From NCBI RefSeq assembly GCF_021646685.1, contig NZ_JAKJHW010000005.1, positions 62,001 through 126,000 on the forward strand: a DNA stretch of 64,000 bases, given 5' to 3'. Position numbers and translations under genes: made by a program. Shown in pieces: positions 1-64,000 of this stretch (position 1 is its first letter; the number at the start of each line of letters is the position of its first letter). The stretch comes from Pseudalkalibacillus salsuginis (GTDB lineage: Bacteria; Bacillota; Bacilli; Bacillales; Fictibacillaceae). Under the pieces are notes generated by a model. It did no database searches. It was given only the letters and a program-made list of their open reading frames with translations, and was not told the origin of the DNA.

Positions 1-42
1 ACATCTATCGATTAAAAAAATAAAAATTGGAGGAGTAAGAAG

Positions 43-708
43 ATGAAATTTTTTGTTGATACTGCAAATCTTGAAGATATTCAAAAAGCATATAAAATTG
101 GTGTATTATCAGGTGTCACTACAAATCCTTCCTTAGTAGCTAAAGAAAGAATAAAATTTGAAAATCGAATCGCGGAAATTTGCCAATTAGTTCCAGATAT
201 TGAGTCTGTTTCTGCAGAAGTAACTCCTAATGCTGTAATGGCTGATGAAATGATTGCAGAAGCTGAGGAATTGATTAAAATTAACAATGGTGATAAGAAA
301 ATAACAATTAAGCTTCCAATGACTTTACAAGGATTAGAAGCTTGTAGATATCTCACGAAAAAGGGTGTTAAAACTAATGTAACCCTTATCTTTACGGTAA
401 ATCAAGCTCTTTTAGCTGCACGAGCTGGGGCAACCTATGTTTCCCCATTTTTAGGTAGATTAGATGATATTTCTGAAGATGGAGTTCAATTAGTCACGAA
501 AATTGCTGAGTTATTCCACTTGCAAAAGATCGATTCACAAATTATTGCGGCTTCCGTTCGTCATCCTGATCACGTTACACGTGTAGCATTAGCTGGTGCT
601 AATATTGCGACTATTCCATTCAATGTAATTGAACAAATTTCAAGGCATCCATTAACAGATCAAGGGATTGATAAATTTGCAGCAGACTGGAAAAAGGTAT
701 CACAATAA
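43..708 (+). CDS. fsa: Transaldolase / fructose-6-phosphate aldolase family
   Basis: A 221-residue protein of the small TalC/FSA subfamily (usual length 210-220). These are cytosolic class I aldolases that work through a Schiff-base lysine, moving a three-carbon unit in the pentose phosphate pathway or cleaving fructose 6-phosphate. The N-terminus MKFFVDTANLEDI and the following TTNPSL are the family signature. The likely catalytic lysine is in IKLPMT (about residue 90), and GRLDD and AGANIATIP are the late barrel motifs. GGAGGAG lies 6 bases before the ATG, so the start is secure. It stands alone, and a terminator follows at about 903. Transaldolase and F6P aldolase cannot be separated by eye. 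Confidence 0.93.
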   Translation: MKFFVDTANLEDIQKAYKIGVLSGVTTNPSLVAKERIKFENRIAEICQLVPDIESVSAEVTPNAVMADEMIAEAEELIKINNGDKKITIKLPMTLQGLEACRYLTKKGVKTNVTLIFTVNQALLAARAGATYVSPFLGRLDDISEDGVQLVTKIAELFHLQKIDSQIIAASVRHPDHVTRVALAGANIATIPFNVIEQISRHPLTDQGIDKFAADWKKVSQ

Positions 709-1253
709 TAAATGAGTTTTAAGTGGCTTAATGCTATTTTGGAGTTAAGGTAAACACCACTAAATCATACTATCTGCCATCACCAATCAAGCCATTTAGA
801 GTACGGAAACATCGTAATGAAACAAGAGAAGTGGCAGAAATCCTCTAAATAAGCATAAAAAAAGTATGTATAAGTAAAACGAATTAATGTAGATCAAACT
901 ATAAAAAGGCACCGGTAAGATCAGTTTACCAATGCCTTTTTTGCCTCTTAAATAACCACGGTGAACCGTACCATAGGTAAATGAGGTTTTTGATTGAACC
1001 CTGATAAGGTAAGTAGCTAAATATCAAAAATGTATGAATCCTCCTAAAGTGTAACCGGATCAGTATTGTCATTTAGTAAAAGCAGGAACCAATTGGTGTG
1101 TTTGTTATAGATCTATATTTTTTGCGTAAAAAATATAGAAAGGGTCTCTGATAATCTAGAATAGACAGATCACCTGATTCAGGTGTATATGCCCCCTATC
1201 CAATCAACAATTAACTTTACGTATTAATAGAAATGAATTAATATGTAAATAGT
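709..1253. other. Gene-free stretch between transaldolase and importer operon
   Basis: About 550 bases without a credible gene. It holds the terminator at 903-943 and a perfect 11-bp AT-rich inverted repeat (1113-1123 with 1128-1138, loop GCGT) that has no T-tract. No tRNA or riboswitch is recognised. Confidence 0.5.
903..943 (+). terminator. Intrinsic terminator
   Basis: AAAAAGGCA and GGTAA pair with TTTACC and TGCCTTTTTT around a short loop, and the stem ends in a T-run. It lies about 195 bases after the transaldolase stop and is the only convincing terminator before the importer operon. Confidence 0.7.
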
Positions 1254-1266
1254 AATCGTTACGATT
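1254..1266. promoter_or_regulatory. 13-bp perfect inverted repeat, candidate operator
   Basis: AATCGT-T-ACGATT is a perfect palindrome 21 bases before the ATG of the metal-importer binding protein. Its half-sites resemble the outer parts of Bacillus Fur-family boxes (Zur ends in ATTACGA), but the centre is too short for a canonical 7-1-7 Fur or Zur box. Its position suggests an operator; which regulator binds it is unknown. Confidence 0.4.
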
Positions 1267-1286
1267 TAGGGTTAGGGGAGATTTAA

Positions 1287-2255
1287 ATGATGAACCGAAA
1301 CTTATTTTTCTGCTTATGTATAGCAATCGTTCTTTCTGCATGTTCAAATTCCACCACGAATAATGCTGAATTTGATAGAGCTGATGGAGAAGATGAAACA
1401 GTAAAATTAATAGATGATATGGGAACAGAGCTAGTGTTCAACTCAACACCAGAACGAATCGGTTGTTTGACAGAAATATGTGTAGACACGTTAAAGCAAT
1501 TGGGACTCACTCCTGCTGCTGTAGCAGGTGATGGTATTACAAGTGAACCCGAATTTTTCGGTAATGAAGCAACTTCAATTCCAACAATAGGAGGTTCTTT
1601 TTTTGAACCGAATGTGGAAGATATCTTTCTGCAAGAGCTTGATCTCGTAATCGGCTTAGGTGGGGTTCACGAGAACATCAGAGAGGCACTAGGAGATAAG
1701 ATTCCATTGTATATTGTATCACCAGAGACGTATGAGGATTCGATCCAATTTGTAATGGCCTTAGGACAGGCCCTTGATAAAGAGGCTGAAGCCGAACAGG
1801 CAGTTCAATCATTTAAAACGCATTTTGAAACACAAATTAATCGTGTAACTGAAAAACGAACAGCCCTTATTATGTATGGATCTGACACTAATTTTGGTAT
1901 AGATACGCAAACATCTGTTGTTGGTTCTATGATAAAGAAAATTGCTAACTATCCTTGGAAGACCGATAATGGTGACGGTGGTCATAGTAGTGGGAGTGCA
2001 CAATTATCTTTAGAAGAAATCTTGAAGCAAGACCCCGACATTTTGTTTGTGGAAACCTTTCGTTTCGGGGATGATTCACCATCTCTTTCTGAGCAATTGG
2101 CGAGCAATCCTGTATGGGGGGAACTAAAAGCTGTAAAAACAGATGACGTCCATGAAGTTCGAACAAATATTTGGGCAAATGGTCGGGGAATAGGATCGTT
2201 AACCATTATATTGGATGAGGCAATGGAACTTCTGTATCCTGATTTGGAATCGTAA
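1287..2255 (+). CDS. Iron-siderophore-type ABC importer, substrate-binding lipoprotein
   Basis: 322-residue extracytoplasmic binding protein (FecB/BtuF-like, cluster A-II). A signal peptide ends in the lipobox LSAC at about residues 16-19, so the mature protein is a membrane-anchored lipoprotein. The domain starts with DDMGTELVF and STPERIGCL, the usual opening of this family, and ends with a short C-terminal helix. The next three genes encode two FecCD permeases and an ATPase, so this is the capture component of a complete importer for a ferric siderophore, heme or corrinoid. RBS AGGGGAG precedes ATG 1287; a second ATG follows directly. Substrate cannot be told from sequence alone, but the absence of B12 or heme genes nearby favours a siderophore. 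Confidence 0.85.
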   Translation: MMNRNLFFCLCIAIVLSACSNSTTNNAEFDRADGEDETVKLIDDMGTELVFNSTPERIGCLTEICVDTLKQLGLTPAAVAGDGITSEPEFFGNEATSIPTIGGSFFEPNVEDIFLQELDLVIGLGGVHENIREALGDKIPLYIVSPETYEDSIQFVMALGQALDKEAEAEQAVQSFKTHFETQINRVTEKRTALIMYGSDTNFGIDTQTSVVGSMIKKIANYPWKTDNGDGGHSSGSAQLSLEEILKQDPDILFVETFRFGDDSPSLSEQLASNPVWGELKAVKTDDVHEVRTNIWANGRGIGSLTIILDEAMELLYPDLES

Positions 2256-2258
2256 AAA

Positions 2259-3263
2259 ATGGTAAACAAGAGAATATACAAATCGATTTATGTAGGGACA
2301 CCCTTGTTTTTATTAATAATTTACATATTCATCTTGTCATTGCAATTAGGCGAACCAAGACTAGATTTGGTTACCTTAGGTCAGGTTCTAACAAATCAAT
2401 TTGAATTGGAGATTCACCGGATATCCGTTTGGGAAATTCGGATGCCTCGGTCTATTATGGCAATTATGGCTGGGGTGATGCTTGCCTTAGCCGGACATGT
2501 CTTACAAGAAACCTTCCAAAATGACCTTGCCACCCCTGAATTAATTAGCGTGACTGCTGGGTCATCTTTTGTGATGGCTTTTATCACCGTTTTTGGTTTG
2601 CCAGTCCTATTTATAGTACAACCTTTTCTGGCACTCACGGGTGGCCTTATTGCAGGTGGATTCGTTATAGGAAGTGCCAAAAATTCTTTTAAGAGAGGAA
2701 GTATCATTCTACTTGGTACAGCAGTTTCTGCATTTTTAAATGCACTTATTATCATTATTATTGCCTTAGGGAAAGAAAACCAAATAGGATTATTGTTTTT
2801 TTACTTGGCTGGCAGTTTGTCTGCTCGAAATTGGAGCCATGTATTTAATTTGCTTCCTTGGTTTATCATTTTTGTGCCACTAGCATTAGGGAGTGCAAGA
2901 AGCCTTAATGTCCTTCGTTTAGGGGATGAAGCGGCGGTAGGTAGAGGGGCATCCGTGATAAAAATGAAAATCCTATTGCTTGTGATAAGTGCAGGATTAA
3001 CAGCGGTTGTAGTAGCTAATTGTGGACCAATCGGGTTTATATCACTTATCACACCACATTTAACAAAGCGATTGCTTCGTACGACAAATTCAGCACTAGG
3101 ATTACCAATAACAGCGCTATTAGGTGGATTTCTTCTTCTAACAGGGGATTTGTTAATGCGTACATTATTATATCCAATTGAGTTGCCTGTTGGTTTGTTG
3201 ACGACTATTATTGGTGGCAGCCTCTTTCTTACACTACTCTACAGAAGGAGTGTGAGGACTTGA
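2259..3263 (+). CDS. FecCD-family ABC importer permease, first subunit
   Basis: 334 residues with about nine or ten hydrophobic helices, the usual size of FecC/FhuB-type permeases. Seen motifs: EIRMPRSIMAIMAGVMLALAG near residues 58-78 (family signature R-x-P-R), GAAVS-like small-residue helices, and NCGPIGFISLITPHL near residue 250, the loop that contacts the ATPase. It begins three bases after the binding-protein stop, so it is translationally linked. It differs from the second permease in sequence, so the channel is a heterodimer as in FecCD or YclNO. The 3' end overlaps the next start (TTGA), again showing tight coupling. Confidence 0.87.
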   Translation: MVNKRIYKSIYVGTPLFLLIIYIFILSLQLGEPRLDLVTLGQVLTNQFELEIHRISVWEIRMPRSIMAIMAGVMLALAGHVLQETFQNDLATPELISVTAGSSFVMAFITVFGLPVLFIVQPFLALTGGLIAGGFVIGSAKNSFKRGSIILLGTAVSAFLNALIIIIIALGKENQIGLLFFYLAGSLSARNWSHVFNLLPWFIIFVPLALGSARSLNVLRLGDEAAVGRGASVIKMKILLLVISAGLTAVVVANCGPIGFISLITPHLTKRLLRTTNSALGLPITALLGGFLLLTGDLLMRTLLYPIELPVGLLTTIIGGSLFLTLLYRRSVRT

Positions 3264-4300
3264 GGCATCTATTCCTTTCTAAAGAGTGGCGTCTGTACGT
3301 TATATTAGTTATAAGCATTTTGGCTATTGGGATAGCGACGATGCTTTTTGGGAAAACATCTATTTCGTTATCTGAGCTTTTGTTAATTTTTAAGGGAGAT
3401 GAAGCTAGTCCAATCGTCGAGCAAATTGTCATGCAGCTCCGTCTACCGCGCTATATTATTGCTGTGCTTGCAGGCTCAATGCTAGGTTTGGCTGGTGTTA
3501 TTTTGCAAAGTATTACTAAAAATCCTCTTGTTGAGCCAAGTATTATTGGGGTGACCAGTGGCTGTGTACTTGCTGCAATACTAGCTATTACAATTGCACC
3601 CTCATTTTTAACAACATCAAGCGTATTACCTGTATTTGCTTGCGTAGGTGGTTTAATTGTCACGCTTTTGGTGTTTTATATGAGTAACAAAGCGGGGAAT
3701 GGAGGCGTACATATTGCATTAATTGGTGTTTTGATATCCTCAATCCTCCAAGCCGCTACATCTTTTATCCTCTTAACGAGACAAGAGGCAATGGGGAGTG
3801 TTCTACTTTGGATTATTGGCTCTTTAAATGGAAGAGTTTGGATTCATGTTTATATTATTCTCCCATTTGCATTTATCGGCATTACGCTTGGGTTATTATC
3901 AGCAAGTTTAACGAACGGATTAAGATTAGGTGATACACAAGCTTCACTTTTGGGTTTGTCTGTTACGAAAACACGCCTATTATTACTAGGTCTCTCAGCT
4001 GTCCTGACTGCAGGTGCCGTATCGGTAGTGGGTGCTATCGGGTTTATTGGCTTAATTGGACCGCATCTTGCCAAACGCTTTGTTGGAGAGGATGCTCGTA
4101 AAAGTTTTCCATTGAGTATTTTGATTTCTGCTTTGATACTCTCAGGTTCTGACTTTGTTGCTCAAAATCTGATCGTGGCTCTTCCAATCCCGTCATTTAA
4201 TCAAGAACCTCAATTGCCTGCTGGTGCCATAACAGCTTTACTAGGTGCACCGTTTTTTCTTTACGTTCTTCACAAACATGTTGTGAAAAGAGGGATATGA
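3260..4300 (+). CDS. FecCD-family ABC importer permease, second subunit
   Basis: 346-residue polytopic membrane protein and the partner of the preceding permease. The start is a TTG that overlaps the upstream TGA stop, with GGAGTG and GAGG just before it. The signature MQLRLPRYIIAVLAGSMLGLAG (about residues 57-78) and the ATPase-contact loop VVGAIGFIGLIGPHL (about 255-269) are intact. The C-terminal segment with QEPQLPAGAITALLGAPFFLY is typical of the last helices of this family. The ATPase gene follows one base after the stop. Confidence 0.87.
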   Translation: MRHLFLSKEWRLYVILVISILAIGIATMLFGKTSISLSELLLIFKGDEASPIVEQIVMQLRLPRYIIAVLAGSMLGLAGVILQSITKNPLVEPSIIGVTSGCVLAAILAITIAPSFLTTSSVLPVFACVGGLIVTLLVFYMSNKAGNGGVHIALIGVLISSILQAATSFILLTRQEAMGSVLLWIIGSLNGRVWIHVYIILPFAFIGITLGLLSASLTNGLRLGDTQASLLGLSVTKTRLLLLGLSAVLTAGAVSVVGAIGFIGLIGPHLAKRFVGEDARKSFPLSILISALILSGSDFVAQNLIVALPIPSFNQEPQLPAGAITALLGAPFFLYVLHKHVVKRGI

Positions 4301-4301
4301 T

Positions 4302-5087
4302 ATGGGTTTAGAAAAGATTTTAACAAAGGAGCTTTCTTTTTCATATGGAAACAGGGATATCTTAACGGATATTAATGCCGTGATTAAAGAAGGGGAAATA
4401 ACGGTTTTGCTTGGGGTCAATGGAAGCGGCAAATCAACCCTTTTAAAAACAATAAGTAGATTACTACCTGCAAAGAAAGGATCTATTTATCTTGATGGTC
4501 AAGATATCACTAACGAATCGAATCGAAACATCGCTAAGAAAATGGCTATGCTGTCGCAAATTAATGAAACGCTTGACATGACGGTTTATGAGCTAGTTGA
4601 GCAAGGTAGATTTCCACATGCAGGGGCGCTAAAGATGCTTCGTAAGCAGGACCATCAAGCGATACACAATGCTTTAGAACGAACGAGCCTTCTGCACCTT
4701 CAGCATCATTACCTGAATGAGCTGTCAGGTGGAGAACGTCAAAGAGCCTGGTTAGCTCTGGCACTTGCCCAAGAAACGGAAGTACTTCTATTAGATGAAC
4801 CGACTACCTTTATGGATGTGCATCATCAAATTAATATATTGAACCTGATAACTTCACTCAATAGAGAGGAAGGAAAAACGATTGTGATGGTACTTCATGA
4901 TATCAATCAGGCATTGGCTTATGCGGATCGGGCCATTGTATTAAAAGATGGTCGTATTTATAATAGTGGACCGCCACTTAAAATCATTACTCCAGAGATG
5001 CTTCTTGAAGTTTTTCAGATTAAAGCCAACATAATAACCGATCCAGATTCACATCATACTGTTTACGTTCCATATTCCGTGATATGA
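4302..5087 (+). CDS. Iron-siderophore-type ABC importer, ATPase subunit
   Basis: 261-residue ABC ATPase of the FepC/FecE/FhuC group. Walker A is GVNGSGKSTLL (about residue 39), the signature is LSGGERQRAWLALALAQ (about 139-155), Walker B is LLLDEP and the switch histidine is in VLHDINQAL. Each is intact, so the protein should hydrolyse ATP and drive the two upstream permeases from the cytoplasmic face. It is the last gene of the four-gene operon; RBS AGAGGG lies in the end of the permease gene. Confidence 0.92.
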   Translation: MGLEKILTKELSFSYGNRDILTDINAVIKEGEITVLLGVNGSGKSTLLKTISRLLPAKKGSIYLDGQDITNESNRNIAKKMAMLSQINETLDMTVYELVEQGRFPHAGALKMLRKQDHQAIHNALERTSLLHLQHHYLNELSGGERQRAWLALALAQETEVLLLDEPTTFMDVHHQINILNLITSLNREEGKTIVMVLHDINQALAYADRAIVLKDGRIYNSGPPLKIITPEMLLEVFQIKANIITDPDSHHTVYVPYSVI

Positions 5088-5179
5088 AATGAAAACGGAC
5101 TTCTGGTGTAATAGTAAAGTTGGTGAGTGTGTTGCTCAATGGAAATATTGGGGAATTTTCGCAAACGAATTGTTGATAA

Positions 5180-5201
5180 GAGCCTCAACTTATTGAGGCT
5201 C
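5180..5201. terminator. Perfect hairpin after the importer operon
   Basis: GAGCCTCAA pairs with TTGAGGCTC around the loop CTTA. A T-run follows only after about a dozen bases, so this is a weak or bidirectional terminator between the importer operon (plus) and the methyltransferase gene (minus). Confidence 0.5.
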
Positions 5202-5367
5202 GAATATTATGTGATTTTTTGTATTGTTCTTTGTTTCGCTGTGTCCCCATCTCTAACTACTACCAATAATAAAGTGTAAAAGTCTCTTTTTAGTTCGATG
5301 TCTGCTTCTTTGAACAATCGCAAAAGTTTTGAAGAACTTAGTGTAGGAACTTATCTTTGGATTCTTA

Positions 5368-5973
5368 TCAATGAAGAACTGGAGATTGTGACTCTAACAG
5401 AATAAAATAATGCTCGAAATTTTGTTTTCCCTCTTTAAGAATTCCGAAATCCAATTCTGCAGCCCAGTTTTTCATCACTTCCATATCAATTCGGTTTATG
5501 AGTGGAGGGCCGATAACTCCTTCTGCATTGGGGTCAAATTCCGAGATTAAAATCTTTACTTTCTTTGAGATAGTTAAACTATGAATGTTTTTCATGATTT
5601 GATAAGGGCTTTCTGCATGATGAAGTATATCGGTAAGCATTACGATATTAATTTTGTCCTTGTCAACGCCTATATGTTTTTCAGCATCACCTATTTGGAC
5701 CTCTACGTTATATATCGATTCTTTTTGAAGTTCTGCTTTAAGATACTCTGTTACTTCTTCTGATTTTTCAAAAGCAATAATTTTACCTTTTTCACCGACA
5801 ATATTTGAATATTGTAATGTAAAAGTTCCTGGTCCTGGACCAATATCCAAAACTGTATCCCCATTTTTGATTCCCACGAATTCAATCCATTCCTTAACTA
5901 AAGGAAATCTAACCAATTGTCGCTTTTTTATTTCATCCAATGTGGTGTTGCTTAAATCTTTTCTGAAATTCAT
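5368..5973 (-). CDS. Class I SAM-dependent methyltransferase
   Basis: A Rossmann-fold methyltransferase of about 201 residues. Motif I is VLDIGPGPGTF (about residues 42-52), the acidic end of strand 2 is AFEKS, and a later strand holds VMLTDILHH. These place it among small-molecule or quinone-type methyltransferases; the acceptor is unknown. The open frame extends to a GTG at 5982, but AGGTG lies 7 bases before the ATG at 5973, which I take as the start. It is the third gene of a MarR-membrane protein-methyltransferase operon on the minus strand. Confidence 0.8.
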   Translation of the reverse strand: MNFRKDLSNTTLDEIKKRQLVRFPLVKEWIEFVGIKNGDTVLDIGPGPGTFTLQYSNIVGEKGKIIAFEKSEEVTEYLKAELQKESIYNVEVQIGDAEKHIGVDKDKINIVMLTDILHHAESPYQIMKNIHSLTISKKVKILISEFDPNAEGVIGPPLINRIDMEVMKNWAAELDFGILKEGKQNFEHYFILLESQSPVLH

Positions 5974-5982
5974 CCCAATCAC

Positions 5983-6297
5983 CTACCATCCGAATGTGAG
6001 TAGTGTGTACAAAATAAAACCCATAGAAATAAGGATAGATATAACGTTAAAAGTAATAACCATCTTATTGGTACAATGATGTTTTATAAGACGATATACT
6101 GTGAAAAAAACGATTATTAGCGTCATTATGATCATGGACCTGCGTAGCCAAAACAAGTTTTGCATGGTAGACATATTATTGGTTGAGCTACCGAGAATTA
6201 ATAAGATCGTCATGTGGAGCCAATGATGAGATGAGGCAAAAAACGAAAGGAGAATCGAAATGATTGGGGAAATCACAGGATTTTTAACTTTACCCAT
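5983..6297 (-). CDS. Small membrane protein of unknown function, MarR operon
   Basis: From ATG 6297 the product has 104 residues and about four hydrophobic helices (SIISILLSFF, MTILLILG, MIIMTLIIVFFTVY, VISILISMGFILYTLL). I recognise no family. The ATG overlaps the end of the MarR gene by 8 bases and the stop lies 9 bases before the methyltransferase ATG, so the three genes form one transcription unit. An upstream in-frame ATG at 6330 would lie deeper inside the MarR gene and is less likely. Its probable role is whatever process the MarR regulator controls; nothing more specific can be said. Confidence 0.65.
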   Translation of the reverse strand: MGKVKNPVISPIISILLSFFASSHHWLHMTILLILGSSTNNMSTMQNLFWLRRSMIIMTLIIVFFTVYRLIKHHCTNKMVITFNVISILISMGFILYTLLTFGW

Positions 6298-6739
6298 TAG
6301 TTTCACTTCTTTCTTTCGATAAAGCATCATTGAGTAGTTGAAAAACCTCGATAATCTTTTGGTGGTCTGGTTCTGAAATATGTTTTAATAAACTGTCATA
6401 AAATGATAAGGATTGTTCTCTTACCCTATGGAGCGTATTAATTCCTATTGGGGTTAACGAAAGAAGAACTTCCCTTCTGTTCTCCATATTTGTTTCCCTA
6501 TTGATAAAGCCTTCTTTCACTAATTGATCCACTAAGCGGCTTACAGATGAACGCTCCAAAAATAACCTTTCAGTTAACTCCATTAGAGTTAATTTCTTGT
6601 GTTCAAGTTCTTGAAGGGTTATCACTTGCGAAATAGAAAGAGGAAAGCCACAGGGTGTCACGTTTCGCTCAAGTAAACCAAATAACCTAACAAAGCGTTG
6701 GACGTTTAAACGTAGGTTTAATATGTCTTGGGGTTCCAT
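6290..6739 (-). CDS. MarR-family transcriptional regulator
   Basis: 149-residue winged-helix regulator. LTLMELTERLFLERSSVSRLVDQLVKEGFI (shown as its helix-turn-helix at about residues 52-81) followed by the wing NMENRREVLLSLTPIG is the MarR fold. Such proteins bind palindromes as dimers and are released by phenolic or oxidising ligands. A perfect 21-bp palindrome sits 24 bases before its start codon, so autorepression of the whole three-gene operon is likely. RBS AGGAG precedes the ATG. Confidence 0.88.
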   Translation of the reverse strand: MEPQDILNLRLNVQRFVRLFGLLERNVTPCGFPLSISQVITLQELEHKKLTLMELTERLFLERSSVSRLVDQLVKEGFINRETNMENRREVLLSLTPIGINTLHRVREQSLSFYDSLLKHISEPDHQKIIEVFQLLNDALSKERSETNG

Positions 6740-6762
6740 TTATTAACATCTCCTTTATGTGT

Positions 6763-6783
6763 ATTATACAACAGTTGTATAAT
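6763..6783. promoter_or_regulatory. 21-bp perfect palindrome, MarR operator
   Basis: ATTATACAAC-A-GTTGTATAAT, centred 34 bases upstream of the MarR start. Length, AT content and position match known MarR-family operators. The TATACA/TATAAT elements could double as a -10 region, so binding would block RNA polymerase. Confidence 0.75.
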
Positions 6784-6900
6784 GCATTTCAAGTTTGAAG
6801 ATTCACTTGTGTATTTGGAAACTGATTCCTTTCTTAATCATATCTATTATTGTAGATTTATAGGGTAAAAAGTACATTAACCTGTGAGGGGGAATGGAAA

Positions 6901-7489
6901 TGAAAAACATACTATTCAAGTATATGAATAAATTCACTTCTCTCAATGAGGAAGAACAACTGGCTATCGCGAATGAAATCTGTAAAGGAATATAAAAAAG
7001 GAACCGTGCTCCATAGACAAGGAGATGTCCCCACTAAATGATTTATTTTGTGTTGAATGGTTGCATTAGGAAGTACTCGATTGATGAAAAAGGAAAAGAG
7101 GTTACATCTAATTTCTATACCGAAGAGCAAACCGTTGTAATTTTCAATCATCATAAACTAGATAAGTCTTCTGAGTTTACTTTACTTGTCCAGAAGACTC
7201 CGTATTGGTCGTGGGCGACTTAAATAAAGAAAAAGATATGTATAAGAAGTATGATCAATTGGAGTCAATGACACGCAAGATGATTGAAGAAAACTTTGGT
7301 CAAGTATAAGAAGAGTTTGCTGCTTTTGTCGCTTTAACACCAAAAGAGCGTTTCAAATCACTCTTAATGAAGCGACCTCACTTGATCGCACGTTTACCCC
7401 AACATCAATTGGCAAGTTATCTCGGAATTACCCCAGAGTCTTTAAGCAGAATTAAAAAGCGGGTGTATGAAGAAAACCAATTAGAATAA
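6901..7489 (+). pseudogene. Degraded Crp/Fnr-family regulator
   Basis: Spliced across frames this reads as a Crp/Fnr regulator of about 195 residues: an N-terminal MKNILFKYMNKFTSL, a cyclic-nucleotide-type barrel (YKKGTVLHRQGDVPT, FVLNGCIRKYSIDEKGKEV), a linker helix and a C-terminal HTH (LASYLGITPESLSRIKK). Three kinds of lesion are visible: frameshifts near 6985-7040 and near 7190, and an in-frame TAA at about 7307 where GQV-EEF continues. The start ATG at 6901 with a GAGGGGG RBS is intact. Several independent lesions make sequencing error unlikely. Confidence 0.8.
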
Positions 7490-7496
7490 GTCTTCT

Positions 7497-8219
7497 CTAT
7501 TTAATGAAATTTTTCCCTCCTCTGAATAGCAACCATAATCCTAAGCCTAATTCTCCAACAATTATCGGTACTGTAAAAACAATTTCAAGAACTTTAGCGA
7601 TGCCATCGTATTGGGGAATGAACACGCTGAATAGGTGTGTAATTATATAACCGACAGAAGCCAGAAATAATAAGATACTTAGGGCTTTAGGTATATCGTC
7701 CGAATTGAAAGCGACATAACTCACAACCAGTAGATGTACACCAAAAATGATCAAACCAATAGACCAGATAAAATGAAATGCTTCTAAATAAAACATTAAA
7801 AGACCTTGAATTTGACCTTCAGTAATTAAGTAAGGAAAAATATTCTGTACTTCTTGCAAGGAGAAATACAAATACCAAATTTAGAATGGCAATCCCTAAT
7901 ATAGCCGCATAGGTAAGCCGAAGCCATGCCCCGAGTAACGAAAGACTTTTATTAATAGGTCGCAGGAAGATATAGAGGGCCCTAGCCACCGACTATGTCA
8001 CAGATCAGGATGATGAGCCAACCAAAAATTCCAGCACTGAAAAGGAGGATGGAAGATCTGATGTTGTTAAATGTGGTTTCAGCATCACCTTGTACAACAA
8101 GGCTTCCTTGCACATGGCCATAAGAAAAAGCTGTGGAAAGTGCCATGATGATAAGTGAAACGCCAGCAATCAGAGCAGATTATCTCTGAAACGCTATATT
8201 ATTCTCAATGGCAGCCATT
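7497..8219 (-). pseudogene. Degraded DUF4386 membrane protein
   Basis: On the minus strand an ATG near 8219 (MAAIENNIAFQR) is followed by an in-frame TAA, then by readable segments SALIAGVSLIIMALSTAFSYG, a helix with LLFSAGIFGWLIILICDIVGG, a stop or frameshift near 7985, LYIFLRPINKSLSLLGAWLRL, and, in another frame, a 124-residue open tail (7871-7497) with four helices. Together they give the roughly 230-residue, six- to seven-helix DUF4386 plan. At least two lesions separate the parts, so the gene is inactive. It adjoins the broken Crp/Fnr gene, marking a local decay zone. Confidence 0.7.
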
Positions 8220-8357
8220 TATTAACCTCCATTTTTTAGGTTTAAGTTTAATGGGGGCATATGGCTGAGCATTGACTTCAGTCAAGAAAGATCCCTTTTT
8301 GAGAAACAGCAGTAAAAAAGTCATTAATATTAGTTTGATATCATTTAGCATTTACTC

Positions 8358-8969
8358 TTAATCTAAATTCTCTTGAGGTTTTTCTATATGCTTTTTATTT
8401 TTAACCTCAGTAAAAATGTTATCAGATTTACTTGTTTGAGTTATTGTATTTTCAGTCGAGGGATTAGATTGATTTGCTTCAATCAGCGATTTTAGCATTT
8501 GGATATCTTCTTTAGTAGCGTATTGTTTATTAGGTTTTAACATATATCCTAACTGACCGTTCGATTCTAATGTAGCCCATTGTAAATCACTAAAATTTTG
8601 AATGTTTTGTTGCCTCATTCGTACTTCAAGCATATCCACCGTTAACCGTAGCTTTTTTAAATTGCTTTCATTGATTTGGCCATTTTCGACTACTATAAGT
8701 GATTTTCCATAAATAATTGTCTCAAGAGCATCGGATTTTAAAACGATATACTCAATTAAAAGAAGTGTAAGAACCATTAAAAATGTAATCAACATAGTAA
8801 TCCAAACGTTCCTGTCGCCAACAGGTTGAATAATTAATGACCCGACAGCGATCATCATGACAGTTTGAGCAACCGTAAGCTGAGAGATTGATTTTCTTCC
8901 AGCTAACCGCAAAATAAGTACTCCACCAATGACAATGACAACAGCTTTCCATATGAAGTGTAAATCCAA
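8358..8969 (-). CDS. DUF421 (YetF-like) membrane protein
   Basis: 203 residues: two or three N-terminal helices (about 5-75) and then the soluble DUF421 domain with ETIIYGKSLIVVENGQI, NLKKLRLTVDMLEVRMRQQ and LQWATLESNGQLGYMLKP, the family's conserved blocks. YetF-type proteins are found in spore-formers, some linked to spore germination; the biochemical role is not established. RBS AAAGGGGG lies before the ATG. The C-terminal 30 residues are polar and poorly conserved. It stands alone between the decay zone and the CLC gene. Confidence 0.85.
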   Translation of the reverse strand: MDLHFIWKAVVIVIGGVLILRLAGRKSISQLTVAQTVMMIAVGSLIIQPVGDRNVWITMLITFLMVLTLLLIEYIVLKSDALETIIYGKSLIVVENGQINESNLKKLRLTVDMLEVRMRQQNIQNFSDLQWATLESNGQLGYMLKPNKQYATKEDIQMLKSLIEANQSNPSTENTITQTSKSDNIFTEVKNKKHIEKPQENLD

Positions 8970-9273
8970 AAATATTCCCCCTTTTCAAACAATCAATATC
9001 TATATTGCCAAAAATATAATTTAAGGTAGACTCTTTCCGTTTACTGATTAAAAGCATTCTTATAGAGTGTTTAATATCTATTCCACTGTTTTTTATTGTT
9101 GGTATTATTTCCTTTACCTTATCCTCTATTCGTCAAAAAAACATACATCTATTGAAATAGAAGAGGGAATAAATCGAGATATCCTATAAATCTGAATTTT
9201 TTCTGGATATAAATATATGGCAATAGTACGAAATTAAAACGACACGCTACTACCGTTTTTCATTTTTAATTTT
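8970..9273. other. Intergenic region
   Basis: About 300 bases of AT-rich DNA with no gene. A weak hairpin (AAAACG with CGTTTT, about 9237-9262) could terminate the CLC gene on the minus strand. Confidence 0.4.
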
Positions 9274-10578
9274 TTAAAGCTTTTTCATTTTTTCAACCTT
9301 TTCAATGGTTTCTCCGCGGGGGATATTATATAACCTACTCTTAGGTTCATATATTTTTTGAGATGGCCATAGCCCATGATGTCCAGAAAACAGATAACTA
9401 ACGATACAAGCAACAAAAAAGTACTCTAGTCCTTTACCATCAAACATCTCCATTGCTAATAGGAAAGCTGCTATAGGCGTATTAGCACCGCCACAAAAAG
9501 CAGCGATTAATCCTAATGCAGCGAGAAATGACATAGGTAAATCCATGAATGTATGTAAGGTATTCCCTAATGTTGCCCCCATAAAAAATAAAGGTATAGC
9601 CTCTCCACCTACAAAGCCAGTTCCAAGAGTGATCGACGTAAATATTAGCTTGGCCAGGAAAGCAAAGGGAGGAACGTCTTCTTTAAAAGATTGCTCTAAC
9701 ATATCTAAGCCTCGACCATTGTAATCTTGTGAACCAACTATTAGCGTTAATGCCACAATGATCATTCCTCCAACAAAGGCTCTTTTCATATGGTTTTTCT
9801 TGAAAAGCTTCTCTGATAATTTTTGTATCCCATGTCTCAACTGACAGTATAAAACACTTAATAGACTGAAAATAACAGAAGCAAGAATAACTTTTAGAAA
9901 CGTAATAACAGATAATTCTGGTACACTTTGTATAATAAATTCTGCGTGTTCATGCCCCCAAGCTGCTGTCGTTATAAAGTGACCAACAAAGCTAGCCACA
10001 AGACAAGGGACAAGTGCTTCAAATTTCAGTTTTCCTAAAGCAGCCATTTCCATCCCGAAAACTGCACCTGTTATGGGAGCTCCAAAGGCAGCACCAAAAC
10101 CAGCACTTATACCGCACATAATAAAAATTTTAGTGTCGAATCTGTTTACTTTAAAGAATTTGTTTACTGCTGTAGCTACACTTCCTCCCATTTGGACAGC
10201 TGCACCTTCTCTTCCGGTTGATCCACCAAAGAGAACTGTTATAAAGGTTCCAAAATAGACGATAGGCCCCATTCTCCGTGGCACCTCTTTTTTCCCATGT
10301 ACTGCGTCTATCACTAGATTATTTAATTCAGCAGTGTCATTTAAGGTGTTATTCAAAAATACCTTTCCATAGTTCATATATATGTATCCTAAGATAAGTC
10401 CTCCAAAGGGTAGAAGGAAGATAAGCCAACCACTTTTTTCTCGTACAGAACCTAGATAATCATTTGTCTCTAAAAGGAAAGTTGTTGTGGAACCCACAAT
10501 TACCCCAATTATGCTTCCAAAAATAATCCATTTGCCAAGAATTAAAAAAAGGTTTTTATACTTTAATGTTATTTCCAT
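9274..10578 (-). CDS. CLC-family anion channel/antiporter, possibly fluoride type
   Basis: 434 residues with the CLC core: GGSTGREGAAVQMGG (about residues 118-132) carries the gating glutamate of the GREG motif, followed by GISAGFGAAFGAPITG and later GFVGGEAIPLFFMGATLG. The usual anion-site motif GSGIP near residue 70-85 is absent; in its place is a stretch ending ELNNLVID. From memory, NNL(V/I) at this point is a trait of the CLC-F fluoride/proton antiporters of Firmicutes. I infer a fluoride or chloride exporter in the plasma membrane; the substrate needs alignment of the pore residues. Confidence 0.8.
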   Translation of the reverse strand: MEITLKYKNLFLILGKWIIFGSIIGVIVGSTTTFLLETNDYLGSVREKSGWLIFLLPFGGLILGYIYMNYGKVFLNNTLNDTAELNNLVIDAVHGKKEVPRRMGPIVYFGTFITVLFGGSTGREGAAVQMGGSVATAVNKFFKVNRFDTKIFIMCGISAGFGAAFGAPITGAVFGMEMAALGKLKFEALVPCLVASFVGHFITTAAWGHEHAEFIIQSVPELSVITFLKVILASVIFSLLSVLYCQLRHGIQKLSEKLFKKNHMKRAFVGGMIIVALTLIVGSQDYNGRGLDMLEQSFKEDVPPFAFLAKLIFTSITLGTGFVGGEAIPLFFMGATLGNTLHTFMDLPMSFLAALGLIAAFCGGANTPIAAFLLAMEMFDGKGLEYFFVACIVSYLFSGHHGLWPSQKIYEPKSRLYNIPRGETIEKVEKMKKL

Positions 10579-10943
10579 TCCGCAATTACCTCATTTAAAA
10601 CCATCCAGGAGTTATTCTAGTTTGTTTATTACTTCAGCAAAAATGTTATATGACACACTTGTCTGACTGTTATTTCGTTTAGGCTGACCCAGTTTAGTCA
10701 GTGTTCCAGTTAAAATGGACCGTTCAATTCTATTATTGCCCTTACAAAAATTGAATATCAAAAAAATAAGTACCTACTAGCTCATTTATATATGAAAGAA
10801 GCAAAAGGGACTAATCCTACAGATAAAATTTAAAAAACCTCATATTTGGTGAACCTTGCACCTCTTATCGAATAGTATATGGGCAGAGAAGTTTACCCAT
10901 TTAATACTTCAACTTTATTAGTGGAAATTTTACCTTATGGGAA
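10579..10943. other. Divergent intergenic region
   Basis: 365 bases between the CLC gene (minus) and the LysM protein gene (plus). No gene, strong hairpin or recognisable operator seen. Confidence 0.4.
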
Positions 10944-10952
10944 GTGAATACC

Positions 10953-12770
10953 ATGCAGACTTTTTACACAGTACGTTCAGGTGATACGGTGTACGAGATT
11001 TCCAGGAGATGGGGAATTCCAGCAGATTCCATTATTGCTGCAAACAATTTGAGAGCTCCTTACACGATTTTTATTGGTCAACAGCTGTCCATTCCGCCTG
11101 GGGTTGACATAGTAAGGGTTAGACAAGGAGATTCAGTGTATCGAATTTCACAATTATATAAAGTTCCACCTTCAGTGATAGTGGAGGCGAATCAACTTCA
11201 ACCACCTTATGCCATTCAGATCGGTCAATTATTAAAGGTTCCTGCAGGTGTTCCTTATTATATCGTCCAACCAGGGGATACACTGTATCAGCTTGCAGGG
11301 CGCTTTAATGTAATAACGAACGGGGAGCCAAATCATGAGCTTATCCGGATAGTAAACCAACTTCCATCCTCTCAACTATTTCCTGGTATGAAGTTAATGA
11401 TTCCATACGCCCCTCCTGGTGGCCAAGGAAGGATTGCCTATATCTCTGATCGGGGTGGGAATTATGATGTTTGGTTATATAACCCCCGGACAGGAGAGAA
11501 CGTGCAGCTCACCAGTGGATTAGGTGACTCCTTTTCAAGACCTGAATGGTCACCAAACAGCAGGAGAATTGCGTTTGTAGGAAAGAACAGAATCATCTAT
11601 GTAATTGAGGTTGCAACAGGTTCAATTGCTCAAATCGATCAGATAGGAGAAGAGGTTGAGTTCAAATTGGATTGGTCGCCTGACAGCACCCAAATTGCAT
11701 ATACAAAGCAAGGTCACATTATCTTGTACAACGTACTGTCTCATCAGGCACAAAGCATCCAACAACCCGAGTCAACAGATGTTCAATGGTTTCCCAGTGG
11801 TATGGAACTGCTTTTTCAGGCACCGGATGAATCAGGAATTAGTCAGCTTTACCGAATTCAAACCGATGGGACAGGGAAACAGCAAATCACAAGCAACACA
11901 GAAGGACGGCTTAATAATGCCCAGCTATCACCCGACGGAAGTTTTGTACTTTATACAACACCAGGTGTCAGTATCTCCATTATTCACACCGTTGAGCTTT
12001 CAACAGGGAATGTTGTCGAAGTAAAAGGCGGGCCCCTTGCAAAGAATTACTTTCCGGAATGGTCTCCTGATTCTTTAAAAATTGCTTATAGTGCCACCGC
12101 CTTGGAAGATAGAGGATATTTTTCGCAAGTTCGGACGGTGGGGAGGCGAGGAGAAGAGGATCGAATTTGGGCTATATCTAATTGTTTTGCATCACCTGTC
12201 ACATGGTCTACAGATGGAACAAAAATAGCATATCTTAGTGGGTGCAGGGAACAGGAATTTGCCCGTGAAATGTGGGCTATCGACCTCCTTCGCCCCGTTC
12301 CAATTCGACTAATTGAAGGAGTTAACATTCAGTCTCTTCAATGGTCTCCAACACCTATCATGGATGTATCCCAAAGCACATATACGAACACTACCTACAA
12401 GGTTCGTTTTCAATATCCATCGAACTGGCGAAAAGTGAACGAAGAAAGATACGAAGGTGCTGACGGTTTCTTTCAAATATCAGCTATTTCAGCTGGTGAA
12501 AATTTGAGTGAGGTGTGTCATGGGGAAGCTTTCCAGCAATTAATGCCCTATGGATCCATGCCAAGAATCTTGAAGGCACGAATTCAAAACCAAGAAGCTT
12601 GCTACATTTTTCCTTCTGCGGATCAACCAGCAGAAATGATGAATCAATCCGCTTTAATCGTAAGGTATCCAACCCCGATTAATATCCAAGGTGAAACTTA
12701 CAATTACTTCATCTTATGGACAGATCAACCGCATATGAAGGAGATAGGTTCAACTTTAACCTTTTTATAG
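10953..12770 (+). CDS. Triple-LysM protein with TolB-like beta-propeller
   Basis: 605 residues. Three LysM domains occupy about residues 1-155 (motifs YTVRSGDTVYEISRRWG, VRQGDSVYRISQLY, YIVQPGDTLYQLAGRF). Six or so TolB/PD40 blades follow (RIAYISDRGGNYDVWLY, WSPNSRRIAFVG, LSPDGSFVLYT, WSPDSLKIAYS), to about residue 470, and then a C-terminal domain of ~130 residues opening with YKVRFQYPSNWRKV, like PsbP/lipoprotein tails. No signal peptide is visible, although the LysM parts imply contact with peptidoglycan; spore-coat LysM proteins likewise lack signals, so a spore-surface role is possible. GGGAAG precedes ATG 10953; a GTG at 10944 is also in frame. Confidence 0.78.
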   Translation: MQTFYTVRSGDTVYEISRRWGIPADSIIAANNLRAPYTIFIGQQLSIPPGVDIVRVRQGDSVYRISQLYKVPPSVIVEANQLQPPYAIQIGQLLKVPAGVPYYIVQPGDTLYQLAGRFNVITNGEPNHELIRIVNQLPSSQLFPGMKLMIPYAPPGGQGRIAYISDRGGNYDVWLYNPRTGENVQLTSGLGDSFSRPEWSPNSRRIAFVGKNRIIYVIEVATGSIAQIDQIGEEVEFKLDWSPDSTQIAYTKQGHIILYNVLSHQAQSIQQPESTDVQWFPSGMELLFQAPDESGISQLYRIQTDGTGKQQITSNTEGRLNNAQLSPDGSFVLYTTPGVSISIIHTVELSTGNVVEVKGGPLAKNYFPEWSPDSLKIAYSATALEDRGYFSQVRTVGRRGEEDRIWAISNCFASPVTWSTDGTKIAYLSGCREQEFAREMWAIDLLRPVPIRLIEGVNIQSLQWSPTPIMDVSQSTYTNTTYKVRFQYPSNWRKVNEERYEGADGFFQISAISAGENLSEVCHGEAFQQLMPYGSMPRILKARIQNQEACYIFPSADQPAEMMNQSALIVRYPTPINIQGETYNYFILWTDQPHMKEIGSTLTFL

Positions 12771-12885
12771 AACGTGGGTACCTGTTCCCACTGTTTCACT
12801 AAAAAGTTAGCATACTGATGGCGGACCCTACACACTTTCGATGTATCAAAATATCAAATACAAAAGTAATATTTAAACCCCAATG

Positions 12886-12915
12886 AAGGCAACTATTTCT
12901 TCGGTTGCCTTTATT
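12886..12915 (+). terminator. Hairpin terminator
   Basis: AAGGCAAC pairs with GTTGCCTT, followed by a short T-rich stretch, about 115 bases after the LysM-propeller stop. Confidence 0.55.
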
Positions 12916-12941
12916 GGAATTATTTAAAGGATAAGAAAGTA

Positions 12942-13135
12942 TAAAATTTTGGTTGTGGTGAAGAAATGTCTAGCTCCAACGCCCAACCACTTGGACCACT
13001 TCAGTCCCTTTGCGGCGGTCGACACATTGATTTAGGTCGAAGTGTTTGCCCACGCTGAACCGAACTTTGTTTGGTTCGACCTCCTCGTCGGACTTCCAGT
13101 GACCTTCATGGCTGAACAGGGCGCTTTCGCTTTTC
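12942..13135 (+). repeat. Repeat family A, copy 1
   Basis: Full ~190-bp copy: lead AAAATTTTGG, TCTAGCTCCAACGCCCAACC, core GAACCGAACTTTGTTTGGTTC (a GAACCGAAC/GTTTGGTTC hairpin), CCTCCTCGTCGG, and tail CGCTTTTCTT. It fills the gap between convergent genes. Confidence 0.85.
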
Positions 13136-13154
13136 TTGATGTCTTGCTGACTTT

Positions 13155-13505
13155 TTATCCGTACAGTTCAATCGTATAAGTCCCACGTTCAGTTACGAGG
13201 GAAAAACGGATGTCATCAAACTGGTACTGAGTTGTATCCTCCAGTGGTATTTCGTAAGAAGAAGCTGGTAGAGACTCTCCGCCTTGTGCATCTGTTTCAG
13301 TTGTTCCTTCACCAATTAAATGGATCGAATGCATGGGCTCATAATCATCGATTCTTCTTGTATCTTTATGATAAGAAATATCATCCAATTTCATAATGAT
13401 GCTATCCTGATCACCGAGTTCCTGCTTTGTGATCTTAATGGTCTTTCCGCTCCATTGCTGTATTAATTGATTGAATTGTTCCACCGTCAAGTAATGGTCG
13501 TTCAT
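13155..13505 (-). CDS. Hypothetical protein, 116 residues
   Basis: Soluble, acidic, with no signal or membrane segment. It starts MNDHYLTVEQFNQLIQQW, with AGGAGGG a few bases before the ATG. The middle and end are beta-rich (IIMKLDDISYH, IRFSLVTERGTYTIELYG). I do not recognise a family. It lies divergent from the Nudix gene and ends against repeat copy 1. Similar small proteins are usually Bacillaceae-specific; no function can be assigned. Confidence 0.6.
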   Translation of the reverse strand: MNDHYLTVEQFNQLIQQWSGKTIKITKQELGDQDSIIMKLDDISYHKDTRRIDDYEPMHSIHLIGEGTTETDAQGGESLPASSYEIPLEDTTQYQFDDIRFSLVTERGTYTIELYG

Positions 13506-13678
13506 ATGTATCCCTCCTGTCTTTTATATTTTCCCGGAAATCAGGAATCATACTTTCCAATGGAATTAAGGTATACTTGATTCTAGAAAAATCAATATAA
13601 TTAGAGTAAATTGACTTAAGCACATTCACATGGATTTGTTCTGTTATAGTAAAGAGAAATGATACTCGGAGTGTTCTT

Positions 13679-14296
13679 ATGAAACGAGAAATAATGATCA
13701 GGAAAATGATTGACCATACTCCCTCCATTATCGGAAATAATAGGTTGAACCATTATTCTGTTCTTCTTCCCTTGATCGAAAAGGAAGATGGTCTTCATAT
13801 TTTATTTGAAGTCCGTTCATTCCAAATGAGACGTCAACCAGGAGAAATCTGCTTTCCAGGAGGAAAAGTAGATAAACAAGACCGGATTCCACAGGATGCT
13901 GCAATCAGAGAAGCGAAGGAAGAGCTGGGGATAACAGACAAGGAGATCACAGATGTATTTCCTTTTGACTATATGCTCTCCCCATTTGGCATGATGGTGA
14001 ACACGTATGTCGGCTTTTTGGACTGCACCTTAAATCGCATTGTGCCGAATCCTTCTGAAGTGGAAGAGGTATTTACTGTTCCGCTTGCTTTTTTCAAAAA
14101 CAATCCACCAAAAATCCATCATGTTAACTTTGAAATAAAGCCAGAAGAAGGATTCCCGTTTGATCTGATTACAAACGGCAAGGACTATCAATGGCAGATG
14201 CGGAAAATCGAAGAATACTTCTATATGTACGAAGGAAGGGTGATATGGGGGCTTACTGCAAAAATCCTGTATGCATTTATTGAATTTATCGAGTAG
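13679..14296 (+). CDS. Nudix hydrolase, CoA-pyrophosphatase type
   Basis: 205 residues. The Nudix box GGKVDKQDRIPQDAAIREA plus KEELGI lies at about residues 60-84 with REAKEE carrying the metal-binding glutamates. The preceding EVRSFQMRRQPGEICFPGG matches the UPF0035/NudL motif (L-R-x-H-x-G-E-I-x-F-P-G-G) of coenzyme A pyrophosphatases, which cleave CoA to phosphopantetheine and 3',5'-ADP; here the usual histidine is replaced by glutamine (RRQPG). GGAGTG sits 5 bases before the ATG. It stands alone upstream of the dipeptidase. Confidence 0.85.
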   Translation: MKREIMIRKMIDHTPSIIGNNRLNHYSVLLPLIEKEDGLHILFEVRSFQMRRQPGEICFPGGKVDKQDRIPQDAAIREAKEELGITDKEITDVFPFDYMLSPFGMMVNTYVGFLDCTLNRIVPNPSEVEEVFTVPLAFFKNNPPKIHHVNFEIKPEEGFPFDLITNGKDYQWQMRKIEEYFYMYEGRVIWGLTAKILYAFIEFIE

Positions 14297-14442
14297 GCTT
14301 TGTTAAAGTACATTGCTGATATGCCATATTCACTCCAATTCAGCAGGCGATCGACAAGCCTTTTTAGGGTCTTGTCAGGCTGGTGAATTGCCTTGATGTT
14401 ATACTAAATGAAATAAAGAAGGGATATAAGGAGGTTATAATT

Positions 14443-15795
14443 TTGAAGGAATCCATCTCATTACATAAAGATCGATATGTTGAGCAATTAAAGGAATTTT
14501 TGAGAATACCAAGCATTTCGACTTTACCTGAACATAAAGAAGACGTCCTAAAAGCGGCGAAATGGCTCGCTTCCTCACTTGAACAGATTGGCATGGAAAA
14601 CATTGAAATCATCGAAACGGAAGGCCATCCGATCGTCTATGCAGATTGGCTGCACGCAGAAGGTAAACCGACTGTGCTTGTCTATGGCCACTATGATGTC
14701 CAGCCTGCAGATCCCATCGACCTATGGGAGTCACCGCCATTTGAGCCGGAAGTAAGAGCGGACAAGCTCTATGCCAGAGGTGCTACAGATGATAAAGGAC
14801 AGCTTTTCATACATGTAAAAGCGCTTGAAACCTTGATGAATGAAGATGGAAAGCTTCCGGTCAATATCAAACTTTGTATTGAGGGTGAAGAGGAACAGGC
14901 AAGCCCTAATCTTCCTTCTTTTATACAGCAGAATCCTGAAAAATTATCTTGTGACGCTGTGCTTATCTCGGATACCTCATTCATTGAAAAAGGCCAGCCT
15001 GCAATATGCACGTCACTTAGGGGAGCGCTTGCCCTGGAACTTAGCTTGAAAACAGCGGATTCCGACCTCCATTCAGGGGTATATGGGGGAGGCGTTCCCA
15101 ATGCTGCCCATAATCTAGTAAGGCTATTGGATTCTTTTCACGATCATAATGGAAAGGTTGCAGTGGAAGGGTTTTATGAAGGGGTCCCTGTATTGACAGA
15201 GGAACTGAAGCAGGAAGTGGCGGCAATTCCATTTGATGAAGAGAAAACAAAGAAAGAGCTAGGAATGGAAGCCTTATCTGGTGAAAAAGGATTTTCATTT
15301 TTAGAGCAAACTGGTGTCAGGCCTACCCTTGAGATCAATGGAATCACAGCAGGTTTTCAGGGAGAAGGCATTAAAACGATCGTTCCATGCGAAGCAAGTG
15401 CTAAAATCAGCTGTCGTCTTGTCGGGGAACAAGATCCGCAGACGGTTTATGAAATGATTGAAAAGCATGTGAAATCGAATAAACCAGTTGGGACGAAAGT
15501 TACTGTAAAGCAGACCATCAAAGCTAAACCTGTTTTACTGGATTCCCAAAGTCTGATGATACAAAAGGCGGCAGATGCTTATGAGGCTGTATATGGTGTC
15601 CGGCCATTGTTTCCTAAAGAAGGCGGTTCCATCCCGATTGTAGAGGTATTTTCAAGAGTGCTGGATGCTCCGGTTGTGTTGATGGGCTTTGGCCTCCCCT
15701 CTGAAAATCTCCATGCACCGAATGAGCATTTCCATTTAGAGAATTTCACACAAGGGATCGAAACCGTCTGTCACTATCTGAAGTCACTTTCATAA
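14443..15795 (+). CDS. M20-family dipeptidase
   Basis: 450 residues from a TTG start preceded by a perfect AAGGAGGT 7 bases upstream; the frame extends back to 14383 but has no RBS there. Metal ligands are visible in order: GHYDVQP, ATDDKGQ (bridging Asp), GEEEQAS (catalytic and metal Glu), SDTSF and, near the end, NLHAPNEHF. This is the CNDP-like dipeptidase layout with an inserted dimerisation domain (about 205-360). It should be a cytosolic di-zinc peptidase of dipeptides; exact specificity is unknown. Confidence 0.88.
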   Translation: MKESISLHKDRYVEQLKEFLRIPSISTLPEHKEDVLKAAKWLASSLEQIGMENIEIIETEGHPIVYADWLHAEGKPTVLVYGHYDVQPADPIDLWESPPFEPEVRADKLYARGATDDKGQLFIHVKALETLMNEDGKLPVNIKLCIEGEEEQASPNLPSFIQQNPEKLSCDAVLISDTSFIEKGQPAICTSLRGALALELSLKTADSDLHSGVYGGGVPNAAHNLVRLLDSFHDHNGKVAVEGFYEGVPVLTEELKQEVAAIPFDEEKTKKELGMEALSGEKGFSFLEQTGVRPTLEINGITAGFQGEGIKTIVPCEASAKISCRLVGEQDPQTVYEMIEKHVKSNKPVGTKVTVKQTIKAKPVLLDSQSLMIQKAADAYEAVYGVRPLFPKEGGSIPIVEVFSRVLDAPVVLMGFGLPSENLHAPNEHFHLENFTQGIETVCHYLKSLS

Positions 15796-15813
15796 AATCT
15801 ACGAAAAAGAAAG

Positions 15814-15849
15814 AAGGAGCCAGCTTTGAACAAGACACGGCTCCTTTTT
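15814..15849. terminator. Bidirectional terminator
   Basis: AAGGAGCC pairs with GGCTCCTT, ending TTTTTC on the plus side and with A-rich sequence before it. It separates the dipeptidase (plus) and the flavin monooxygenase (minus), which converge here. Confidence 0.8.
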
Positions 15850-15856
15850 CCTCTCA

Positions 15857-16873
15857 TCAGCTTTTTATAATTCCAGTAAGGATTTCATAAGATCGGAGGC
15901 GGGCTGTGTGGTCGTAGATTTGAGAAGCCACAATCATTTCATCAGCCTCTGTCTCTTTAAGAAAACGATTAAGCTTTTCCCTTACGGTTTCAGGGCTTCC
16001 GATGATAGAGCCACCTAATTGTTTTTCTAAGACGGCTTTTTCATATTCTGTCCATCTTCCTTCCATACTTTCCACAGGCGGCTGCAGCGGCCCCAACTGG
16101 TTACGGATCAGATTTAAAAATTGCTGCTGCAGTGATGTGGCCAACCGCTGTGCTTCTTCATCGGTATCTGCTGCTATAACATTCACACCAACCATTGCAT
16201 AAGGTTTTTCAAGGACCTCAGAAGGCTCGAAAAATCGGCGATAGACTTGTAGAGCTGCTAAAGTATTGTTAGGTGAAAAGTGGCTGGCAAAGGCGAATGG
16301 CAGGCCTTCTTTGGCAGCCAGTTCAGCACTGAACCCGCTTGATCCCAATAACCATATCGGAATATCCAATCCTTCTCCAGGAAACGCGCGCACCCGTATT
16401 TTACCCTCCGCTATTGACGGATCGAAATAGGTCCTTAACTCTGCCAACTGTTCAGGGAAGTCCTGAGCATTCTGCTTATGATTCTTTCTTAAGGCATATG
16501 AAGTGGTCTGGTCAGTGCCAGGTGCCCGTCCAAGTCCGAGGTCAATCCGACCAGGAAACATCGACTCCAGGGTACCGAACTGCTCAGCAATTACGAGTGG
16601 CGCATGATTCGGAAGCATAATCCCTCCTGATCCTACACGTATCTTAGATGTGTTCGCTGCGACATGTCCAATGACTACCGAAGTTGCAGAACTGGCGATC
16701 GCCGGCATATTGTGATGTTCTGCCAGCCAGTAGCGATTATAGCCCCATTTTTCTGCATGCTGGGCTAAATCTACTGTATTTTGAAAAGACTCAGATGGTG
16801 TCCCTCCAGCAAGGATAGGGGCAAGATCAAGAACTGAAAAAGGAATATCTTCTAGTGTTTTATGTGAAGGCAT
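15857..16873 (-). CDS. Luciferase-like flavin-dependent monooxygenase
   Basis: 338 residues of the bacterial-luciferase superfamily, in the YwcH/YceB group by its motifs: FSVLDLAPI near the start, [10 protein letters not shown] (about 47-56), [24 protein letters not shown]-like block and [14 protein letters not shown] (about 105-118), the FMN/FMNH2-binding signature. A reduced flavin supplied by a separate reductase is the expected cofactor; the natural substrate is unknown. It stands alone; AGAAGATGATAG precedes the ATG. Confidence 0.87.
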
Positions 16874-17044
16874 ACTATCATCTTCTTTCGTTTGTTTAGT
16901 TACTTGTTATTAGTGTTAGTGTATCAACATTTTATTTAATTTCAAAAAATCAGCTTGGCCAGTTGGTGACAAGAATTTGTGCTATTTGGAAGATTTTTTC
17001 AAACGAATCATTTAAAATAAAAGCGATTTAGGAGGGGTTATCAT

Positions 17045-17542
17045 ATGTCAGTGGAACAAAAGAATTCAGTAACATTAGTCACTGAGGAATCATTTCAAGC
17101 AGTTGGATTGAAGTGGGAAGGAACTTTTGATGTGGCATTTGCTGGGGAGATCAGAGACGTTCAAAAGAAAATGCATGATCGTCTAAACGAAATTCAATTT
17201 GTTGAGAACCCTGATGTCTTACTTGGTCTCTCTTACCATGCTACCCAAAACGCTTCAAGCTTTACCCACTACTCTGTCGTAAAAGCATCACAGGTAGAAG
17301 ATGTCCCTTCCGGTATGGTAATGATATCCGTCCCTGAATTAACCTATGCTAAGTGTGAACACGCTAAAGGACAAAGCATCAAACAATCTTATAACAACAT
17401 ATATGATTGGATTAAGGCCGAGGGATACAAGGAAAATCGTGTTGGCGATCTTACCCATTTTGAAAAGTATCAGATGGCTCAGAACCCTTATGATCAGGAC
17501 CCGGAATTTACGATCATGATTCCAATAACCAAAGAAACCTAA
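17045..17542 (+). CDS. GyrI-like / AraC effector-binding domain protein
   Basis: 165 residues. Free-standing GyrI-like small-molecule-binding domain, with VTEESFQAVGLKWEG at the start, a central LLGLSYHATQ and GMVMISVPELTYAKCEHAKG, and EFTIMIPI at the end. Such proteins bind hydrophobic compounds or inhibit gyrase; without a fused DNA-binding domain it is more likely a binding or hydrolase-like protein than a regulator. AGGAGGGG precedes the ATG, and a strong terminator follows. Confidence 0.75.
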   Translation: MSVEQKNSVTLVTEESFQAVGLKWEGTFDVAFAGEIRDVQKKMHDRLNEIQFVENPDVLLGLSYHATQNASSFTHYSVVKASQVEDVPSGMVMISVPELTYAKCEHAKGQSIKQSYNNIYDWIKAEGYKENRVGDLTHFEKYQMAQNPYDQDPEFTIMIPITKET

Positions 17543-17581
17543 TATAGGTGATTTACATTCAAAAAGGAACCTCCTTTCCTT

Positions 17582-17610
17582 AAAAAAGCTTCTCAAATGG
17601 AAGCTTTTTT
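17582..17610 (+). terminator. Strong intrinsic terminator
   Basis: AAAAAAGCTTC, a 7-base loop, GAAGCTTTTTT: perfect 11-bp stem, 40 bases after the GyrI-like gene. Confidence 0.85.
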
Positions 17611-17814
17611 GCTATGTCCAACACACTGTGGTATAACAGAGTTTGAATTGTCAATAAAAAAACTACCATCACTAACCCTTTAATTAGAAGGGTTCAGGCC
17701 AATATTTGTGTTAAATTTTCAAAAAAATAAAAAAATGGGTACACAAATCCATTCAACTTATGTATACTGTACTATAACAGAAAACAAAACCTGATTTTAA
17801 GGAGGAATCAACAA

Positions 17815-17952
17815 ATGGCGATCGAGAATCCGGTTCAATTTTTTAAAAACTTGCCAAAGAAAAAATGTCCTGAGTGTGGTCAGACGATCCAGGAACAGGC
17901 TGAGTCGTATTTCATGGAATGCGAACACTGCCTGTCAAAAAAAGCAGAATAG
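17815..17952 (+). CDS. YhfH-like small zinc-ribbon protein
   Basis: 45 residues. It contains two cysteine pairs, CPECG (about 20-24) and CEHC (about 37-40), the spacing of a zinc ribbon, after a short basic stretch KKKC. Size and pattern match the YhfH family of Bacillaceae, whose function is unknown. AAGGAGG lies 9 bases before the ATG. A GC-rich hairpin follows directly, so it is a monocistronic small gene. Confidence 0.8.
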   Translation: MAIENPVQFFKNLPKKKCPECGQTIQEQAESYFMECEHCLSKKAE

Positions 17953-17982
17953 AAGGATGGGGTTGCCCCTCGTCCTTTCTAT
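17951..17982 (+). terminator. Terminator of the YhfH-like gene
   Basis: AGAAGGA-GGGG pairs with CCCC-GTCCTTTCT directly after the stop; imperfect stem with a T-rich 3' side. Confidence 0.6.
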
Positions 17983-18126
17983 TGTCTTTACTACTTAGAA
18001 GAGTAAAGTCTCAGACAGGTTACACTTGTAATGTTCAAAGCGTTGATAGTGAAATGATGGTTTTGATGAATTCTTGAAAGCCTGGCTTACCAAAAATAAA
18101 CTGATGTGTTTAGGGAGGGTTCGACA

Positions 18127-19410
18127 TTGAGCCAAAAAAAGATTGAGGATTTACAGGATTATTGGAACAATGATGAGCGTTGGGAAGGCATTACAAGGCC
18201 GTATACACCAGAAGATGTGATGCGGTTGAGAGGCTCGGTTGAGATTGAATACAGTTTGGCTAGACATGGTGCAGAGAAGCTTTGGAAACTACTTAAAGCA
18301 GAGGGATATGTCAATGCACTTGGTGCTTTGACAGGGAACCAGGCGATGCAACAAGTAAAAGCTGGCTTGAAAGCGATCTATTTGAGTGGATGGCAAGTTG
18401 CTGCAGATGCTAACCTTTCAGGAAATATGTATCCAGATCAAAGTCTGTACCCAGCTAACAGTGTTCCACAAGTCGTTAAACGAATCAATCAAACCCTCCA
18501 GCGGGCTGATCAGATTCAATGCATGGAAGGGACGAATGATATTGATTGGTTCGCTCCGATTGTCGCTGATGCGGAAGCTGGGTTTGGCGGACAGCTGAAC
18601 GTTTTTGAACTTATGAAAAGTATGATTGAAGCAGGGGCTGCTGGGGTCCACTTTGAGGATCAGTTATCTTCTGAGAAAAAATGCGGACATTTAGGCGGGA
18701 AAGTATTGCTCCCAACTCAAACTTCTGTCCGCAATTTGATTTCAGCCCGGTTTGCGGCTGATGTAATGGGTGTTCCGACGATTATTGTAGCCCGGACGGA
18801 TGCTAACGCTGCCGATCTAATCACAAGTGATATCGATCCGGTGGATGCTGATTTCATCACAGGTGAGCGTACAGCAGAAGGATTTTACCGCACGAATGCT
18901 GGAATCGACCAGGCCATTGCGAGAGGGTTAGCGTATGCACCTTATGCAGACTTGGTATGGTGCGAAACATCTCAACCAAATCTTGAGGAAGCTCAGCAAT
19001 TTGCGGAGGCCGTCCATGAAAAATATCCTGGTAAACTCCTTGCATATAACTGTTCCCCATCCTTTAACTGGAAAGCAAAACTTGACGATTTAACGATTGC
19101 TAAATTCCAGAAGGAGCTCGGAAAAATGGGGTATAAGTTCCAATTTGTCACCCTGGCAGGATTCCATGCATTGAACCATAGTATGTTTGAGTTGGCAAGA
19201 CAATACAAGGATCGAGGAATGGCTGCATATTCTGAGCTTCAACAAGCCGAGTTCAACAGTGAAAAATACGGTTATACAGCCACTAGGCACCAACGTGAAG
19301 TTGGAACGGGTTATTTTGATGAAGTAGCAAAAGTCATATCGGGTGGGACTTCCTCTACCACTGCTCTTAAAGGCTCGACAGAAACTGAACAGTTTCGATC
19401 AGCACATTAG
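18127..19410 (+). CDS. aceA: Isocitrate lyase
   Basis: 427 residues from a TTG start, with AGGGAGGG 7 bases before it. The catalytic signature KKCGHLGGK lies at about residues 183-191, with the metal/substrate motifs ADAEAGFGG (about 147-155) and [10 protein letters not shown] (about 222-231). It cleaves isocitrate to glyoxylate and succinate, the first step of the glyoxylate bypass needed for growth on acetate or fatty acids. No malate synthase gene lies next to it, so the bypass partner must be elsewhere. It is flanked by terminator-like hairpins. Confidence 0.96.
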
Positions 19411-19440
19411 TGGACGATACTTCCAAAAATCGAGTTTTTT

Positions 19441-19482
19441 CCTCCCCCTTCTGATTATTCAGGGGGGGGTTCCTTTTGGTCA
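19441..19482 (+). terminator. Probable terminator of aceA
   Basis: CCTCCCCCTTCTGA and TCAGGGGGGGG form a GC-rich imperfect stem followed by TTCCTTTT, 30 bases after the stop. Confidence 0.6.
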
Positions 19483-19790
19483 CTCATAAGAAATTACCCT
19501 GCTTTCAAGCTAAGATACGCTTTTTTAACATGATACCCTTTATTTCTACATCGGTTTTAGTTTTTTAGAGCGGTTTCGTTCATTCCTCCCCCTTCTTCTT
19601 ACTTCATAAATTGTGAAATCTCTAAGTTTTTTCTTCCTCTATCACCTAATATCCTGATTCCGATTAGGTCAGTTTCCCCCTCTTTATCCTGTACCTGCAT
19701 CCTCTCCAAATTAATTTTATTTTCCTATTATTTTTCAACTCTTTCATTTTGATCGACTTTTCTACTTCTTTTTAACCATTGTAAATCTGA
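19483..19790 (+). other. Pyrimidine-rich gene-free tract
   Basis: About 300 bases in which the plus strand is strongly biased to C and T (runs such as TTCCTCCCCCTTCTTCTTAC and CAGTTTCCCCCTCTTTATCC). No gene. It separates aceA from the partition locus and is compositionally unlike its surroundings. Confidence 0.5.
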
Positions 19791-19890
19791 CAATATATGA
19801 CAAAACACGGATCCCAATCATTGACAAATGCGACTCGGTTTTTATCCGATAAGAGAGTAGGGGAGTGGGATAATATTCAAAATACTGGAA

Positions 19891-20014
19891 TGTACACAAA
19901 AACGTTTACAAGTATACATATTGCAAACAATATGTATACAAAAATGTGTTCATGTGTACAAATCTGCACACATGCCTGTGTATCAACTGTTTACAAATTG
20001 TGTACAAGTGTACA
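19891..20014. repeat. Array of TGTACA-like iterons upstream of the ParM-like gene
   Basis: Repeated 6-8 base units ending in TACA: TGTACA at 19891, GTTTACA 19904, GTATACA 19912, TGTATACA 19933, TGTGTACA 19953, GTTTACA 19989, TGTACA 20001 and TGTACA 20009. Many of the spacings are near one or two helical turns (22, 22, 20, 11). This is how parC-type centromeres, bound by a partner protein, look in actin-type partition operons. They lie directly upstream of the candidate -35 box. Confidence 0.6.
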
Positions 20015-20037
20015 AAAAGAACACGAAAAAAGACGCA

Positions 20038-20066
20038 TTGACTATTCTTCCATTGTCTACTAAGTT
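20038..20066 (+). promoter_or_regulatory. Candidate SigA promoter of the partition operon
   Basis: TTGACT (20038-20043), 17-base spacer, TAAGTT (20061-20066). The iteron array ends 23 bases before the -35 box, so binding of the partner protein could repress transcription. Confidence 0.5.
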
Positions 20067-20106
20067 TAATCTATTAAATACTTTCTTTGAGAGGGGTAAT
20101 GTTTTT

Positions 20107-21285
20107 ATGTCCAAATCAAGAATCGCTGCGGTTGACGTAGGTAATGATGCTGTAAAAGCCAATTTCGGAAAACTAGACAATTCATTGTACATTCCTAATG
20201 TGATTGCGAGAGATATGGAAGATCGTCCTGTCATCGGGATTGAGGAATTGGATGAAAAAGACCCAATCGACAACATACATATACGCGTCCATTCCCCGGC
20301 GTTAAAAGAAAATAATGCGGTTTACCGTGTCGGAAATCTAGCAACGAAAACGAGTAACTCTACGGAATTGGATCCAGGAAGCAGTAAATCAGAAGAGGAC
20401 CAGACGCTGATCATGCTATTTGCTTCTCTAGCATTAGATGCAGTCGGTTATGGGAGAAAGCAATCCAAAGATACTAAGAAAGTGATTGAAGCGGATTATA
20501 CCCTTGGAACAGGATTGCCATTAAGAGAAGTAAAAGAAGGAAAAGATGTTGGTTATCGTTCTCAACTTTTGGGTTCAGTCCACCAAGTGGAATTTTTAGT
20601 TACACCTCGTTATCAAGGAATAAAGGTAAATATCAAGTTTGAGGAAGTCAAAGTATATCCGGAAGGGTTTGCAGCGTTTGTAAATCTCGTGATGGATAAT
20701 GACTTGAATATTATTAACAAAGAATTGATCGATAAACAAATCCTCATTCAAGACATTGGGGGTCTTTCGACAGATATTGCGGTTATTCGAAACCGTAACG
20801 TCGACGATGACAAAGCTCAAGGTTTCAACCTAGGTGTTGCTGAATCCCTTGAAGCGATCCGTGATGAAATTTTGACGAAACATGGTGTCGAACTGGACAG
20901 TCGAAGGGATGTTGTCGACATCATCACCAGAAAGAACAATCGTCACCACATCATGGTAAAAGGAAGCCGCACTAATGTACATGACATAACAGATCGGATC
21001 CTTTTAGAACTTGCTAAGAAGCAATACCGTTATTTAAGAAATGTATGGCAAAGGAACTCCCAAACAGAGATCTGCTACTTTGTAGGTGGGGGTTCAGCAG
21101 TTTTGAAAGATTATCTGAAGACATTGAATAACAACTTGGACGGATTCAACATTGAATTCTTTGAGGATGAAAATGAAAGCGTCTGGATGATGGCAAATGC
21201 TTATTACAAGCTGATTTCCGATTTCATCCGTAAAAATGCGAAGGATACGAAAGAAGAGAAGAAAGAGACTGCATCTGCTAAGTAG
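20107..21285 (+). CDS. ParM/StbA-like actin ATPase
   Basis: 392 residues from the ATG in GTTTTTATG with GAGGGG upstream; the longer frame to 19921 runs through the iterons and is not a gene. Actin-fold motifs: AVDVGNDAVKA (phosphate 1, about 5-15), LIQDIGGLSTDIAVIRN (phosphate 2, about 219-235) and CYFVGGGSAVLKDYL (adenosine motif, about 325-339). Family members polymerise with ATP and push replicons apart. The C-terminus is lysine/glutamate-rich. The small partner gene starts 8 bases after the stop and the iterons lie upstream, completing a type II partition layout, here on what looks like chromosome. Confidence 0.85.
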   Translation: MSKSRIAAVDVGNDAVKANFGKLDNSLYIPNVIARDMEDRPVIGIEELDEKDPIDNIHIRVHSPALKENNAVYRVGNLATKTSNSTELDPGSSKSEEDQTLIMLFASLALDAVGYGRKQSKDTKKVIEADYTLGTGLPLREVKEGKDVGYRSQLLGSVHQVEFLVTPRYQGIKVNIKFEEVKVYPEGFAAFVNLVMDNDLNIINKELIDKQILIQDIGGLSTDIAVIRNRNVDDDKAQGFNLGVAESLEAIRDEILTKHGVELDSRRDVVDIITRKNNRHHIMVKGSRTNVHDITDRILLELAKKQYRYLRNVWQRNSQTEICYFVGGGSAVLKDYLKTLNNNLDGFNIEFFEDENESVWMMANAYYKLISDFIRKNAKDTKEEKKETASAK

Positions 21286-21293
21286 GTGATTGT

Positions 21294-21881
21294 ATGAGTG
21301 GTTCAAAAAAAGGTGTAGAACGAGGTCAAACGATAACATTTCGTGTACCATCTGATACACCGGATCATCTTTTAAAACAACTGCAAAGGTTGAAAGAAAC
21401 TGAGAGAAGAAACTTTTCCAGTAAAATAGCTCAGTTTGTTTTGCAGGGTGTAAATGAATCCTTTGCGAAAGAAAGAGAAACGATTACAATCCCCCTTCCG
21501 AAGCAGCTGACGAAAGAACAGCGGAATTGGCTTAAGCACGAACATTCCGAAGCACTTATTGGCAGTATCATGTTCCATTTGCTGAATGACCCAATGCGAG
21601 CGACTACGCTGCTTGCTTCCTTGAATAGCAATGCGGTTAATATTGATGAAGCGCTTTATTTACAAGAGGATGAGGCAGCGGCCGCACTACCGGAATGGCA
21701 GCATGAAAAGGTTGACAGCGCCGAATCCGTAAGTAAAAAGCGAAAATGGGCAGATGACGACGATGATTTAAGTGAGTTCAACCTGGATAATCTGCAGGCT
21801 GAACTTCACGGACAACAAGAGGACAATACTGAAGAGGACGATGATCCACTAGGTGATTTTCTATCCAGTATGAATAAGTAA
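21294..21881 (+). CDS. Putative partition partner (ParR/AlfB-like) protein
   Basis: 195 residues with no family that I recognise firmly. Residues 10-65 (RGQTITFRVPSDTPDHLLKQ, then NFSSKIAQFVLQGV) resemble a ribbon-helix-helix-like DNA-binding region; the middle is helical and the last 55 residues are very acidic (ADDDDDLSEF, EEDDDPLGDFLSSMNK). A DNA-binding N-terminus and an acidic C-terminal tail that could contact filament ends, together with the position behind the actin gene, support an adaptor role. A very strong terminator closes the operon. Confidence 0.65.
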   Translation: MSGSKKGVERGQTITFRVPSDTPDHLLKQLQRLKETERRNFSSKIAQFVLQGVNESFAKERETITIPLPKQLTKEQRNWLKHEHSEALIGSIMFHLLNDPMRATTLLASLNSNAVNIDEALYLQEDEAAAALPEWQHEKVDSAESVSKKRKWADDDDDLSEFNLDNLQAELHGQQEDNTEEDDDPLGDFLSSMNK

Positions 21882-21946
21882 TAAAACAAGTAGTGGCATA
21901 ATAACCTAACAGGTTTTGTTTAAGCCCAATGCAAATTAAACGTATA

Positions 21947-21987
21947 AAATCGCAGGTGGTTTCCATATCAAACCACCTGCGATTTTT
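21947..21987 (+). terminator. Very strong terminator of the partition operon
   Basis: AAATCGCAGGTGGTTT pairs perfectly with AAACCACCTGCGATTT around a 7-base loop, ending in a short T-run (16-bp stem). Confidence 0.92.
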
Positions 21988-22213
21988 CTTGTCCAAGGGT
22001 ATAATAGAGGGTTTAATTTGTGATTCCGATTGCAATTCTTGTTGCGAAGATCAATGAAGGATAGAAAAAGGGGAACAAACAGATTTTGGTAGTTATTCTA
22101 CTTAAGGACCATTTTCTTGAATAAGAGAAGAGATTTATAGAAAGTAAATTTATTCAATAGAGTAAGTTTAGTTGAAGATGTTGATCTTAAACTTTTGAGG
22201 ATGAGGTAGCTTA

Positions 22214-22342
22214 ATTGTAGTTGAAATCGAAAAAAAACTAATAAACAAGATTATCATTGCGAATATTAATAGAGGGTTAATCGCTATCTTAATCTGTATT
22301 GTTTTTTATTTCATGTGTATCAAATATTTTCAAAAACTTTAG
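22214..22342 (+). CDS. Possible 42-residue membrane peptide with non-ATG start
   Basis: An open frame reading LIVVEIEKK, then LINKIIIANINRG and LIAILICIVFYFMCIKYF, ends TAG just before the RBS of the next gene. It has a clear hydrophobic helix with lysines on the outer side. GAGGATGAGGT lies upstream, but the codon at the right distance is ATT; no ATG, GTG or TTG is in frame. It may be a real small protein with a rare start, a remnant, or chance. Confidence 0.25.
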   Translation: MVVEIEKKLINKIIIANINRGLIAILICIVFYFMCIKYFQKL

Positions 22343-22356
22343 GATGAGGTGAAACC

Positions 22357-23324
22357 ATGTTTAAAAAAGCTACCATTTTAATTGCATTTATCTTAGTTTG
22401 TCTCCCTATGTTTGATAAGTCTGCAATGGCAGAGTCATACATCGTTAAACCGGGGATACCCTTTCGAAAATTTCCGACAAGTATCAAACACCAGTAGAAA
22501 GGGTTGTTAACGTGAACAATTTGGATACTACTATAATTGAGCCGGGGCAATCCTTAGAAATTCCTAAAACGTACATAATTAGGAAAGGGGACACACTTTA
22601 TAAAATTTCTATTAAATTCGGAGTCTCTATATCTGAGTTATTAGAATCCACCCCCACAGTTAAAGATTCCAATTTGATTTATCCAGGACAAATAATCAAT
22701 GTTCCAAAAAAAAATGAAATGATTTCTATGGGGAATTCAAGTGAAAAAAGAATTGCCCTTACTTTTGACGACGGTCCAGAAAATATCTATACCCCGCAAA
22801 TTTTAGAAATTCTAAGGCAAAAAGGTGTGAAGGCTACCTTTTTTGTTGTAGGAGAGAGGGCAAAGAAGTATCCTGAACAACTAAGACAAATTTACAGAGA
22901 GGGACATGTTATAGGCAACCATACTTGGGATCACCCGCATTTACCTGAGCTCACAGATCAACAATTTAACGAAAACATACAGTCCACTAGCGCAGAAATT
23001 GAGAAAATTATAGGGTTTAAACCAGATTTATTCCGACCGCCATTTGGAGAAATTGAAGATCGACAGATAGCAATGCTTAATAAACAAGGCTACCGTTCGA
23101 TCATGTGGACGGCCGATACAAAGGACTGGACTGGAGCGCCTGCAGAAGAAATTGTATCAAGACTGAAGCAAGATGCTAGCCCTGGGGTTATAGCCCTTCA
23201 ACATAACTACCATGTAGCGGGGCAATTTGAAACTGTTAAGGCATTGCCTCAAATCATTGATGAATTGCGCGCACAGGGCTATGAGTTTGTTACCGTTCCA
23301 ACACTCTTAGGTCATAAGAAATAG
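22357..23324 (+). pseudogene. LysM-polysaccharide deacetylase, split by one frameshift
   Basis: The ATG at 22357 (RBS GATGAGGTG) starts a signal peptide (ATILIAFILVCLPM, cleavage near AMA) and the first LysM (YIVKPG), which goes out of frame at a GGGG run (22452-22455). Adding one G restores DTLSKISDKYQTPVERV and joins the long frame (open from 22512): a second LysM (YIIRKGDTLYKISIKFG) and a complete NodB domain with TFDDGP, HTWDHP, RPPFGE, DTKDW and ALQHN. The intact protein would be about 320 residues, exported, and would deacetylate chitin or peptidoglycan. One base may be a sequencing error; otherwise the export signal is lost. Confidence 0.8.
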
Positions 23325-23331
23325 GTAAATA

Positions 23332-23376
23332 AAAACTATCCCAATAGGGCTACCCTAATGGGATAGTTTACTTTTG
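23332..23376. terminator. Bidirectional terminator
   Basis: AAACTATCCCA pairs with TGGGATAGTTT, with an inner AGGG/CCCT pairing and A/T tracts on both sides. It lies between the deacetylase and the convergent carbonic anhydrase gene. Confidence 0.8.
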
Positions 23377-23464
23377 AAAGATTACTATAATGGGAAGTGT
23401 TCGGTATGACGTATTTAAAATATATATTAAAAATCTAAGTAGGCCATTCTACTTGATTCATTCT

Positions 23465-24283
23465 TTATTTAGTTTCATATATTTCACGATCATTTGAAGA
23501 TTGAACAGGACGATGGTTGTCGGGGAAGATTTGTTGGAATGCCTGAATTTGTTCTTTCGACATTTCAATCGGCTCCTCAAATATGACCCATTTCACTTCT
23601 TCTGTACAAGGAGGAGTTGTTAACGATCCATTATAATGAAAAGACCTTTGATCTTGAGGAAGTATACCCTGTAAATCGATTGGTTCTTTTACGGGAATAC
23701 CTTCTCTTGTTTCTTCCTTGGGTAATACATCCCAAATAGATGCAAGTTTTTCACTTTTTTCCCCTTCTTGTATCATTACTCCAAGGACGGCAATCTTTCC
23801 ATTCGCGTCTTTATGTACAAGGTGTAGCTCCATATCATAATGTTGACCATTAAATTGATGTTCACTCGGAGTATGGAAATGAAATTGAGCGAGCTTGTAC
23901 TTATTGCCTTCAACTAATATACTGTTGCTTTCCGTTTTAGCATTAGCCTGCACGGTATGACCGTTGTTTACTAGTGTAAAAGGTGTGGGCTCATATTGGA
24001 TCTGAATGTTTTCTGTTTTTTTATCAGTTATTACCTGTGAGAATTCAATATTAATTGGAGATTGTTCACTTCCGTCAACACATGTTGCGTTCGCTTGATC
24101 CAATTCTCCCCAGTGTTCTGGTCCTGTTTCTCCTTCATAGGACCAATGAGCAGTCTGTTTACTGTGAGTCTCTTTACTTTCACTTTTATTTGTATCAGGT
24201 GCTTCTTTAGTTTTTTCCGAGCAAGCCCCTAATGAAAAAATTAAAAAAACAGCTAAAAATGAATATACGAATTTTTTCCTCAT
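23465..24283 (-). CDS. Alpha-type carbonic anhydrase, lipoprotein
   Basis: 272 residues. The lipobox LGAC at about residues 18-21 anchors it outside the membrane. WSYEGETGPEHWGEL and EQSPINIE open the alpha-CA fold; the zinc histidines are in FHFHTPSEH and ELHLVH (about residues 130-155), and the C-terminal SLTTPPCTEEVKW is the family's proton-channel segment. Alpha-CAs interconvert CO2 and bicarbonate. In Gram-positives this class is periplasm-equivalent and uncommon compared with beta and gamma types. Intact and single-gene. Confidence 0.92.
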   Translation of the reverse strand: MRKKFVYSFLAVFLIFSLGACSEKTKEAPDTNKSESKETHSKQTAHWSYEGETGPEHWGELDQANATCVDGSEQSPINIEFSQVITDKKTENIQIQYEPTPFTLVNNGHTVQANAKTESNSILVEGNKYKLAQFHFHTPSEHQFNGQHYDMELHLVHKDANGKIAVLGVMIQEGEKSEKLASIWDVLPKEETREGIPVKEPIDLQGILPQDQRSFHYNGSLTTPPCTEEVKWVIFEEPIEMSKEQIQAFQQIFPDNHRPVQSSNDREIYETK

Positions 24284-24366
24284 ACTTTATAAATCTCCCT
24301 TTCCTAATTTTTTAGTATTTATATAAAATACTAAAAAATAAAATAATAACAAAATATTTTTATTTT

Positions 24367-24380
24367 GGAAAGCGCTTACA
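24367..24380. promoter_or_regulatory. Candidate CcpA (cre) site
   Basis: GGAAAGCGCTTACA differs at one position from TGAAAGCGCTTACA, a near-consensus catabolite-responsive element. It sits in the divergent region between the carbonic anhydrase and GNAT genes; which gene it serves is unclear. Confidence 0.45.
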
Positions 24381-24565
24381 TCATATAATTAGGAAAGACA
24401 GACTACCGGTTAGGAGTAAAAAGAACCAGTATGATATATATTTGTAGTTAAGTTTACTATCAATATTTATATCGATTATGGCATGAAATCTTCATGCAGT
24501 TGTTTTAATATATACTTATACATGTTCTTATTATTTTCTTCAAAAAAAAGGAGATATACGAAATC

Positions 24566-25459
24566 ATGGAGCAAATGAAAAACCCCAGTATAAAATTAAA
24601 AGGGCAACTAGACCAACAGGACTATGAAGAAATAAATGGTCTCCAGAAGTATTGTGTTATGGAAGATAACGTAACACTAAAGCTAGAACTTGATTATAAA
24701 TGGAGCAAAGCACTAGATAAAAATGTAGATATGAATAAGATCAATGAATTCATGTTCTATGATGAAGGGACACTTATCGGATATATTGGTGTATGTCAAT
24801 TTGGTAGAGAAACGTTAGAGGTAAATGGTATGGTTCATCCTGAATTTAGGAGAATGGGAGTCTTCAACAGGTTATTCTCATTGGTGAAGGATGAGTGGTA
24901 CAAAAGAAAATTAACGGATATGCTTTTACTTAGTGATAATAACTCTTTACCTGGTCTTGAATTTATCAAACGAACAGGTGCTCTTTATGATAACTCTGAA
25001 TATGAAATGTATTTAAAAGGTGAATCAAATCTAGGTTCAGCTTTAAATAATTTGATACTTAGGAAAGCAATCAATAAAGACGCGAAAGAAATCGCAAGGC
25101 AAAATACCATATATTTTCAAGTTGAATCCGTGGAAGAGGATCTGATCCTCCCGGAGGAAGAGGCAAAGCGCGGGGTAGATATTTTTATTGTTGAAATTGA
25201 CAATACAATCATAGGAAAGGTACATTTAGCTGTAAATGATGGTATAGGTGGTATTTACGGGTTAGGAGTCCTTCCGGAATATCGAAGAAAAGGTTATGGT
25301 AGAGAGATATTAATTAAAGCGATAGATTACCTGAATGAAAGGCAAGTAAATAAAATAATGCTGCAAGTTGCTGTGAAAAACAAGAATGCCTTAGACCTCT
25401 ATAAATCCTGTGGTTTTGTAGAGACTTCTAAGATGGATTATTATAAACTGAGCAAATAA
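24566..25459 (+). CDS. Tandem GNAT acetyltransferase
   Basis: 297 residues with two GNAT folds. The first (about 25-140) holds VHPEFRRMGVFNRLF, the pyrophosphate-binding loop; the second (about 160-297) holds GLGVLPEYRRKGYGREIL (canonical Q/R-x-x-G-x-G/A variant) and VKNKNALDLYKSCGF, the usual C-terminal motif. Only the second loop is canonical. Acceptor substrate is unknown. AAAAGGAGATATACG precedes the ATG; a strong bidirectional terminator follows. Confidence 0.82.
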   Translation: MEQMKNPSIKLKGQLDQQDYEEINGLQKYCVMEDNVTLKLELDYKWSKALDKNVDMNKINEFMFYDEGTLIGYIGVCQFGRETLEVNGMVHPEFRRMGVFNRLFSLVKDEWYKRKLTDMLLLSDNNSLPGLEFIKRTGALYDNSEYEMYLKGESNLGSALNNLILRKAINKDAKEIARQNTIYFQVESVEEDLILPEEEAKRGVDIFIVEIDNTIIGKVHLAVNDGIGGIYGLGVLPEYRRKGYGREILIKAIDYLNERQVNKIMLQVAVKNKNALDLYKSCGFVETSKMDYYKLSK

Positions 25460-25549
25460 TAACAATAGTCGATCGGCAGATTGGACAGATAAAATAAGGC
25501 AAGCCAGTCTACCCGGGGTAGTATACACTTCTTCATTCACATATTTCAC

Positions 25550-25590
25550 AAAAGCCCTCTCTCCATGTAGTCATGGGAGAGAGGGCTTTT
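25550..25590. terminator. Strong bidirectional terminator
   Basis: AAAAGCCCTCTCTCCATG pairs with CATGGGAGAGAGGGCTTTT (one bulge), loop TAGT. It serves the convergent GNAT and narK genes. Confidence 0.9.
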
Positions 25591-25645
25591 GTACACCCGC
25601 TATAGGTCTTAAAATTACCTCTGCAAGATGAAATATATTGTTTTT

Positions 25646-27106
25646 TTAAGATACCACTCGCTCTGCATTTTTTTCTTCATCCTTTTCTAAGGTTTGTTCT
25701 ACAATTGCCTCCATATCTGGCTCCTTCAAGTATAAAGTGCACAAGAAGCAAACAATCGCTGAACATCCAATTGTGATAAAGAAGGCCTTTGGACTAACAA
25801 AACTAAAAATTGTTAAAAATGTCGTTGCACCAATATTTCCATATGCTCCTACCATTCCAGAAACCTGTCCTGTTATTCTCTTTTTAACGAGTGGCACCAT
25901 TGCATAAACTGCACCTTCACCTGCTTGAACGAAGAATGAGCAGCACATTGTAATTAGGACTGCAAGCCATATAGGCCAGCTAGAGCCAATTTGTGCCATG
26001 GCGAAATATCCTAGTGCCAAACCTAACATTAAAATGCTTAACGTTTTCTTTCGACCAAATTTATCACTTAACCATCCACCACCTGGGCGTGACATTAAGT
26101 TCATAAATGCGAAACTGCTTGCAATTAAACCAGCTTGGGCAATGCTTAATGTGAATGTTTGTTCGAAAAATAATGGTAGCATTGAAACAACAGCCAGCTC
26201 AGAACCAAACGTACAAAAATAAGAGAAGTCTAAAATGGCGACCTGCTTAAACGAATACTTCTCTTTCTCAGGAATCCCATTTTTTAATGTTTCTTTGTTA
26301 ACATCAAGAATTTTGTAAATATTTAGAACGAAAAGTCCGAGCAATGCCGCCAAAACGGTATAAGCAACTCCATTACTAATGAAATTCAATTGCCATCCTA
26401 ATCTATAAGTTAAAAAACCGAGGATACCGTAAACAGGTAATGTCATTATGATTAAACCTATCATATCTTTATAGCTCGTAACCTCTAATGCTCCACTTTT
26501 CTTAGGACGCTTATATTCAATTCCTTCAGGTGTGTCTCTTACTATACGGCTAAAGATAATCCCATATACAAGTGCGATAAGACCCGTTAAACCAATTGCA
26601 TATCTCCAGCCATTCTCACCGCCAAATATGATTGCCAGAGTCGGCAAGATCATCGCGGCAGCTGCAGACCCGAAGTTACCCCAGCCTCCATAAATTCCTT
26701 CAGCGAAACCAACATGTTTAGGTGGGAACCATTCCGATACAAGACGAATCCCAACTACGAACCCGGCACCTATAATAGCTAGAAACATTCTTGAAATCAT
26801 CAATTGGATAAAAGAATTTGATAAGGCAAAGGCAAAACACGGAATACTTAAAATCATCAATAATCCTGAATACACTTTTCTTGGACCAAATTTGTCAACA
26901 AGCATTCCAATTAATACACGAGCCGGTATTGTCAAAGCAACGTTTGCTACAGCCAAAATAGCTACCTCATCATTTGTGAGACCGAAAGTGCTTTTCAAGG
27001 TTGACATTAATGGAGCCATGTTAAACCAAACGACAAAAGTAATGAAAAAAGCTAGTGTTGTTAACATTAGAATCTTTTTGTTTCCCTTGTAATAGTTCGT
27101 TTCCAT
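25646..27106 (-). CDS. narK: NarK-family nitrate/nitrite MFS transporter
   Basis: 486 residues with twelve hydrophobic helices. VALTIPARVLIGMLVDKFGPRKVY (about residues 56-79) is the MFS loop 2-3 motif with the conserved helix-2 arginine, and YGGWGNFGSAAAAM (about 140-153) is the first nitrate signature; MVGAYGNIGATTFL near residue 440 is its helix-11 counterpart. This is the NarK/NasA group that moves nitrate and nitrite across the plasma membrane. No nitrate or nitrite reductase gene is adjacent. AGAGGTGG precedes the ATG. Confidence 0.9.
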   Translation of the reverse strand: METNYYKGNKKILMLTTLAFFITFVVWFNMAPLMSTLKSTFGLTNDEVAILAVANVALTIPARVLIGMLVDKFGPRKVYSGLLMILSIPCFAFALSNSFIQLMISRMFLAIIGAGFVVGIRLVSEWFPPKHVGFAEGIYGGWGNFGSAAAAMILPTLAIIFGGENGWRYAIGLTGLIALVYGIIFSRIVRDTPEGIEYKRPKKSGALEVTSYKDMIGLIIMTLPVYGILGFLTYRLGWQLNFISNGVAYTVLAALLGLFVLNIYKILDVNKETLKNGIPEKEKYSFKQVAILDFSYFCTFGSELAVVSMLPLFFEQTFTLSIAQAGLIASSFAFMNLMSRPGGGWLSDKFGRKKTLSILMLGLALGYFAMAQIGSSWPIWLAVLITMCCSFFVQAGEGAVYAMVPLVKKRITGQVSGMVGAYGNIGATTFLTIFSFVSPKAFFITIGCSAIVCFLCTLYLKEPDMEAIVEQTLEKDEEKNAERVVS

Positions 27107-27385
27107 ATTCTAACCACCTCTAATGCTTTGATAATGTTTATTTTTACATGAACAACATTTGTATTCATTAACCATGTAAGCTTATCTAACATCATAAAAG
27201 GAGGAAGAATTAGTAAATAGAAGTTCTTACATAAAGTGAAGCGTTTACAATTTGGACATTGATAGTTAGGGGTAAGGCACCACTGTTTTGCCTGAAACCT
27301 TGATAGGGAAATATGTGTAAACGTGCTCTAGGGATTTTGAATAAGGGAGGGACTAAAAATACTTATTAAGGCTATTTTCGTGCTT

Positions 27386-27416
27386 GCGGGGGTCTAGCTT
27401 AGCCTGCTTTCCCACC
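27386..27416 (+). repeat. Repeat family C fragment 1
   Basis: TGCGGGGGTCTAGC then GCCTGCTTTCCCACCGG. The complement of 45724-45757 (TGCGGGGTCTCGCC, CTCGCTTTTCCCAC) aligns with it base for base over most of its length, so both derive from one element in opposite orientations. Confidence 0.5.
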
Positions 27417-27449
27417 GGAGTCTCGCATATTTCCCATCTATTAAAGTGA

Positions 27450-27477
27450 AAAAAGAGCTCGAATCTGAGCTCTTTTT
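27450..27477. terminator. Bidirectional terminator
   Basis: AAAAAGAGCTC, loop GAATCT, GAGCTCTTTTT. It is the likely end of ehuBCDA transcription (minus), lying beyond the repeat copy. Confidence 0.85.
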
Positions 27478-27495
27478 CCTGAAGGATATGAATGT

Positions 27496-27690
27496 ATAAA
27501 AATTTTGGTTGCGGTGAAGAAATGTCTAGCTCCACCGCCCAACCACTTGGATCACTTCAGTCCTCCTGCGGCGGCCGACACATTGATTTAGTTCGTAGTG
27601 CTGCCTGCGCAGAACCGAACTTTGTTTGGTTCGAGCCTCCTCGTCGGACTGCCAGTGCCCTCGTGGTTAACCAGGGCTTTTACGCAGAGT
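27496..27690 (+). repeat. Repeat family A, copy 2
   Basis: Full copy: AAAATTTTGGTTGCGGTG, TCTAGCTCCACCGCCCAACC, GAACCGAACTTTGTTTGGTTC, CCTCCTCGTCGG. Its 3' end touches the stop codon of ehuA, between that gene and its terminator. Confidence 0.85.
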
Positions 27691-27698
27691 CTTAATTA

Positions 27699-28493
27699 TT
27701 AAGTAGTACTCAAAAAACGTTTAAGGAAGGATTGAAGCCTGGGACTTTGTGGGTTTTCCAATATTTCTTTAGGGCTTCCTTGTTCTTCAATCAGCCCACC
27801 ATGTAGGAAAACGATGCGATCGGCTACATCCCGTGCAAAATCCATTTCATGTGTAACGAGAATCATGGCCATATCAGATTCTTTTGCAATTTCTTTAATA
27901 ACTTCAAGGACTTCCCCAACGAGTTCAGGATCTAATGCAGAGGTCACTTCATCGAAAAGCATGATTTTCGGCTGCATAACAACAGCTCTGGCTATGGCAA
28001 CCCGTTGTTGCTGGCCGCCAGACAGTTGAAGAGGATAAGCATCAATTTTTTCCCCCAGCCCGACCTTTTCAAGCATAGTTATTGCCCGTTTTTCAGCTTC
28101 ATCATTAGGTGTACCTTTAACATGAACCTGAGCTTCAGTTACATTTCTTAGAATCGTCATATGGGGGAATAGATTGAATTGTTGAAAGACCATGCCGATA
28201 TCACCGCGGATCTTACGCAAATGGTTTTCATCTGCTGGAACCAACTTACCGTTTACTTCTTTATGCCATAATGGATTGCCGTCGACCTTTATGACACCGG
28301 AAGTAGGCTCCTCTAATGTCATCAACATTCTAATAATAGTGGTTTTCCCTGAACCGCTTGGACCGATTAAAGCTACTCTTTCCCCCTGGTTGATCTCAAG
28401 ATCTAATCCTTTTAAAACCTCTAAATTATCAAATTTCTTTGAAACCTTTTCATATTTAACGAGTGGTTGGTTTTGAACCGGATTTTTTGTCAT
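27699..28493 (-). CDS. ehuA: Ectoine/hydroxyectoine-type ABC importer ATPase
   Basis: 264-residue polar amino-acid-type ATPase. Walker A GPSGSGKTTIIRML (about 43-56), Q-loop GMVFQQFNLFPHMT, signature LSGGQQQRVAIARAV (about 158-172), Walker B IMLFDEVTSALDPE and the H-loop LVTHEMDFA are all complete. It is the last gene of the B-C-D-A unit. The substrate is inferred from the binding protein, not from this subunit. Confidence 0.85.
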   Translation of the reverse strand: MTKNPVQNQPLVKYEKVSKKFDNLEVLKGLDLEINQGERVALIGPSGSGKTTIIRMLMTLEEPTSGVIKVDGNPLWHKEVNGKLVPADENHLRKIRGDIGMVFQQFNLFPHMTILRNVTEAQVHVKGTPNDEAEKRAITMLEKVGLGEKIDAYPLQLSGGQQQRVAIARAVVMQPKIMLFDEVTSALDPELVGEVLEVIKEIAKESDMAMILVTHEMDFARDVADRIVFLHGGLIEEQGSPKEILENPQSPRLQSFLKRFLSTT

Positions 28494-28535
28494 TGTTCCG
28501 TCCTTTCTCCTATGATCTTTATTGGCTTTGATTAG

Positions 28536-29207
28536 TTAACGACTGCCCTTTCCATAAGCTTGGTTTGACCATTTTTCAAGTCTGTTGATAAGCAGGGCAG
28601 ATGGATAACTGAGCAGAAGAAATAGTAAGCCTACGATGGTCAACGGCTCGAGATATTTAAAATGATCCGCTCCAATCAAGAATGCTTTTTGAAGAAATTC
28701 AACTACGCCAATTGCCATTAAGAGGGGTGTTTCCTTAAATAAAACAATCAGATAATTTCCAAGCATTGGGATGACAGGGGGGATCGCTTGAGGAAGAATG
28801 ACTTTAGACCATGTTTGTGATTTGGTAAAGTTCAATGCTTTTGCAGCTTCCCATTGCCCTTTTTCGATTGAGTCGATCCCAGAACGATACACTTCTGATA
28901 CATAGGTGCTGTAATGAATCCCTAAGGTAAGGATTCCAGCTACATATTTATTAAGAGATATGCCGATCAACGGTAATGCAAAATACACAAAAAATAGTTG
29001 GACCAATGGCGGTGTACTGCGAATAAATTCAATAAAACCGTAGACAGTCCAAGATAGAGGCTTGAAGCTTGATCGTCTGGCGAAGGTTAATATCAGGCCA
29101 AATACCAGAGCAACTGCGTAGGCACCGAATGTTATTCCAATCACAAGCCAAATGACATTGAATATTTCCGGGAAAACTTTTAAGGCAAACTCCCAATTCC
29201 AACTCAT
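28536..29207 (-). CDS. ehuD: Ectoine/hydroxyectoine-type ABC importer permease D
   Basis: 223-residue HisMQ-type permease with about five helices. The ATPase-coupling EAA loop is GQWEAAKALNFTKSQTWSKVILPQA (about residues 117-141). Its ATG overlaps the upstream permease stop by 4 bases (ATGA), and GGAGTGG lies inside that gene, showing translational coupling. It pairs with EhuC as a heterodimer. Confidence 0.82.
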   Translation of the reverse strand: MSWNWEFALKVFPEIFNVIWLVIGITFGAYAVALVFGLILTFARRSSFKPLSWTVYGFIEFIRSTPPLVQLFFVYFALPLIGISLNKYVAGILTLGIHYSTYVSEVYRSGIDSIEKGQWEAAKALNFTKSQTWSKVILPQAIPPVIPMLGNYLIVLFKETPLLMAIGVVEFLQKAFLIGADHFKYLEPLTIVGLLFLLLSYPSALLINRLEKWSNQAYGKGSR

Positions 29208-29872
29208 ACCTTTGCCACTCCTTTCGATGCACTAGCCTCTAACCGACGGACAAGGATAATAAGTGGTAGGGCGATGATGAAGTATAGTATCAATAACAAT
29301 ATAAATACAGGGACGGTGTAACTAAGATTCGTATTTTGGATGATCAATCCACGGTACGTCAAATCCCCTAAAGTAATAAGTGATACGAGGGAAGTCCCCT
29401 TGAGAAGTTCAATCGAGTTGTTCCCCAGGCCCGGAAGCATGATCCGGAATGCTTGAGGCAAGATGACCAATTTCAATCGTTGCCATCGGGTCATATTCAA
29501 AGCGATCGAAGCTTCAGTCTGTGTTTTGGGAATCGCTAGGATTGATCCTCTTACAACTTCAGAGGCATAAGCCCCATAATTTAAACTTAATGCCAATACC
29601 CCTGCCCAAAAGGCTGAAAATTCTACACCAAATGCAGGTAGGGCGAAGAAGATCCAGAACATTTGTACGAGCAATGATGTGCCACGGAATAATTCTACGT
29701 AAATCAAGGTCAAGGTCCGAATGATTGAAAATTGTGATACTCTGCCTAAACCGGCTATAAAAGCGATCAAATAGGTTAATAATGCCGATGTTATCAGGAT
29801 TTTGATCGTCATCCATCCTGCCGGCAATAATTTATGTAAGATGTCGAAATAAACGTTAATGTTGTCCCACAC
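29204..29872 (-). CDS. ehuC: Ectoine/hydroxyectoine-type ABC importer permease C
   Basis: 222-residue HisMQ-type permease. EAA loop TQTEASIALNMTRWQRLKLVILPQA (about 116-140) and YVELFRGTSLLVQMFWIFFALP (about 58-79), the family's N-terminal block, are intact. The start is a GTG with GAAGGG very close by, so expression may depend on the hairpins in the preceding gap. It overlaps ehuD by 4 bases. Confidence 0.82.
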   Translation of the reverse strand: MWDNINVYFDILHKLLPAGWMTIKILITSALLTYLIAFIAGLGRVSQFSIIRTLTLIYVELFRGTSLLVQMFWIFFALPAFGVEFSAFWAGVLALSLNYGAYASEVVRGSILAIPKTQTEASIALNMTRWQRLKLVILPQAFRIMLPGLGNNSIELLKGTSLVSLITLGDLTYRGLIIQNTNLSYTVPVFILLLILYFIIALPLIILVRRLEASASKGVAKV

Positions 29873-29954
29873 CCTTCAATTTTGGATTATAAAAAAGATC
29901 TGTGGAAAGATGTGTGAAAAGACCTTTCACAGATAATGAACGGATGAAGCCTTC

Positions 29955-29998
29955 AAGAAAAGGACAGGCCCTCCTCTTTATAGAGCGCCTGTCCTAAG
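29955..29998 (-). terminator. Intra-operon hairpin between ehuB and ehuC
   Basis: AGGACAGGC (29961-29969) pairs perfectly with GCCTGTCCT (29987-29995), and on the minus strand a T-rich stretch follows. Such partial terminators usually keep the binding protein in excess over the membrane subunits. A second imperfect hairpin lies at about 29899-29934. Confidence 0.6.
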
Positions 29999-30032
29999 TA
30001 TTCATTAGTTGTGCTATAAAAAAGGAGTGGAT

Positions 30033-30905
30033 CTACTCAGAACATAAAGATTCTTTTGTCATATCTCCTGGCAGGTCCTCTTCAGTGAATCCGAATGGTT
30101 TTATAATTTCTAATAGTTCCCCGGATTCCTTTAACTTTTCAAGTTCTCCGTTATAGGCTTTGATAAGTTCTTCATCTGATGGATTGAATGCTGCAGCACC
30201 GTAACCTCGTACACTCTCTCCATCTACTGTCGGTTGTTTGAAATCTTCTACACGATCGATATTCTTCGCATTTGCCGTTTTGAGTGCAGCTTCAAGAGTT
30301 GGGCCGGTCATAGTAATTGCATCAACTCTTCCTGATTCAAGGGAGGAAATATTTGCTGGAATATCAGAAACGATTTCCATTTGGCTGTCTTTGACACCAG
30401 CTGCCTTTAAGTAATCAATTTCGATGGCACCATTCATCACAGCCACCTTTACATCAGGATTATTCGCGATATCTTCATAACTGTGAAGGTTCAACGGGTT
30501 TCCTTTCTGTACGGCGAGTGCTTCTCCGATGCTGTATTCCGGCTCACCGAATGCAACCTCTTTGCATCTGTCTGGTGTTATGTACATTCCGGCGGTGATG
30601 ACATCAAACTTTCCAGCCTTCAATCCTGGAATCAAAGAACTGAATTTTACTAATTCACCATCCATTTCTTCAATACCCAACTCTTTGAAAATTGTCCTGG
30701 CAATTTCGACAGCTTCCCCAGTTAGTTTTCCATTTTCATCCTCATAGGCATAAGGATTTTCCCCGGCAAATCCAACGGTGATTTTTCCTTCTTCCTTAGC
30801 CCGTTGAAGAGTTGAACCATCACTGTCGGCCTCAGAATTAGCTCCACAAGCTGCTAATAAGAACATCATTGTAGTAACCACGATAAATAAAGATAGTCGT
30901 TTCAA
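30033..30905 (-). CDS. ehuB: Ectoine/hydroxyectoine-type substrate-binding lipoprotein
   Basis: 290 residues. The signal ends in the lipobox LAAC (about 17-20). The mature part is a family 3 solute-binding protein: ENPYAYEDENGKLTGEAVEIA near residue 52, SSLIPGLKAGKFDVITAGMYITPDRCKEVAF (about 90-120) and NLHSYEDIA. To my recollection, LIPGLKAG(R/K)FD and GMYITP(E/D)RC are typical of EhuB rather than of other amino-acid binders, and the gene order B-C-D-A is that of ehu operons. It would take up ectoines as osmoprotectants or nutrients. TTG start with AAGGAGG upstream. Confidence 0.78.
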   Translation of the reverse strand: MKRLSLFIVVTTMMFLLAACGANSEADSDGSTLQRAKEEGKITVGFAGENPYAYEDENGKLTGEAVEIARTIFKELGIEEMDGELVKFSSLIPGLKAGKFDVITAGMYITPDRCKEVAFGEPEYSIGEALAVQKGNPLNLHSYEDIANNPDVKVAVMNGAIEIDYLKAAGVKDSQMEIVSDIPANISSLESGRVDAITMTGPTLEAALKTANAKNIDRVEDFKQPTVDGESVRGYGAAAFNPSDEELIKAYNGELEKLKESGELLEIIKPFGFTEEDLPGDMTKESLCSE

Positions 30906-31497
30906 TTTTTGAACCTCCTTAAAAGTTTTAAATATAAGATTTTCGGTAGATTTAATGTTGATTTCTAATAAAAATGCTTTAAGTGAAATTCAGGGCATTC
31001 TGCGGATAACGTGCCAGATGAGATCCTGAAGTGAGGGATGAGCGAAGAGGCATACGAATCGTCCGCGAAAGGGAATAAATTTCATGAAAATCAACATTCA
31101 AGTTTAACAGAGCTATTACTAAAGAAGGTTTAGTATCGGTGACAGGAAATAACCTTATCTTATTAGTATAGGGGGGGTTAAGACAGGGGACAAAGTCCAT
31201 ATTCGCTTATATATTGGAATATTATTCTAAATGGAGTATAAGAAGTTGGATAAGTTCGAATATTCTTACTAATGCTTGGTTATTCTTACTAATTGTCGTA
31301 TTTTGAACAATCTTATAGCCAGATCATCTTGTTTTTGGGTTTATATTTTTTGTAACCTAATTGTTACGTTTGTTTTATTCAGAAACCATGACCGTAAAAA
31401 ATCCTACTAATATAGGATTCTAATATTACATAAAAATGTAATTCGACAATATTATATAAAAAAACTGGTACCTAATATCCATCTTTATACAACAGTG
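30906..31497. other. Intergenic region before the gas vesicle operon
   Basis: Nearly 600 bases without a gene. Contains the ehuB upstream region, a GCGGA...TCCGC-bounded segment at about 31001-31069 that resembles a repeat remnant, and GTAAC-6-GTTAC inverted repeat at 31352-31367. Confidence 0.45.
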
Positions 31498-31524
31498 GTT
31501 TTAAGGCCAAATCAAAGGGGGTAT
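31498..31524 (+). promoter_or_regulatory. Candidate SigB-type promoter of the gas vesicle operon
   Basis: GTTTTAA (31498-31504), about 14-15 bases, then GGGTAT (31519-31524). The Bacillus SigB consensus is GTTTAA-N12-15-GGGTAT. It lies about 75 bases before gvpA, leaving a leader of normal length. No equally good SigA promoter was seen closer. Confidence 0.5.
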
Positions 31525-31601
31525 AGTCCCACTAAACTCAAATATTCAGTTTGGTTAGATCCTTTATCACTCTACTAACGACTGAAAGGAGAATGTGGAC
31601 C

Positions 31602-31853
31602 ATGAGCATCCAAAAAAGTACGGATAGTTCAAGCCTGGCCGAAGTGATTGATCGGATTTTAGATAAGGGAATTGTCATTGACGCATTCGTCAGAGTTTCA
31701 CTTGTTGGCATTGAAATTTTAACGGTTGAAGCGAGAGTGGTCATCGCCAGCGTAGATACTTGGTTAAGATATGCCAATGCTGTTGGATTGCTTCGGGACG
31801 ATGTACAGGAAGAAGGGCTAGTGGAAGGCAGACAAGGACAATTAAGTTTTTAA
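31602..31853 (+). CDS. gvpA: Gas vesicle structural protein GvpA
   Basis: 83 residues. [40 protein letters not shown] and SVDTWLRYA are the near-invariant GvpA core that forms the ribs of the gas vesicle shell. The C-terminal 17 residues are variable. AAAGGAG lies 10 bases before ATG 31602; earlier in-frame codons have no usable RBS. A second almost identical copy, gvpB, lies at 32875. First gene of a 14-gene set in the B. megaterium order. Confidence 0.97.
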
Positions 31854-31914
31854 AATATATGAAGCTGACAAACGCTAAATACTGGAGATTACTAGAGAAG
31901 GGATTCGAATTGGG

Positions 31915-32361
31915 ATGACAGATAAACAAAGGGACAATCAACCAACAAATGACCGACAAAACTCTATGAATCTTGCCATAATTGGAGGACTTGTTGGGGC
32001 TAGCATAGGTCTCCTATCAAGCCCTGGTACCGGAAAAAAGGTTATCAACAGTCTTGGCCGATCAGAAGTGGCAAGGGCTGCGGGAACCGAACTAAGAAGA
32101 TCTGCTCAACAGATGATCACTGAACAGGCTATGATGGCATTACGGCAAACCGCGGAAGGTTATTGGAATAAATACCAAGGAAGTTTATTGAATCCAGGCG
32201 GAACATTTCCAAAACAACGCAATGAAGGGCAGAAAAGTGGAGATTCCGGCTCAGATGCTGATGAAAAGTACAATGAACTGAAAGAAGAGAATAAAAATTT
32301 GAACGAACAACTACAACGGATTGAGGATAAATTGAGTGCTTTGCTTGAGGAGAAAAAGTAA
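31915..32361 (+). CDS. gvpP: Gas vesicle protein GvpP (YtxH-like)
   Basis: 148 residues. A short hydrophobic glycine-rich segment MNLAIIGGLVGASIGLLSSP (about 18-37) followed by GTGKKVI matches the YtxH-like start of GvpP and GvpT. The middle is amphipathic (RSAQQMITEQAMMAL), and the C-terminus is a coiled coil (NELKEENKNLNEQLQRIEDK). Role: accessory; not well defined. It follows gvpA by about 60 bases, as in B. megaterium. Confidence 0.85.
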   Translation: MTDKQRDNQPTNDRQNSMNLAIIGGLVGASIGLLSSPGTGKKVINSLGRSEVARAAGTELRRSAQQMITEQAMMALRQTAEGYWNKYQGSLLNPGGTFPKQRNEGQKSGDSGSDADEKYNELKEENKNLNEQLQRIEDKLSALLEEKK

Positions 32362-32391
32362 CGTTAAGGCAACCTTAAAGGGGGAGTTCCC

Positions 32392-32841
32392 ATGAGTGAT
32401 AAACCTATGAAAAAGGTTGTTCGTAAAGCAGTCATAAAAGCAATTGAAAAGGCACCGGACTCTTTAAAAGAGAAGGTGAGGGAGGAAGCGAAGGAAAAAG
32501 TAAAAGAAAAGATGACGAGTGAGCTCCAATCAAAAGTAAATAAAGCTTCCGAAAAGTTAGAGGATGCTAAGGAGCGGAATGCGGATAAAGTCCATGGAAA
32601 AGCAGAGGAAGCCCAAGACAAAGTACAAGATGTCCTATTGTCTGTCAGGGATAAGCTGGCAAAAATCAAAGAAGCTGGGGAAGAATTCCAAGAAAAACTA
32701 TCTTCCTCTGATTATAAAAATAAAAAGAAATTGAAAGGCGTCAACAATATCAAGGGCTATAAAGATGTAAAAGGTTCAACGGAAATAAAAAGCTCTATGG
32801 ATATCAAGTCCTCAAAGGATATTAAGACATTTGGATCTTAA
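32392..32841 (+). CDS. gvpQ: Gas vesicle protein GvpQ
   Basis: 149 residues, highly charged and helical. KEKVREEAKEKVKEKMTSEL and a run of K/E heptads (about 20-90) predict a long helix; the tail is a degenerate repeat of KD/IKSS units (GYKDVKGSTEIKSSMDIKSS). Low sequence conservation is normal for GvpQ; the assignment rests mainly on its position between gvpP and gvpB and on size. AAGGGGGAG precedes the ATG. Confidence 0.78.
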   Translation: MSDKPMKKVVRKAVIKAIEKAPDSLKEKVREEAKEKVKEKMTSELQSKVNKASEKLEDAKERNADKVHGKAEEAQDKVQDVLLSVRDKLAKIKEAGEEFQEKLSSSDYKNKKKLKGVNNIKGYKDVKGSTEIKSSMDIKSSKDIKTFGS

Positions 32842-32874
32842 ATCATTAAACCATTTTGAGAGGAGAATGATAGA

Positions 32875-33138
32875 ATGGCTGTTCAAAAAAGTACAGATAG
32901 TTCTAGTCTTGCAGAAGTAATCGATCGGATTCTGGATAAGGGGATTGTCATCGATGCATTCGTCAGAGTATCTGTTGTAGGCATAGAAATCTTAACAGTT
33001 GAAGCACGGGTAGTCATCGCTAGTGTCGACACATGGTTACGTTATGCCGAAGCAGTCGGCTTGTTACGGGATGAAGTAGAAGAGGAAGGATTACCAGCCC
33101 AATCAAATGAAAGAGGAAATGCACAATTCAGCATATAG
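32875..33138 (+). CDS. gvpB: Gas vesicle structural protein GvpB (GvpA paralogue)
   Basis: 87 residues, nearly identical to GvpA at 31602 through the core ([19 protein letters not shown], then one V-for-L change, [20 protein letters not shown]). They differ mainly in the C-terminal tail, here [12 protein letters not shown]. Synonymous differences between the copies show the duplication is not recent or is under strong protein-level selection. GAGAGGAG precedes the ATG. A C/G-rich hairpin (GGGGGTGTC...GACACCCCC) follows at 33145-33173. Confidence 0.96.
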
Positions 33139-33144
33139 GGGGCT

Positions 33145-33173
33145 GGGGGTGTCCTAAAAGTCAGACACCCCCT
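33145..33173 (+). terminator. Hairpin after gvpB
   Basis: GGGGGTGTC pairs with GACACCCCC around CTAAAA-G, followed by TTCTCTCCT rather than a clean T-run. It may lower read-through into gvpR and so keep the shell proteins in excess, or protect the gvpA-B mRNA end. Confidence 0.55.
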
Positions 33174-33207
33174 TCTCTCCTAATTCAAATGGTTAGTGGA
33201 GGCGGCT

Positions 33208-33483
33208 ATGGAAATCAAAGAAATCATGCGAAATGTGACTGACTTTTTCAAGGAGCATATCGCCCCGCCGCATAAAATTACATCGGTGGAGGCAATGGAG
33301 GAAAAAGAAGGCTGGAAGGTCACAATCGAAGTAATCGAGGAAAAAGAATATATGAAAAAGTACGCAAAAGACGAAATGATTGGAACCTATGAAGTCTTAA
33401 TCAATCAAGATAAAGAGGTCACCTCGTTCAAGAGGCTGGACGTCCGCTTCAGAAGCGCAGTGGACATGGAGTCAAGGAGGTAA
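33208..33483 (+). CDS. gvpR: Gas vesicle protein GvpR (GvpO family)
   Basis: 91 residues from ATG 33208, with GGAGG 5 bases upstream; an in-frame GTG at 33196 overlaps that RBS and is rejected. The core VEAMEEKEGWKVTIEVIEEK and YEVLINQDKEVTSFKRLDVR is the GvpO domain (Pfam gas vesicle protein O), which in other systems is needed for vesicle formation. It ends 16 bases before gvpN. Confidence 0.88.
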   Translation: MEIKEIMRNVTDFFKEHIAPPHKITSVEAMEEKEGWKVTIEVIEEKEYMKKYAKDEMIGTYEVLINQDKEVTSFKRLDVRFRSAVDMESRR

Positions 33484-33499
33484 CCAGAGGGAGGCTTCA

Positions 33500-34411
33500 A
33501 TGGCTGTATTGAAGGAACAGACAAAGAAAGATGAGCGGGCATTCATAAAAGATCCGAAAACCGAACAGTTGCTTTCCCGATCTTTGCAATACCTGAACGC
33601 CGGGTACCCGCTGCATTTCATAGGACCTACCGGGGCAGGCAAAACTTCGCTTGCACTAGCCGTTGCAAAGAAACGGAAGAGACCTGTCATGGTGATGCAT
33701 GGCAACCACGAACTGAACAATAAAGATTTGATTGGTGATTTCACAGGTTATACAAGTAAAAAAGTCATCGATCAGTATGTACGGTCGGTCTATAAAAAAG
33801 ATGAAAGTGTTACAGAAACTTGGAGAGATGGGCGTTTGCTCGAAGCAGTCAAAAATGGGTATACGCTTGTTTATGATGAATTTACACGGTCCCGACCAAC
33901 GACGAACAATCTCTTTTTATCAATATTAGAAGAGGGTGTCCTCCCGTTATACGGATCAAAACTTACAGAACCCTTCTACCAGGTACACCCTGAATTTTCA
34001 CTGATCTTCACAAGTAACCCAGCAGAATATGCTGGTGTCTATAAAACCCAGGATGCCTTGATGGATCGACTGATCACCATCTATGTGGATTATAAAGATA
34101 TAGATGGGGAAACAGAAATCATTTCAGAAAAAGTTGGAATTGATAAGAGTGATGCAAGAGCGATCACGACCCTCGTATCAAATTTACGAAGCCGATGCCC
34201 GAAGGAGACGGGTAGTGTTCCAAGCATACGAACATCCATCATGATTGCAACGATAGCTTTAGAAGAAGATATTCCAATCGATGGTGAGGATGAAGGATTC
34301 CAGCAACTCTGTCTCGATATCCTTTCTTATCCGATGAGCCGTTGTCTAGAATCCGATGATCCTCGCACAGCAGTAGAAGAACTGATACGAAAAGAATGCA
34401 ACAATATTTAA
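33500..34411 (+). CDS. gvpN: Gas vesicle AAA+ ATPase GvpN
   Basis: 303 residues, MoxR/NorQ-type AAA+ ATPase. Walker A GPTGAGKTSLALAV (about 40-53), Walker B TLVYDEFTRSRP (about 117-128), sensor 1 LIFTSNPAEYAG (about 169-180) and an arginine-rich second half (NLRSRCPKE). GvpN is thought to remodel or elongate the shell using ATP. All motifs are intact. AGGGAGG precedes the ATG; gvpF follows after 31 bases. Confidence 0.95.
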   Translation: MAVLKEQTKKDERAFIKDPKTEQLLSRSLQYLNAGYPLHFIGPTGAGKTSLALAVAKKRKRPVMVMHGNHELNNKDLIGDFTGYTSKKVIDQYVRSVYKKDESVTETWRDGRLLEAVKNGYTLVYDEFTRSRPTTNNLFLSILEEGVLPLYGSKLTEPFYQVHPEFSLIFTSNPAEYAGVYKTQDALMDRLITIYVDYKDIDGETEIISEKVGIDKSDARAITTLVSNLRSRCPKETGSVPSIRTSIMIATIALEEDIPIDGEDEGFQQLCLDILSYPMSRCLESDDPRTAVEELIRKECNNI

Positions 34412-34442
34412 ACATGTAACCATGAAAAAGGAGAGTAATAGA

Positions 34443-35213
34443 ATGGGCGATCAGGAAGAAAAGGGCATTTATCTATTTTGTGGGATACAGACCGAACAGG
34501 ATGGGGATTCTTTTGGAACAGTCGAAATAGAAGGCACTGAACGGGAAATCTTCACAATCGGATACAAGGATGCTGCTATGGTTGTAGCTGAAGTGCCGAT
34601 GAAAATCTATCATCCGAATAGAGATAATTTGATGTTTCACCAGAACACCGTATCAAAGGTGATGGAACAAAACAATACAGTCATTCCGATCAGCTTTGGC
34701 AATGTATTCAAGACACGGGATGATGTAAAGGTCTTATTGGAAAACTTGTATCCCCAATTCGAGAAACTGTTCCCTGAAATAAAAGGAAAAATTGAAGTAG
34801 GTTTAAAGGTAATCGGCAAAAAGGCATGGCTAGAAAACAAAGTCAACGAAAATCCTGAAGCGGTCAAGAAAGCGGCGGCGGTTAAAGGTAAATCAGAGGC
34901 TGCAAGCTATTATGAACGTATCCAGTTAGGTGGAATGGCTCAGAAGATGGTCCAAGAAATCCAAGATGATATAAAAACGGAGATTTTTTCACCTCTGGAG
35001 AAAACGGCTGAAGCAGCGAAAGCGAATGAGAGTCTCAGTGAAACCATGCTCTTGAACGCCTCTTTCCTAGTTGATCGCGATAAAGAGGAACTGTTCGATG
35101 AAAAGGTAAATGAAGCGCATGAAAAATGGAAGGATAAAGTTGATTTCAAATACACAGGTCCTTGGCCAGCCTACAATTTCATCAATATCCGTTTGACAGT
35201 AGAGGAAAGCTGA
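34443..35213 (+). CDS. gvpF: Gas vesicle protein GvpF
   Basis: 256 residues of the GvpF/GvpL family. Start taken at ATG 34443, with AAAAAGGAGAG 9 bases before it; the frame runs back to 34422 but the RBS would then lie inside the gene. The N-terminal ferredoxin-like part has GIYLFCGIQ and IPISFGNVFKTRDDV; the C-terminal part ends YTGPWPAYNFINIRL, the family's GPWPPY signature. It can bind GvpA and is probably a nucleation or chaperone factor. Its TGA overlaps the gvpG ATG by one base. Confidence 0.93.
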   Translation: MGDQEEKGIYLFCGIQTEQDGDSFGTVEIEGTEREIFTIGYKDAAMVVAEVPMKIYHPNRDNLMFHQNTVSKVMEQNNTVIPISFGNVFKTRDDVKVLLENLYPQFEKLFPEIKGKIEVGLKVIGKKAWLENKVNENPEAVKKAAAVKGKSEAASYYERIQLGGMAQKMVQEIQDDIKTEIFSPLEKTAEAAKANESLSETMLLNASFLVDRDKEELFDEKVNEAHEKWKDKVDFKYTGPWPAYNFINIRLTVEES

Positions 35214-35470
35214 TGTTACACAAAATCGTCACTGCACCAATGAATTTGGTCATTAAAGTAGGCGAAAAGGTAAAAGAGGAAGTCGACAAGGAACTGTATG
35301 ACCTTCCAACAATCCAACAGAAGCTCATCCAGCTGCAAATGATGTATGAACTAGAAGAAATACCGGAGGATGTATATAAGATGAAAGAGGAAGAGTTATT
35401 AAATCGATATGAAATTGCAAAACAGAAAGAAATCGAACAATGGGAAGAATTAACCAAGAAGAAGGAATGA
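35213..35470 (+). CDS. gvpG: Gas vesicle protein GvpG
   Basis: 85 residues. MLHKIVTAPMNLVIKVGEKV followed by a helical, charged body (LPTIQQKLIQLQMMYELEEI, EELLNRYE) is the Pfam GvpG pattern. It starts at the ATG of TGATG shared with the gvpF stop and ends 4 bases before gvpL, so F, G and L are translationally coupled; they are known to form an accessory complex. Confidence 0.92.
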   Translation: MLHKIVTAPMNLVIKVGEKVKEEVDKELYDLPTIQQKLIQLQMMYELEEIPEDVYKMKEEELLNRYEIAKQKEIEQWEELTKKKE

Positions 35471-35474
35471 GGTA

Positions 35475-36287
35475 ATGGAGATGGATCAACTTATCTATTT
35501 ATATGGTTTAATTCCAACACCAGCTGCAGCACAAAAATCATTTCCATCGTTTCAAGGGTTCGACGGTGAGTCAGAGCTTTATACGATTCCGATCAATAAT
35601 GTCACGGCTGTTGTTTGCAGGCTTGACCCAGATGAGTATTCAGAAGAAACCATCAAGGAGAAAATCGACAATGACATGGAATGGCTGCAGGGAAAAGCAT
35701 TCCATCATCACGAAACAATGGTGAAGTTATACAAGGAGTATCCCGTTATACCTTTAAAGTTCTGTACCATTTATAAAAACGAACAAAGCATGTATGACAA
35801 GATTCAAGCGAGTGAAGAAAAAATTGAACAGACCTTTGAATCGCTTGAAGGCAATGAAGAATGGAACCTTAAAATCTATTGCGATGATGAAAAGCTGAAA
35901 CACGATGTAAGTAAAAATAATTACGAAATCGAAGCGAAGAAAAAAGAAATCAGTGCACTGACACCTGGACGACGATTTTTTGAAATGAAAAAGATTGATG
36001 AATTGGTTGAAGAGGAACTTGAAAAGGAAAAAAACCGAGTATGTGAAAAGTTGCATGAAAAGCTGAAAGAGTTTTCCGTTAAAGCTGAAATCAAAAGAAA
36101 TTGGAGCAGGGATATAACAGGGCTGAAGGAAAATATGGCCTGGAACAGCGTGTTTCTTTTGCCAGTTGCTAAAGTTGATTCTTTTTTGGATGAAGTAAAA
36201 AGGCTAGAAAAGGAACGAGGACAAAATGGTTGGAGGTTTGAAGCTTCAGGACCATGGCCGGCTTACCATTTTTCCAGCTTTTCGTGA
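35475..36287 (+). CDS. gvpL: Gas vesicle protein GvpL
   Basis: 270 residues, the second GvpF/L paralogue. QLIYLYGLIPTPA at the start, HHETMVKLYKEYPVIPLKFCTIY (about 75-97), a long charged helix region and the ending EASGPWPAYHFSSF parallel GvpF. The family usually has F and L together, as here. AUG 35475 lies almost on its RBS; an in-frame ATG at 35481 is possible too. Confidence 0.93.
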   Translation: MEMDQLIYLYGLIPTPAAAQKSFPSFQGFDGESELYTIPINNVTAVVCRLDPDEYSEETIKEKIDNDMEWLQGKAFHHHETMVKLYKEYPVIPLKFCTIYKNEQSMYDKIQASEEKIEQTFESLEGNEEWNLKIYCDDEKLKHDVSKNNYEIEAKKKEISALTPGRRFFEMKKIDELVEEELEKEKNRVCEKLHEKLKEFSVKAEIKRNWSRDITGLKENMAWNSVFLLPVAKVDSFLDEVKRLEKERGQNGWRFEASGPWPAYHFSSFS

Positions 36288-36304
36288 AGTGAGGGATCTG
36301 ATCG

Positions 36305-36565
36305 ATGTCACAAAGAGAATCGATTGAAAACAAGGAAATTGCACTTATAGATATTTTAGATGTCATTCTCGATAAAGGAGTGGCAATAAGGGGAGATATC
36401 ATTATTTCAATCGCGGGTGTTGATCTAGTCTATCTGGACTTACGAATATTGATCTCCTCTGTTGAAACCCTCGTACAAACACACGGCAATAAAACTGTAT
36501 CGTCTGAGAACTTTGAAAGACAAAGGGGTGTACTGACTGATGCAATCGCAGAGTCAAACAAATAA
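36305..36565 (+). CDS. gvpS: Gas vesicle protein GvpS (GvpA-related)
   Basis: 86 residues. IALIDILDVILDKGVAIRGD and IIISIAGVDLVYLDLRILIS follow the GvpA-family fold (LxDVLDRILDKGVVI...), with divergent ends, as in the minor shell proteins GvpJ/M/S. The last 26 bases overlap gvpK. GTGAGGG precedes the ATG. Confidence 0.9.
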   Translation: MSQRESIENKEIALIDILDVILDKGVAIRGDIIISIAGVDLVYLDLRILISSVETLVQTHGNKTVSSENFERQRGVLTDAIAESNK

Positions 36566-36830
36566 TGTACGGATAGACATCGACCCGGAAAATGCGGAGC
36601 AAGGACTAGCTCAATTAGTCATGACTGTGATCGAATTATTACGGCAAATTGTCGAACGGCATGCAATCAGGCGAGTAGAAGGTGGGAACCTTACCGATGA
36701 ACAAATTGAAGATCTCGGTGTCGCCCTGATGAATTTAGAGGAAAAAATGGAAGAACTAAAGAACATCTTCGGCCTTGAAGCTGAGGATTTGAATATAGAT
36801 TTGGGTCCTTTAGGAAACCTTCTTCGATAG
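36540..36830 (+). CDS. gvpK: Gas vesicle protein GvpK
   Basis: 96 residues. VRIDIDPENAEQGLAQLVMTVIELLRQI-VERHAIRRVEGG and EIEDLGVALMNLEEKMEELK-like blocks are the GvpK family core (seen as NAEQGLAQLVMTVIELL and LMNLEEKMEEL). Essential for vesicle formation in other organisms, with a minor role inferred in shell maturation. It overlaps the gvpS 3' end in another frame; AAAGGGGTG is within gvpS. Confidence 0.93.
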   Translation: MQSQSQTNNVRIDIDPENAEQGLAQLVMTVIELLRQIVERHAIRRVEGGNLTDEQIEDLGVALMNLEEKMEELKNIFGLEAEDLNIDLGPLGNLLR

Positions 36831-36996
36831 TTTATTTCTATAGAATCAAAGGCTTATGTATCATCATCAGCAAGTGGACCTGGGAAATCACCTCGGTATG
36901 AATCTAATGAAACATTTAAGATCTATTGTTAAACGGCGAATTTGATTCGTAACTCGTTTTAAACGGTCCTCCAAAAGGACCAAGGAGGGATATACA

Positions 36997-37338
36997 ATGT
37001 CTGTGCAACATCCTGTAGAATCACATTCGGTCGTCGATGTCTTAGAAAAGATTCTAGATAAAGGTGTCGTTATTGCAGGGGATATCCGAGTTGGACTTGC
37101 GGATGTCGAACTGTTGACAATCAAGATTCGCCTGATCATCGCATCAGTTGATAAAGCGAAGGAAATCGGAATGGATTGGTGGGAAAATGATCCTTACTTG
37201 AGTTCAAAAGCATCAGAAGAGCAAAACAAAGCATTAGAGGATGAAAATAAGCAATTGAAAGAACGCCTTGACCAACTTGAAAACAATTCAACTCACACCA
37301 ATCAAACAAATCGTATGAATATTAAAGATATAAAGTGA
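36997..37338 (+). CDS. gvpJ: Gas vesicle protein GvpJ
   Basis: 113 residues. SVVDVLEKILDKGVVIAGDI, RVGLADVELLTIKIRLIIAS and VDKAKEIGMDWW are the GvpJ variant of the GvpA fold; the C-terminal 40 residues form a coiled coil (NKALEDENKQLKERLDQLE). GGACCAAGGAGGG precedes the ATG after a 166-base gap from gvpK, the largest gap in the operon. The stop overlaps nothing; gvpT RBS begins 2 bases later. Confidence 0.94.
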   Translation: MSVQHPVESHSVVDVLEKILDKGVVIAGDIRVGLADVELLTIKIRLIIASVDKAKEIGMDWWENDPYLSSKASEEQNKALEDENKQLKERLDQLENNSTHTNQTNRMNIKDIK

Positions 37339-37353
37339 TTGGAGGAGAAATTT

Positions 37354-38070
37354 ATGGTAAACAAGGAAAAGCAGGCTGAAAACATGGTGACAGGTGGACC
37401 GATCAAACGTACTGTGGCAGGCGGTATTCTAGGTGCGACAATTGGGTACCTCGCCACACCTGAAAATGGCAAGAAGCTTTGGGCACGGGTCGATAAAGAA
37501 GCGTTAAAGAACAAAAGCATGGATCTGAGTCGATCTGCGAAGGAAAAATCCAAGCAGGCTGCTCAGGGTCTTAAAACCTCCACTACGAATTTCTTGAATA
37601 ACAGAAAGCACAAAGATTCTGAAGAAAGTGATAGTGCTGGAACAGAAGTCAGCGCAACGACAGAAACAGCAGATGAGAAGGATACGGAAGAAATAGAAAA
37701 TCTGCAGGAAGAAAACCAAAAGCTACAGGATCGATTGAATGCATTAGAAGAGAAAATGAACAAATTGCTTGATGACAAAGATGATGAGGAAGAAGACGAG
37801 ACCGAAGACGAGGAAGAAGAATCGACGAACCGGCAAAAAAAATCAAGCTCAGCTTCTACAAAGAAAAAGCAATCAAAAAGCACGAAAACAGAAGAAAACA
37901 AAGACGACAGTGATGACCAAGAGGACGAAGAGGACGAAGAAGAAAAAAAGAATAACAATGCTAAGAAATCGAACAAAACAAATGGAAAAAAGAAAACAGC
38001 ATCAAAAAAAGATGAAAAAGAAGATGATGAAGATACATCACTAACCAGTGAGGATGATACTTCCTCATAA
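37354..38070 (+). CDS. gvpT: Gas vesicle protein GvpT with long charged tail
   Basis: 238 residues from ATG 37354 with GGAGGAG 6 bases upstream. GGPIKRTVAGGILGATIGYL then ATPENGKKLWARVDK is the YtxH-like head shared with GvpP. A coiled coil follows (EENQKLQDRLNALEEKMNKLL, split here at about 113-133) and then 95 residues of almost only D, E, K, S, T and N, with alternating acidic (DDEEEDETEDEEEE-type) and basic (KKKQSKSTK-type) blocks. The tail is a disordered polyampholyte. Function is unknown; it may set vesicle clustering or solubility. Confidence 0.87.
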   Translation: MVNKEKQAENMVTGGPIKRTVAGGILGATIGYLATPENGKKLWARVDKEALKNKSMDLSRSAKEKSKQAAQGLKTSTTNFLNNRKHKDSEESDSAGTEVSATTETADEKDTEEIENLQEENQKLQDRLNALEEKMNKLLDDKDDEEEDETEDEEEESTNRQKKSSSASTKKKQSKSTKTEENKDDSDDQEDEEDEEEKKNNNAKKSNKTNGKKKTASKKDEKEDDEDTSLTSEDDTSS

Positions 38071-38094
38071 CTGAATTGTAAAGGAGCGATCAAT

Positions 38095-38508
38095 ATGAGT
38101 TCAGTTGTGCCAAAAGATAGTATAATTGAATACTTCGCGAAAGCAGCGAATACAGGTGATTTCACGTTGGATATTACATTGAACGTGAACGGTTCTGTTA
38201 TCTCCGGTACGATGATTTCAGCAAAAAAATACTTCGAAGAGCTTAGTGGTAAACTTGAAGATGGCAGCGAGATTGCTCAAAAGTTAAGTGAAGACCTTTC
38301 GGAAGCAAGTGAGGCAGCAGATTCACATGATGGTGGAGAAGCAAACTTCATTCATATGAAAAACACCCGCGTATACTGCGGGGACAATAAACCAACACCC
38401 TCTAAAGGTAAGATCCTTTGGAGAGGGAAAATAGATCAAATAGATGGATTTTTCCTAGGAAGGATTTCAGAATCGAAAAACAGTAATGACAACAGTAAAA
38501 AATCTTGA
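38095..38508 (+). CDS. gvpU: Gas vesicle protein GvpU
   Basis: 137 residues. A beta-rich domain (FTLDITLNVNGSVISGTMIS, about 24-43; FIHMKNTRVYCGDN, WRGKIDQIDGFFLGRI). In B. megaterium GvpU is the last gene and has been linked to vesicle clustering. AAAGGAG precedes the ATG. A perfect 18-bp terminator starts 7 bases after the stop, closing the operon. Confidence 0.9.
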   Translation: MSSVVPKDSIIEYFAKAANTGDFTLDITLNVNGSVISGTMISAKKYFEELSGKLEDGSEIAQKLSEDLSEASEAADSHDGGEANFIHMKNTRVYCGDNKPTPSKGKILWRGKIDQIDGFFLGRISESKNSNDNSKKS

Positions 38509-38515
38509 ATAAGGG

Positions 38516-38555
38516 ACAAAAAGAAATGACGGGGAGACCCGTCATTTCTTTTTGT
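38516..38555 (+). terminator. Gas vesicle operon terminator
   Basis: ACAAAAAGAAATGACGGG pairs perfectly with CCCGTCATTTCTTTTTGT around GAGA (18-bp stem). The outer A/T part gives a T-rich 3' end. Confidence 0.93.
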
Positions 38556-38624
38556 GGCTCAGTCCGGTCTTTTAGTTTTAATAAACATCCGTCTTTTCCG
38601 TGGTGAGATATCGAAAAAGTTCAT

Positions 38625-39344
38625 ATGAATATAAAAATAGGGATGGGAGTGATGGGCTTGGAGGAGCCTCAACTAAATAGCATAAAGGCATCGGGAATTA
38701 AAGAGATGTTGTATTTCCGTAAAGATTCTACAGATTTCGATACGTTCAAATACGTGTTTCATAAAAAGGAATACCGTTTACCAACTTTGACTTTTCAACC
38801 TAAATGGATTATCGATGGCGGAGCAAATGTCGGGTATACGAGTGTCTATTTTGCAGAACAATTTCCAAATGCGAAAATAATGGCGGTAGAATCAGAACCT
38901 TCTAATGTAGAAGTGATGAAAGAAAACATCAGGAACTATGATCAGATTAAACTTCTACATGCCGGTTTATGGAACAAGAATACGTTTTTAAAAGTAAAGG
39001 ATGTTGGTTTAGGTGAATGGGGGATGATGGTAGAGGAAACCGAACGGGCTGAACAAGGGTCATTTAAAGCAGTTACAATCGACTCCATTGCTGCAAATTT
39101 CGGAATGGAAGAAATTGATATCTTGAAACTGAATGTTGAAGGTGCTGAGAAAGAGTTGTTTTCACAAGGGTACGAAAGTTGGTTGAGCAAGGTCAAGATC
39201 TTGATCATCGAGCTTCATGACAGAATGAAGCCTGGCTGCAGCAGAGCATTCTATAAAGCAATAAGGCCATATAATTTTGCAACTTTCAAGAGGGGTGCAA
39301 ACGTCATCTTATATAAAAAAGGTTGTTTTAAGCAAAAACGATGA
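38625..39344 (+). CDS. FkbM-family methyltransferase
   Basis: 239 residues. IIDGGANVGYTSVYFAE (about 63-79) is motif I of the FkbM class I methyltransferases; MAVESEPSNVEVM and DILKLNVEGAEKELF (about 161-175) are the following strands, with E rather than D in DxEG as often seen. They O-methylate hydroxyls on sugars or secondary metabolites; the acceptor here is unknown. ATG 38625 has no RBS; ATG 38652, with GGGATGGGAG before it, may be the true start. Separated from gvpU by the operon terminator. Confidence 0.83.
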   Translation: MNIKIGMGVMGLEEPQLNSIKASGIKEMLYFRKDSTDFDTFKYVFHKKEYRLPTLTFQPKWIIDGGANVGYTSVYFAEQFPNAKIMAVESEPSNVEVMKENIRNYDQIKLLHAGLWNKNTFLKVKDVGLGEWGMMVEETERAEQGSFKAVTIDSIAANFGMEEIDILKLNVEGAEKELFSQGYESWLSKVKILIIELHDRMKPGCSRAFYKAIRPYNFATFKRGANVILYKKGCFKQKR

Positions 39345-39467
39345 CCATTGAGCCTACATGCCAATCGGCTTTGTCATCGATATCAATAATTTTAAGAACT
39401 TAGACCAATTGTAAATGTATGCCAGAATAAAAAAGAGGATTGCTTCAAAATTATAACGAATAGAATT

Positions 39468-39500
39468 AAAGGAGCGGCCATTCCGGTACGCTCTTTTCTA
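39468..39500 (+). terminator. Probable terminator
   Basis: AAAGGAGCG pairs with CGCTCTTTT (one G-T pair), followed by CTATAT; weak T-run. Confidence 0.45.
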
Positions 39501-39544
39501 TATGCTGTATAATTATTACAACATCAAGAAACACCAGGGTTTCT

Positions 39545-39830
39545 ATCAATGAAAAAGGATTTTCCTATTTGCGTTTATATAAATTATCGGTTTCCATTGC
39601 TCTATCTCTGATGGTGCTTGAACGGATCGTCGAATTTGTCCAGCCTCTGCTGATGGCGAAAATCACTAGGTTCGCCATCTCACATCGATTGAATTCGATT
39701 CGGAGCGCTGATAAGATCCTGGTTGTTAGCGAGGGAGACATTATCGAACAAGGAAGCTATCGCGGACCTTGAGTATACTCAGACAAGCGAGCAGTATATT
39801 CTGAAGAAGTGTTAAGCTTATTTTGTGAAG
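39545..39830 (+). pseudogene. ABC exporter remnant with large internal deletion
   Basis: The frame reads FSYLRLYKLSVSIALS and VEFVQPLLMAKI, the first transmembrane part of an ABC exporter, then passes without interruption into FAISHRLNSIRSADKILVVS and EGDIIEQGSYR, the H-loop and end of the ATPase domain. Everything between (about 500 residues, with Walker A and signature) is missing. The C-terminal end is also shifted: VYSDKRAVYSEEVLS lies in another frame. A deletion between the two ends of one gene is the simplest explanation. Confidence 0.75.
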
Positions 39831-39928
39831 AAAGATTGAAAGTCAAAATATACAGGAGTATCCATTAATGGGAAAGGAGGCTGCTGTATAAAAAACAATC
39901 GGTAAAATACAAGTAGCAGGTGATTGTA

Positions 39929-41092
39929 ATGAAAATAATCGTCGCCCCGGATTCTTTCAAAGGGTCAATGACGAGCACGGAAGCTTCTGAAGCGATACGG
40001 AAAGGTTTGTTGGAAGTCGATGAAGATCTTGACGTTGTACTGATCCCGATGGCAGATGGAGGCGAGGGAACAGTCGAAGCTCTTACAGCCATTTTAGGTG
40101 GAGAAAAACAATCAGAAGAAGTGGAAGACCCGCTTGGACGTCAGGTTTGTGCGGATTTCGGATGGATTGAGAAAACGAAGACGGCTGTGATCGAAACAGC
40201 AGCGGCTTCTGGTCTTCCGCTCTTAAAAGAGGGAGAGCTCGATCCTTATCATGCCTCTACCTATGGGACGGGCCAGTTAGTCTCCCGGGCACTGGATCTT
40301 GGGGCGGATAAAGTGATCCTTGGTCTTGGGGGGAGTGCAACAGTCGATGCCGGAACAGGTTTTTTCGAGGCATTGGGCATCCGGTTTTTAGATGAGGCTG
40401 GGAATAGGGTCCAAGCCTCTGGTGGTAAACTCGGAGAAATTAAATCCATTGATGCGACCCATTTGGATTCCCGTTTAGCCGATGTTGAATTCACGATTGC
40501 TTCTGATGTGACTAATCCTTTACTTGGAAGAGAGGGTGCTGTAGCGGTATTTGGGCCTCAAAAAGGGGTTACCGAAGATGAACTCGTTTTCTTTGAAAAT
40601 GGGATGGGGCGGTATGCAGAAACTGTCGCTTCTCATATAGGGAAAGAGTATCGATCCGATGAGGGTAGTGGTGCAGCTGGCGGGTTTGGTTTCTCCCTCC
40701 TTGCCTTTTTACAACCGAAGTTCGAGAACGGTTTTACCTTGATTTCGAAATTAAGCGGGTTGGAATCCCAAATCAGCCAGTCCCGCCTTGTCATCACAGG
40801 GGAAGGAAAAGTCGATGGCCAGTCCTTGTACGGGAAAGTCCCTATCGGTATTGCACGGATTGCAGCCAAACATCACGTGCCCGCGATTGCGTTTGCCGGT
40901 AAGATTGAAGGAGATTTACAAGCTGCTAAACGACAAGGCCTTTCCTTAGTCCTGCCGATCGTCGATGAACCGATGACATTGTCAGATGCAATGGAAAAAG
41001 GGTCGATCCTTTTACAAAGAGCGGCATCACGCTTCATGACAAGCGTTCTATTGCTAGGTGGAAAAGACAAGCCATCTGATCTGACTAGTTAA
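39929..41092 (+). CDS. glxK: Glycerate kinase (GarK/GlxK family)
   Basis: 387 residues from ATG 39929, with AGGTG 6 bases upstream. IIVAPDSFKGSMTSTEAS at the start, VIPMADGGEGTVEAL (about 40-54) and LGLGGSATVDAGTGF (about 132-146), then ITGEGKVDGQS (about 290-300) are the conserved blocks of the class II/GarK glycerate kinases. It phosphorylates glycerate with ATP and feeds it to glycolysis; whether 2- or 3-phosphoglycerate is made is not visible. Single gene. Confidence 0.93.
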   Translation: MKIIVAPDSFKGSMTSTEASEAIRKGLLEVDEDLDVVLIPMADGGEGTVEALTAILGGEKQSEEVEDPLGRQVCADFGWIEKTKTAVIETAAASGLPLLKEGELDPYHASTYGTGQLVSRALDLGADKVILGLGGSATVDAGTGFFEALGIRFLDEAGNRVQASGGKLGEIKSIDATHLDSRLADVEFTIASDVTNPLLGREGAVAVFGPQKGVTEDELVFFENGMGRYAETVASHIGKEYRSDEGSGAAGGFGFSLLAFLQPKFENGFTLISKLSGLESQISQSRLVITGEGKVDGQSLYGKVPIGIARIAAKHHVPAIAFAGKIEGDLQAAKRQGLSLVLPIVDEPMTLSDAMEKGSILLQRAASRFMTSVLLLGGKDKPSDLTS

Positions 41093-41158
41093 AGTGCATA
41101 TATAAAAAAAGTGGGTATGTTCCTTAAGGATTCAATCTGATTTAAAAGAAGGAAAATC

Positions 41159-41198
41159 GGGCTTATTGCAATGTAGTTTTGGCAATAGGTCCTTTTTT
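41159..41198 (+). terminator. Terminator of the glycerate kinase gene
   Basis: GGGCTTATTGC pairs with GCAATAGGTCC (one mismatch and a G-T), followed by TTTTTT. Confidence 0.7.
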
Positions 41199-41242
41199 AT
41201 AAGGCTCAGTTATTAAATCACTCCCTTTCAGCCGGCGATCCG

Positions 41243-41303
41243 TAAGCCTCCTCGTTGGGCTTCCAGTGACCTTCGTAGCTATTCAGGGCGATTCCGCTTT
41301 TCC
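41243..41303 (+). repeat. Repeat family A, copy 3 (3' fragment)
   Basis: Only the last ~60 bases: AAGCCTCCTCGTTGGGCTTC, CAGTGACCTTCGTAGC, GGGCGATTCCGCTTTTCC. Lies between glycerate kinase and the methyltransferase gene. Confidence 0.8.
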
Positions 41304-41385
41304 GTTTTGTTCATGATTTAAAAAGTGATAATATGGATTCAAAAGGTTTCAGCGAAAAAATAATGAAATGAAGGATTGACAAATC

Positions 41386-42585
41386 ATGCCTAAAGAAATT
41401 GTGTTGACGATAAAATCGAAGTACTTCAATAAGTTTAAAAGCGGTTATCCACTTCTATTCAAGGAAGCGATCGTCAATTTGAACGATTTGAAGGAAGAAG
41501 GTACTCTTCTCATGCTCATCGATGAACAAAAGCGTTTCATCGGAAAAGGATATTATGGAAAACAGAATAAAGGGTACGGTTGGATTCTGACGAGAAAAGA
41601 ACATGAGGAAATTGATTACGAGTTTTTCGAGCGTAAGATTAAAGAGGCGATTAGGCATAGGAAATCTTTCTTCGCGGATTCGGAAACGAACGCCTTCCGT
41701 ATTTTAAATGGAGAAGGAGATGGTGTAGGCGGTTTTACTGTCGATTACTTTGATGGATATCTTTTACTAAATTGGTACAGCGAAGGCATCTATCAGTTCA
41801 AGAACTTGATAGTAGAGTTGTTCCAGAATTTAGTGGATTACAAAGGAATCTATGAAAAGAAACGCTTTGATCTAAAAGGTCAATACATAGATGACGACGA
41901 TTTCCTTACTGGAGAACGGGCTCAATTTCCAATCATCGTCAAAGAAAACGGGGTTCACTTTGCTGTATATTTGAACGATGGCGCAATGGTTGGTGTTTTC
42001 CTTGATCAAAGGAATGTACGTAAGTCGATCCGTGACTATCATGCCGATGGGAAGACAGTCTTAAATACGTTTTCTTATACAGGAGCATTCTCTGTTTTTG
42101 CTGCGCTTGGAGGAGCGGCTAAAACAACAAGTGTCGATCTTGCCAACCGTAGCTTTAATAAGACGGTTGAACAATTCAGCTTGAACGGGGTGGATTATGA
42201 AGCGCACGATATCCGTGTCATGGATGTTTTCAATTATTTCAACTACGCTGTCCGGAACAATTTGAAGTTCGGCATGGTTATCCTTGATCCGCCCAGCTTT
42301 GCAAGGTCAAAGAAACATCGCTTCAGCGTAGCGAAAGATTATAAAGACTTGATTAAAGAAGCGATTTCCATTACCGAAGATAACGGGCTGATTATAGCCT
42401 CGACGAATTTTGCAGGTATCGATATGAAAAAGTTCAAATCATTCGTAGACAAGGCATTCAGTGAAATGGGCGGAAAATATAAGATCATCGAAGAACATTC
42501 ACTACCAAATGATTTCAAGACGATTAAGGAATTTCCGGAGGGAGATTACTTGAAGGTTCTTTTTATCAGTAAAATCAAAGGTTGA
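41386..42585 (+). CDS. RlmI-like class I rRNA methyltransferase
   Basis: 399 residues. An N-terminal PUA domain (about 1-75: LTIKSKYFNKFKSGYPLLFK), an EEHD-like middle (FRILNGEGDGVGGFTVDYF) and a C-terminal Rossmann domain with VFLDQRNVR, LNTFSYTGAFSVFAALGG (motif I) and VILDPPSFARSKK (motif IV). This layout matches RlmI/YwbD-type m5C methyltransferases of 23S rRNA, but the target base cannot be confirmed. It is monocistronic with a terminator behind. Confidence 0.88.
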   Translation: MPKEIVLTIKSKYFNKFKSGYPLLFKEAIVNLNDLKEEGTLLMLIDEQKRFIGKGYYGKQNKGYGWILTRKEHEEIDYEFFERKIKEAIRHRKSFFADSETNAFRILNGEGDGVGGFTVDYFDGYLLLNWYSEGIYQFKNLIVELFQNLVDYKGIYEKKRFDLKGQYIDDDDFLTGERAQFPIIVKENGVHFAVYLNDGAMVGVFLDQRNVRKSIRDYHADGKTVLNTFSYTGAFSVFAALGGAAKTTSVDLANRSFNKTVEQFSLNGVDYEAHDIRVMDVFNYFNYAVRNNLKFGMVILDPPSFARSKKHRFSVAKDYKDLIKEAISITEDNGLIIASTNFAGIDMKKFKSFVDKAFSEMGGKYKIIEEHSLPNDFKTIKEFPEGDYLKVLFISKIKG

Positions 42586-42605
42586 AAAAAATATATGGCA
42601 ACTTC

Positions 42606-42637
42606 AGAGTGTTTTCCATAATGGAAACACTCTTTTT
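42606..42637 (+). terminator. Terminator
   Basis: AGAGTGTTTTCCAT pairs with ATGGAAACACTCT, followed by TTTTT. Confidence 0.88.
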
Positions 42638-42780
42638 ACACCCTTCTACAATATAAGTTAATATTTTACAAAATTCAGATAATGCTGTATGTTTGATTCA
42701 TGAAAGAGTTCTTAGACTTCCACGATCCTGAACAAACTAAATTTGCTTTTAAAAAAAGTAAATCATGTGAGGGGGAATAA

Positions 42781-42815
42781 CTGGTAACTGGTTCAGTCAT
42801 AAACTCAGGTACCAG
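42781..42815 (+). promoter_or_regulatory. Hairpin between GAGGGGG and the hemF start
   Basis: CTGGTAACTG pairs with CAGGTACCAG (9 of 10) around a 15-base loop. GAGGGGG lies about 10 bases before it and ATG about 10 bases after, so folding would bring them near each other. Function uncertain. Confidence 0.35.
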
Positions 42816-42824
42816 CTTAGAGAT

Positions 42825-43757
42825 ATGGATATTAAAGAAAAAACAAATACAGGAATAATCGACAAAGTATTGATCAGCAGAACGTTCAAATGTCTCCAGG
42901 ATGACATCTGCAGTGAGATTGAAGTTTGTGATGGAAAGGAAATTTTCAAGGAAGAAATTTGGACACGTGACGAGGGCGGGGGTGGCAGTACAAGGATCAT
43001 CCAGAACGGAAAGATCATTGAAAAGGGAGGCGTCAATTTTTCGGAAGTTTATGGTCCTCTCTCAGATAAGATGGCGGATGTCCTCCAAGTCAATCGGGGT
43101 GGAACCTTCTATGCGACTGGGGTATCAGTCATCATGCATCCGGGCAGTCCAATGGTTCCTATCATACATATGAACGTCCGTTATTTTGAAGTATCTAATG
43201 GCGAGAAGTGGTTCGGAGGTGGAATTGATCTTACACCGATTTACATTGATGGCCGTCAAGCAAAAATGTTCCACCAAACGCTAAAATCTTTATGTGACCA
43301 ACATCATCCCTCTTATTATCCAGCTTTTAAGAAATGGGCCGACGACTATTTTTATATCAAACATCGTAATGAAACACGTGGAGTTGGCGGGATTTTTTTT
43401 GACCGTCTCGGTATAACAGAGGAATTCAGTCTCGAAGATCGCTTTTCCTTTGTCAACGGAATAGGTGAGGCTTTTCCCCGTATTTATACTACACTGATTA
43501 ATCAGAATAGACACGTTCCTTATGGAGAAGCCGAATTGAAATGGCAACGCGTCCGAAGGGGACGGTATGTCGAGTTTAATCTTGTATATGATCGAGGCAC
43601 GAAATTCGGTTTGGACTCAGGGGGTCGTATCGAATCGATTTTCATGAGCTTGCCACCTGAAGTCAGCTGGACATATAACTTCCAACCTAGACCAAATAGT
43701 AAAGAAGCTGAAACGATGGCCATGTTGAAAAAAGACATCGATTGGATCAACCATTGA
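42825..43757 (+). CDS. hemF: Oxygen-dependent coproporphyrinogen III oxidase
   Basis: 310 residues. The HemF signature is complete: GGGGSTRII (about 51-59), KGGVNFSEVYG (about 67-77), HMNVRYFEV (about 115-123), WFGGGIDLTPIYI (about 129-141), YFYIKHRNETRGVGGIFFD (about 176-194) and RRGRYVEFNLVYDRGT (about 246-261). It converts coproporphyrinogen III to protoporphyrinogen IX with O2. Bacillaceae mostly use the coproporphyrin-dependent route and HemN/HemZ, so HemF here is unusual. The ATG has no good RBS; GAGGGGG lies 50 bases upstream with a hairpin between them. Confidence 0.93.
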   Translation: MDIKEKTNTGIIDKVLISRTFKCLQDDICSEIEVCDGKEIFKEEIWTRDEGGGGSTRIIQNGKIIEKGGVNFSEVYGPLSDKMADVLQVNRGGTFYATGVSVIMHPGSPMVPIIHMNVRYFEVSNGEKWFGGGIDLTPIYIDGRQAKMFHQTLKSLCDQHHPSYYPAFKKWADDYFYIKHRNETRGVGGIFFDRLGITEEFSLEDRFSFVNGIGEAFPRIYTTLINQNRHVPYGEAELKWQRVRRGRYVEFNLVYDRGTKFGLDSGGRIESIFMSLPPEVSWTYNFQPRPNSKEAETMAMLKKDIDWINH

Positions 43758-43772
43758 GAGTTACAAGGAGTG

Positions 43773-43805
43773 AAGGGCTGACTGCTTAGGTCACCCCTTT
43801 TTTTA
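43773..43805 (+). terminator. Terminator of hemF
   Basis: AGGGCTGAC and GTCACCCCT form a short imperfect stem followed by TTTTTTT, 15 bases after the stop. Confidence 0.75.
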
Positions 43806-43828
43806 AGAAAATATGAAAGTATTAATAT

Positions 43829-44015
43829 TATGGTTTGAGGTGAATGCCAGGCTCCATCGCCCACCCACTTGGATCACTTCAGACCTCCTGGAGGCGGTCG
43901 ACACATTGAATTAGATCGAAGGGTTAACCCACGCAGAACCGAACTTTGTTTGGTTCGAGCCTCCTCGTCGGACTTCCAGTGACCTTCGTGGCTGCCCCGG
44001 GCGATTCCGCTTTTC
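43829..44015 (+). repeat. Repeat family A, copy 4
   Basis: Full copy between the convergent hemF and DUF418 genes: GCTCCATCGCCCACCCACTT, GAACCGAACTTTGTTTGGTTC, CCTCCTCGTCGGACTTCCAG, GCGATTCCGCTTTTC. Confidence 0.87.
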
Positions 44016-44020
44016 TAACC

Positions 44021-45256
44021 TTATAAAGTCGTTTTTTTGTTCGGGGGATCCTTCCTTTTCATCGGCTGTCGTTGTTTATACGTAAGGGACCGCCATAGCC
44101 ATTCAAAAGGCCCGAAGTGAAAATATTTCAACCAATAATGACTGTAGACTAGCTGAATGGAGAAAAAAACGAGAACCATCAATAGCCCGAAAGTCAAACT
44201 GACCTTATTGTAAAAGCCTAGGCCCACAAAAAAGATCACGGAAAGGGAGGTTTGGGCGAGGTAATTGGTCAGCGCCATTTTCCCAGCTGCTTGAAATGAT
44301 TGCAAGATCCGATTCATTCTAATCTTCTCTAAAAACAGAACAGCGGAAAAGATGTAAAACGAAGCTAGGAACATTCCGCTTAAATTCATAAGCAAGTAAG
44401 AAAAACTTTCTTCATGGACCCCGTAATCCAGCCAGCCCAATTCGATCGATGTCAACCAGATCATCAACGGAAACGCAATGATGATGCTTATCCCCCAAAT
44501 CTTCCTGATTAACATTCGATGAGACCCTGGCTCTGCTATGATACCTTTTTTACCAACGTATAACCCTAATAAAAAGAGTGCTAGGATCTGGGGGATATTG
44601 AATAAAAAATACTCTAGGACAGGCAGCACTTCATTTTGGAATCGGTAGGCTGTCAACTCAAAGTATCCTGCCTCCCGATACATGCGCACAGACTCTTCCA
44701 CTTTATTATTACCCACCGTCTCGCCAATATAGTTTAAAGAATCATAATGGGACGGGGGAGCTAGTAGGGGCAACGCTAATAATGCATAAAAGAGGAAGAG
44801 TAAGGACGCTGCCCATATCAATAACGTTTTTGGTCTGAGAGGATAAAAGAATAATAACAGAAAACCAATCAATGCATACGTGTGGAGGATGTCCCCGTAC
44901 CAGACAAAAACCAAGTGCAATAGACCAAAGGTAAGCAGAATGACCAACCGGCGGATAAAAAGTTTACGAGGTTGATCGGTTTTGAGTTCAGCTCTGGAAA
45001 GGAATATGTAAAAACCAAATCCAAAAAGAAAGGAGAACATCGGGTAAAACTTAGCTTGGACGAACAAGTCATAAATAAGGCGAACCCATCGGTCCATCCC
45101 TTCATATGCAGGTTGAATCGAATATAGATCATAAATCAGAGCTGGAGCGGATAATGCGGGAATATTCACAAGAAATATTCCTAGAAGTGCAAATCCACGA
45201 ATAATATCAATTGTTGCAATACGTTGATGAGTCGAAATCGGTGTTGGCTGCTGCAT
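44021..45256 (-). CDS. DUF418 (YeiB-like) membrane protein
   Basis: 411 residues with about ten helices. RIATIDIIRGFALLGIFLVN (about 12-31) is the DUF418/heparan-acetyltransferase-like start, and the C-terminal AAGKMALTNYLAQTSLSVIFF (about 325-345) through GPFEWLWRSLTY (about 380-391) is the DUF418 domain. Such proteins are thought to be membrane acyltransferases or transporters; function is unproved. AAAGGAGG precedes the ATG. It ends just before repeat copy 4. Confidence 0.87.
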   Translation of the reverse strand: MQQPTPISTHQRIATIDIIRGFALLGIFLVNIPALSAPALIYDLYSIQPAYEGMDRWVRLIYDLFVQAKFYPMFSFLFGFGFYIFLSRAELKTDQPRKLFIRRLVILLTFGLLHLVFVWYGDILHTYALIGFLLLFFYPLRPKTLLIWAASLLFLFYALLALPLLAPPSHYDSLNYIGETVGNNKVEESVRMYREAGYFELTAYRFQNEVLPVLEYFLFNIPQILALFLLGLYVGKKGIIAEPGSHRMLIRKIWGISIIIAFPLMIWLTSIELGWLDYGVHEESFSYLLMNLSGMFLASFYIFSAVLFLEKIRMNRILQSFQAAGKMALTNYLAQTSLSVIFFVGLGFYNKVSLTFGLLMVLVFFSIQLVYSHYWLKYFHFGPFEWLWRSLTYKQRQPMKRKDPPNKKTTL

Positions 45257-45401
45257 AATAAACTACTTTTCCTCCTTTCACCACTACCCTTTATCATTAT
45301 CATACCATCAAAAAATTGGGAAATGATAATTTATTTGTAGCCTCAATCGCATAGGGTGAAACAAGGTCAGTGTTCCATGTGAAACAATTTTTTGGAATCC
45401 T

Positions 45402-45430
45402 TTGGATTTCACCGCGGGATGGTTTATAAT
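45402..45430 (+). promoter_or_regulatory. Strong SigA promoter of the ABC-F leader
   Basis: TTGGAT (45402-45407), 17-base spacer, TATAAT (45425-45430). Predicted start at about 45437, in front of AGAGGAGGT. Confidence 0.75.
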
Positions 45431-45467
45431 AAATATACAAATAAGAGGAGGTATCGATACTAAAATC

Positions 45468-45500
45468 ATGAAGTCCCTTAACATTTTTCGCGTAGCTTAA
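45468..45500 (+). CDS. 10-codon upstream ORF in the ABC-F leader
   Basis: ATG-AAG-TCC... encodes MKSLNIFRVA and stops at TAA. AGGAGGT lies 15 bases before the ATG, further than ideal. Its last codons form the 5' arm and loop of hairpin P3, so a ribosome stalled here would open P3, as in drug-sensing leaders of erm and ABC-F genes. Expression is inferred only. Confidence 0.45.
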   Translation: MKSLNIFRVA

Positions 45501-45624
45501 TACGAAAAATGGCTCTGCCTGTAAACAGAGTATAGGGATAAGTGTGCCTACATTTAGATATCGTTTTCTTCATGATCGGATTTTGCTGGTCTTTTTTCAG
45601 CATCATGATCCCATTTATCTGGTT

Positions 45625-45649
45625 CACAGGCAGCGGCCTGTGTTTTTTT
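45625..45649 (+). terminator. Attenuator terminator before the ABC-F gene
   Basis: CACAGGC, loop AGCG, GCCTGTG, then seven T: a textbook intrinsic terminator about 210 bases after the promoter and 380 bases before the ABC-F start. Confidence 0.85.
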
Positions 45650-45723
45650 ATGGAAAGACTTTGTTATTTGGTAAAGGTTAATATTGATCTTTTTAAAAAA
45701 TTGCAGGAAATTCGCGACACTCT

Positions 45724-45757
45724 GTGGGAAAAGCGAGCCAGGCGAGACCCCGCAGCT
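45724..45757 (-). repeat. Repeat family C fragment 2
   Basis: Plus strand GTGGGAAAAGCGAGCC and GGCGAGACCCCGCA; its complement aligns with 27386-27416. It directly precedes repeat A copy 5. Confidence 0.5.
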
Positions 45758-45763
45758 TGGATG

Positions 45764-45943
45764 TAGAAGTGATGTCCAGCTCAGCGACCAGCCACTTGGA
45801 TCACTTCAAACTTCCTGAGGCGGTCGACACATTGATTTACATCTTATGTGTGAGCCCACGCAGAACCGAACTTTGTTTGGTTCGAGCCTCCTCGTCTGTT
45901 TTCCAGTGACCTACGTAACTCAGCGGGTCGCTTCTGCTTTTCT
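45764..45943 (+). repeat. Repeat family A, copy 5
   Basis: Divergent full copy: TGTCCAGCTCAGCGACCAGC, CGGTCGACACATTGATTTAC, GAACCGAACTTTGTTTGGTTC, CTCCTCGTCTG, CTTCTGCTTTTC. It lies in the untranslated leader of the ABC-F gene. Confidence 0.8.
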
Positions 45944-46029
45944 TCAGCCCACGGAAAGGGAGTGAATTTTGCAAAGATCAACAATGTATTATAACAAAGC
46001 CAATGGAAAAAAGTGCTGGAGGGATCGGA

Positions 46030-47859
46030 ATGTTAGTTTTGAAGGCTGAAAATATTGCGGTTGAACGTGATGGAAAGCAAATATTCGAAGGTGCAGCCAT
46101 AGAAATCAATGATGGTGACCATATTGCGTTAATTGGACGGAATGGAGTAGGGAAAACGACTCTCATTAACTGTCTTTTAGGGAAAGAAAAAGTGACCAGT
46201 GGAACGATCAACTACTCGATGAAAATTGGAGAATGGGGAATCGTCACTCAAGAATCTTTACAGGATAATCTATTGACGACTAGAGAATTTGTGGAAAGTG
46301 AAACTTTGGATCTGTTCAACGTAAAACGACGATTGGAAAGGTATGAACGGTTGATACAAGATAATTATGAGGATATGGATGTCCTCTCTAAGTATAATAA
46401 AGCGCTCGACACTTTCATGGAATTAGGAGGATATGAGTGGGAGGTTTCGGTCGAAAAGTCTTTACTCAAGCTGGGTCTTAAAAAGGATACCTGGAATCAG
46501 CCCATTGCGAGCTTGAGTGGTGGTCAAAAAACACGTGCAAAACTTGCAAAGGCCATGCAACGGAATCCAAAGGCTCTTGTTCTGGATGAACCGACCAATC
46601 ATCTGGATGCAGTGACGATGCAGTGGCTTGCAGGATGGCTACAATCGTTTAAAGGAGCTATATTATTCATATCCCATGAACGTGCCTTCATTGATCAAGT
46701 AGCGACAATCACCTATGAGCTTACTCCCGAGGGAACGAAAAAATATCATGGAGGCTATTCACAATACCTTAAGCAGGTTGAACATGAACGGAAGACGCTC
46801 GAGGCCCAATATCACAAACAACAGGCAGAAAAAAGAAAGCTCTTGGAAGCTGTTACGCAATACAAGCAGTGGTTTCAGAAATCACACAGTGCTGCAAGTG
46901 AACGGGATCCTTTTGCAAAGAAAAAAGCAAACAAGAATATGACACGGTTCAAGGCAAAGGAAGCAGCATTGGAAAGACTAGAAAATAACCAGGTAGAGAA
47001 ACCGAAGGAGGCGCCGAAAATCAATGTTGAATTGGAAGGTGGCAGGTTCGACAGTAAAATACTGCTTAGATTTGAAAATGCCGCTTTTCAATATGATCAA
47101 GATGAAAAGCTTTTCAGCTCGTTATCCTTTACGATCGACCGGGGGGACAGAATCGCCGTGATCGGTCAAAATGGAACTGGGAAATCGACCTTGCTCAAGC
47201 TGATCACCGGACATCTTCTGCCTGTATCAGGCGATGTCATCCATCACCCTCAATTGAAAATAGGATACTTTATGCAGGAGTTGGAAGGGCTTGATCTGCA
47301 ACAGTCGGTTCTTGAACAAATATTAGAGTTGCCGCAAATGACTCAAGAAGATGCACGAACCATCCTGGCATGCTTTTTATTTAAAGGTGATCAAGTATTT
47401 AAAAAAGTGAAGGATCTAAGTATGGGGGAGAAATGCAGAGTAGCCTTTGTGAAATTGTATTTTTCAGAAGCGAATCTACTTGTGCTTGACGAGCCCACCA
47501 ACTATCTTGATATAGAGACAAGAGAAAGAATCGAGGATGCATTGATTGTTTATCCTGGATCTGTCGTTACTGTCTCCCACGATCCTTATATGCTTGAGAA
47601 AGTCGCAAACCGTGTCTTTTCATTGGACAATGGGTTCTATGAATACAAAGGTACTTATATGGAATGGAAAAAACATGTCCATTTATCAAAAGACGAACAA
47701 AGTATCAATAATGAAATAGAGCGGTTGGAGTTACAATTATCGAATTTGATAGCCCAGGAGCTCGAGCCAGGTGATGAGATTGGTACGCTCGCGCTACAAA
47801 AACAAATAACAGACTTGAAAAAACAGATTTATCAATTGGAAGCTGAAAAAAAGAGCTAA
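46030..47859 (+). CDS. ABC-F ATPase, probable ribosome-protection type
   Basis: 609 residues from ATG 46030, GGAGGG 6 bases upstream; no transmembrane segments. Two ABC domains: Walker A GRNGVGKTTL (about 36-45) and GQNGTGKSTL (about 384-393), signatures LSGGQKTRAKLAKAM and LSMGEKCRVAFVKLYF, Walker B ALVLDEPTNHLD and LLVLDEPTNYLD. The linker (about 250-345), with a basic P-site-tRNA interaction motif region, is long (KQWFQKSHSAASER, KKKANKNMTRFKAKEAALERL), as in Vga/VmlR-type antibiotic-resistance ABC-Fs, which dislodge lincosamides, streptogramins and pleuromutilins. A housekeeping ABC-F is possible, but the attenuator-like leader favours resistance. Confidence 0.88.
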   Translation: MLVLKAENIAVERDGKQIFEGAAIEINDGDHIALIGRNGVGKTTLINCLLGKEKVTSGTINYSMKIGEWGIVTQESLQDNLLTTREFVESETLDLFNVKRRLERYERLIQDNYEDMDVLSKYNKALDTFMELGGYEWEVSVEKSLLKLGLKKDTWNQPIASLSGGQKTRAKLAKAMQRNPKALVLDEPTNHLDAVTMQWLAGWLQSFKGAILFISHERAFIDQVATITYELTPEGTKKYHGGYSQYLKQVEHERKTLEAQYHKQQAEKRKLLEAVTQYKQWFQKSHSAASERDPFAKKKANKNMTRFKAKEAALERLENNQVEKPKEAPKINVELEGGRFDSKILLRFENAAFQYDQDEKLFSSLSFTIDRGDRIAVIGQNGTGKSTLLKLITGHLLPVSGDVIHHPQLKIGYFMQELEGLDLQQSVLEQILELPQMTQEDARTILACFLFKGDQVFKKVKDLSMGEKCRVAFVKLYFSEANLLVLDEPTNYLDIETRERIEDALIVYPGSVVTVSHDPYMLEKVANRVFSLDNGFYEYKGTYMEWKKHVHLSKDEQSINNEIERLELQLSNLIAQELEPGDEIGTLALQKQITDLKKQIYQLEAEKKS

Positions 47860-47892
47860 AAAAGGTTGGCGATTATGCCAACCTTTTTTAGC
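47855..47892 (+). terminator. Terminator of the ABC-F gene
   Basis: GCTAAAAAAGGTTGGC pairs perfectly with GCCAACCTTTTTTAGC around GATTAT; overlaps the stop codon. Confidence 0.92.
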
Positions 47893-47902
47893 TAAGAACT
47901 AT

Positions 47903-48085
47903 GAAAATTTATTTGGAGTGAAGTAATGTCCAGTTCTATCGCCTAACCACTTGGATCACTTTGCGGCGGTCGACACATTGATTTAGACCGAAGGGTTTTC
48001 CCAGGCAGAACGAGCTTTGTTTGGTTCGAGCCTCCTCGTCAGGCTACCAGTGACCTTCGTGGCTGAACAGGGCGATTCCACTTTT
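47903..48085 (+). repeat. Repeat family A, copy 6
   Basis: Nearly complete, with about 12 bases missing after GGATCACTT. TTTGTTTGGTTCGAGCCTCC and GCGATTCCACTTTT are intact. It lies between the convergent ABC-F and kinase genes. Confidence 0.82.
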
Positions 48086-48095
48086 ATAAATTAGA

Positions 48096-49349
48096 TTAAT
48101 TTTTCTCTTGCACAGCTGGCAAACGAATTTTAAAGGTCGTTCCTTGACCGATTTGGCTTTGCACATCGATCAACCCATTCATACGTTTGATGATCTCAAA
48201 ACTGACTGTGAGGCCAAGACCGGTACCTTTTTCCTTAGTAGAAAAATAAGGGGTGCCTAAGCGTTTGATTTGTTCATTCGATATTCCTGAGCCATTATCT
48301 TGAATGAGGATTTCCACCCATTGGTCTTTTTTTACAGCTGACACATGCATTTTACCAGAATTATCCATTGCCTCGATTCCGTTTTTCATGATATTGATCA
48401 AAACTTGTTGGATTTCATGCTTGAAACACTTAATCTTCAAGGAATCCTTCACAGACTTTGAGATTTCCACATTATTGATGATGGCGTAAGTGGAAATGAT
48501 CTTGATCGAGTCATTGATCAGCTTGGTGAAATCGATGATCTCTAAAGCGTTTTTTTGAGGCTTAGATAAAGAGAGATACTCATTGATGATTGTTTGGGCA
48601 CGATCCAGTTCTGATATGGAAATTGTAATAAAAGAACGGTCCGTTTCTGGAATTTCTTTACTTTTGCTTAAAATCTGAAGAAAGCCTCGGACTGTCGTCA
48701 TCGGATTTCGGATTTCGTGTGCGACTGAAGCTGCCAACTGACTGATTGCGTTCATTTTTTCAATGTGTTCCAATTCCCTTTGAAGCATGATTTGCCTATT
48801 CAAGGCTTCGATCAGTGCAATTACACATATTAAAGTAAACAGCGTAATGATGGACAGATAGATTGTAATCTCAATTTGATTGAAGTATCCATTAGCAATG
48901 AAATAAACAGCTCGTAAGCTAGCAATTACAAAATAAAACACTGTTAAAGTAAGCAATTTCCCTTTATTGGATTGTGTATAATAAAACTTTCTTAAAATGA
49001 TTAAAACGACGGAAGCTATTATGTAATTACCCAGGGCTATGAAAAATTCCGCTGGGTATAGGACGTACGTAAACCCAAGCATCAAAGCAGTCAAGCAAAG
49101 CCCAGGCATCAGTCCCCCGTAAATGAAACCGAGGATGATGGGGATGATTCTAAGATCATATTTAAATTCTTCAGAATAGACAGCCGGTAAGATCATCATC
49201 AGTACAATTGAAAGTAATAATATGAAAAAGAATTTCGAAATAACTTTTTCCCGCACACGACTATCTTCGCGAAGAAAAACGAAATAGAAAAGCATAGGGA
49301 ATAGGATGAATAAAACGTTTACTAATATATCCTTAATAGTAATCCACAT
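48096..49349 (-). CDS. KinB-like sensor histidine kinase
   Basis: 417 residues. About six N-terminal helices (5TM-LYT-like, 1-185) contain no large extracellular domain. The HisKA H-box is SVAHEIRNPMTTVRGFLQ (about 208-225, phosphorylated His), the N-box QQVLINIMKNGIEAM (about 313-327), G1 DNGSGIS and G2 GTGLGLTVSFEII. This arrangement is that of sporulation kinase KinB and relatives feeding the Spo0F phosphorelay. No response regulator is adjacent, as usual for such kinases. CGGAG precedes the ATG. Confidence 0.87.
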   Translation of the reverse strand: MWITIKDILVNVLFILFPMLFYFVFLREDSRVREKVISKFFFILLLSIVLMMILPAVYSEEFKYDLRIIPIILGFIYGGLMPGLCLTALMLGFTYVLYPAEFFIALGNYIIASVVLIILRKFYYTQSNKGKLLTLTVFYFVIASLRAVYFIANGYFNQIEITIYLSIITLFTLICVIALIEALNRQIMLQRELEHIEKMNAISQLAASVAHEIRNPMTTVRGFLQILSKSKEIPETDRSFITISISELDRAQTIINEYLSLSKPQKNALEIIDFTKLINDSIKIISTYAIINNVEISKSVKDSLKIKCFKHEIQQVLINIMKNGIEAMDNSGKMHVSAVKKDQWVEILIQDNGSGISNEQIKRLGTPYFSTKEKGTGLGLTVSFEIIKRMNGLIDVQSQIGQGTTFKIRLPAVQEKN

Positions 49350-49628
49350 AGATCGACTCCGTAATTAGAGATTTTCTTACTGAAAGGTTCTTGCTACTAA
49401 CGAATCTTGGTCAAGAATCTTAAATTGCAGTATTGATGTTTGAATCCTGGTCACTGTGATCTCAATAGCGTGTCGAAATTTCGGTTATTTCTCTAATTCA
49501 ATATTCTTTTTTGTATTGGGAAATCCTTTTTTAAAAGTATTTTAAATACAACTTTATCTGCCTAACCGAAATTTATCCCCCCTTACCGTAAGCTTGAAGA
49601 GGAGTACTTCTTTCGGAAAGGCTAATAG

Positions 49629-51188
49629 TCAACTTTTATTTTTACGCATCTTTCTTTGTTGCAGCTTTCCTCTAAGGATGACAGGTGGTTTTTTACTTTT
49701 AGTTTGCTTAAGTCCCCTCATTTCCGCCCGAAAATCCTTCAATAACGCATAACAGCTGAAGAGAAGGACGATCCCTAAAGGGAACGCACTGATGATGATG
49801 GCTGATTGGAATCCTTGTAGCCCCCCTGTAGCCATCAGGACGACCGCAGAAGCAGATAGCAACAGGCCTAAGACAATCTTTACAATGTTAGGCGGGTTGA
49901 TGCTTCCATATGTCGTTTGCATACCTAAAACAAAGGTTGCAGAATCTGCTGACGTTATAAAGAAAGTCAAAATCAATAACAGTGTCACTACGACAAGCAC
50001 AATTGTAAAGGGAAGTTGCTGGAATACATAGAATAACGCTGCTTCTAACGCTTGACCGGATACATTCAGTCCGAGATTATACTCCATATAAATCCCTGTC
50101 CCTCCGAACACTGCAAACCAGAAGGCACATACCAGAGTTGGGATGATCAAAACAGCGGTAATGAATTCACGGACTGTTCTTCCTCTGGATACACGGGCGA
50201 TGAATGTTCCGACAAATGGTGCCCAAGCGATCCACCATGCCCAATAGAAGATCGTCCAAGATTGCAGCCAGGCTGCATTTTTTTCATTAAACGGGGCCAG
50301 TCTCAAACCTAATGCTGCTAAATTTTGAATATACCCACCGAAAGTAGTCGTGAATAAGTCGAGAACAAAAACGGTAGGAGCTACGAACAAAAAGAAGACA
50401 AACAAAATGAATGCGAGACCCATGTTTGCATTGCTTAAATATTTGATTCCACGCTTGATTCCTGTAGCTGCAGATATGAGAAACATAACGGTGACGACTG
50501 CAACGATGATGAACTGTATTAAAAAGTTATTCGGAATGCCGGTCAAATAATTCAATCCGCCATTGATTTGTGCAGCACCGAGCCCTAAAGAGGCTGCAAC
50601 ACCGAATAAAGTTGCAATCACAGCCACAATATCGATAAGCTTACCGATCGGTCCATTTGTCTTTTCGCCTAAAATCGGATAAAGGGTAGCGCTTATCAGA
50701 CCAGGGAGCCCTTTCCTGAACTTGTAATAGGCAAGGGTCAGTGCAACGACGGCATAGATCGACCACGCATGGAATCCCCAATGAAGATAGGTATATTGAA
50801 GTGCGGTTGTCGCTGCTTGGCTTGTCCCGCCTTCACCAAATGGGGGACTTGAAAAGTGGGAAATAGGTTCGGATACCCCAAAGAATAATAAGCCGATACC
50901 CATACCCGCACTGAAAAGCATCGCAAACCAGGTCGGCCGGTTGAATTCAGGTTGATCCTCGTCTTTGCCAAGTTTGATTCTTCCATATTTACTAAAAATC
51001 AGAAAAAGGGCAAAGACCAAGAAAAAGGTAGCGGACATCTGGTAAAACCAGCCGAAATTCTTCATAAAAAAAGCTTGAGTATCACTCATGACATCAGTAA
51101 GAAGTTGTGGTAAAAACGCTCCCCAAATGACGAATATGACCGCAATAACAATCGATATCCAAAATACGCTTGAAACCTGCTTCATCAT
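49629..51188 (-). CDS. BCCT-family betaine/choline/carnitine transporter
   Basis: 519 residues with twelve helices. FSAGMGIGLLFFGVSEPISHF (about 93-113, glycine-rich Na+ and substrate region) and WTIFYWAWWIAWAPFVGTFIAR (about 311-332, tryptophan box) are the BCCT signatures. Size matches OpuD of B. subtilis, a Na+-driven glycine betaine importer; the basic C-terminus (KTKSKKPP, QQRKMRKNKS) resembles the osmosensing tail of BetP-type proteins. It follows the Rieske oxidoreductase gene by 57 bases on the same strand. RBS GGAGG. Confidence 0.93.
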   Translation of the reverse strand: MMKQVSSVFWISIVIAVIFVIWGAFLPQLLTDVMSDTQAFFMKNFGWFYQMSATFFLVFALFLIFSKYGRIKLGKDEDQPEFNRPTWFAMLFSAGMGIGLLFFGVSEPISHFSSPPFGEGGTSQAATTALQYTYLHWGFHAWSIYAVVALTLAYYKFRKGLPGLISATLYPILGEKTNGPIGKLIDIVAVIATLFGVAASLGLGAAQINGGLNYLTGIPNNFLIQFIIVAVVTVMFLISAATGIKRGIKYLSNANMGLAFILFVFFLFVAPTVFVLDLFTTTFGGYIQNLAALGLRLAPFNEKNAAWLQSWTIFYWAWWIAWAPFVGTFIARVSRGRTVREFITAVLIIPTLVCAFWFAVFGGTGIYMEYNLGLNVSGQALEAALFYVFQQLPFTIVLVVVTLLLILTFFITSADSATFVLGMQTTYGSINPPNIVKIVLGLLLSASAVVLMATGGLQGFQSAIIISAFPLGIVLLFSCYALLKDFRAEMRGLKQTKSKKPPVILRGKLQQRKMRKNKS

Positions 51189-51245
51189 AAAACCTCCGAT
51201 CTTCTTTGCTATGGATGGAGCCTAAGTTGACGTTCTGTATCTGTG

Positions 51246-52778
51246 TCAGTCTTCCAGTTGAACGTTCCCCAAGGGTTTTTCTGCAGGTCCTTCAACGACA
51301 GTCCCATCAATTGCAAAGCGTGATCCGTGGCAAGGACAATCCCAAGTGCGGTCACCGCTGTTCCATTCAGTTTCACAGCCCATGTGTGTACAAGTTGTAT
51401 CCACCAGGTGTAAACAGTCATTCTCATCTCTATAAGCCCCTGCACGTTTTCCGTTCACCTTAACGACAGCACCCTCGTCTTTTGCCAAATCTTTAAGCTT
51501 TTTATGGGCAAGACCCACTTTTCCAGAAACGAAATGACCTGCCACGTCCGCATTTTGGACCACCAGGTTCTTCAGGCCTGGATCTGTGTAAAAGCGGGAC
51601 GGTGTATAAAGGTCTGTGTATGGGCTCAGTCCTTTAGTGATCAGATCGGTAATCAGTTGTGCCGCGACAGCACTGGAGGTCATACCCCATTTTTTGAAAC
51701 CGGTAGCCACATAAATGTTATCGTATTTTGAACTGATTTTCCCGATATAAGGTATCTTGTCTATGGTCGTGAGATCCTGTGTAGACCAGCGGAAAGGATA
51801 TTCACGCACTCCTAGCGTCGTCTGTGCCCAATCTTCCAACGCTTCATAATGCTTGATCGTGTTTACTCCATGGCCGGTCTTATGATTTTCTCCTCCCACT
51901 AAAATATATTCCTCATCATTAAAGGTGGTTGTACGAAGTGAGCGTTTCGGTTGATCGACACTTAAATACATGCCGCCTGGATATTGCTTTTCGGATTTGA
52001 TGGCAATCGCATAGGATCTGTCAGCATACATCCTTGCGAAATAAAAACCTCGCCCTTCAAAAAACGGGAAGTGGGAGGCAACGACAACATGATTACAGTT
52101 GATTTTAAACCCGTTTCTAGTAACCACCTTTGGCTTTGACCCAGTTTCCACATCGACCGCAGTCGTGTTCTCGAACATTTTCGCTCCGTTTGTCTTGACT
52201 TTTTCAATAAGGGGCAGTAAATAGCGAAGTGGGTGGAATTGAGCTTGGTTCTTCATGACTAGAGCAGCTTCAACGGGAATATCAAACGGTATTTGGTCGA
52301 CCATATCCCCGTCTATTCCTAATTTCCGATAGGCGTCATATTCTTTCTGCAGCTTTTGCTTGGATGCCTTAGTGGTTGCATAGAGATAAGCATCCTCATT
52401 TTTAAAATTACAATCGATGTTGTTTTCATTGATGATCTTTTGGATGAATTGTATCGCTTCTGTGTTTGATTGATAGTATTGCTTGGCTCTCACTTCTCCG
52501 ATATGCTGGATCAGTTCATCATAGATGAGGTCATGCTGAGCTGTGATCTTAGCGGTTGTATGACCGGTCGTTCCATTGATGATACTTCCCGCATCTATCA
52601 AAGCGACGTTTTGACCTGATTGGGTTAGAAGATAGGCAGTCGTGATTCCTGTTATACCACCACCGATTATCGCTACGTCCACATTTTGATCCTCAGTCAT
52701 TGTTTCAAAAGTCGGAAGCCCGACTCCTGCTCTCCATATCGGTTCGGGGAATTGAGGGATTAAAGGATTATTAGGCAT
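51246..52778 (-). CDS. FAD-dependent oxidoreductase with C-terminal Rieske domain
   Basis: 510 residues, YhfW-like in size and layout. The N-terminal DAO fold opens VDVAIIGGGITGITTAYLL (about 32-50, FAD dinucleotide fold); the end carries a Rieske cluster with CTHMGCETEW and CPCHGSRF (about 465-500: C-x-H and C-x-x-H). It may transfer electrons from amine or amino-acid substrates through flavin to the 2Fe-2S centre. Substrate unknown. Being just upstream of a betaine-type transporter gene it may act on imported methylamines. AGGAGGA precedes the ATG. Confidence 0.88.
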   Translation of the reverse strand: MPNNPLIPQFPEPIWRAGVGLPTFETMTEDQNVDVAIIGGGITGITTAYLLTQSGQNVALIDAGSIINGTTGHTTAKITAQHDLIYDELIQHIGEVRAKQYYQSNTEAIQFIQKIINENNIDCNFKNEDAYLYATTKASKQKLQKEYDAYRKLGIDGDMVDQIPFDIPVEAALVMKNQAQFHPLRYLLPLIEKVKTNGAKMFENTTAVDVETGSKPKVVTRNGFKINCNHVVVASHFPFFEGRGFYFARMYADRSYAIAIKSEKQYPGGMYLSVDQPKRSLRTTTFNDEEYILVGGENHKTGHGVNTIKHYEALEDWAQTTLGVREYPFRWSTQDLTTIDKIPYIGKISSKYDNIYVATGFKKWGMTSSAVAAQLITDLITKGLSPYTDLYTPSRFYTDPGLKNLVVQNADVAGHFVSGKVGLAHKKLKDLAKDEGAVVKVNGKRAGAYRDENDCLHLVDTTCTHMGCETEWNSGDRTWDCPCHGSRFAIDGTVVEGPAEKPLGNVQLED

Positions 52779-53232
52779 GGGAATTCCTCCTCATTTTTTT
52801 CATTGTTACATAATTTTTCCTAACTTACTGTTTTCATGTATGTAAAGGAATAATCGACCAAAAAAAGAGAAGAGTACATCTTGTTCATTTCAAAAGGACT
52901 TGGTGTAACTTAAGCTCCTGATCATCGTTTCGCTGTTTATGAAATATTATTTAATTCCATAAAAAAGGACAAACTAAATTCATTATGGTGAACAAAATCA
53001 GTAGACATCTGTTCCTTTATTTGTTGATCGGTTTGTTTGATATATTATCTCGTATTAGGACTTGGTAATAATTTTCATTGACATTTGCCCTATCAACCTG
53101 TTAGCGTTAAGTTTAAGTTTCGGAAAGTTTGTGAAAATTCAAATTCCACTAAATTACATTTAATGCTGGATAAGAGGAGCATAAATAAATCACAGTATAT
53201 AATACAGGGAACAAATAAAAGGAGCGGTAAAA
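52779..53232. other. Divergent intergenic region
   Basis: About 450 AT-rich bases between the Rieske gene (minus) and the desaturase gene (plus). No gene, strong hairpin or recognisable operator. A cold-responsive promoter for the desaturase could be here but is not recognisable by eye. Confidence 0.4.
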
Positions 53233-54297
53233 ATGAAAGATTATCATACATTCGGCTGGTATGCTGCACGGATAGCTCCACACCTGCCTAAAAAAGCATT
53301 CAAACCCATCCCGTCAAGACTTCTGGGTGGTTTAGCATATTTACTGATTTCAATAGCTTGTTTTATCACAATCATTTTCTTTGATTTAAACATTTGGATA
53401 AGTATACCAATAAGTTTCATCCTTGGGGCAAGCTTCGCCGGTATGGGCTTTTTAGGGCATGAAATCTTACACGGTACAGTTGTCCGTAAACCATGGCTAC
53501 GGGATTTTCTAGGAGCGATAGCCTTCTGGCCATTGACTACCGGCCCTAAGCTTTGGAGAAAATGGCATAACATTACCCATCATGTCCATACCCAGCATGA
53601 AGAAAAAGACCCTGATGCATGGCCGAGTATGAATAAGTTTACGAAGAGCAGAGTCATGCAGTGGATGTACCGGATTCCTTTTTCAATAAGAGCAATCGCC
53701 AGTTTTGCATCCTTGGCTGTTACATTCACCCTACATTCTATGAAGATGTTTACTGTCTATATTAAAGAATTCAATCCAAAGAAACAGCCGAGTGTTTGGC
53801 TTGAAGCCATTTTACCGTGGGCAACCTGGATTGGATTGCTGGTATGGATCGGATTTGAAAAATGGTTTTTCGCGTTTTTATTACCATTGTTGATTGCTAA
53901 CTTTATCGTAATGGCTTATATTTCGACAAATCACCGTTTAAATCCGCTTGTACCAGTGAATGATCCATTAGCGAACAGTTTGACAGTCGTAACCCCCAAA
54001 TGGGTGGATGTGTTACACTTCAACTTTTCCTACCATACCGAACATCATCTTTTCCCGGGAATGAATCCGAAGTACTATCCGATGGTCAAGGAACATATTA
54101 AAAAAATGTGGCCTGATCGCTATCATGAGATGCCCTTTGGACAAGCGCTATTGGCACTCTTTAAAACACCGAGGCTCTATTACAACGATAAAGAGTTGAT
54201 CGATCCTCATAGAGGCACTTTATTTGGTTCTTTAGGGAATGGACTTAAACTGAAAGCAAGAACGATCAAACGAGTGAGACAATTGAGAAAAACGTAA
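53233..54297 (+). CDS. Membrane fatty-acid desaturase
   Basis: 354 residues, two hydrophobic helix pairs. The three histidine boxes of membrane di-iron desaturases are present: GHEILHG (about 76-82), HNITHHVHT (about 113-121) and YHTEHHLFPG (about 270-279). It introduces a double bond into lipid acyl chains, most likely for membrane fluidity in cold. It differs from the classic Des by a longer C-terminus. AAAAGGAGCGG precedes the ATG; there is no DesK/DesR pair nearby. Confidence 0.92.
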   Translation: MKDYHTFGWYAARIAPHLPKKAFKPIPSRLLGGLAYLLISIACFITIIFFDLNIWISIPISFILGASFAGMGFLGHEILHGTVVRKPWLRDFLGAIAFWPLTTGPKLWRKWHNITHHVHTQHEEKDPDAWPSMNKFTKSRVMQWMYRIPFSIRAIASFASLAVTFTLHSMKMFTVYIKEFNPKKQPSVWLEAILPWATWIGLLVWIGFEKWFFAFLLPLLIANFIVMAYISTNHRLNPLVPVNDPLANSLTVVTPKWVDVLHFNFSYHTEHHLFPGMNPKYYPMVKEHIKKMWPDRYHEMPFGQALLALFKTPRLYYNDKELIDPHRGTLFGSLGNGLKLKARTIKRVRQLRKT

Positions 54298-54302
54298 TCT
54301 AA

Positions 54303-54341
54303 AGGCCCTCATTGCTAATCGCATTGAGGGTCTCTTTTTTA
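54303..54341 (+). terminator. Terminator of the desaturase gene
   Basis: CCCTCATTGC-like arm and GCATTGAGGG form the stem, followed by TCTCTTTTTT, six bases after the stop. Confidence 0.8.
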
Positions 54342-54359
54342 TACAGGAAAAGAAAATAT

Positions 54360-54555
54360 GGATATTTTTTTGCGGTGAAGGGATGTCTAGCTCCACCGCC
54401 CAACCACATGGATCACTTCAGTAGTCCTGCGGCGGTCGACAGATTGATATTAGGTCGAAGTGTTTGCCCACGCAGAACAGAACTTTGTTTGGTTCGAGCC
54501 TCCTCGTCGGACTTCCAGTAACCTGCGTGGTTAACCAGGGTGTTTACGCTTTTCT
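54360..54555 (+). repeat. Repeat family A, copy 7
   Basis: Full copy: TGCGGTGAAGGGATGTCTAG, CTCCACCGCCCAACCACATG, GAACAGAACTTTGTTTGGTTC, CCTCCTCGTCGGACTTCCAG, TTTACGCTTTTCTTTTAC. Immediately followed by repeat B copy 1. Confidence 0.86.
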
Positions 54556-54558
54556 TTT

Positions 54559-54682
54559 ACGTTAAGAAAGTATAACTTTTCAGCGATGTAGCTAACCGTC
54601 GTAGCAGAAAAGTTTACGAATGAAGTATAAGTGCAACTAAGGGGCCTTCGCCAAGGCTTGGCTTTTGCCAAGTTTTCTTTAT
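54559..54682 (+). repeat. Repeat family B, copy 1
   Basis: ACGTTAAGAAAGTATAACTT, GCAGAAAAGTTTACGAA, AAGTATAAGTGCAACTAAGG, then GCCAAGGCTTGGC and AAGTTTTCTTTAT. AACTTTTC pairs with GAAAAGTT inside. The same element lies at 63412. Confidence 0.85.
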
Positions 54683-54847
54683 TTTATCAGGACGTTGATT
54701 ATTGTTAAACTAAAATACATGACGTGAGGTTTAAAACCTGTATAATGAATAAAATATCAATAAATTCACAAAGGTTTTGCATACTAATATAGATTGAAGA
54801 ACTGATTCCTACTTTATTAAAATAATTCAGGGGCAAAGGAGAACATA

Positions 54848-56704
54848 ATGATTGAGTCTTTATTATTTACAATCATGCTGATCATCGTATTAGGTATCGG
54901 CTCCCAATGGTTAGCTTGGCGTTTTGGTTTTCCTGCGATCGTAATCATGACATTTGCTGGCCTTCTTGCTGGTCCATTCCTCGGGATCATCAATCCACAA
55001 GAAGATTTCGGCCAGATCTATAATCCCATCATATCAGCAGCTGTTGCTATCATCCTTTTCGAAGGAAGCCTTAGCTTAGATTACAGGGAAATAAGAGGTG
55101 TAGGCAGGCCGATTTTACGGATTATCAGTTTCGGGGCTTTCATTGCTTGGATCTTAGGTTCCTTAGCGGCCCATTATTTTGCTGGTCTTTCCTTGGCGGT
55201 CGCCTTTGTTATCGGCGGTCTTTTTACTGTAACAGGACCTACTGTCATACTTCCGCTTCTAAGACAGGCAAAACTTAAATCACGACCTGCAGCGATATTG
55301 AAATGGGAAGGTATTATCGTTGATCCTTTAGGTGCTCTGCTTGCTGTATTTGCATTTGAAATCATTCAATTCCTTACTGAAGAAGCGGTCACCGCCCAAA
55401 CTTTATTGCTCTTTTTTGTTGCTTCTGCGGTGGCAGGGTTTCTCGGATGGCTCTTTGGAAGGGTTTCTGGCTGGATGATTGAAAAAGGTCATGTTCCCGA
55501 GTTCCTAAAGTCGCCTTTTGTATTTGCGTTCGTCCTTGCTTGCTTTTCAATTTCTGATGAAATCATGCATGAAACAGGCCTTCTTGCAGTAACGGCGATG
55601 GGAATCACGATGGCAAATATGAATATTACCTCAATAGATGACATGAGGCATTTCAAGGAAACGATGTCTGTCATGCTCATTTCAGCAGTGTTCATCATGA
55701 TAACGGCTTCTTTACCAATCGAAACGTTACTGGAGATTTTCAGTTGGAATATTCTCTCCTTTGTCATTCTGATGATGTTTGCGGTTCGGCCGTTGTCTAT
55801 CTTTTTATCAACCATAGGAACAGATTTATCGTTGAAAGAAAAGACGTTGGTAGGATGGATCGCCCCACGTGGAATCGTTGCACTTACGGTTTCAGGATAT
55901 TTTGCGGGGGCATTAAGGCAACAAGGTTTTGAAGATGCACGGTTATTGATCCCTTTGACATTGGGACTTGTATTTGCAACGGTTTGTGCCCATGGGTTCT
56001 CAATCCGATGGCTGGCCAGTAAGCTTGGACTTGCAATCGATGACCAGCCAGGTGTTCTTTTAGTAGGTGGTAGCAGTTTCAGTGCAAAATTTGGGGAAGT
56101 ACTGAAGGAGCTGGATATCCCGGTTTTGATTACGGATTCTTCATACGAACGTCTGATCATTGCTCGAAACTTGGGTGTCCCAATCTACCGTGGGGAAATT
56201 TTGTCTGAACAAACGGATTATCAGATCGACTTGACTCCATATGAATATATGGTTGCTTCAACGGATATCGATTCTTATAATGCCCTGGTATGTAACACGT
56301 TTGTTCCTACTTTCGGCAGAACAGATGTCTATCAATTAAGTCTCCATAATACTACAGGGGATGACCTTAGGGGGCTTAATCCAACGGTAGGAGGCACCAT
56401 CATTTTTCACGATGGGGCAACCTGGGAAGTACTTAACAAAAAGGTGGAAAGCGGTTATGTTTTCAGAAAGACGAGAATCACCAACCAATACACATTTGAA
56501 CAATATGTAAATGAACGTGCTGATGATGCAGAATTGCTTTGTATCCTCAAACCATCAGGTAAAATTGTATTTTTTACCGAGGAAAATGCAATCAAAGGTG
56601 AGGTAGGCGATATAGTCGTCAGTTTAGGCCCTCCCAATAAAGGAACAGAAAAAATCAGGGAAAAATATGTAGAGAATTCAAATCCAACAATCACGAAATC
56701 TTAA
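54848..56704 (+). CDS. CPA1-type cation/proton antiporter with C-terminal regulatory domain
   Basis: 618 residues. Residues 1-395 form 11-13 helices of a Na+/H+ or K+/H+ exchanger (VIMTFAGLLAGPFLG, IILFEGSLSLD, VTGPTVILPLL, LKWEGIIVDPLGALLAVF with the acidic ion-site residues EG-x-x-x-DP). From about 400 a soluble nucleotide-fold region follows (GVLLVGGSSFSAKFGEVL, PVLITDSSYERL), TrkA-N-like, and a TrkA-C-like end (LLCILKPSGKIVFF, GDIVVSLGP). It likely balances pH and cations under salt stress. AGGGGCAAAGGAG precedes the ATG. Confidence 0.9.
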   Translation: MIESLLFTIMLIIVLGIGSQWLAWRFGFPAIVIMTFAGLLAGPFLGIINPQEDFGQIYNPIISAAVAIILFEGSLSLDYREIRGVGRPILRIISFGAFIAWILGSLAAHYFAGLSLAVAFVIGGLFTVTGPTVILPLLRQAKLKSRPAAILKWEGIIVDPLGALLAVFAFEIIQFLTEEAVTAQTLLLFFVASAVAGFLGWLFGRVSGWMIEKGHVPEFLKSPFVFAFVLACFSISDEIMHETGLLAVTAMGITMANMNITSIDDMRHFKETMSVMLISAVFIMITASLPIETLLEIFSWNILSFVILMMFAVRPLSIFLSTIGTDLSLKEKTLVGWIAPRGIVALTVSGYFAGALRQQGFEDARLLIPLTLGLVFATVCAHGFSIRWLASKLGLAIDDQPGVLLVGGSSFSAKFGEVLKELDIPVLITDSSYERLIIARNLGVPIYRGEILSEQTDYQIDLTPYEYMVASTDIDSYNALVCNTFVPTFGRTDVYQLSLHNTTGDDLRGLNPTVGGTIIFHDGATWEVLNKKVESGYVFRKTRITNQYTFEQYVNERADDAELLCILKPSGKIVFFTEENAIKGEVGDIVVSLGPPNKGTEKIREKYVENSNPTITKS

Positions 56705-56743
56705 GACATGATGGGACTGTTAATAACCTTTTGCGTAAACCGG

Positions 56744-56785
56744 CAAAACCCATGGAGAGTTTTCATTTTCTCCGTGGGTTTTTTA
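56744..56785 (+). terminator. Terminator of the antiporter gene
   Basis: AAAACCCATGGAGA pairs with TCTCCGTGGGTTTT (one G-T), ending TTTTTT. Confidence 0.88.
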
Positions 56786-56799
56786 AGGATAAGGAAGTA

Positions 56800-56983
56800 A
56801 TAAAATTTTTGTTTCGATGAAGTGATGTCCAGCTCTACCGCCCAACCACTTGGATCACTCCAGTCCTCCTGCGGCGGTGGACACATTGATTTAGGCCGAA
56901 GTGTTTACCCACGCAGAACCGAACTTTGTTTGGTTCGAGCCTCCTCGTCTGACTTCCAGTGACCTTCGTGGTTGACCAGGGCG
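56800..56983 (+). repeat. Repeat family A, copy 8
   Basis: Nearly full copy, cut at the GGGCG of its tail: TGTCCAGCTCTACCGCCCAA, GAACCGAACTTTGTTTGGTTC, CCTCCTCGTCTGACTTCCAG. Lies in a convergent gap, followed by a hairpin with AAGGGCTG/CAGCCCTT at about 56995-57024. Confidence 0.85.
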
Positions 56984-57042
56984 AAATATAGATGAAGGGC
57001 TGCCCTTCCTGGGTCAGCCCTTTGCTCTTTTTTTCATATCAA

Positions 57043-57140
57043 ATTTTCTTTGCACTGTTGAATGCGTGACCTGTAAATATCATAAAGGCAGCGACGTGTG
57101 CAAAAATGACATTCGCAACGAAAATGGAACCTAATTGGGT
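57043..57140 (-). pseudogene. C-terminal remnant of a membrane protein
   Basis: On the minus strand a short frame reads QLGSIFVANVIFAHVAAFM and IFTGHAFNSAKKI then TGA; a stop (TAA) lies just upstream in the same frame. It is hydrophobic and reads like the last helix of an integral membrane protein, but the family was not recognised. The rest of the gene is missing. Confidence 0.35.
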
Positions 57141-57226
57141 TGTTGTTTATCTATTTGAACGATTGACTCAGGTGCTTACACCCTCAAAATAGGAGAAACA
57201 AATTTGAGGTACTCATAAATGGATTT

Positions 57227-57574
57227 TCACGAGAGGTATTCCTTCAACACGATAGCATGATTGTGTTTTTCGTTTTTTGCTGAGTACAGAAGGGTCACTT
57301 TGCCTTGATTCAGGTAAGATCTCAGCTTTTCCACTGCTTCTTGCTTTTCTTCATCATGATCCAATTCTTTTTTGTATTGTTCCTTGAACTTTTCAAATCG
57401 CTCGGGAACATGCCCAAACCATTTGCGTAAATCGGTGCTGGGAGCAATCTCTTTCAGCCATACATCCAAATCTGCTTTTTCTTTCGATATTCCTCTTGGC
57501 CAAACTCGATCTATAAGTATTCTTTGTCCGTCTTTTTCAGATTTTGATTCATAAATTCTTTTCAGTTGGATTTC
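57227..57574 (-). CDS. DUF488 (YeaO-like) protein
   Basis: 115 residues from the ATG with GGAGGGG a few bases before it (the frame extends 33 bases further up). IQLKRIYESKSEKDGQRILIDRVWPRGISKEKADLDVWLK is split as RIYESK, ILIDRVWPRGISK (about 20-32) and WLKEIAPSTDLRKWFGH (about 40-56), then KVTLLYSAKNEKHNHA (about 93-108): the DUF488 fold. Function unknown; no partner genes. Confidence 0.87.
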   Translation of the reverse strand, partial: EIQLKRIYESKSEKDGQRILIDRVWPRGISKEKADLDVWLKEIAPSTDLRKWFGHVPERFEKFKEQYKKELDHDEEKQEAVEKLRSYLNQGKVTLLYSAKNEKHNHAIVLKEYLS

Positions 57575-57696
57575 CATTTTTAACCCCTCCGTACAATCAA
57601 TTCCCATTATAAGTTCCCGGGGAGCCGTTTTCTAAACAGACATTTATAGGCTATCACCTAAAAAGGCCATCTGCATACTATAAAAGGGGTTACCCA

Positions 57697-58830
57697 ATGA
57701 TAAATTGGAAGGGAGTGCTCTATTTGTCAGGTAAAATCACCAATTACTTCGCAAGCGGCAATACGGCTAGAGGTTTTTACAGTTTATACGAATCTTGTCT
57801 TGATGGTCTGGACCGGTTATTCATCTTGAAAGGGGGACCCGGTACTGGAAAATCCTCGCTTATGAAAGCAATCGGGTATGAATGGAACGATAAAGGCTAT
57901 GATATTGAGTTTCTCCATTGTTCATCCGATAATGATTCGATCGATGGGGTGATCATACCTTGTCTAAAGGTAGGGATAGTTGATAGAACGGCTCCACATG
58001 TAATCGAACCAAAATATCCAGGGGCGATTGAGGAATATGTGAACCTGGGGACAGCCTGGGATTCGACCGTATTGGAAGCTAACCGTAAAGAAATCAAGAA
58101 ACTCAACGATAACATTGCTAATACTTATGATGAAGCTTATTCCTATTTTGCTAAAGCATTAGTGGTCCATGATGAATGGGAAAAGATCTATATCGAAACT
58201 ATGGACTTTACAAAAGCCGACCAACTGACAACTGAATTGATCGGAGAATTGTTTGCAGGAAAATCATTGAACAAAGGTGCAAAGGTTGTTCACCGCTTCC
58301 TGGGAGCTGCAACACCAAAAGGAGCAGTAGATTTTATCCCGAATCTGACGGAAGATATCTACAAACGCTATTTTATAAAAGGAAGACCAGGTTCAGGGAA
58401 GTCGACATTGCTGAAAAAAGTCGCTGCTACAGCAGAGGATAAAGGTTTTGACGTAGAAATCTATCATTGCGGATTCGATCCGAACAGTCTTGATATGGTC
58501 ATCATCCGTGAGCTGGGGATTGCAATCTTTGATAGTACAGCGCCTCATGAGTATTTTCCAGATCGGGAAAATGATGAAATCGTAGATATGTATAAAAGGA
58601 CGATCACACCAGGAACCGATGAAAAATATGCAACAGAATTATTGGATATAACTCAACGGTATACTTCGAATATGAAAAGTGCCATCCAATGTCTGGCTGA
58701 AGTAAAGGAATATCACGACGAATTGGAGAGCTACTATATTAAAGCAATGGATTATGGAATCGTCGAAAACCTCAAAGATGAAATCGAACAAGAAATCAAA
58801 CGATTGTCGATGATCGGACAAACGACATGA
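57697..58830 (+). CDS. Tandem P-loop ATPase (PRK06851-like)
   Basis: 377 residues made of two similar halves. Each has a Walker A, KGGPGTGKSSLMKAIG (about 46-61) and KGRPGSGKSTLLKKVA (about 228-243), followed by a matched block: IEFLHCSSDNDSIDGVII and VEIYHCGFDPNSLDMVII, then ...VDRTAPHVIEP and FDSTAPHEYFP. This is an internal duplication, as in the uncharacterised PRK06851 family of spore-formers. ATG 57697 (AAAGGGG) and TTG 57724 (GGAAGGGAGTG) are both possible starts. Function unknown. Confidence 0.82.
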   Translation: MINWKGVLYLSGKITNYFASGNTARGFYSLYESCLDGLDRLFILKGGPGTGKSSLMKAIGYEWNDKGYDIEFLHCSSDNDSIDGVIIPCLKVGIVDRTAPHVIEPKYPGAIEEYVNLGTAWDSTVLEANRKEIKKLNDNIANTYDEAYSYFAKALVVHDEWEKIYIETMDFTKADQLTTELIGELFAGKSLNKGAKVVHRFLGAATPKGAVDFIPNLTEDIYKRYFIKGRPGSGKSTLLKKVAATAEDKGFDVEIYHCGFDPNSLDMVIIRELGIAIFDSTAPHEYFPDRENDEIVDMYKRTITPGTDEKYATELLDITQRYTSNMKSAIQCLAEVKEYHDELESYYIKAMDYGIVENLKDEIEQEIKRLSMIGQTT

Positions 58831-58840
58831 TCCTTGATAG

Positions 58841-58877
58841 ATAGGGCAGATGCGTAAGAAAGCATCTGTCCTTTTTA
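58841..58877 (+). terminator. Terminator
   Basis: AGGGCAGATGC pairs with GCATCTGTCCT around GTAAGAAA, ending TTTTT, 10 bases after the stop. Confidence 0.85.
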
Positions 58878-58911
58878 AGGCGTTGTTCATGTTGATTCTT
58901 TATAGAACTTG

Positions 58912-58963
58912 GTCGTCGGACGTCCAGTGACCTTCGTGGCTGACCGGGGCGTTTGCGCTTTTC
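58912..58963 (+). repeat. Repeat family A, copy 9a (3' fragment)
   Basis: Last ~50 bases only (GTCGTCGGACGTCCAGTGAC to GTTTGCGCTTTTCTT), directly in front of copy 9b. Confidence 0.82.
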
Positions 58964-58967
58964 TTAT

Positions 58968-59082
58968 TGTCTAGCTCCAACGCCCAACCACTTGGATCAC
59001 TTCAGTCCTCCTGCGGCGGCAACAGCCTCCTCGTCGAACTTCCAGTGACCTTCGTGGCTGACAAGGGCGTTTGCGCTTTTCT
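58968..59082 (+). repeat. Repeat family A, copy 9b (internally deleted)
   Basis: Has the 5' part (TGTCTAGCTCCAACGCCCAA to CTGCGGCGGC) joined directly to GCCTCCTCGTCGAACTTCCA and the tail; the central ~85 bases with the hairpin are missing. It forms a tandem with copy 9a, suggesting unequal exchange. Confidence 0.82.
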
Positions 59083-59188
59083 AACCAGGATATATGCTTT
59101 TTTCTCTATCAAATGGGTGGACACCGTAACGTTTTTAATAGATTCACATAATCTAGTAAAAATGAGACAAAATGATAGAGGTGAAAAG

Positions 59189-60514
59189 ATGTTTGGTTAT
59201 TCTATGGTCCAGGCTATACGGACCTATGCTAATAAAATCGACCAACCCCTTCGCGAACAAATGCTTTACATGTATAGGCCTTTCACGTGGATTCCTTGTT
59301 TTATGCATAATACTGTTGAACGTTTCATCAAGAAAATGAAGAAGGTTTCAGTGATCATCGAGTTTTCACAGGATACATTCGAAAATGATTGTCAAGAACT
59401 GCATCAATTTGTTGAAAGCCATACACGATGCTGTATAAGAAAAACATTCTCTTTCGTTTCATGTTGCAGTATCGATGCCACTCCAGCCATGTTAGAAGAT
59501 ATCCTTAGCAAATGTCCCCAGATCAAAAGAATTTATTTGAATAGAAAGGTACAAGCATTGCTCGATGTTGCCACCCCGGCAATCGGTGCGGAAGATATCG
59601 TTCGTAACAATACGACTTTATCGGGGAAAGGTGTCACCATCGCCGTAATTGATACGGGGATCCATCCACACCAGGATATTGATGGAAGAATCATAGACTT
59701 TGTGGATTTAGTCAATCAGAAGGAACAGCCCTATGATGATAATGGCCACGGTACCCACTGTGCCGGTGATGCAGCAGGAAACGGAGCAGCTTCCAATGGG
59801 AAATATAAAGGACCTGCTTATGAGGCCGATCTTATTGGGGTGAAAGTATTAGATAAAATGGGTTCCGGAACCCTTGAATCAATCATGAGTGGTATCGATT
59901 GGTGCCTCCAGTATAATATGAACAATCCGGATAAGAAAATTGATGTGATCAGTATGTCTCTTGGAGCAACCGCTCAAAAATATGAACAAGAAGATAAAGA
60001 TCCGATGGTCCAAAGCGTCGAAAAAGCCTGGGAAAATGGCTTAGTCGTATGTGTAGCAGCTGGAAACAGCGGTCCGGATGCACAAACGATAGCAAGTCCC
60101 GGAGTAAGTGACCGTGTCATTACAGTTGGTGCATATGAAGATAATGATACAGTAGACAATTCAGACGATGATGTCGCCAGTTTTTCAAGCAGAGGACCTA
60201 CAGTATATGGGGTGCAAAAACCCGACATCCTGGCCCCAGGTGTCAATATTGTTTCCCTGCGGTCCCCGAATTCTTATATCGATAAACTACAAAAATCCAG
60301 TAGAGTAGACGGTGACTATTTCGTCATGTCAGGTACATCGATGGCTACACCGATCTGTGCGGGTGTCGTTGCGTTGATGCTTCAACACAATCCAGCCGCT
60401 GAACCAGACAAAATCAAGCAGATGCTGATTGATGGTGCAGAAAAAAAGAATGATCTTGACCCGAACATTTATGGACATGGATTTATCAATGCGAAAAATT
60501 CAATACCTGAATAA
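59189..60514 (+). CDS. aprX: Subtilisin-family (S8) serine protease AprX
   Basis: 441 residues from ATG 59189, AGAGGTG 5 bases upstream; the open frame up to 58967 is repeat sequence. Catalytic triad: Asp in AVIDTGIHPHQD (about 154-165), His in GHGTHCAGDAAGNG (about 188-201) and Ser in MSGTSMATPICAGVVALM (about 380-397); oxyanion Asn in AAGNSGP. No signal peptide, and an N-terminal pro-like region of ~130 residues; both are traits of AprX, a protease reported as cytosolic in B. subtilis. Intact. Confidence 0.93.
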   Translation: MFGYSMVQAIRTYANKIDQPLREQMLYMYRPFTWIPCFMHNTVERFIKKMKKVSVIIEFSQDTFENDCQELHQFVESHTRCCIRKTFSFVSCCSIDATPAMLEDILSKCPQIKRIYLNRKVQALLDVATPAIGAEDIVRNNTTLSGKGVTIAVIDTGIHPHQDIDGRIIDFVDLVNQKEQPYDDNGHGTHCAGDAAGNGAASNGKYKGPAYEADLIGVKVLDKMGSGTLESIMSGIDWCLQYNMNNPDKKIDVISMSLGATAQKYEQEDKDPMVQSVEKAWENGLVVCVAAGNSGPDAQTIASPGVSDRVITVGAYEDNDTVDNSDDDVASFSSRGPTVYGVQKPDILAPGVNIVSLRSPNSYIDKLQKSSRVDGDYFVMSGTSMATPICAGVVALMLQHNPAAEPDKIKQMLIDGAEKKNDLDPNIYGHGFINAKNSIPE

Positions 60515-60531
60515 TTCAAATTCCATATATA

Positions 60532-60572
60532 ATAGACTGTGAGTGGTTTTTTTATCCATTCACAGTTTTTTA
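60532..60572 (+). terminator. Terminator of aprX
   Basis: ACTGTGAGTGG pairs with CCATTCACAGT around a T-rich loop, followed by TTTTTT. Confidence 0.88.
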
Positions 60573-60916
60573 GTAAAAGTACCTCCATACGGACAGTTCA
60601 TCCTGTTTTTCGTGTATTGAAGCTGATGTTGTAATCGATCAGCTTTTTTCTTTTTTCCTTTTTTCTCTCATAAATTCACATCCGTCTACTCCTTCCTCTT
60701 AGAGGGGCAAAAGTCCCGATTTTTAATCAAATCAACGCAATATTAGAAAATGGCGACAAAGTAAGCTAACAGCCAGTCACCTTTTTCACTAAAGAACCAC
60801 AATTGACCGACTGATTTTTTGAAACAATCACCTCTCAGGGGAGTGCCTGTTGTATTGAATTTTGGTTACGATTCTGTCATCTTAGAATGAGATACATAGG
60901 TGACGGAGGAAAAAGA
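60573..60916. other. Intergenic region
   Basis: About 340 bases without a gene. An additional hairpin, AAGCTGAT/ATCAGCTT then TTTTTTC, lies at about 60618-60650; the rest is T-rich and featureless. Confidence 0.45.
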
Positions 60917-62083
60917 ATGCAATCATCACATTTTTGGTTGACGATAAACAATATCACAGCTGTATTCGATCAACACGCGATACCTTATCAATTTATAGAG
61001 GACACTTCCCTTTACTTACAAGGGGTCGGAATGGAGCCGAATGAAGTAACGGTAGAAGTGCAGTGGGACCTGATTAAATCGGTTCATGACCTTTTCATGG
61101 CATATAGCCCAACCCCTATTAAAACGACGAAAGACAAAGGAAGCTTCCATTTTAAAATGGAGGGTACCTCGGTTCAGGTGCAATGTATGTATAACAAAGC
61201 AATACGAACTGACCCTTTTCGAATTCAACTGCAAAGGGAAGGCTTATATTTCTGGTGTCAGTCTTTTTATGCAAACAGGAGAGACTCTGGTTATAAAGAG
61301 GTGATCGACCAACATCTTCATGATTTACAAATGCAGATGACTGAGCAGAATCAAACAGCCTGGAATCAAAACAATTATCAAGCATTAATCAATCGGTACG
61401 GTGCACCAGAAGAAGTTGCCGCGAAAATCAAACACCATCCTAAGGGACGATTGGGATCTTTTTATCGATATATGGAGCCTGTTGAAGGGAAAAGGATTGC
61501 ACACTTGATGGGATCGAATGGGATCAAAGGAATTGCTTTGTCTTTATTAGGTGCCGATGTGACGGTGGTTGATTTTTCTCAAGAGAATGCCGCTTTCGCA
61601 GCAGAAGTTGCCGGGGCAGCTGGAGTAAACATCCAGTATGAGGTATCAGATGTTCTTTCTTTCAAGGGCGATGGATCGTATGATATTATCCTGATGGAGC
61701 TGGGTGTCCTCCATTATTTCGTCAACCTGGGACCGCTCTTTCAGGTGATCCAGCGTTTATTGAAGCCGGGAGGGCAACTGGTACTGCATGAGTTTCACCC
61801 GATTTCGACTAAATTGATCACATCGAAAGGGAAAAAGCATAAGGTGAGCGGAAATTATTTTGATCCGACCATTGAAAATAGACAGGTTGCCTTCTCTAAG
61901 TATTCATCAGACAGTGAAGAAAAAACAGAAGTGTTACAAAGGAAATGGACATTGGGGGAACTCATAACCGCCGTGGCCGATACAGGACTGGTAGTCAAAG
62001 TACTCGAGGAAGAGCCGAACCAAAAAGTCCACGATATCGGAATACCTAAACTATTCACCCTTGTTGCGCAAAAGCCGTCCTGA
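60917..62083 (+). CDS. Two-domain protein: nucleotidyltransferase-like plus SAM methyltransferase
   Basis: 388 residues from ATG 60917, GGAGG 6 bases upstream. Residues 1-130 (FWLTINNITAVFDQHAIPYQ, LYLQGV, VTVEVQWDLIKSVHDLF, VQVQCMYNKAIRTDPFRIQL) look like a nucleotidyltransferase-like (aminoglycoside/AbiEii-type) fold but without a clear GS-x-D-x-D. A linker is followed by a class I methyltransferase (about 190-388) with IAHLMGSNGIKGIALSLLG, VTVVDFSQENAAFA, DIILMELGVLHYF and LKPGGQLVLHEFHPIS. Substrate unknown. Strong terminator behind. Confidence 0.8.
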   Translation: MQSSHFWLTINNITAVFDQHAIPYQFIEDTSLYLQGVGMEPNEVTVEVQWDLIKSVHDLFMAYSPTPIKTTKDKGSFHFKMEGTSVQVQCMYNKAIRTDPFRIQLQREGLYFWCQSFYANRRDSGYKEVIDQHLHDLQMQMTEQNQTAWNQNNYQALINRYGAPEEVAAKIKHHPKGRLGSFYRYMEPVEGKRIAHLMGSNGIKGIALSLLGADVTVVDFSQENAAFAAEVAGAAGVNIQYEVSDVLSFKGDGSYDIILMELGVLHYFVNLGPLFQVIQRLLKPGGQLVLHEFHPISTKLITSKGKKHKVSGNYFDPTIENRQVAFSKYSSDSEEKTEVLQRKWTLGELITAVADTGLVVKVLEEEPNQKVHDIGIPKLFTLVAQKPS

Positions 62084-62126
62084 GTATGTGGAGAGATGCC
62101 TTTTTTCTCCACATACTCAGGTTTTT
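62080..62126 (+). terminator. Strong terminator
   Basis: CTGAGTATGTGGAGA pairs perfectly with TCTCCACATACTCAG, then GTTTTTC; it overlaps the stop codon of the methyltransferase gene. Confidence 0.9.
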
Positions 62127-62252
62127 CTTATGATTTACGAAATTATCTCAACAACTTTACATTGATCCTAACAACTCAAAAAACAAGGAGAAATGATGAA
62201 TAAATATTCATGAATTAGCAAGTGCATATTCATTTTAACCATTCCGAAATTC

Positions 62253-62274
62253 TTTTCATGATTTTACATGAAAA
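62253..62274. promoter_or_regulatory. Inverted repeat upstream of msrAB
   Basis: TTTTCATG-ATTTTA-CATGAAAA, a perfect 8-bp inverted repeat with a 6-base spacer, 135 bases before the msrAB ATG. Candidate operator. Confidence 0.35.
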
Positions 62275-62301
62275 TAGACGAATGGAGTTACCTTAGTTTT
62301 A

Positions 62302-62313
62302 TAAAACGTTTTA
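62302..62313. promoter_or_regulatory. 12-bp palindrome upstream of msrAB
   Basis: TAAAACGTTTTA, perfectly symmetrical, 28 bases downstream of the CATG repeat. Could be an operator or chance in AT-rich DNA. Confidence 0.25.
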
Positions 62314-62408
62314 CTTGCTAATCTTATGCAAATCACTATGATTAGACATAAGAATTTTTTTAGGAAAATAATTCAGAAGGTACAGCCTATATAGCTGGGG
62401 GTGTTAAC

Positions 62409-63368
62409 ATGACTGATAAAAATTTACAACTTGCGACATTTGCAGGCGGTTGTTTCTGGTGTATGGTCAAACCGTTTGATGAAATGCCAGGCATCGAAAA
62501 AGTCGTATCGGGTTATACAGGCGGGGATACGGAGAATCCAACGTATCAGGAAGTGGTCACGAATACGACAGGGCATCGAGAAGCTGTCCAAATCACCTTT
62601 GATCCAGAAATTTTTCCGTATGAAAAACTCCTTACCCTTTATTGGCAGCAAATCGATCCGACAGATCCCGGCGGACAATTCCATGATCGCGGGGAGTCCT
62701 ATAAAACGGCTATCTATTACCATAATGAGGAGCAAAAAGAGATGGCTGAAGCATCCAAGAAGATTTTGGAGGAAAGCGGTCGGTTTTCTAAGCCGATTGT
62801 GACGGACATCTTACCTGCAAAGACATTCTATCCTGCAGAAAGCTATCACCAGAAGTATTATGAGAAGAACCCGGACCACTATAATCGCTATTATAAAGGT
62901 TCAGGCCGCAAAGGTTTCATAGAGGAAAACTGGGTGATGGAAAAGGACGAGAAAGCACTTCGTCAAGCGTTGAATGACATGCAGTACAACGTAACACAGG
63001 AGAATGGTACAGAGCCACCCTTCCAAAATGAATTTTGGAACAATGAACGGGATGGAATCTATGTTGACATCGTTTCCGGAGAACCTTTATTCAGTTCGAA
63101 GGATCAGTATGATGCGGGTTGCGGATGGCCTAGTTTTACAAAACCCCTTCATTCCACAAGGATCAAGGAAAAGAAAGATCTCAGCCATTATATGGTCCGG
63201 ACAGAAGTGAGAAGCAAGTTCGGTGATTCCCATTTAGGCCATGTCTTTAACGATGGACCTGGCGAAAACGTGCTAAGGTATTGTATCAATTCAGCCGCAC
63301 TACGATTCATCCCTAAAGAAAACCTTGAGGAAGAAGGATACGGCGAATACAAACAATTATTCGATTGA
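62409..63368 (+). CDS. msrAB: Bifunctional peptide methionine sulfoxide reductase MsrAB
   Basis: 319 residues. MsrA (about 1-165) has the catalytic cysteine in AGGCFWC (about 13-19) and [14 protein letters not shown]. MsrB (about 175-319) has DAGCGWPSF (about 234-242) and the catalytic cysteine in [12 protein letters not shown] (about 293-304). MsrA reduces S and MsrB reduces R sulfoxides of methionine, using thioredoxin. MsrB's GCGWPSF and later residues lack the zinc-binding CxxC pairs, as in many Firmicutes. GGGGGTG precedes the ATG. Confidence 0.96.
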
Positions 63369-63375
63369 ATACAAG

Positions 63376-63406
63376 AAGGAGGTTGACCGAGTCAGCCTCC
63401 TTTTTC
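63376..63406 (+). terminator. Terminator of msrAB
   Basis: AGGAGGTTGAC pairs with GTCAGCCTCCT, then TTTTT, nine bases after the stop. Confidence 0.85.
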
Positions 63407-63411
63407 ATAAT

Positions 63412-63537
63412 ACGTTAAGAAAGTATAACTTTTCAGCGATGTAACTAAATGACGTAGCAGAAAAGTTTACGAACGAAGAATAAGTGCAGCTAAGGCTCAG
63501 CCTTCACCAGGGCTTGGCTGACCCAAGTTTTCTTTAT
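63412..63537 (+). repeat. Repeat family B, copy 2
   Basis: Matches 54559-54682: ACGTTAAGAAAGTATAACTT, GCAGAAAAGTTTACGAA, AATAAGTGCAGCTAAGG, GGCTTGGC, AAGTTTTCTTTATA. Lies in the gap between convergent msrAB and hmp. Confidence 0.85.
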
Positions 63538-63566
63538 ATGCTCTATAGTAAATTCTGCGTGATTTT

Positions 63567-64000
63567 CTAAGTTTTCAGCTCTGAACAGGGATGGTTTTCT
63601 GCGTCAAGATCGATTGCAGGTCCGAAGAATTCATAATGGATCTGTTCTTCAGGTACATTCAACTGTTTCAAGCTATGGATGACCATTCTCATGAAGCCTT
63701 CAGGTCCGCAAACGTAATAATCTGCGTCGCCGGGTATGATTGATTTTAACCAAGGGAAGTCAATATACCCTTCTTTATCAAAACAGCGATTTCGACGATC
63801 CTTCTCAGTCGGTTTTTCAAAACAAAAATAGGCTTTCAATTGCTCATGGACTTCGGATAATTCCATGATCCGGTCCCCCATCGCCCGATAGTCTCCGTTA
63901 ATCGAAGCCTGGATGTAATGGACGTTGCGTTCAGGAGTTTGGATCACCGTTGTTTCCAGCATACTTACTAGAGGAGTAAGGCCAACACCCGCACCGATCA
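63567..64000 (-). CDS. hmp: Flavohemoglobin, C-terminal part (runs off the window)
   Basis: About 144 residues of the reductase domain are visible; the gene continues beyond base 64000. IGAGVGLTPLVSMLETTVIQ is split by the edge (IGAGVGLTPLVS just before MLETTV), and DYYVCGPEGFMRMVIHSLKQL plus IHYEFFGPA are the NAD-binding end of Hmp. Hmp oxidises nitric oxide to nitrate using NAD(P)H, FAD and heme. The in-frame ATG at 63962 is internal, not the start. The N-terminal globin part is outside the window. Confidence 0.9.
   Translation of the reverse strand, partial: IGAGVGLTPLVSMLETTVIQTPERNVHYIQASINGDYRAMGDRIMELSEVHEQLKAYFCFEKPTEKDRRNRCFDKEGYIDFPWLKSIIPGDADYYVCGPEGFMRMVIHSLKQLNVPEEQIHYEFFGPAIDLDAENHPCSELKT

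Follow-up and report, generated by a model that had tools for sequence, protein, structure and literature searches.

How is the expression of an ABC-F gene controlled at this locus, and to what signal might its leader respond? The gene lies at 46030..47859 of the window (the whole 64,000-nucleotide stretch of DNA that was analysed), on the forward strand, as do all features placed below except a repeat given without strand. Protein family models and genus comparison identify its product as a Sal-like ABC-F ribosome-protection ATPase. It scores 448.8 bits against the Sal family model (NCBIfam NF000169), below the 725-bit cut-off, and meets the general ARE ABC-F model (NF000355; 492.3 bits against a cut-off of 380); we infer that it acts as a ribosome-protection resistance protein. 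An earlier note on this DNA rightly placed the ABC-F gene downstream of a terminator and started it at 46003; the start is most likely 46030, because a matching start stands behind GGAGG in 8/8 genus loci. The upstream region is probably a ribosome-sensing transcription attenuator, in which a drug-held ribosome on the AUG of a short upstream open reading frame (uORF) would cause the ABC-F gene to be read.

Transcription is predicted to start at about 45437, from a SigA-type promoter at 45402..45430 that the earlier note had pointed out and that can be read directly (-35 TTGGAT at 45402-45407, 17-nt spacer, -10 TATAAT at 45425-45430; 9/12 consensus). A strict consensus scan does not report it because the -35 matches at only 3/6 positions; the -10 is TATAAT in 6/7 genus relatives and TACAAT in the remaining one. 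A Shine-Dalgarno sequence, AGGAGG (45446..45451), precedes the 10-codon uORF MKSLNIFRVA (45468..45500; ATG at 45468, TAA at 45498-45500), which was also described earlier. The spacing between the two, 16 nt, is long and counts against an attenuator reading. The predicted folding energy of the leader (45436-45648) is -58.7 kcal/mol (z -3.1), a value matched by 1/200 shuffles.

Four stems make up the leader. Its outer stem P0 pairs GGTATC (45450..45455; inner extension TAAA, 45461-45464) with GATATC (45557..45562; inner TTTA, 45553-45556), as supported by a swap test, and P1 pairs GTCCC (45473..45477) with GGGAT (45535..45539) over 5 bp, as supported by counts on an alignment, A5. Together they enclose two hairpins, each backed by A5 counts and the swap test: P2 (45482..45511), with 9 bp (45482-45490 with 45503-45511) and a 12-nt loop that holds the uORF stop, and P3 (45513..45530), CTCTG/CAGAG (45513-45517 with 45526-45530). 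The earlier note had described these two hairpins accurately, as its P3 and P4, and had missed the covarying P0 and the 5-bp P1. The antiterminator sequence CTGCCTGT (45515-45522) comprises part of the P3 5' strand and the loop, and is complementary at 8/8 positions to ACAGGCAG (45626-45633), or at 11/12 over the longer stretch that the earlier note had paired with the 5' arm of the terminator. That terminator, T2 (45625..45649), has the form CACAGGC-AGCG-GCCTGTG followed by T7 and was borne out by a terminator scan and by folding (hairpin 45625-45642, z -3.5). A pattern scan alone gives a weak terminator-like hairpin followed by T6 at 45574..45591, which would correspond roughly to the position of a proximal terminator, T1, in other family members. 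Between T2 and the gene, sequence comparison places a copy of a genome-wide dispersed repeat (45766..45962), as noted earlier; it looks like an insertion. The distance from terminator to gene is 405 nt in the window, 350 nt in one relative, 262 nt in another and 53-72 nt in five.

The earlier note had proposed a covariance search upstream of orthologous ABC-F genes, and there the leader is kept in 7/7 same-genus genomes searched, with covarying stems. Among ABC-F homologues, a leader match with E no higher than 0.1 is present in 14/16 and lacking in L053 and L054. On A5, an alignment of 20 leaders not fitted to the structure, double-sided changes occur in 9/19 pairs and the covariation score is 0.179, and 0/500 shuffles reach either value; sliding the alignment by one column ties two of five measures (9 double-change pairs, 21 further types) and leaves the percentage paired and the covariation score untied. 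Because MAFFT misplaces the 3' strand of P0, this stem was assessed by swapping partners rather than by column counts: across 93 non-redundant members, own partners pair at -13.4 kcal/mol and swapped partners at -7.3, and 0/2000 permutations reach the own-partner value. The same alignment-free test favours own partners for P2 (0/2000) and for P3 with T2 (0/2000, on the 43/93 members with a T2 recognised within 330 nt), and seven control segment pairs have no own-partner advantage (178 to 1715 of 2000). In L048, L049, L096 and L117 the P3-T2 pairing is weak, and P0/P1 3' sequence pairs with the terminator instead; in Arg-X-Arg leaders, the 3' strand of P0 is a possible pairing partner of T1 (z values between about 0 and -4). 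The parts of the leader, their conservation and covariation, the exclusivity of the two pairings and the position of the AUG are shown by the sequence and its comparison with relatives.

From these parts we infer the switch itself, the position of the ribosome and the identity of the drug. Without drug, P0, P1, P2 and P3 would fold as one closed element, the P3 hairpin would sequester CUGCCUGU, T2 would form, and transcription would end about 210 nt from its start. A drug of the lincosamide, pleuromutilin or streptogramin A type, these being the types countered by related ARE ABC-F proteins, would hold a ribosome on the uORF AUG, where it would mask the 5' side of both P0 and P1 and open the element. 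The freed CUGCCUGU could then pair with ACAGGCAG of the terminator 5' arm, block T2 and allow the ABC-F gene to be transcribed. The mutually exclusive terminator and antiterminator of an antibiotic attenuator, as first proposed in the earlier note, are supported by the fold model and the P3-T2 swap test. Its suggestion that a stalled ribosome opens the 9-bp hairpin is less likely than an AUG-held ribosome blocking P0/P1, the tail of the uORF being unconserved.

Folding of both states, likewise proposed earlier, was done at equilibrium rather than co-transcriptionally. In this fold model the probability of the antiterminator in the window leader rises from 0.08 when free to 1.0 with a 32-nt ribosome footprint on the AUG; it is 0.80-1.0 with the ribosome within 9 nt of the AUG and 0 with the ribosome at least 33 nt past it. 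Among Sal-like leaders with T2, 11/17 gain more than 0.1 antiterminator with the footprint; among the remaining six, the genus leaders L057 and L058 already adopt the antiterminator in the free RNA, and four do not form it at all. A positional profile of 13 chosen from these 17 (L057, L049, L096 and L105 were left out, three of which form no antiterminator in the footprint test) gives probabilities of 0.54-0.92 for a ribosome at -27 to +27, with a peak near the AUG, and 24 Arg-X-Arg leaders give a flat profile (0.67-0.81 from -27 to +21). Because the switch is broad and the Arg-X-Arg profile flat, the fold model by itself does not point to one stall codon.

The leader belongs to a widespread RNA family that fronts many different resistance genes with exchangeable sensors. 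A covariance model trained on the eight genus ABC-F leaders only (R1) has matches in 68/298 genomes, own and training genomes counted, and finds erm, mph, mef, msr, rlmA and hflX leaders. The window leader, itself in the training set, scores 103.5 bits (E 1.7e-22) against the scaffold family it shares with the ermD leader (R1/R2), and the next match within the 64 kb is 19.6 bits. Model searches gave 156 distinct sites, of which 148 were examined: 134/140 non-training leaders, or 142/148 with the eight training leaders included, precede resistance-type genes (Msr, Sal-like ABC-F, Mph, Erm, HflX, Mef, RlmA, Lmr(B)-like and SDR), and 17 of the 148 are hflX leaders. Outside this set are L048, L050 and L052, reached through the ABC-F protein, and L128 and the plasmid leaders L134-L143, reached through DNA similarity; duplicates were dropped (L076 and L101 equal L047 and L049, L175 and L177 equal L205 and L222, and L150 equals L088). 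The Rfam search suggested earlier gave no family at the leader: Rfam 15 has no match in the window at gathering threshold, an E-value search gave seven matches, none reaching its gathering score, and among 20 family loci only TPP and Bacillaceae-1 were found, neither at the leader. By title and abstract, we found no open-licence paper that unites these leaders, so far described singly (ermK, vmlR, hflXr), in one RNA family. The covariance model is a searchable tool for this family, which none of the Rfam 15 models recognised in these searches.

What the members share beyond their stems is the place of the stall. Geometry was counted by column on a model-fitted alignment, for 147/163 aligned rows (14 were lost for want of GGAGG and two for want of a usable start or column) that include L048, L050, L052, L128 and L134-L143. 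In 25/25 Sal-like leaders the AUG stands 7-11 nt before the 'CC' of P1, at an offset of 7 in the window, and the same place holds the X of Arg-X-Arg in 99/111 other leaders; searching for the P1 helix directly scattered the Arg-X-Arg offsets, as P1 consists of two parts. With the AUG fixed before the P1 'CC' in Sal-like leaders, drugs that stall the ribosome at initiation, the kind sensed by vmlR, are the most likely signal for the window leader. More broadly, we lean slightly towards a single scaffold, a general ribosome-stall detector, having spread across eight or more kinds of resistance gene, with its sensor exchanged and its stall position kept. The codon frozen by the drug would then lie about 6-12 nt upstream of one common helix, as an AUG for initiation-blocking drugs or as the X of Arg-X-Arg for macrolides, and the drug class could be read from the sequence. 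If scaffold and fixed stall position are shared, the inducing drug class of many uncharacterised resistance genes in Bacilli becomes predictable from the leader.

A peptide-specific elongation stall, in which a macrolide or other drug acts on a motif within MKSLNIFRVA much as on the Arg-Leu-Arg of ErmD-type leaders, is unlikely here. The motif [RK]X[RK] is carried by 111/122 measured members outside the Sal-like class, the uORF peptide is identical in 3/8 genus leaders, and a ribosome at up to +27 still switches the fold model. Against this, both Arg-Leu-Arg and [RK]X[RK] occur in 0/25 Sal-like leaders, the window included; uORF conservation in the genus is confined to the ATG and first codons; and the stems persist where the peptide is reduced to MKS-stop, as in two relatives, or shifted after codon 4 by a 1-nt deletion, as in a third.

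A sensor that responds to slow or failing translation in general (amino-acid shortage, ribosome defects) rather than to a drug seems less probable still. That the fold model flips with the ribosome placed at many positions would suit such a sensor, as would the induction of vmlR by ribosome assembly defects described in PMC9226507; set against these, the uORF has no run of codons for one amino acid, and resistance-type genes follow nearly all non-training leaders (134/140). The conserved loops and compact multi-branch fold would also fit a ligand-binding riboswitch that needs no uORF translation, a very improbable reading given an AUG present in 8/8 genus leaders (the window and seven relatives) and constant in position throughout the Sal-like class.

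The earlier note assigned the leader to no known class, which agrees with Rfam; its scaffold, however, is that of the ermD leader of Bacillus licheniformis. R2, which was not trained on it, matches the leader that precedes an ErmD gene predicted by RGI on pBL141-1 (99.7 bits, E 6e-21). In ermD the sensor is an Arg-Leu-Arg about seven codons in, whereas the window uORF lacks it and has the AUG there instead; the window leader therefore has the same scaffold and not an ErmD-type sensor. The ermK leader, known for transcription attenuation with two terminators (PMC4335068), is likened to ermD through a near-identical peptide rather than by leader sequence. Two candidates were not taken as members: the streptococcal mef(A)/Tn1207.1 attenuator (MTASMRLR; L232, L233), with no R2 match up to E 10, and the staphylococcal msr(A) leader (L234), with a best R2 score of 18.2 bits (E 0.14). 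Both share an MTASMRLR/K-type peptide yet have no accepted match, so the peptide alone does not yield model matches. The Bacillus subtilis tlrB uORF, MIIQFIRYR (PMC6851288), differs from the peptides of RlmA leaders.

By description, in PMC8632094, the uORFC-6-1 motif occurs mainly before hflX in Bacillales (51 representatives) and, like this family, is a covarying structure enclosing an Arg-Leu-Arg uORF; perhaps the window leader shares its scaffold. The term 'ABC-F' is absent from the text of that paper. The rli80-hflXr leader of Listeria monocytogenes, an attenuator that has been tested and contains a 14-aa ORF with Arg-Leu-Arg (PMC6310831), offers a precedent for the same logic, again by description rather than by sequence. 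Like the window leader, that of vmlR in B. subtilis precedes an ABC-F gene; its very short uORF (MIN) has the AUG in a loop flanked by two stems. The window AUG, between P0 and P1, occupies this vmlR-type initiation-stall position, and the Shine-Dalgarno spacing is about 14 nt in the vmlR orthologues read, against 16 nt here. The anti-antiterminator, antiterminator and terminator logic of vmlR has been tested experimentally (PMC9226507). Its leader differs in lacking P3, and the 3' strand of P1 seems to serve there as the antiterminator; R2 gives weak matches at 11/12 vmlR orthologue loci (E 3e-5 to 0.034). The kind of attenuator is thus already known from these systems, and what would be new is a stall position that stays fixed as sensors are exchanged.

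Direct reading of the sequence bears out the arrangement described in the earlier note, in which a promoter is followed by a leader (about 45436-45648) with a 10-codon upstream open reading frame (uORF), two hairpins, the intrinsic terminator T2 (45625-45642, then seven T) and an ABC-F gene (46030-47859). The gene product scores above the NCBIfam cut-off for NF000355 and is an ARE-type ABC-F protein; it falls under the Sal family cut-off in the NCBIfam scan, and its best solved-structure match is 7p48, which we take to be Sal(B). The leader folds more strongly than shuffled sequences (z -3.1; core z -3.3). Also present, as claimed, is a repeat copy 3' of T2 (45766-45962), which lengthens the 5' UTR; the distance is similar in one close relative. 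This dispersed intergenic repeat has dozens of genome copies (scoring 40 of the 295 candidates gave 50 further match rows), and in the window it recurs at 43855-44016, 56819-56969 and, by eye, about 47920-48070.

A DNA search of 120 genomes, including its own, found the leader in all seven other genomes of the genus (79-95% identity over aligned parts), each with an ABC-F orthologue 3' of it. Short leader pieces occurred in nine further genomes; at least three of these (G043, G102 and G060) lie in or beside leaders of a wider family, and the G043 piece is a leader with the uORF MTASMRLRFHALNR upstream of a macrolide 2'-phosphotransferase. The genus alignment is constant in AAGGAGGTATC or a near-identical sequence, CATG, the 3' strand of hairpin P2, CTCTG..TGT..CAGAG, GGATAAG and the terminator. 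The eight genus leaders differ in their uORF tails (MKSLNIFRVA in three, MKSLYIFRVA, MDSLNIFHVA, MKSLTFFA after a 1-nt deletion, and MKS-stop in two), and where it varies the helices are preserved with different bases.

An outer stem P0 (GGTATC/GATATC, proximal to the uORF Shine-Dalgarno, SD) and an inner stem P1 (GTCCC/GGGAT) surround hairpins P2 and P3. Covariation of the stems in related genomes, on which the earlier note had staked its reading, is present. When 20 ABC-F leaders were aligned with MAFFT, without use of the structure, 9 of the 19 pairs of P1, P2 and P3 changed on both sides (equalled by 0/500 shuffles), and the covariation score was 0.179 against 0.120 for shuffled alignments (0/500 as high; slid versions at most 0.106). 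Two comparisons were weaker: further pair types were equalled by 10/500 shuffles, and a -1 slide tied both these and the nine double-change pairs. P0, whose 3' strand is put in the wrong place by MAFFT, was therefore assessed by an alignment-free swap test, in which the two arms of each of 93 non-redundant members were compared with arms exchanged among members, all arms, for tests and controls alike, being excised at model-alignment positions. Own arms paired better for both P0 (-13.4 versus -7.3 kcal/mol) and P2 (-8.9 versus -5.0 kcal/mol), each with 0/2000 permutations, and six control segment pairs gave no signal in this test (178 to 1715/2000). Within single gene classes, P0 gave at most 6/2000 in six of seven classes and 84/2000 in RlmA (four members); P2 gave at most 1/2000 in five of seven, 37 in Msr and 176 in RlmA.

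The covariance model R1, built from the eight genus leaders, matched 68 of 298 genomes and 36 of 112 genera at E <=0.01 (own and seven training genomes counted), and it hit the window's own genome once. R2, rebuilt from 79 matches, matched 68/299 class genomes (own included) and 7/199 phylum genomes, four beyond the class. The model searches list 156 sites, and gene-class counts, made after clustering and with representatives scanned against NCBIfam, cover 148. Downstream genes were Msr-type ABC-F (29), Sal-like ABC-F (22, eight being training leaders), Mph (21), Erm (20), HflX (17), Mef (14), RlmA (10), Lmr(B)-like efflux (5) and an SDR oxidoreductase (1); these names denote kind and not allele, because several NCBIfam scores (Mph, Mef, Lmr(B), RlmA) are under curated cut-offs. 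The nine remaining sites comprise one with RlmA farther downstream (L089), an ABC-F remnant (L117), an Msr fragment (L144), two close to contig ends (L071, L097), one with no ORF of the sought size (L100) and three upstream of other genes (L070, L072, L216). A resistance-type gene, fragments counted, thus follows 142/148 leaders, or 134/140 excluding training leaders, each figure being one lower without the SDR gene, whose role is a candidate one.

By eye, the genes at L070, L072 and L216, not known for resistance, encode an osmoprotectant-type binding protein, a sugar ABC ATPase and an MFS transporter. L117 keeps the helices; its ABC-F gene is apparently broken or partial (63 aa similarity), and there is no ATG at the uORF start position, which reads AAG in the 20-leader alignment. 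An SDR oxidoreductase gene stands behind family leaders at L138, L139 and L202; it is plasmid-borne in Acinetobacter variabilis (with IS26 close by) and in Latilactobacillus curvatus, is also present in one further genome, and may represent a kind of resistance to ribosome-targeting drugs, or of their inactivation, that is so far undescribed. The record CP031730.1, labelled Stenotrophomonas rhizophila, carries a leader and an msr(G)-like gene at 85.6% identity, the same as a Lysinibacillus fusiformis plasmid, and is possibly mislabelled or mixed.

Both states, whose folding the earlier note had proposed, were compared as equilibrium folds with a 32-nt ribosome footprint model. In the window leader the probability of the antiterminator, formed by the P3 5' strand and loop with the T2 5' arm, rose from 0.08 free to 1.0 with the footprint on the AUG. 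The same footprint raised it by more than 0.1 in 11/17 Sal-like leaders and lowered that of T2 in 14/17; two genus leaders prefer the antiterminator even when free, and four of the 17 never form it. By footprint position, the window value was 0.80-1.0 within 9 nt of the AUG, 0.54-0.59 between +15 and +27, and 0 at +33 and beyond, and means over 13 chosen Sal-like leaders were 0.80-0.92 at -9 to +9, 0.54-0.71 out to -27/+27 and <=0.10 from +33. The profile was flat (0.67-0.81 from -27 to +21) in 24 leaders whose uORF has an Arg-X-Arg motif. The fold therefore accounts for switching by a ribosome on the uORF, and for none once it is past, and leaves the constancy of codon position unexplained. 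In five ABC-F leaders with an altered P3 (L048, L049, L096, L105, L117) the antiterminator seems relocated, since four of them have a terminator arm that matches 3' sequence of P0/P1 rather than P3.

That constancy was measured by alignment column, with start choice favouring, equally in all classes, codons whose frame has [RK]X[RK]; leaders of one class share kinship in these counts. The first AUG base lies 7-11 nt from the P1 'CC' in 25/25 Sal-like leaders, and 6-12 nt from it in only 3/122 leaders of other classes (median 24). Early [RK]X[RK] occurs in 111 of those 122 uORFs, with the X codon 6-12 nt from 'CC' in 99 (exactly 8 in 56) and outside that range in 12. On Arg-Leu-Arg, a stalled ribosome has the middle residue in its P site. 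That of tlrB Arg-Tyr-Arg is placed likewise, according to the available part of PMC6851288. The codon expected in the P site thus occupies a common position. According to PMC10201436 (in part), ribosomes on the short uORFs of PLSA-type ABC-F genes probably stall as soon as they have initiated, with sequence context mattering little; this fits the AUG position in Sal-like leaders.

The window leader is real and conserved, and very probably functions as a drug-sensing attenuator. The attenuator logic put forward in the earlier note, a known one, is supported: the leader is conserved, its stems covary and its predicted fold switches with a footprint on the AUG. The statement that it fits no known class stands in so far as no Rfam 15 model recognised the family in our searches; it fails in that the leader belongs to a broad RNA family with the ermD leader, which scores 99.7 bits against R2. 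BLAST searches of plasmids with two family leaders found, among other hits, a Bacillus licheniformis plasmid with a 91% identical leader upstream of a predicted ErmD of 501 nt, and related leaders in Macrococcoides canis and Lysinibacillus (before Mef(F)-Msr(G)), in Priestia (with an RNA methyltransferase and Msr, and with an Mph) and in Exiguobacterium (before mphN). The family is already in print piecemeal: ermK is a known case of transcription attenuation (PMC4335068, in the part available) and, compared by peptide alone, is apparently close kin of the ermD-type leader. Further published instances are perhaps uORFC-6-1 before hflX (PMC8632094, available portion) and rli80. The uniting of these leaders appears to be new, as does a stall position that stays nearly constant while the sensors are exchanged.

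VmlR-like proteins occur in 30/299 class genomes, and at the 12 best vmlR loci R2 matched the leader weakly in 11 (E 3e-5 to 0.034) and gave no match at L188; kinship of the vmlR leader with the family is treated here as likely. It has a lower stem, an AUG in the loop (MIN, MIH, MDN or MNN) and an upper stem ending GGATTAG; unlike the window leader, it lacks P3 and has another antiterminator. The spacing from the GGAGG end to the AUG, about 14 nt in vmlR orthologues, is 14-19 nt in 25/25 Sal-like leaders, long for Bacillus. In the accessible part of PMC9226507, published tests of the vmlR uORF start, SL-1 and terminator show the behaviour that our model requires, and we treat vmlR as the closest functional precedent for the window leader.
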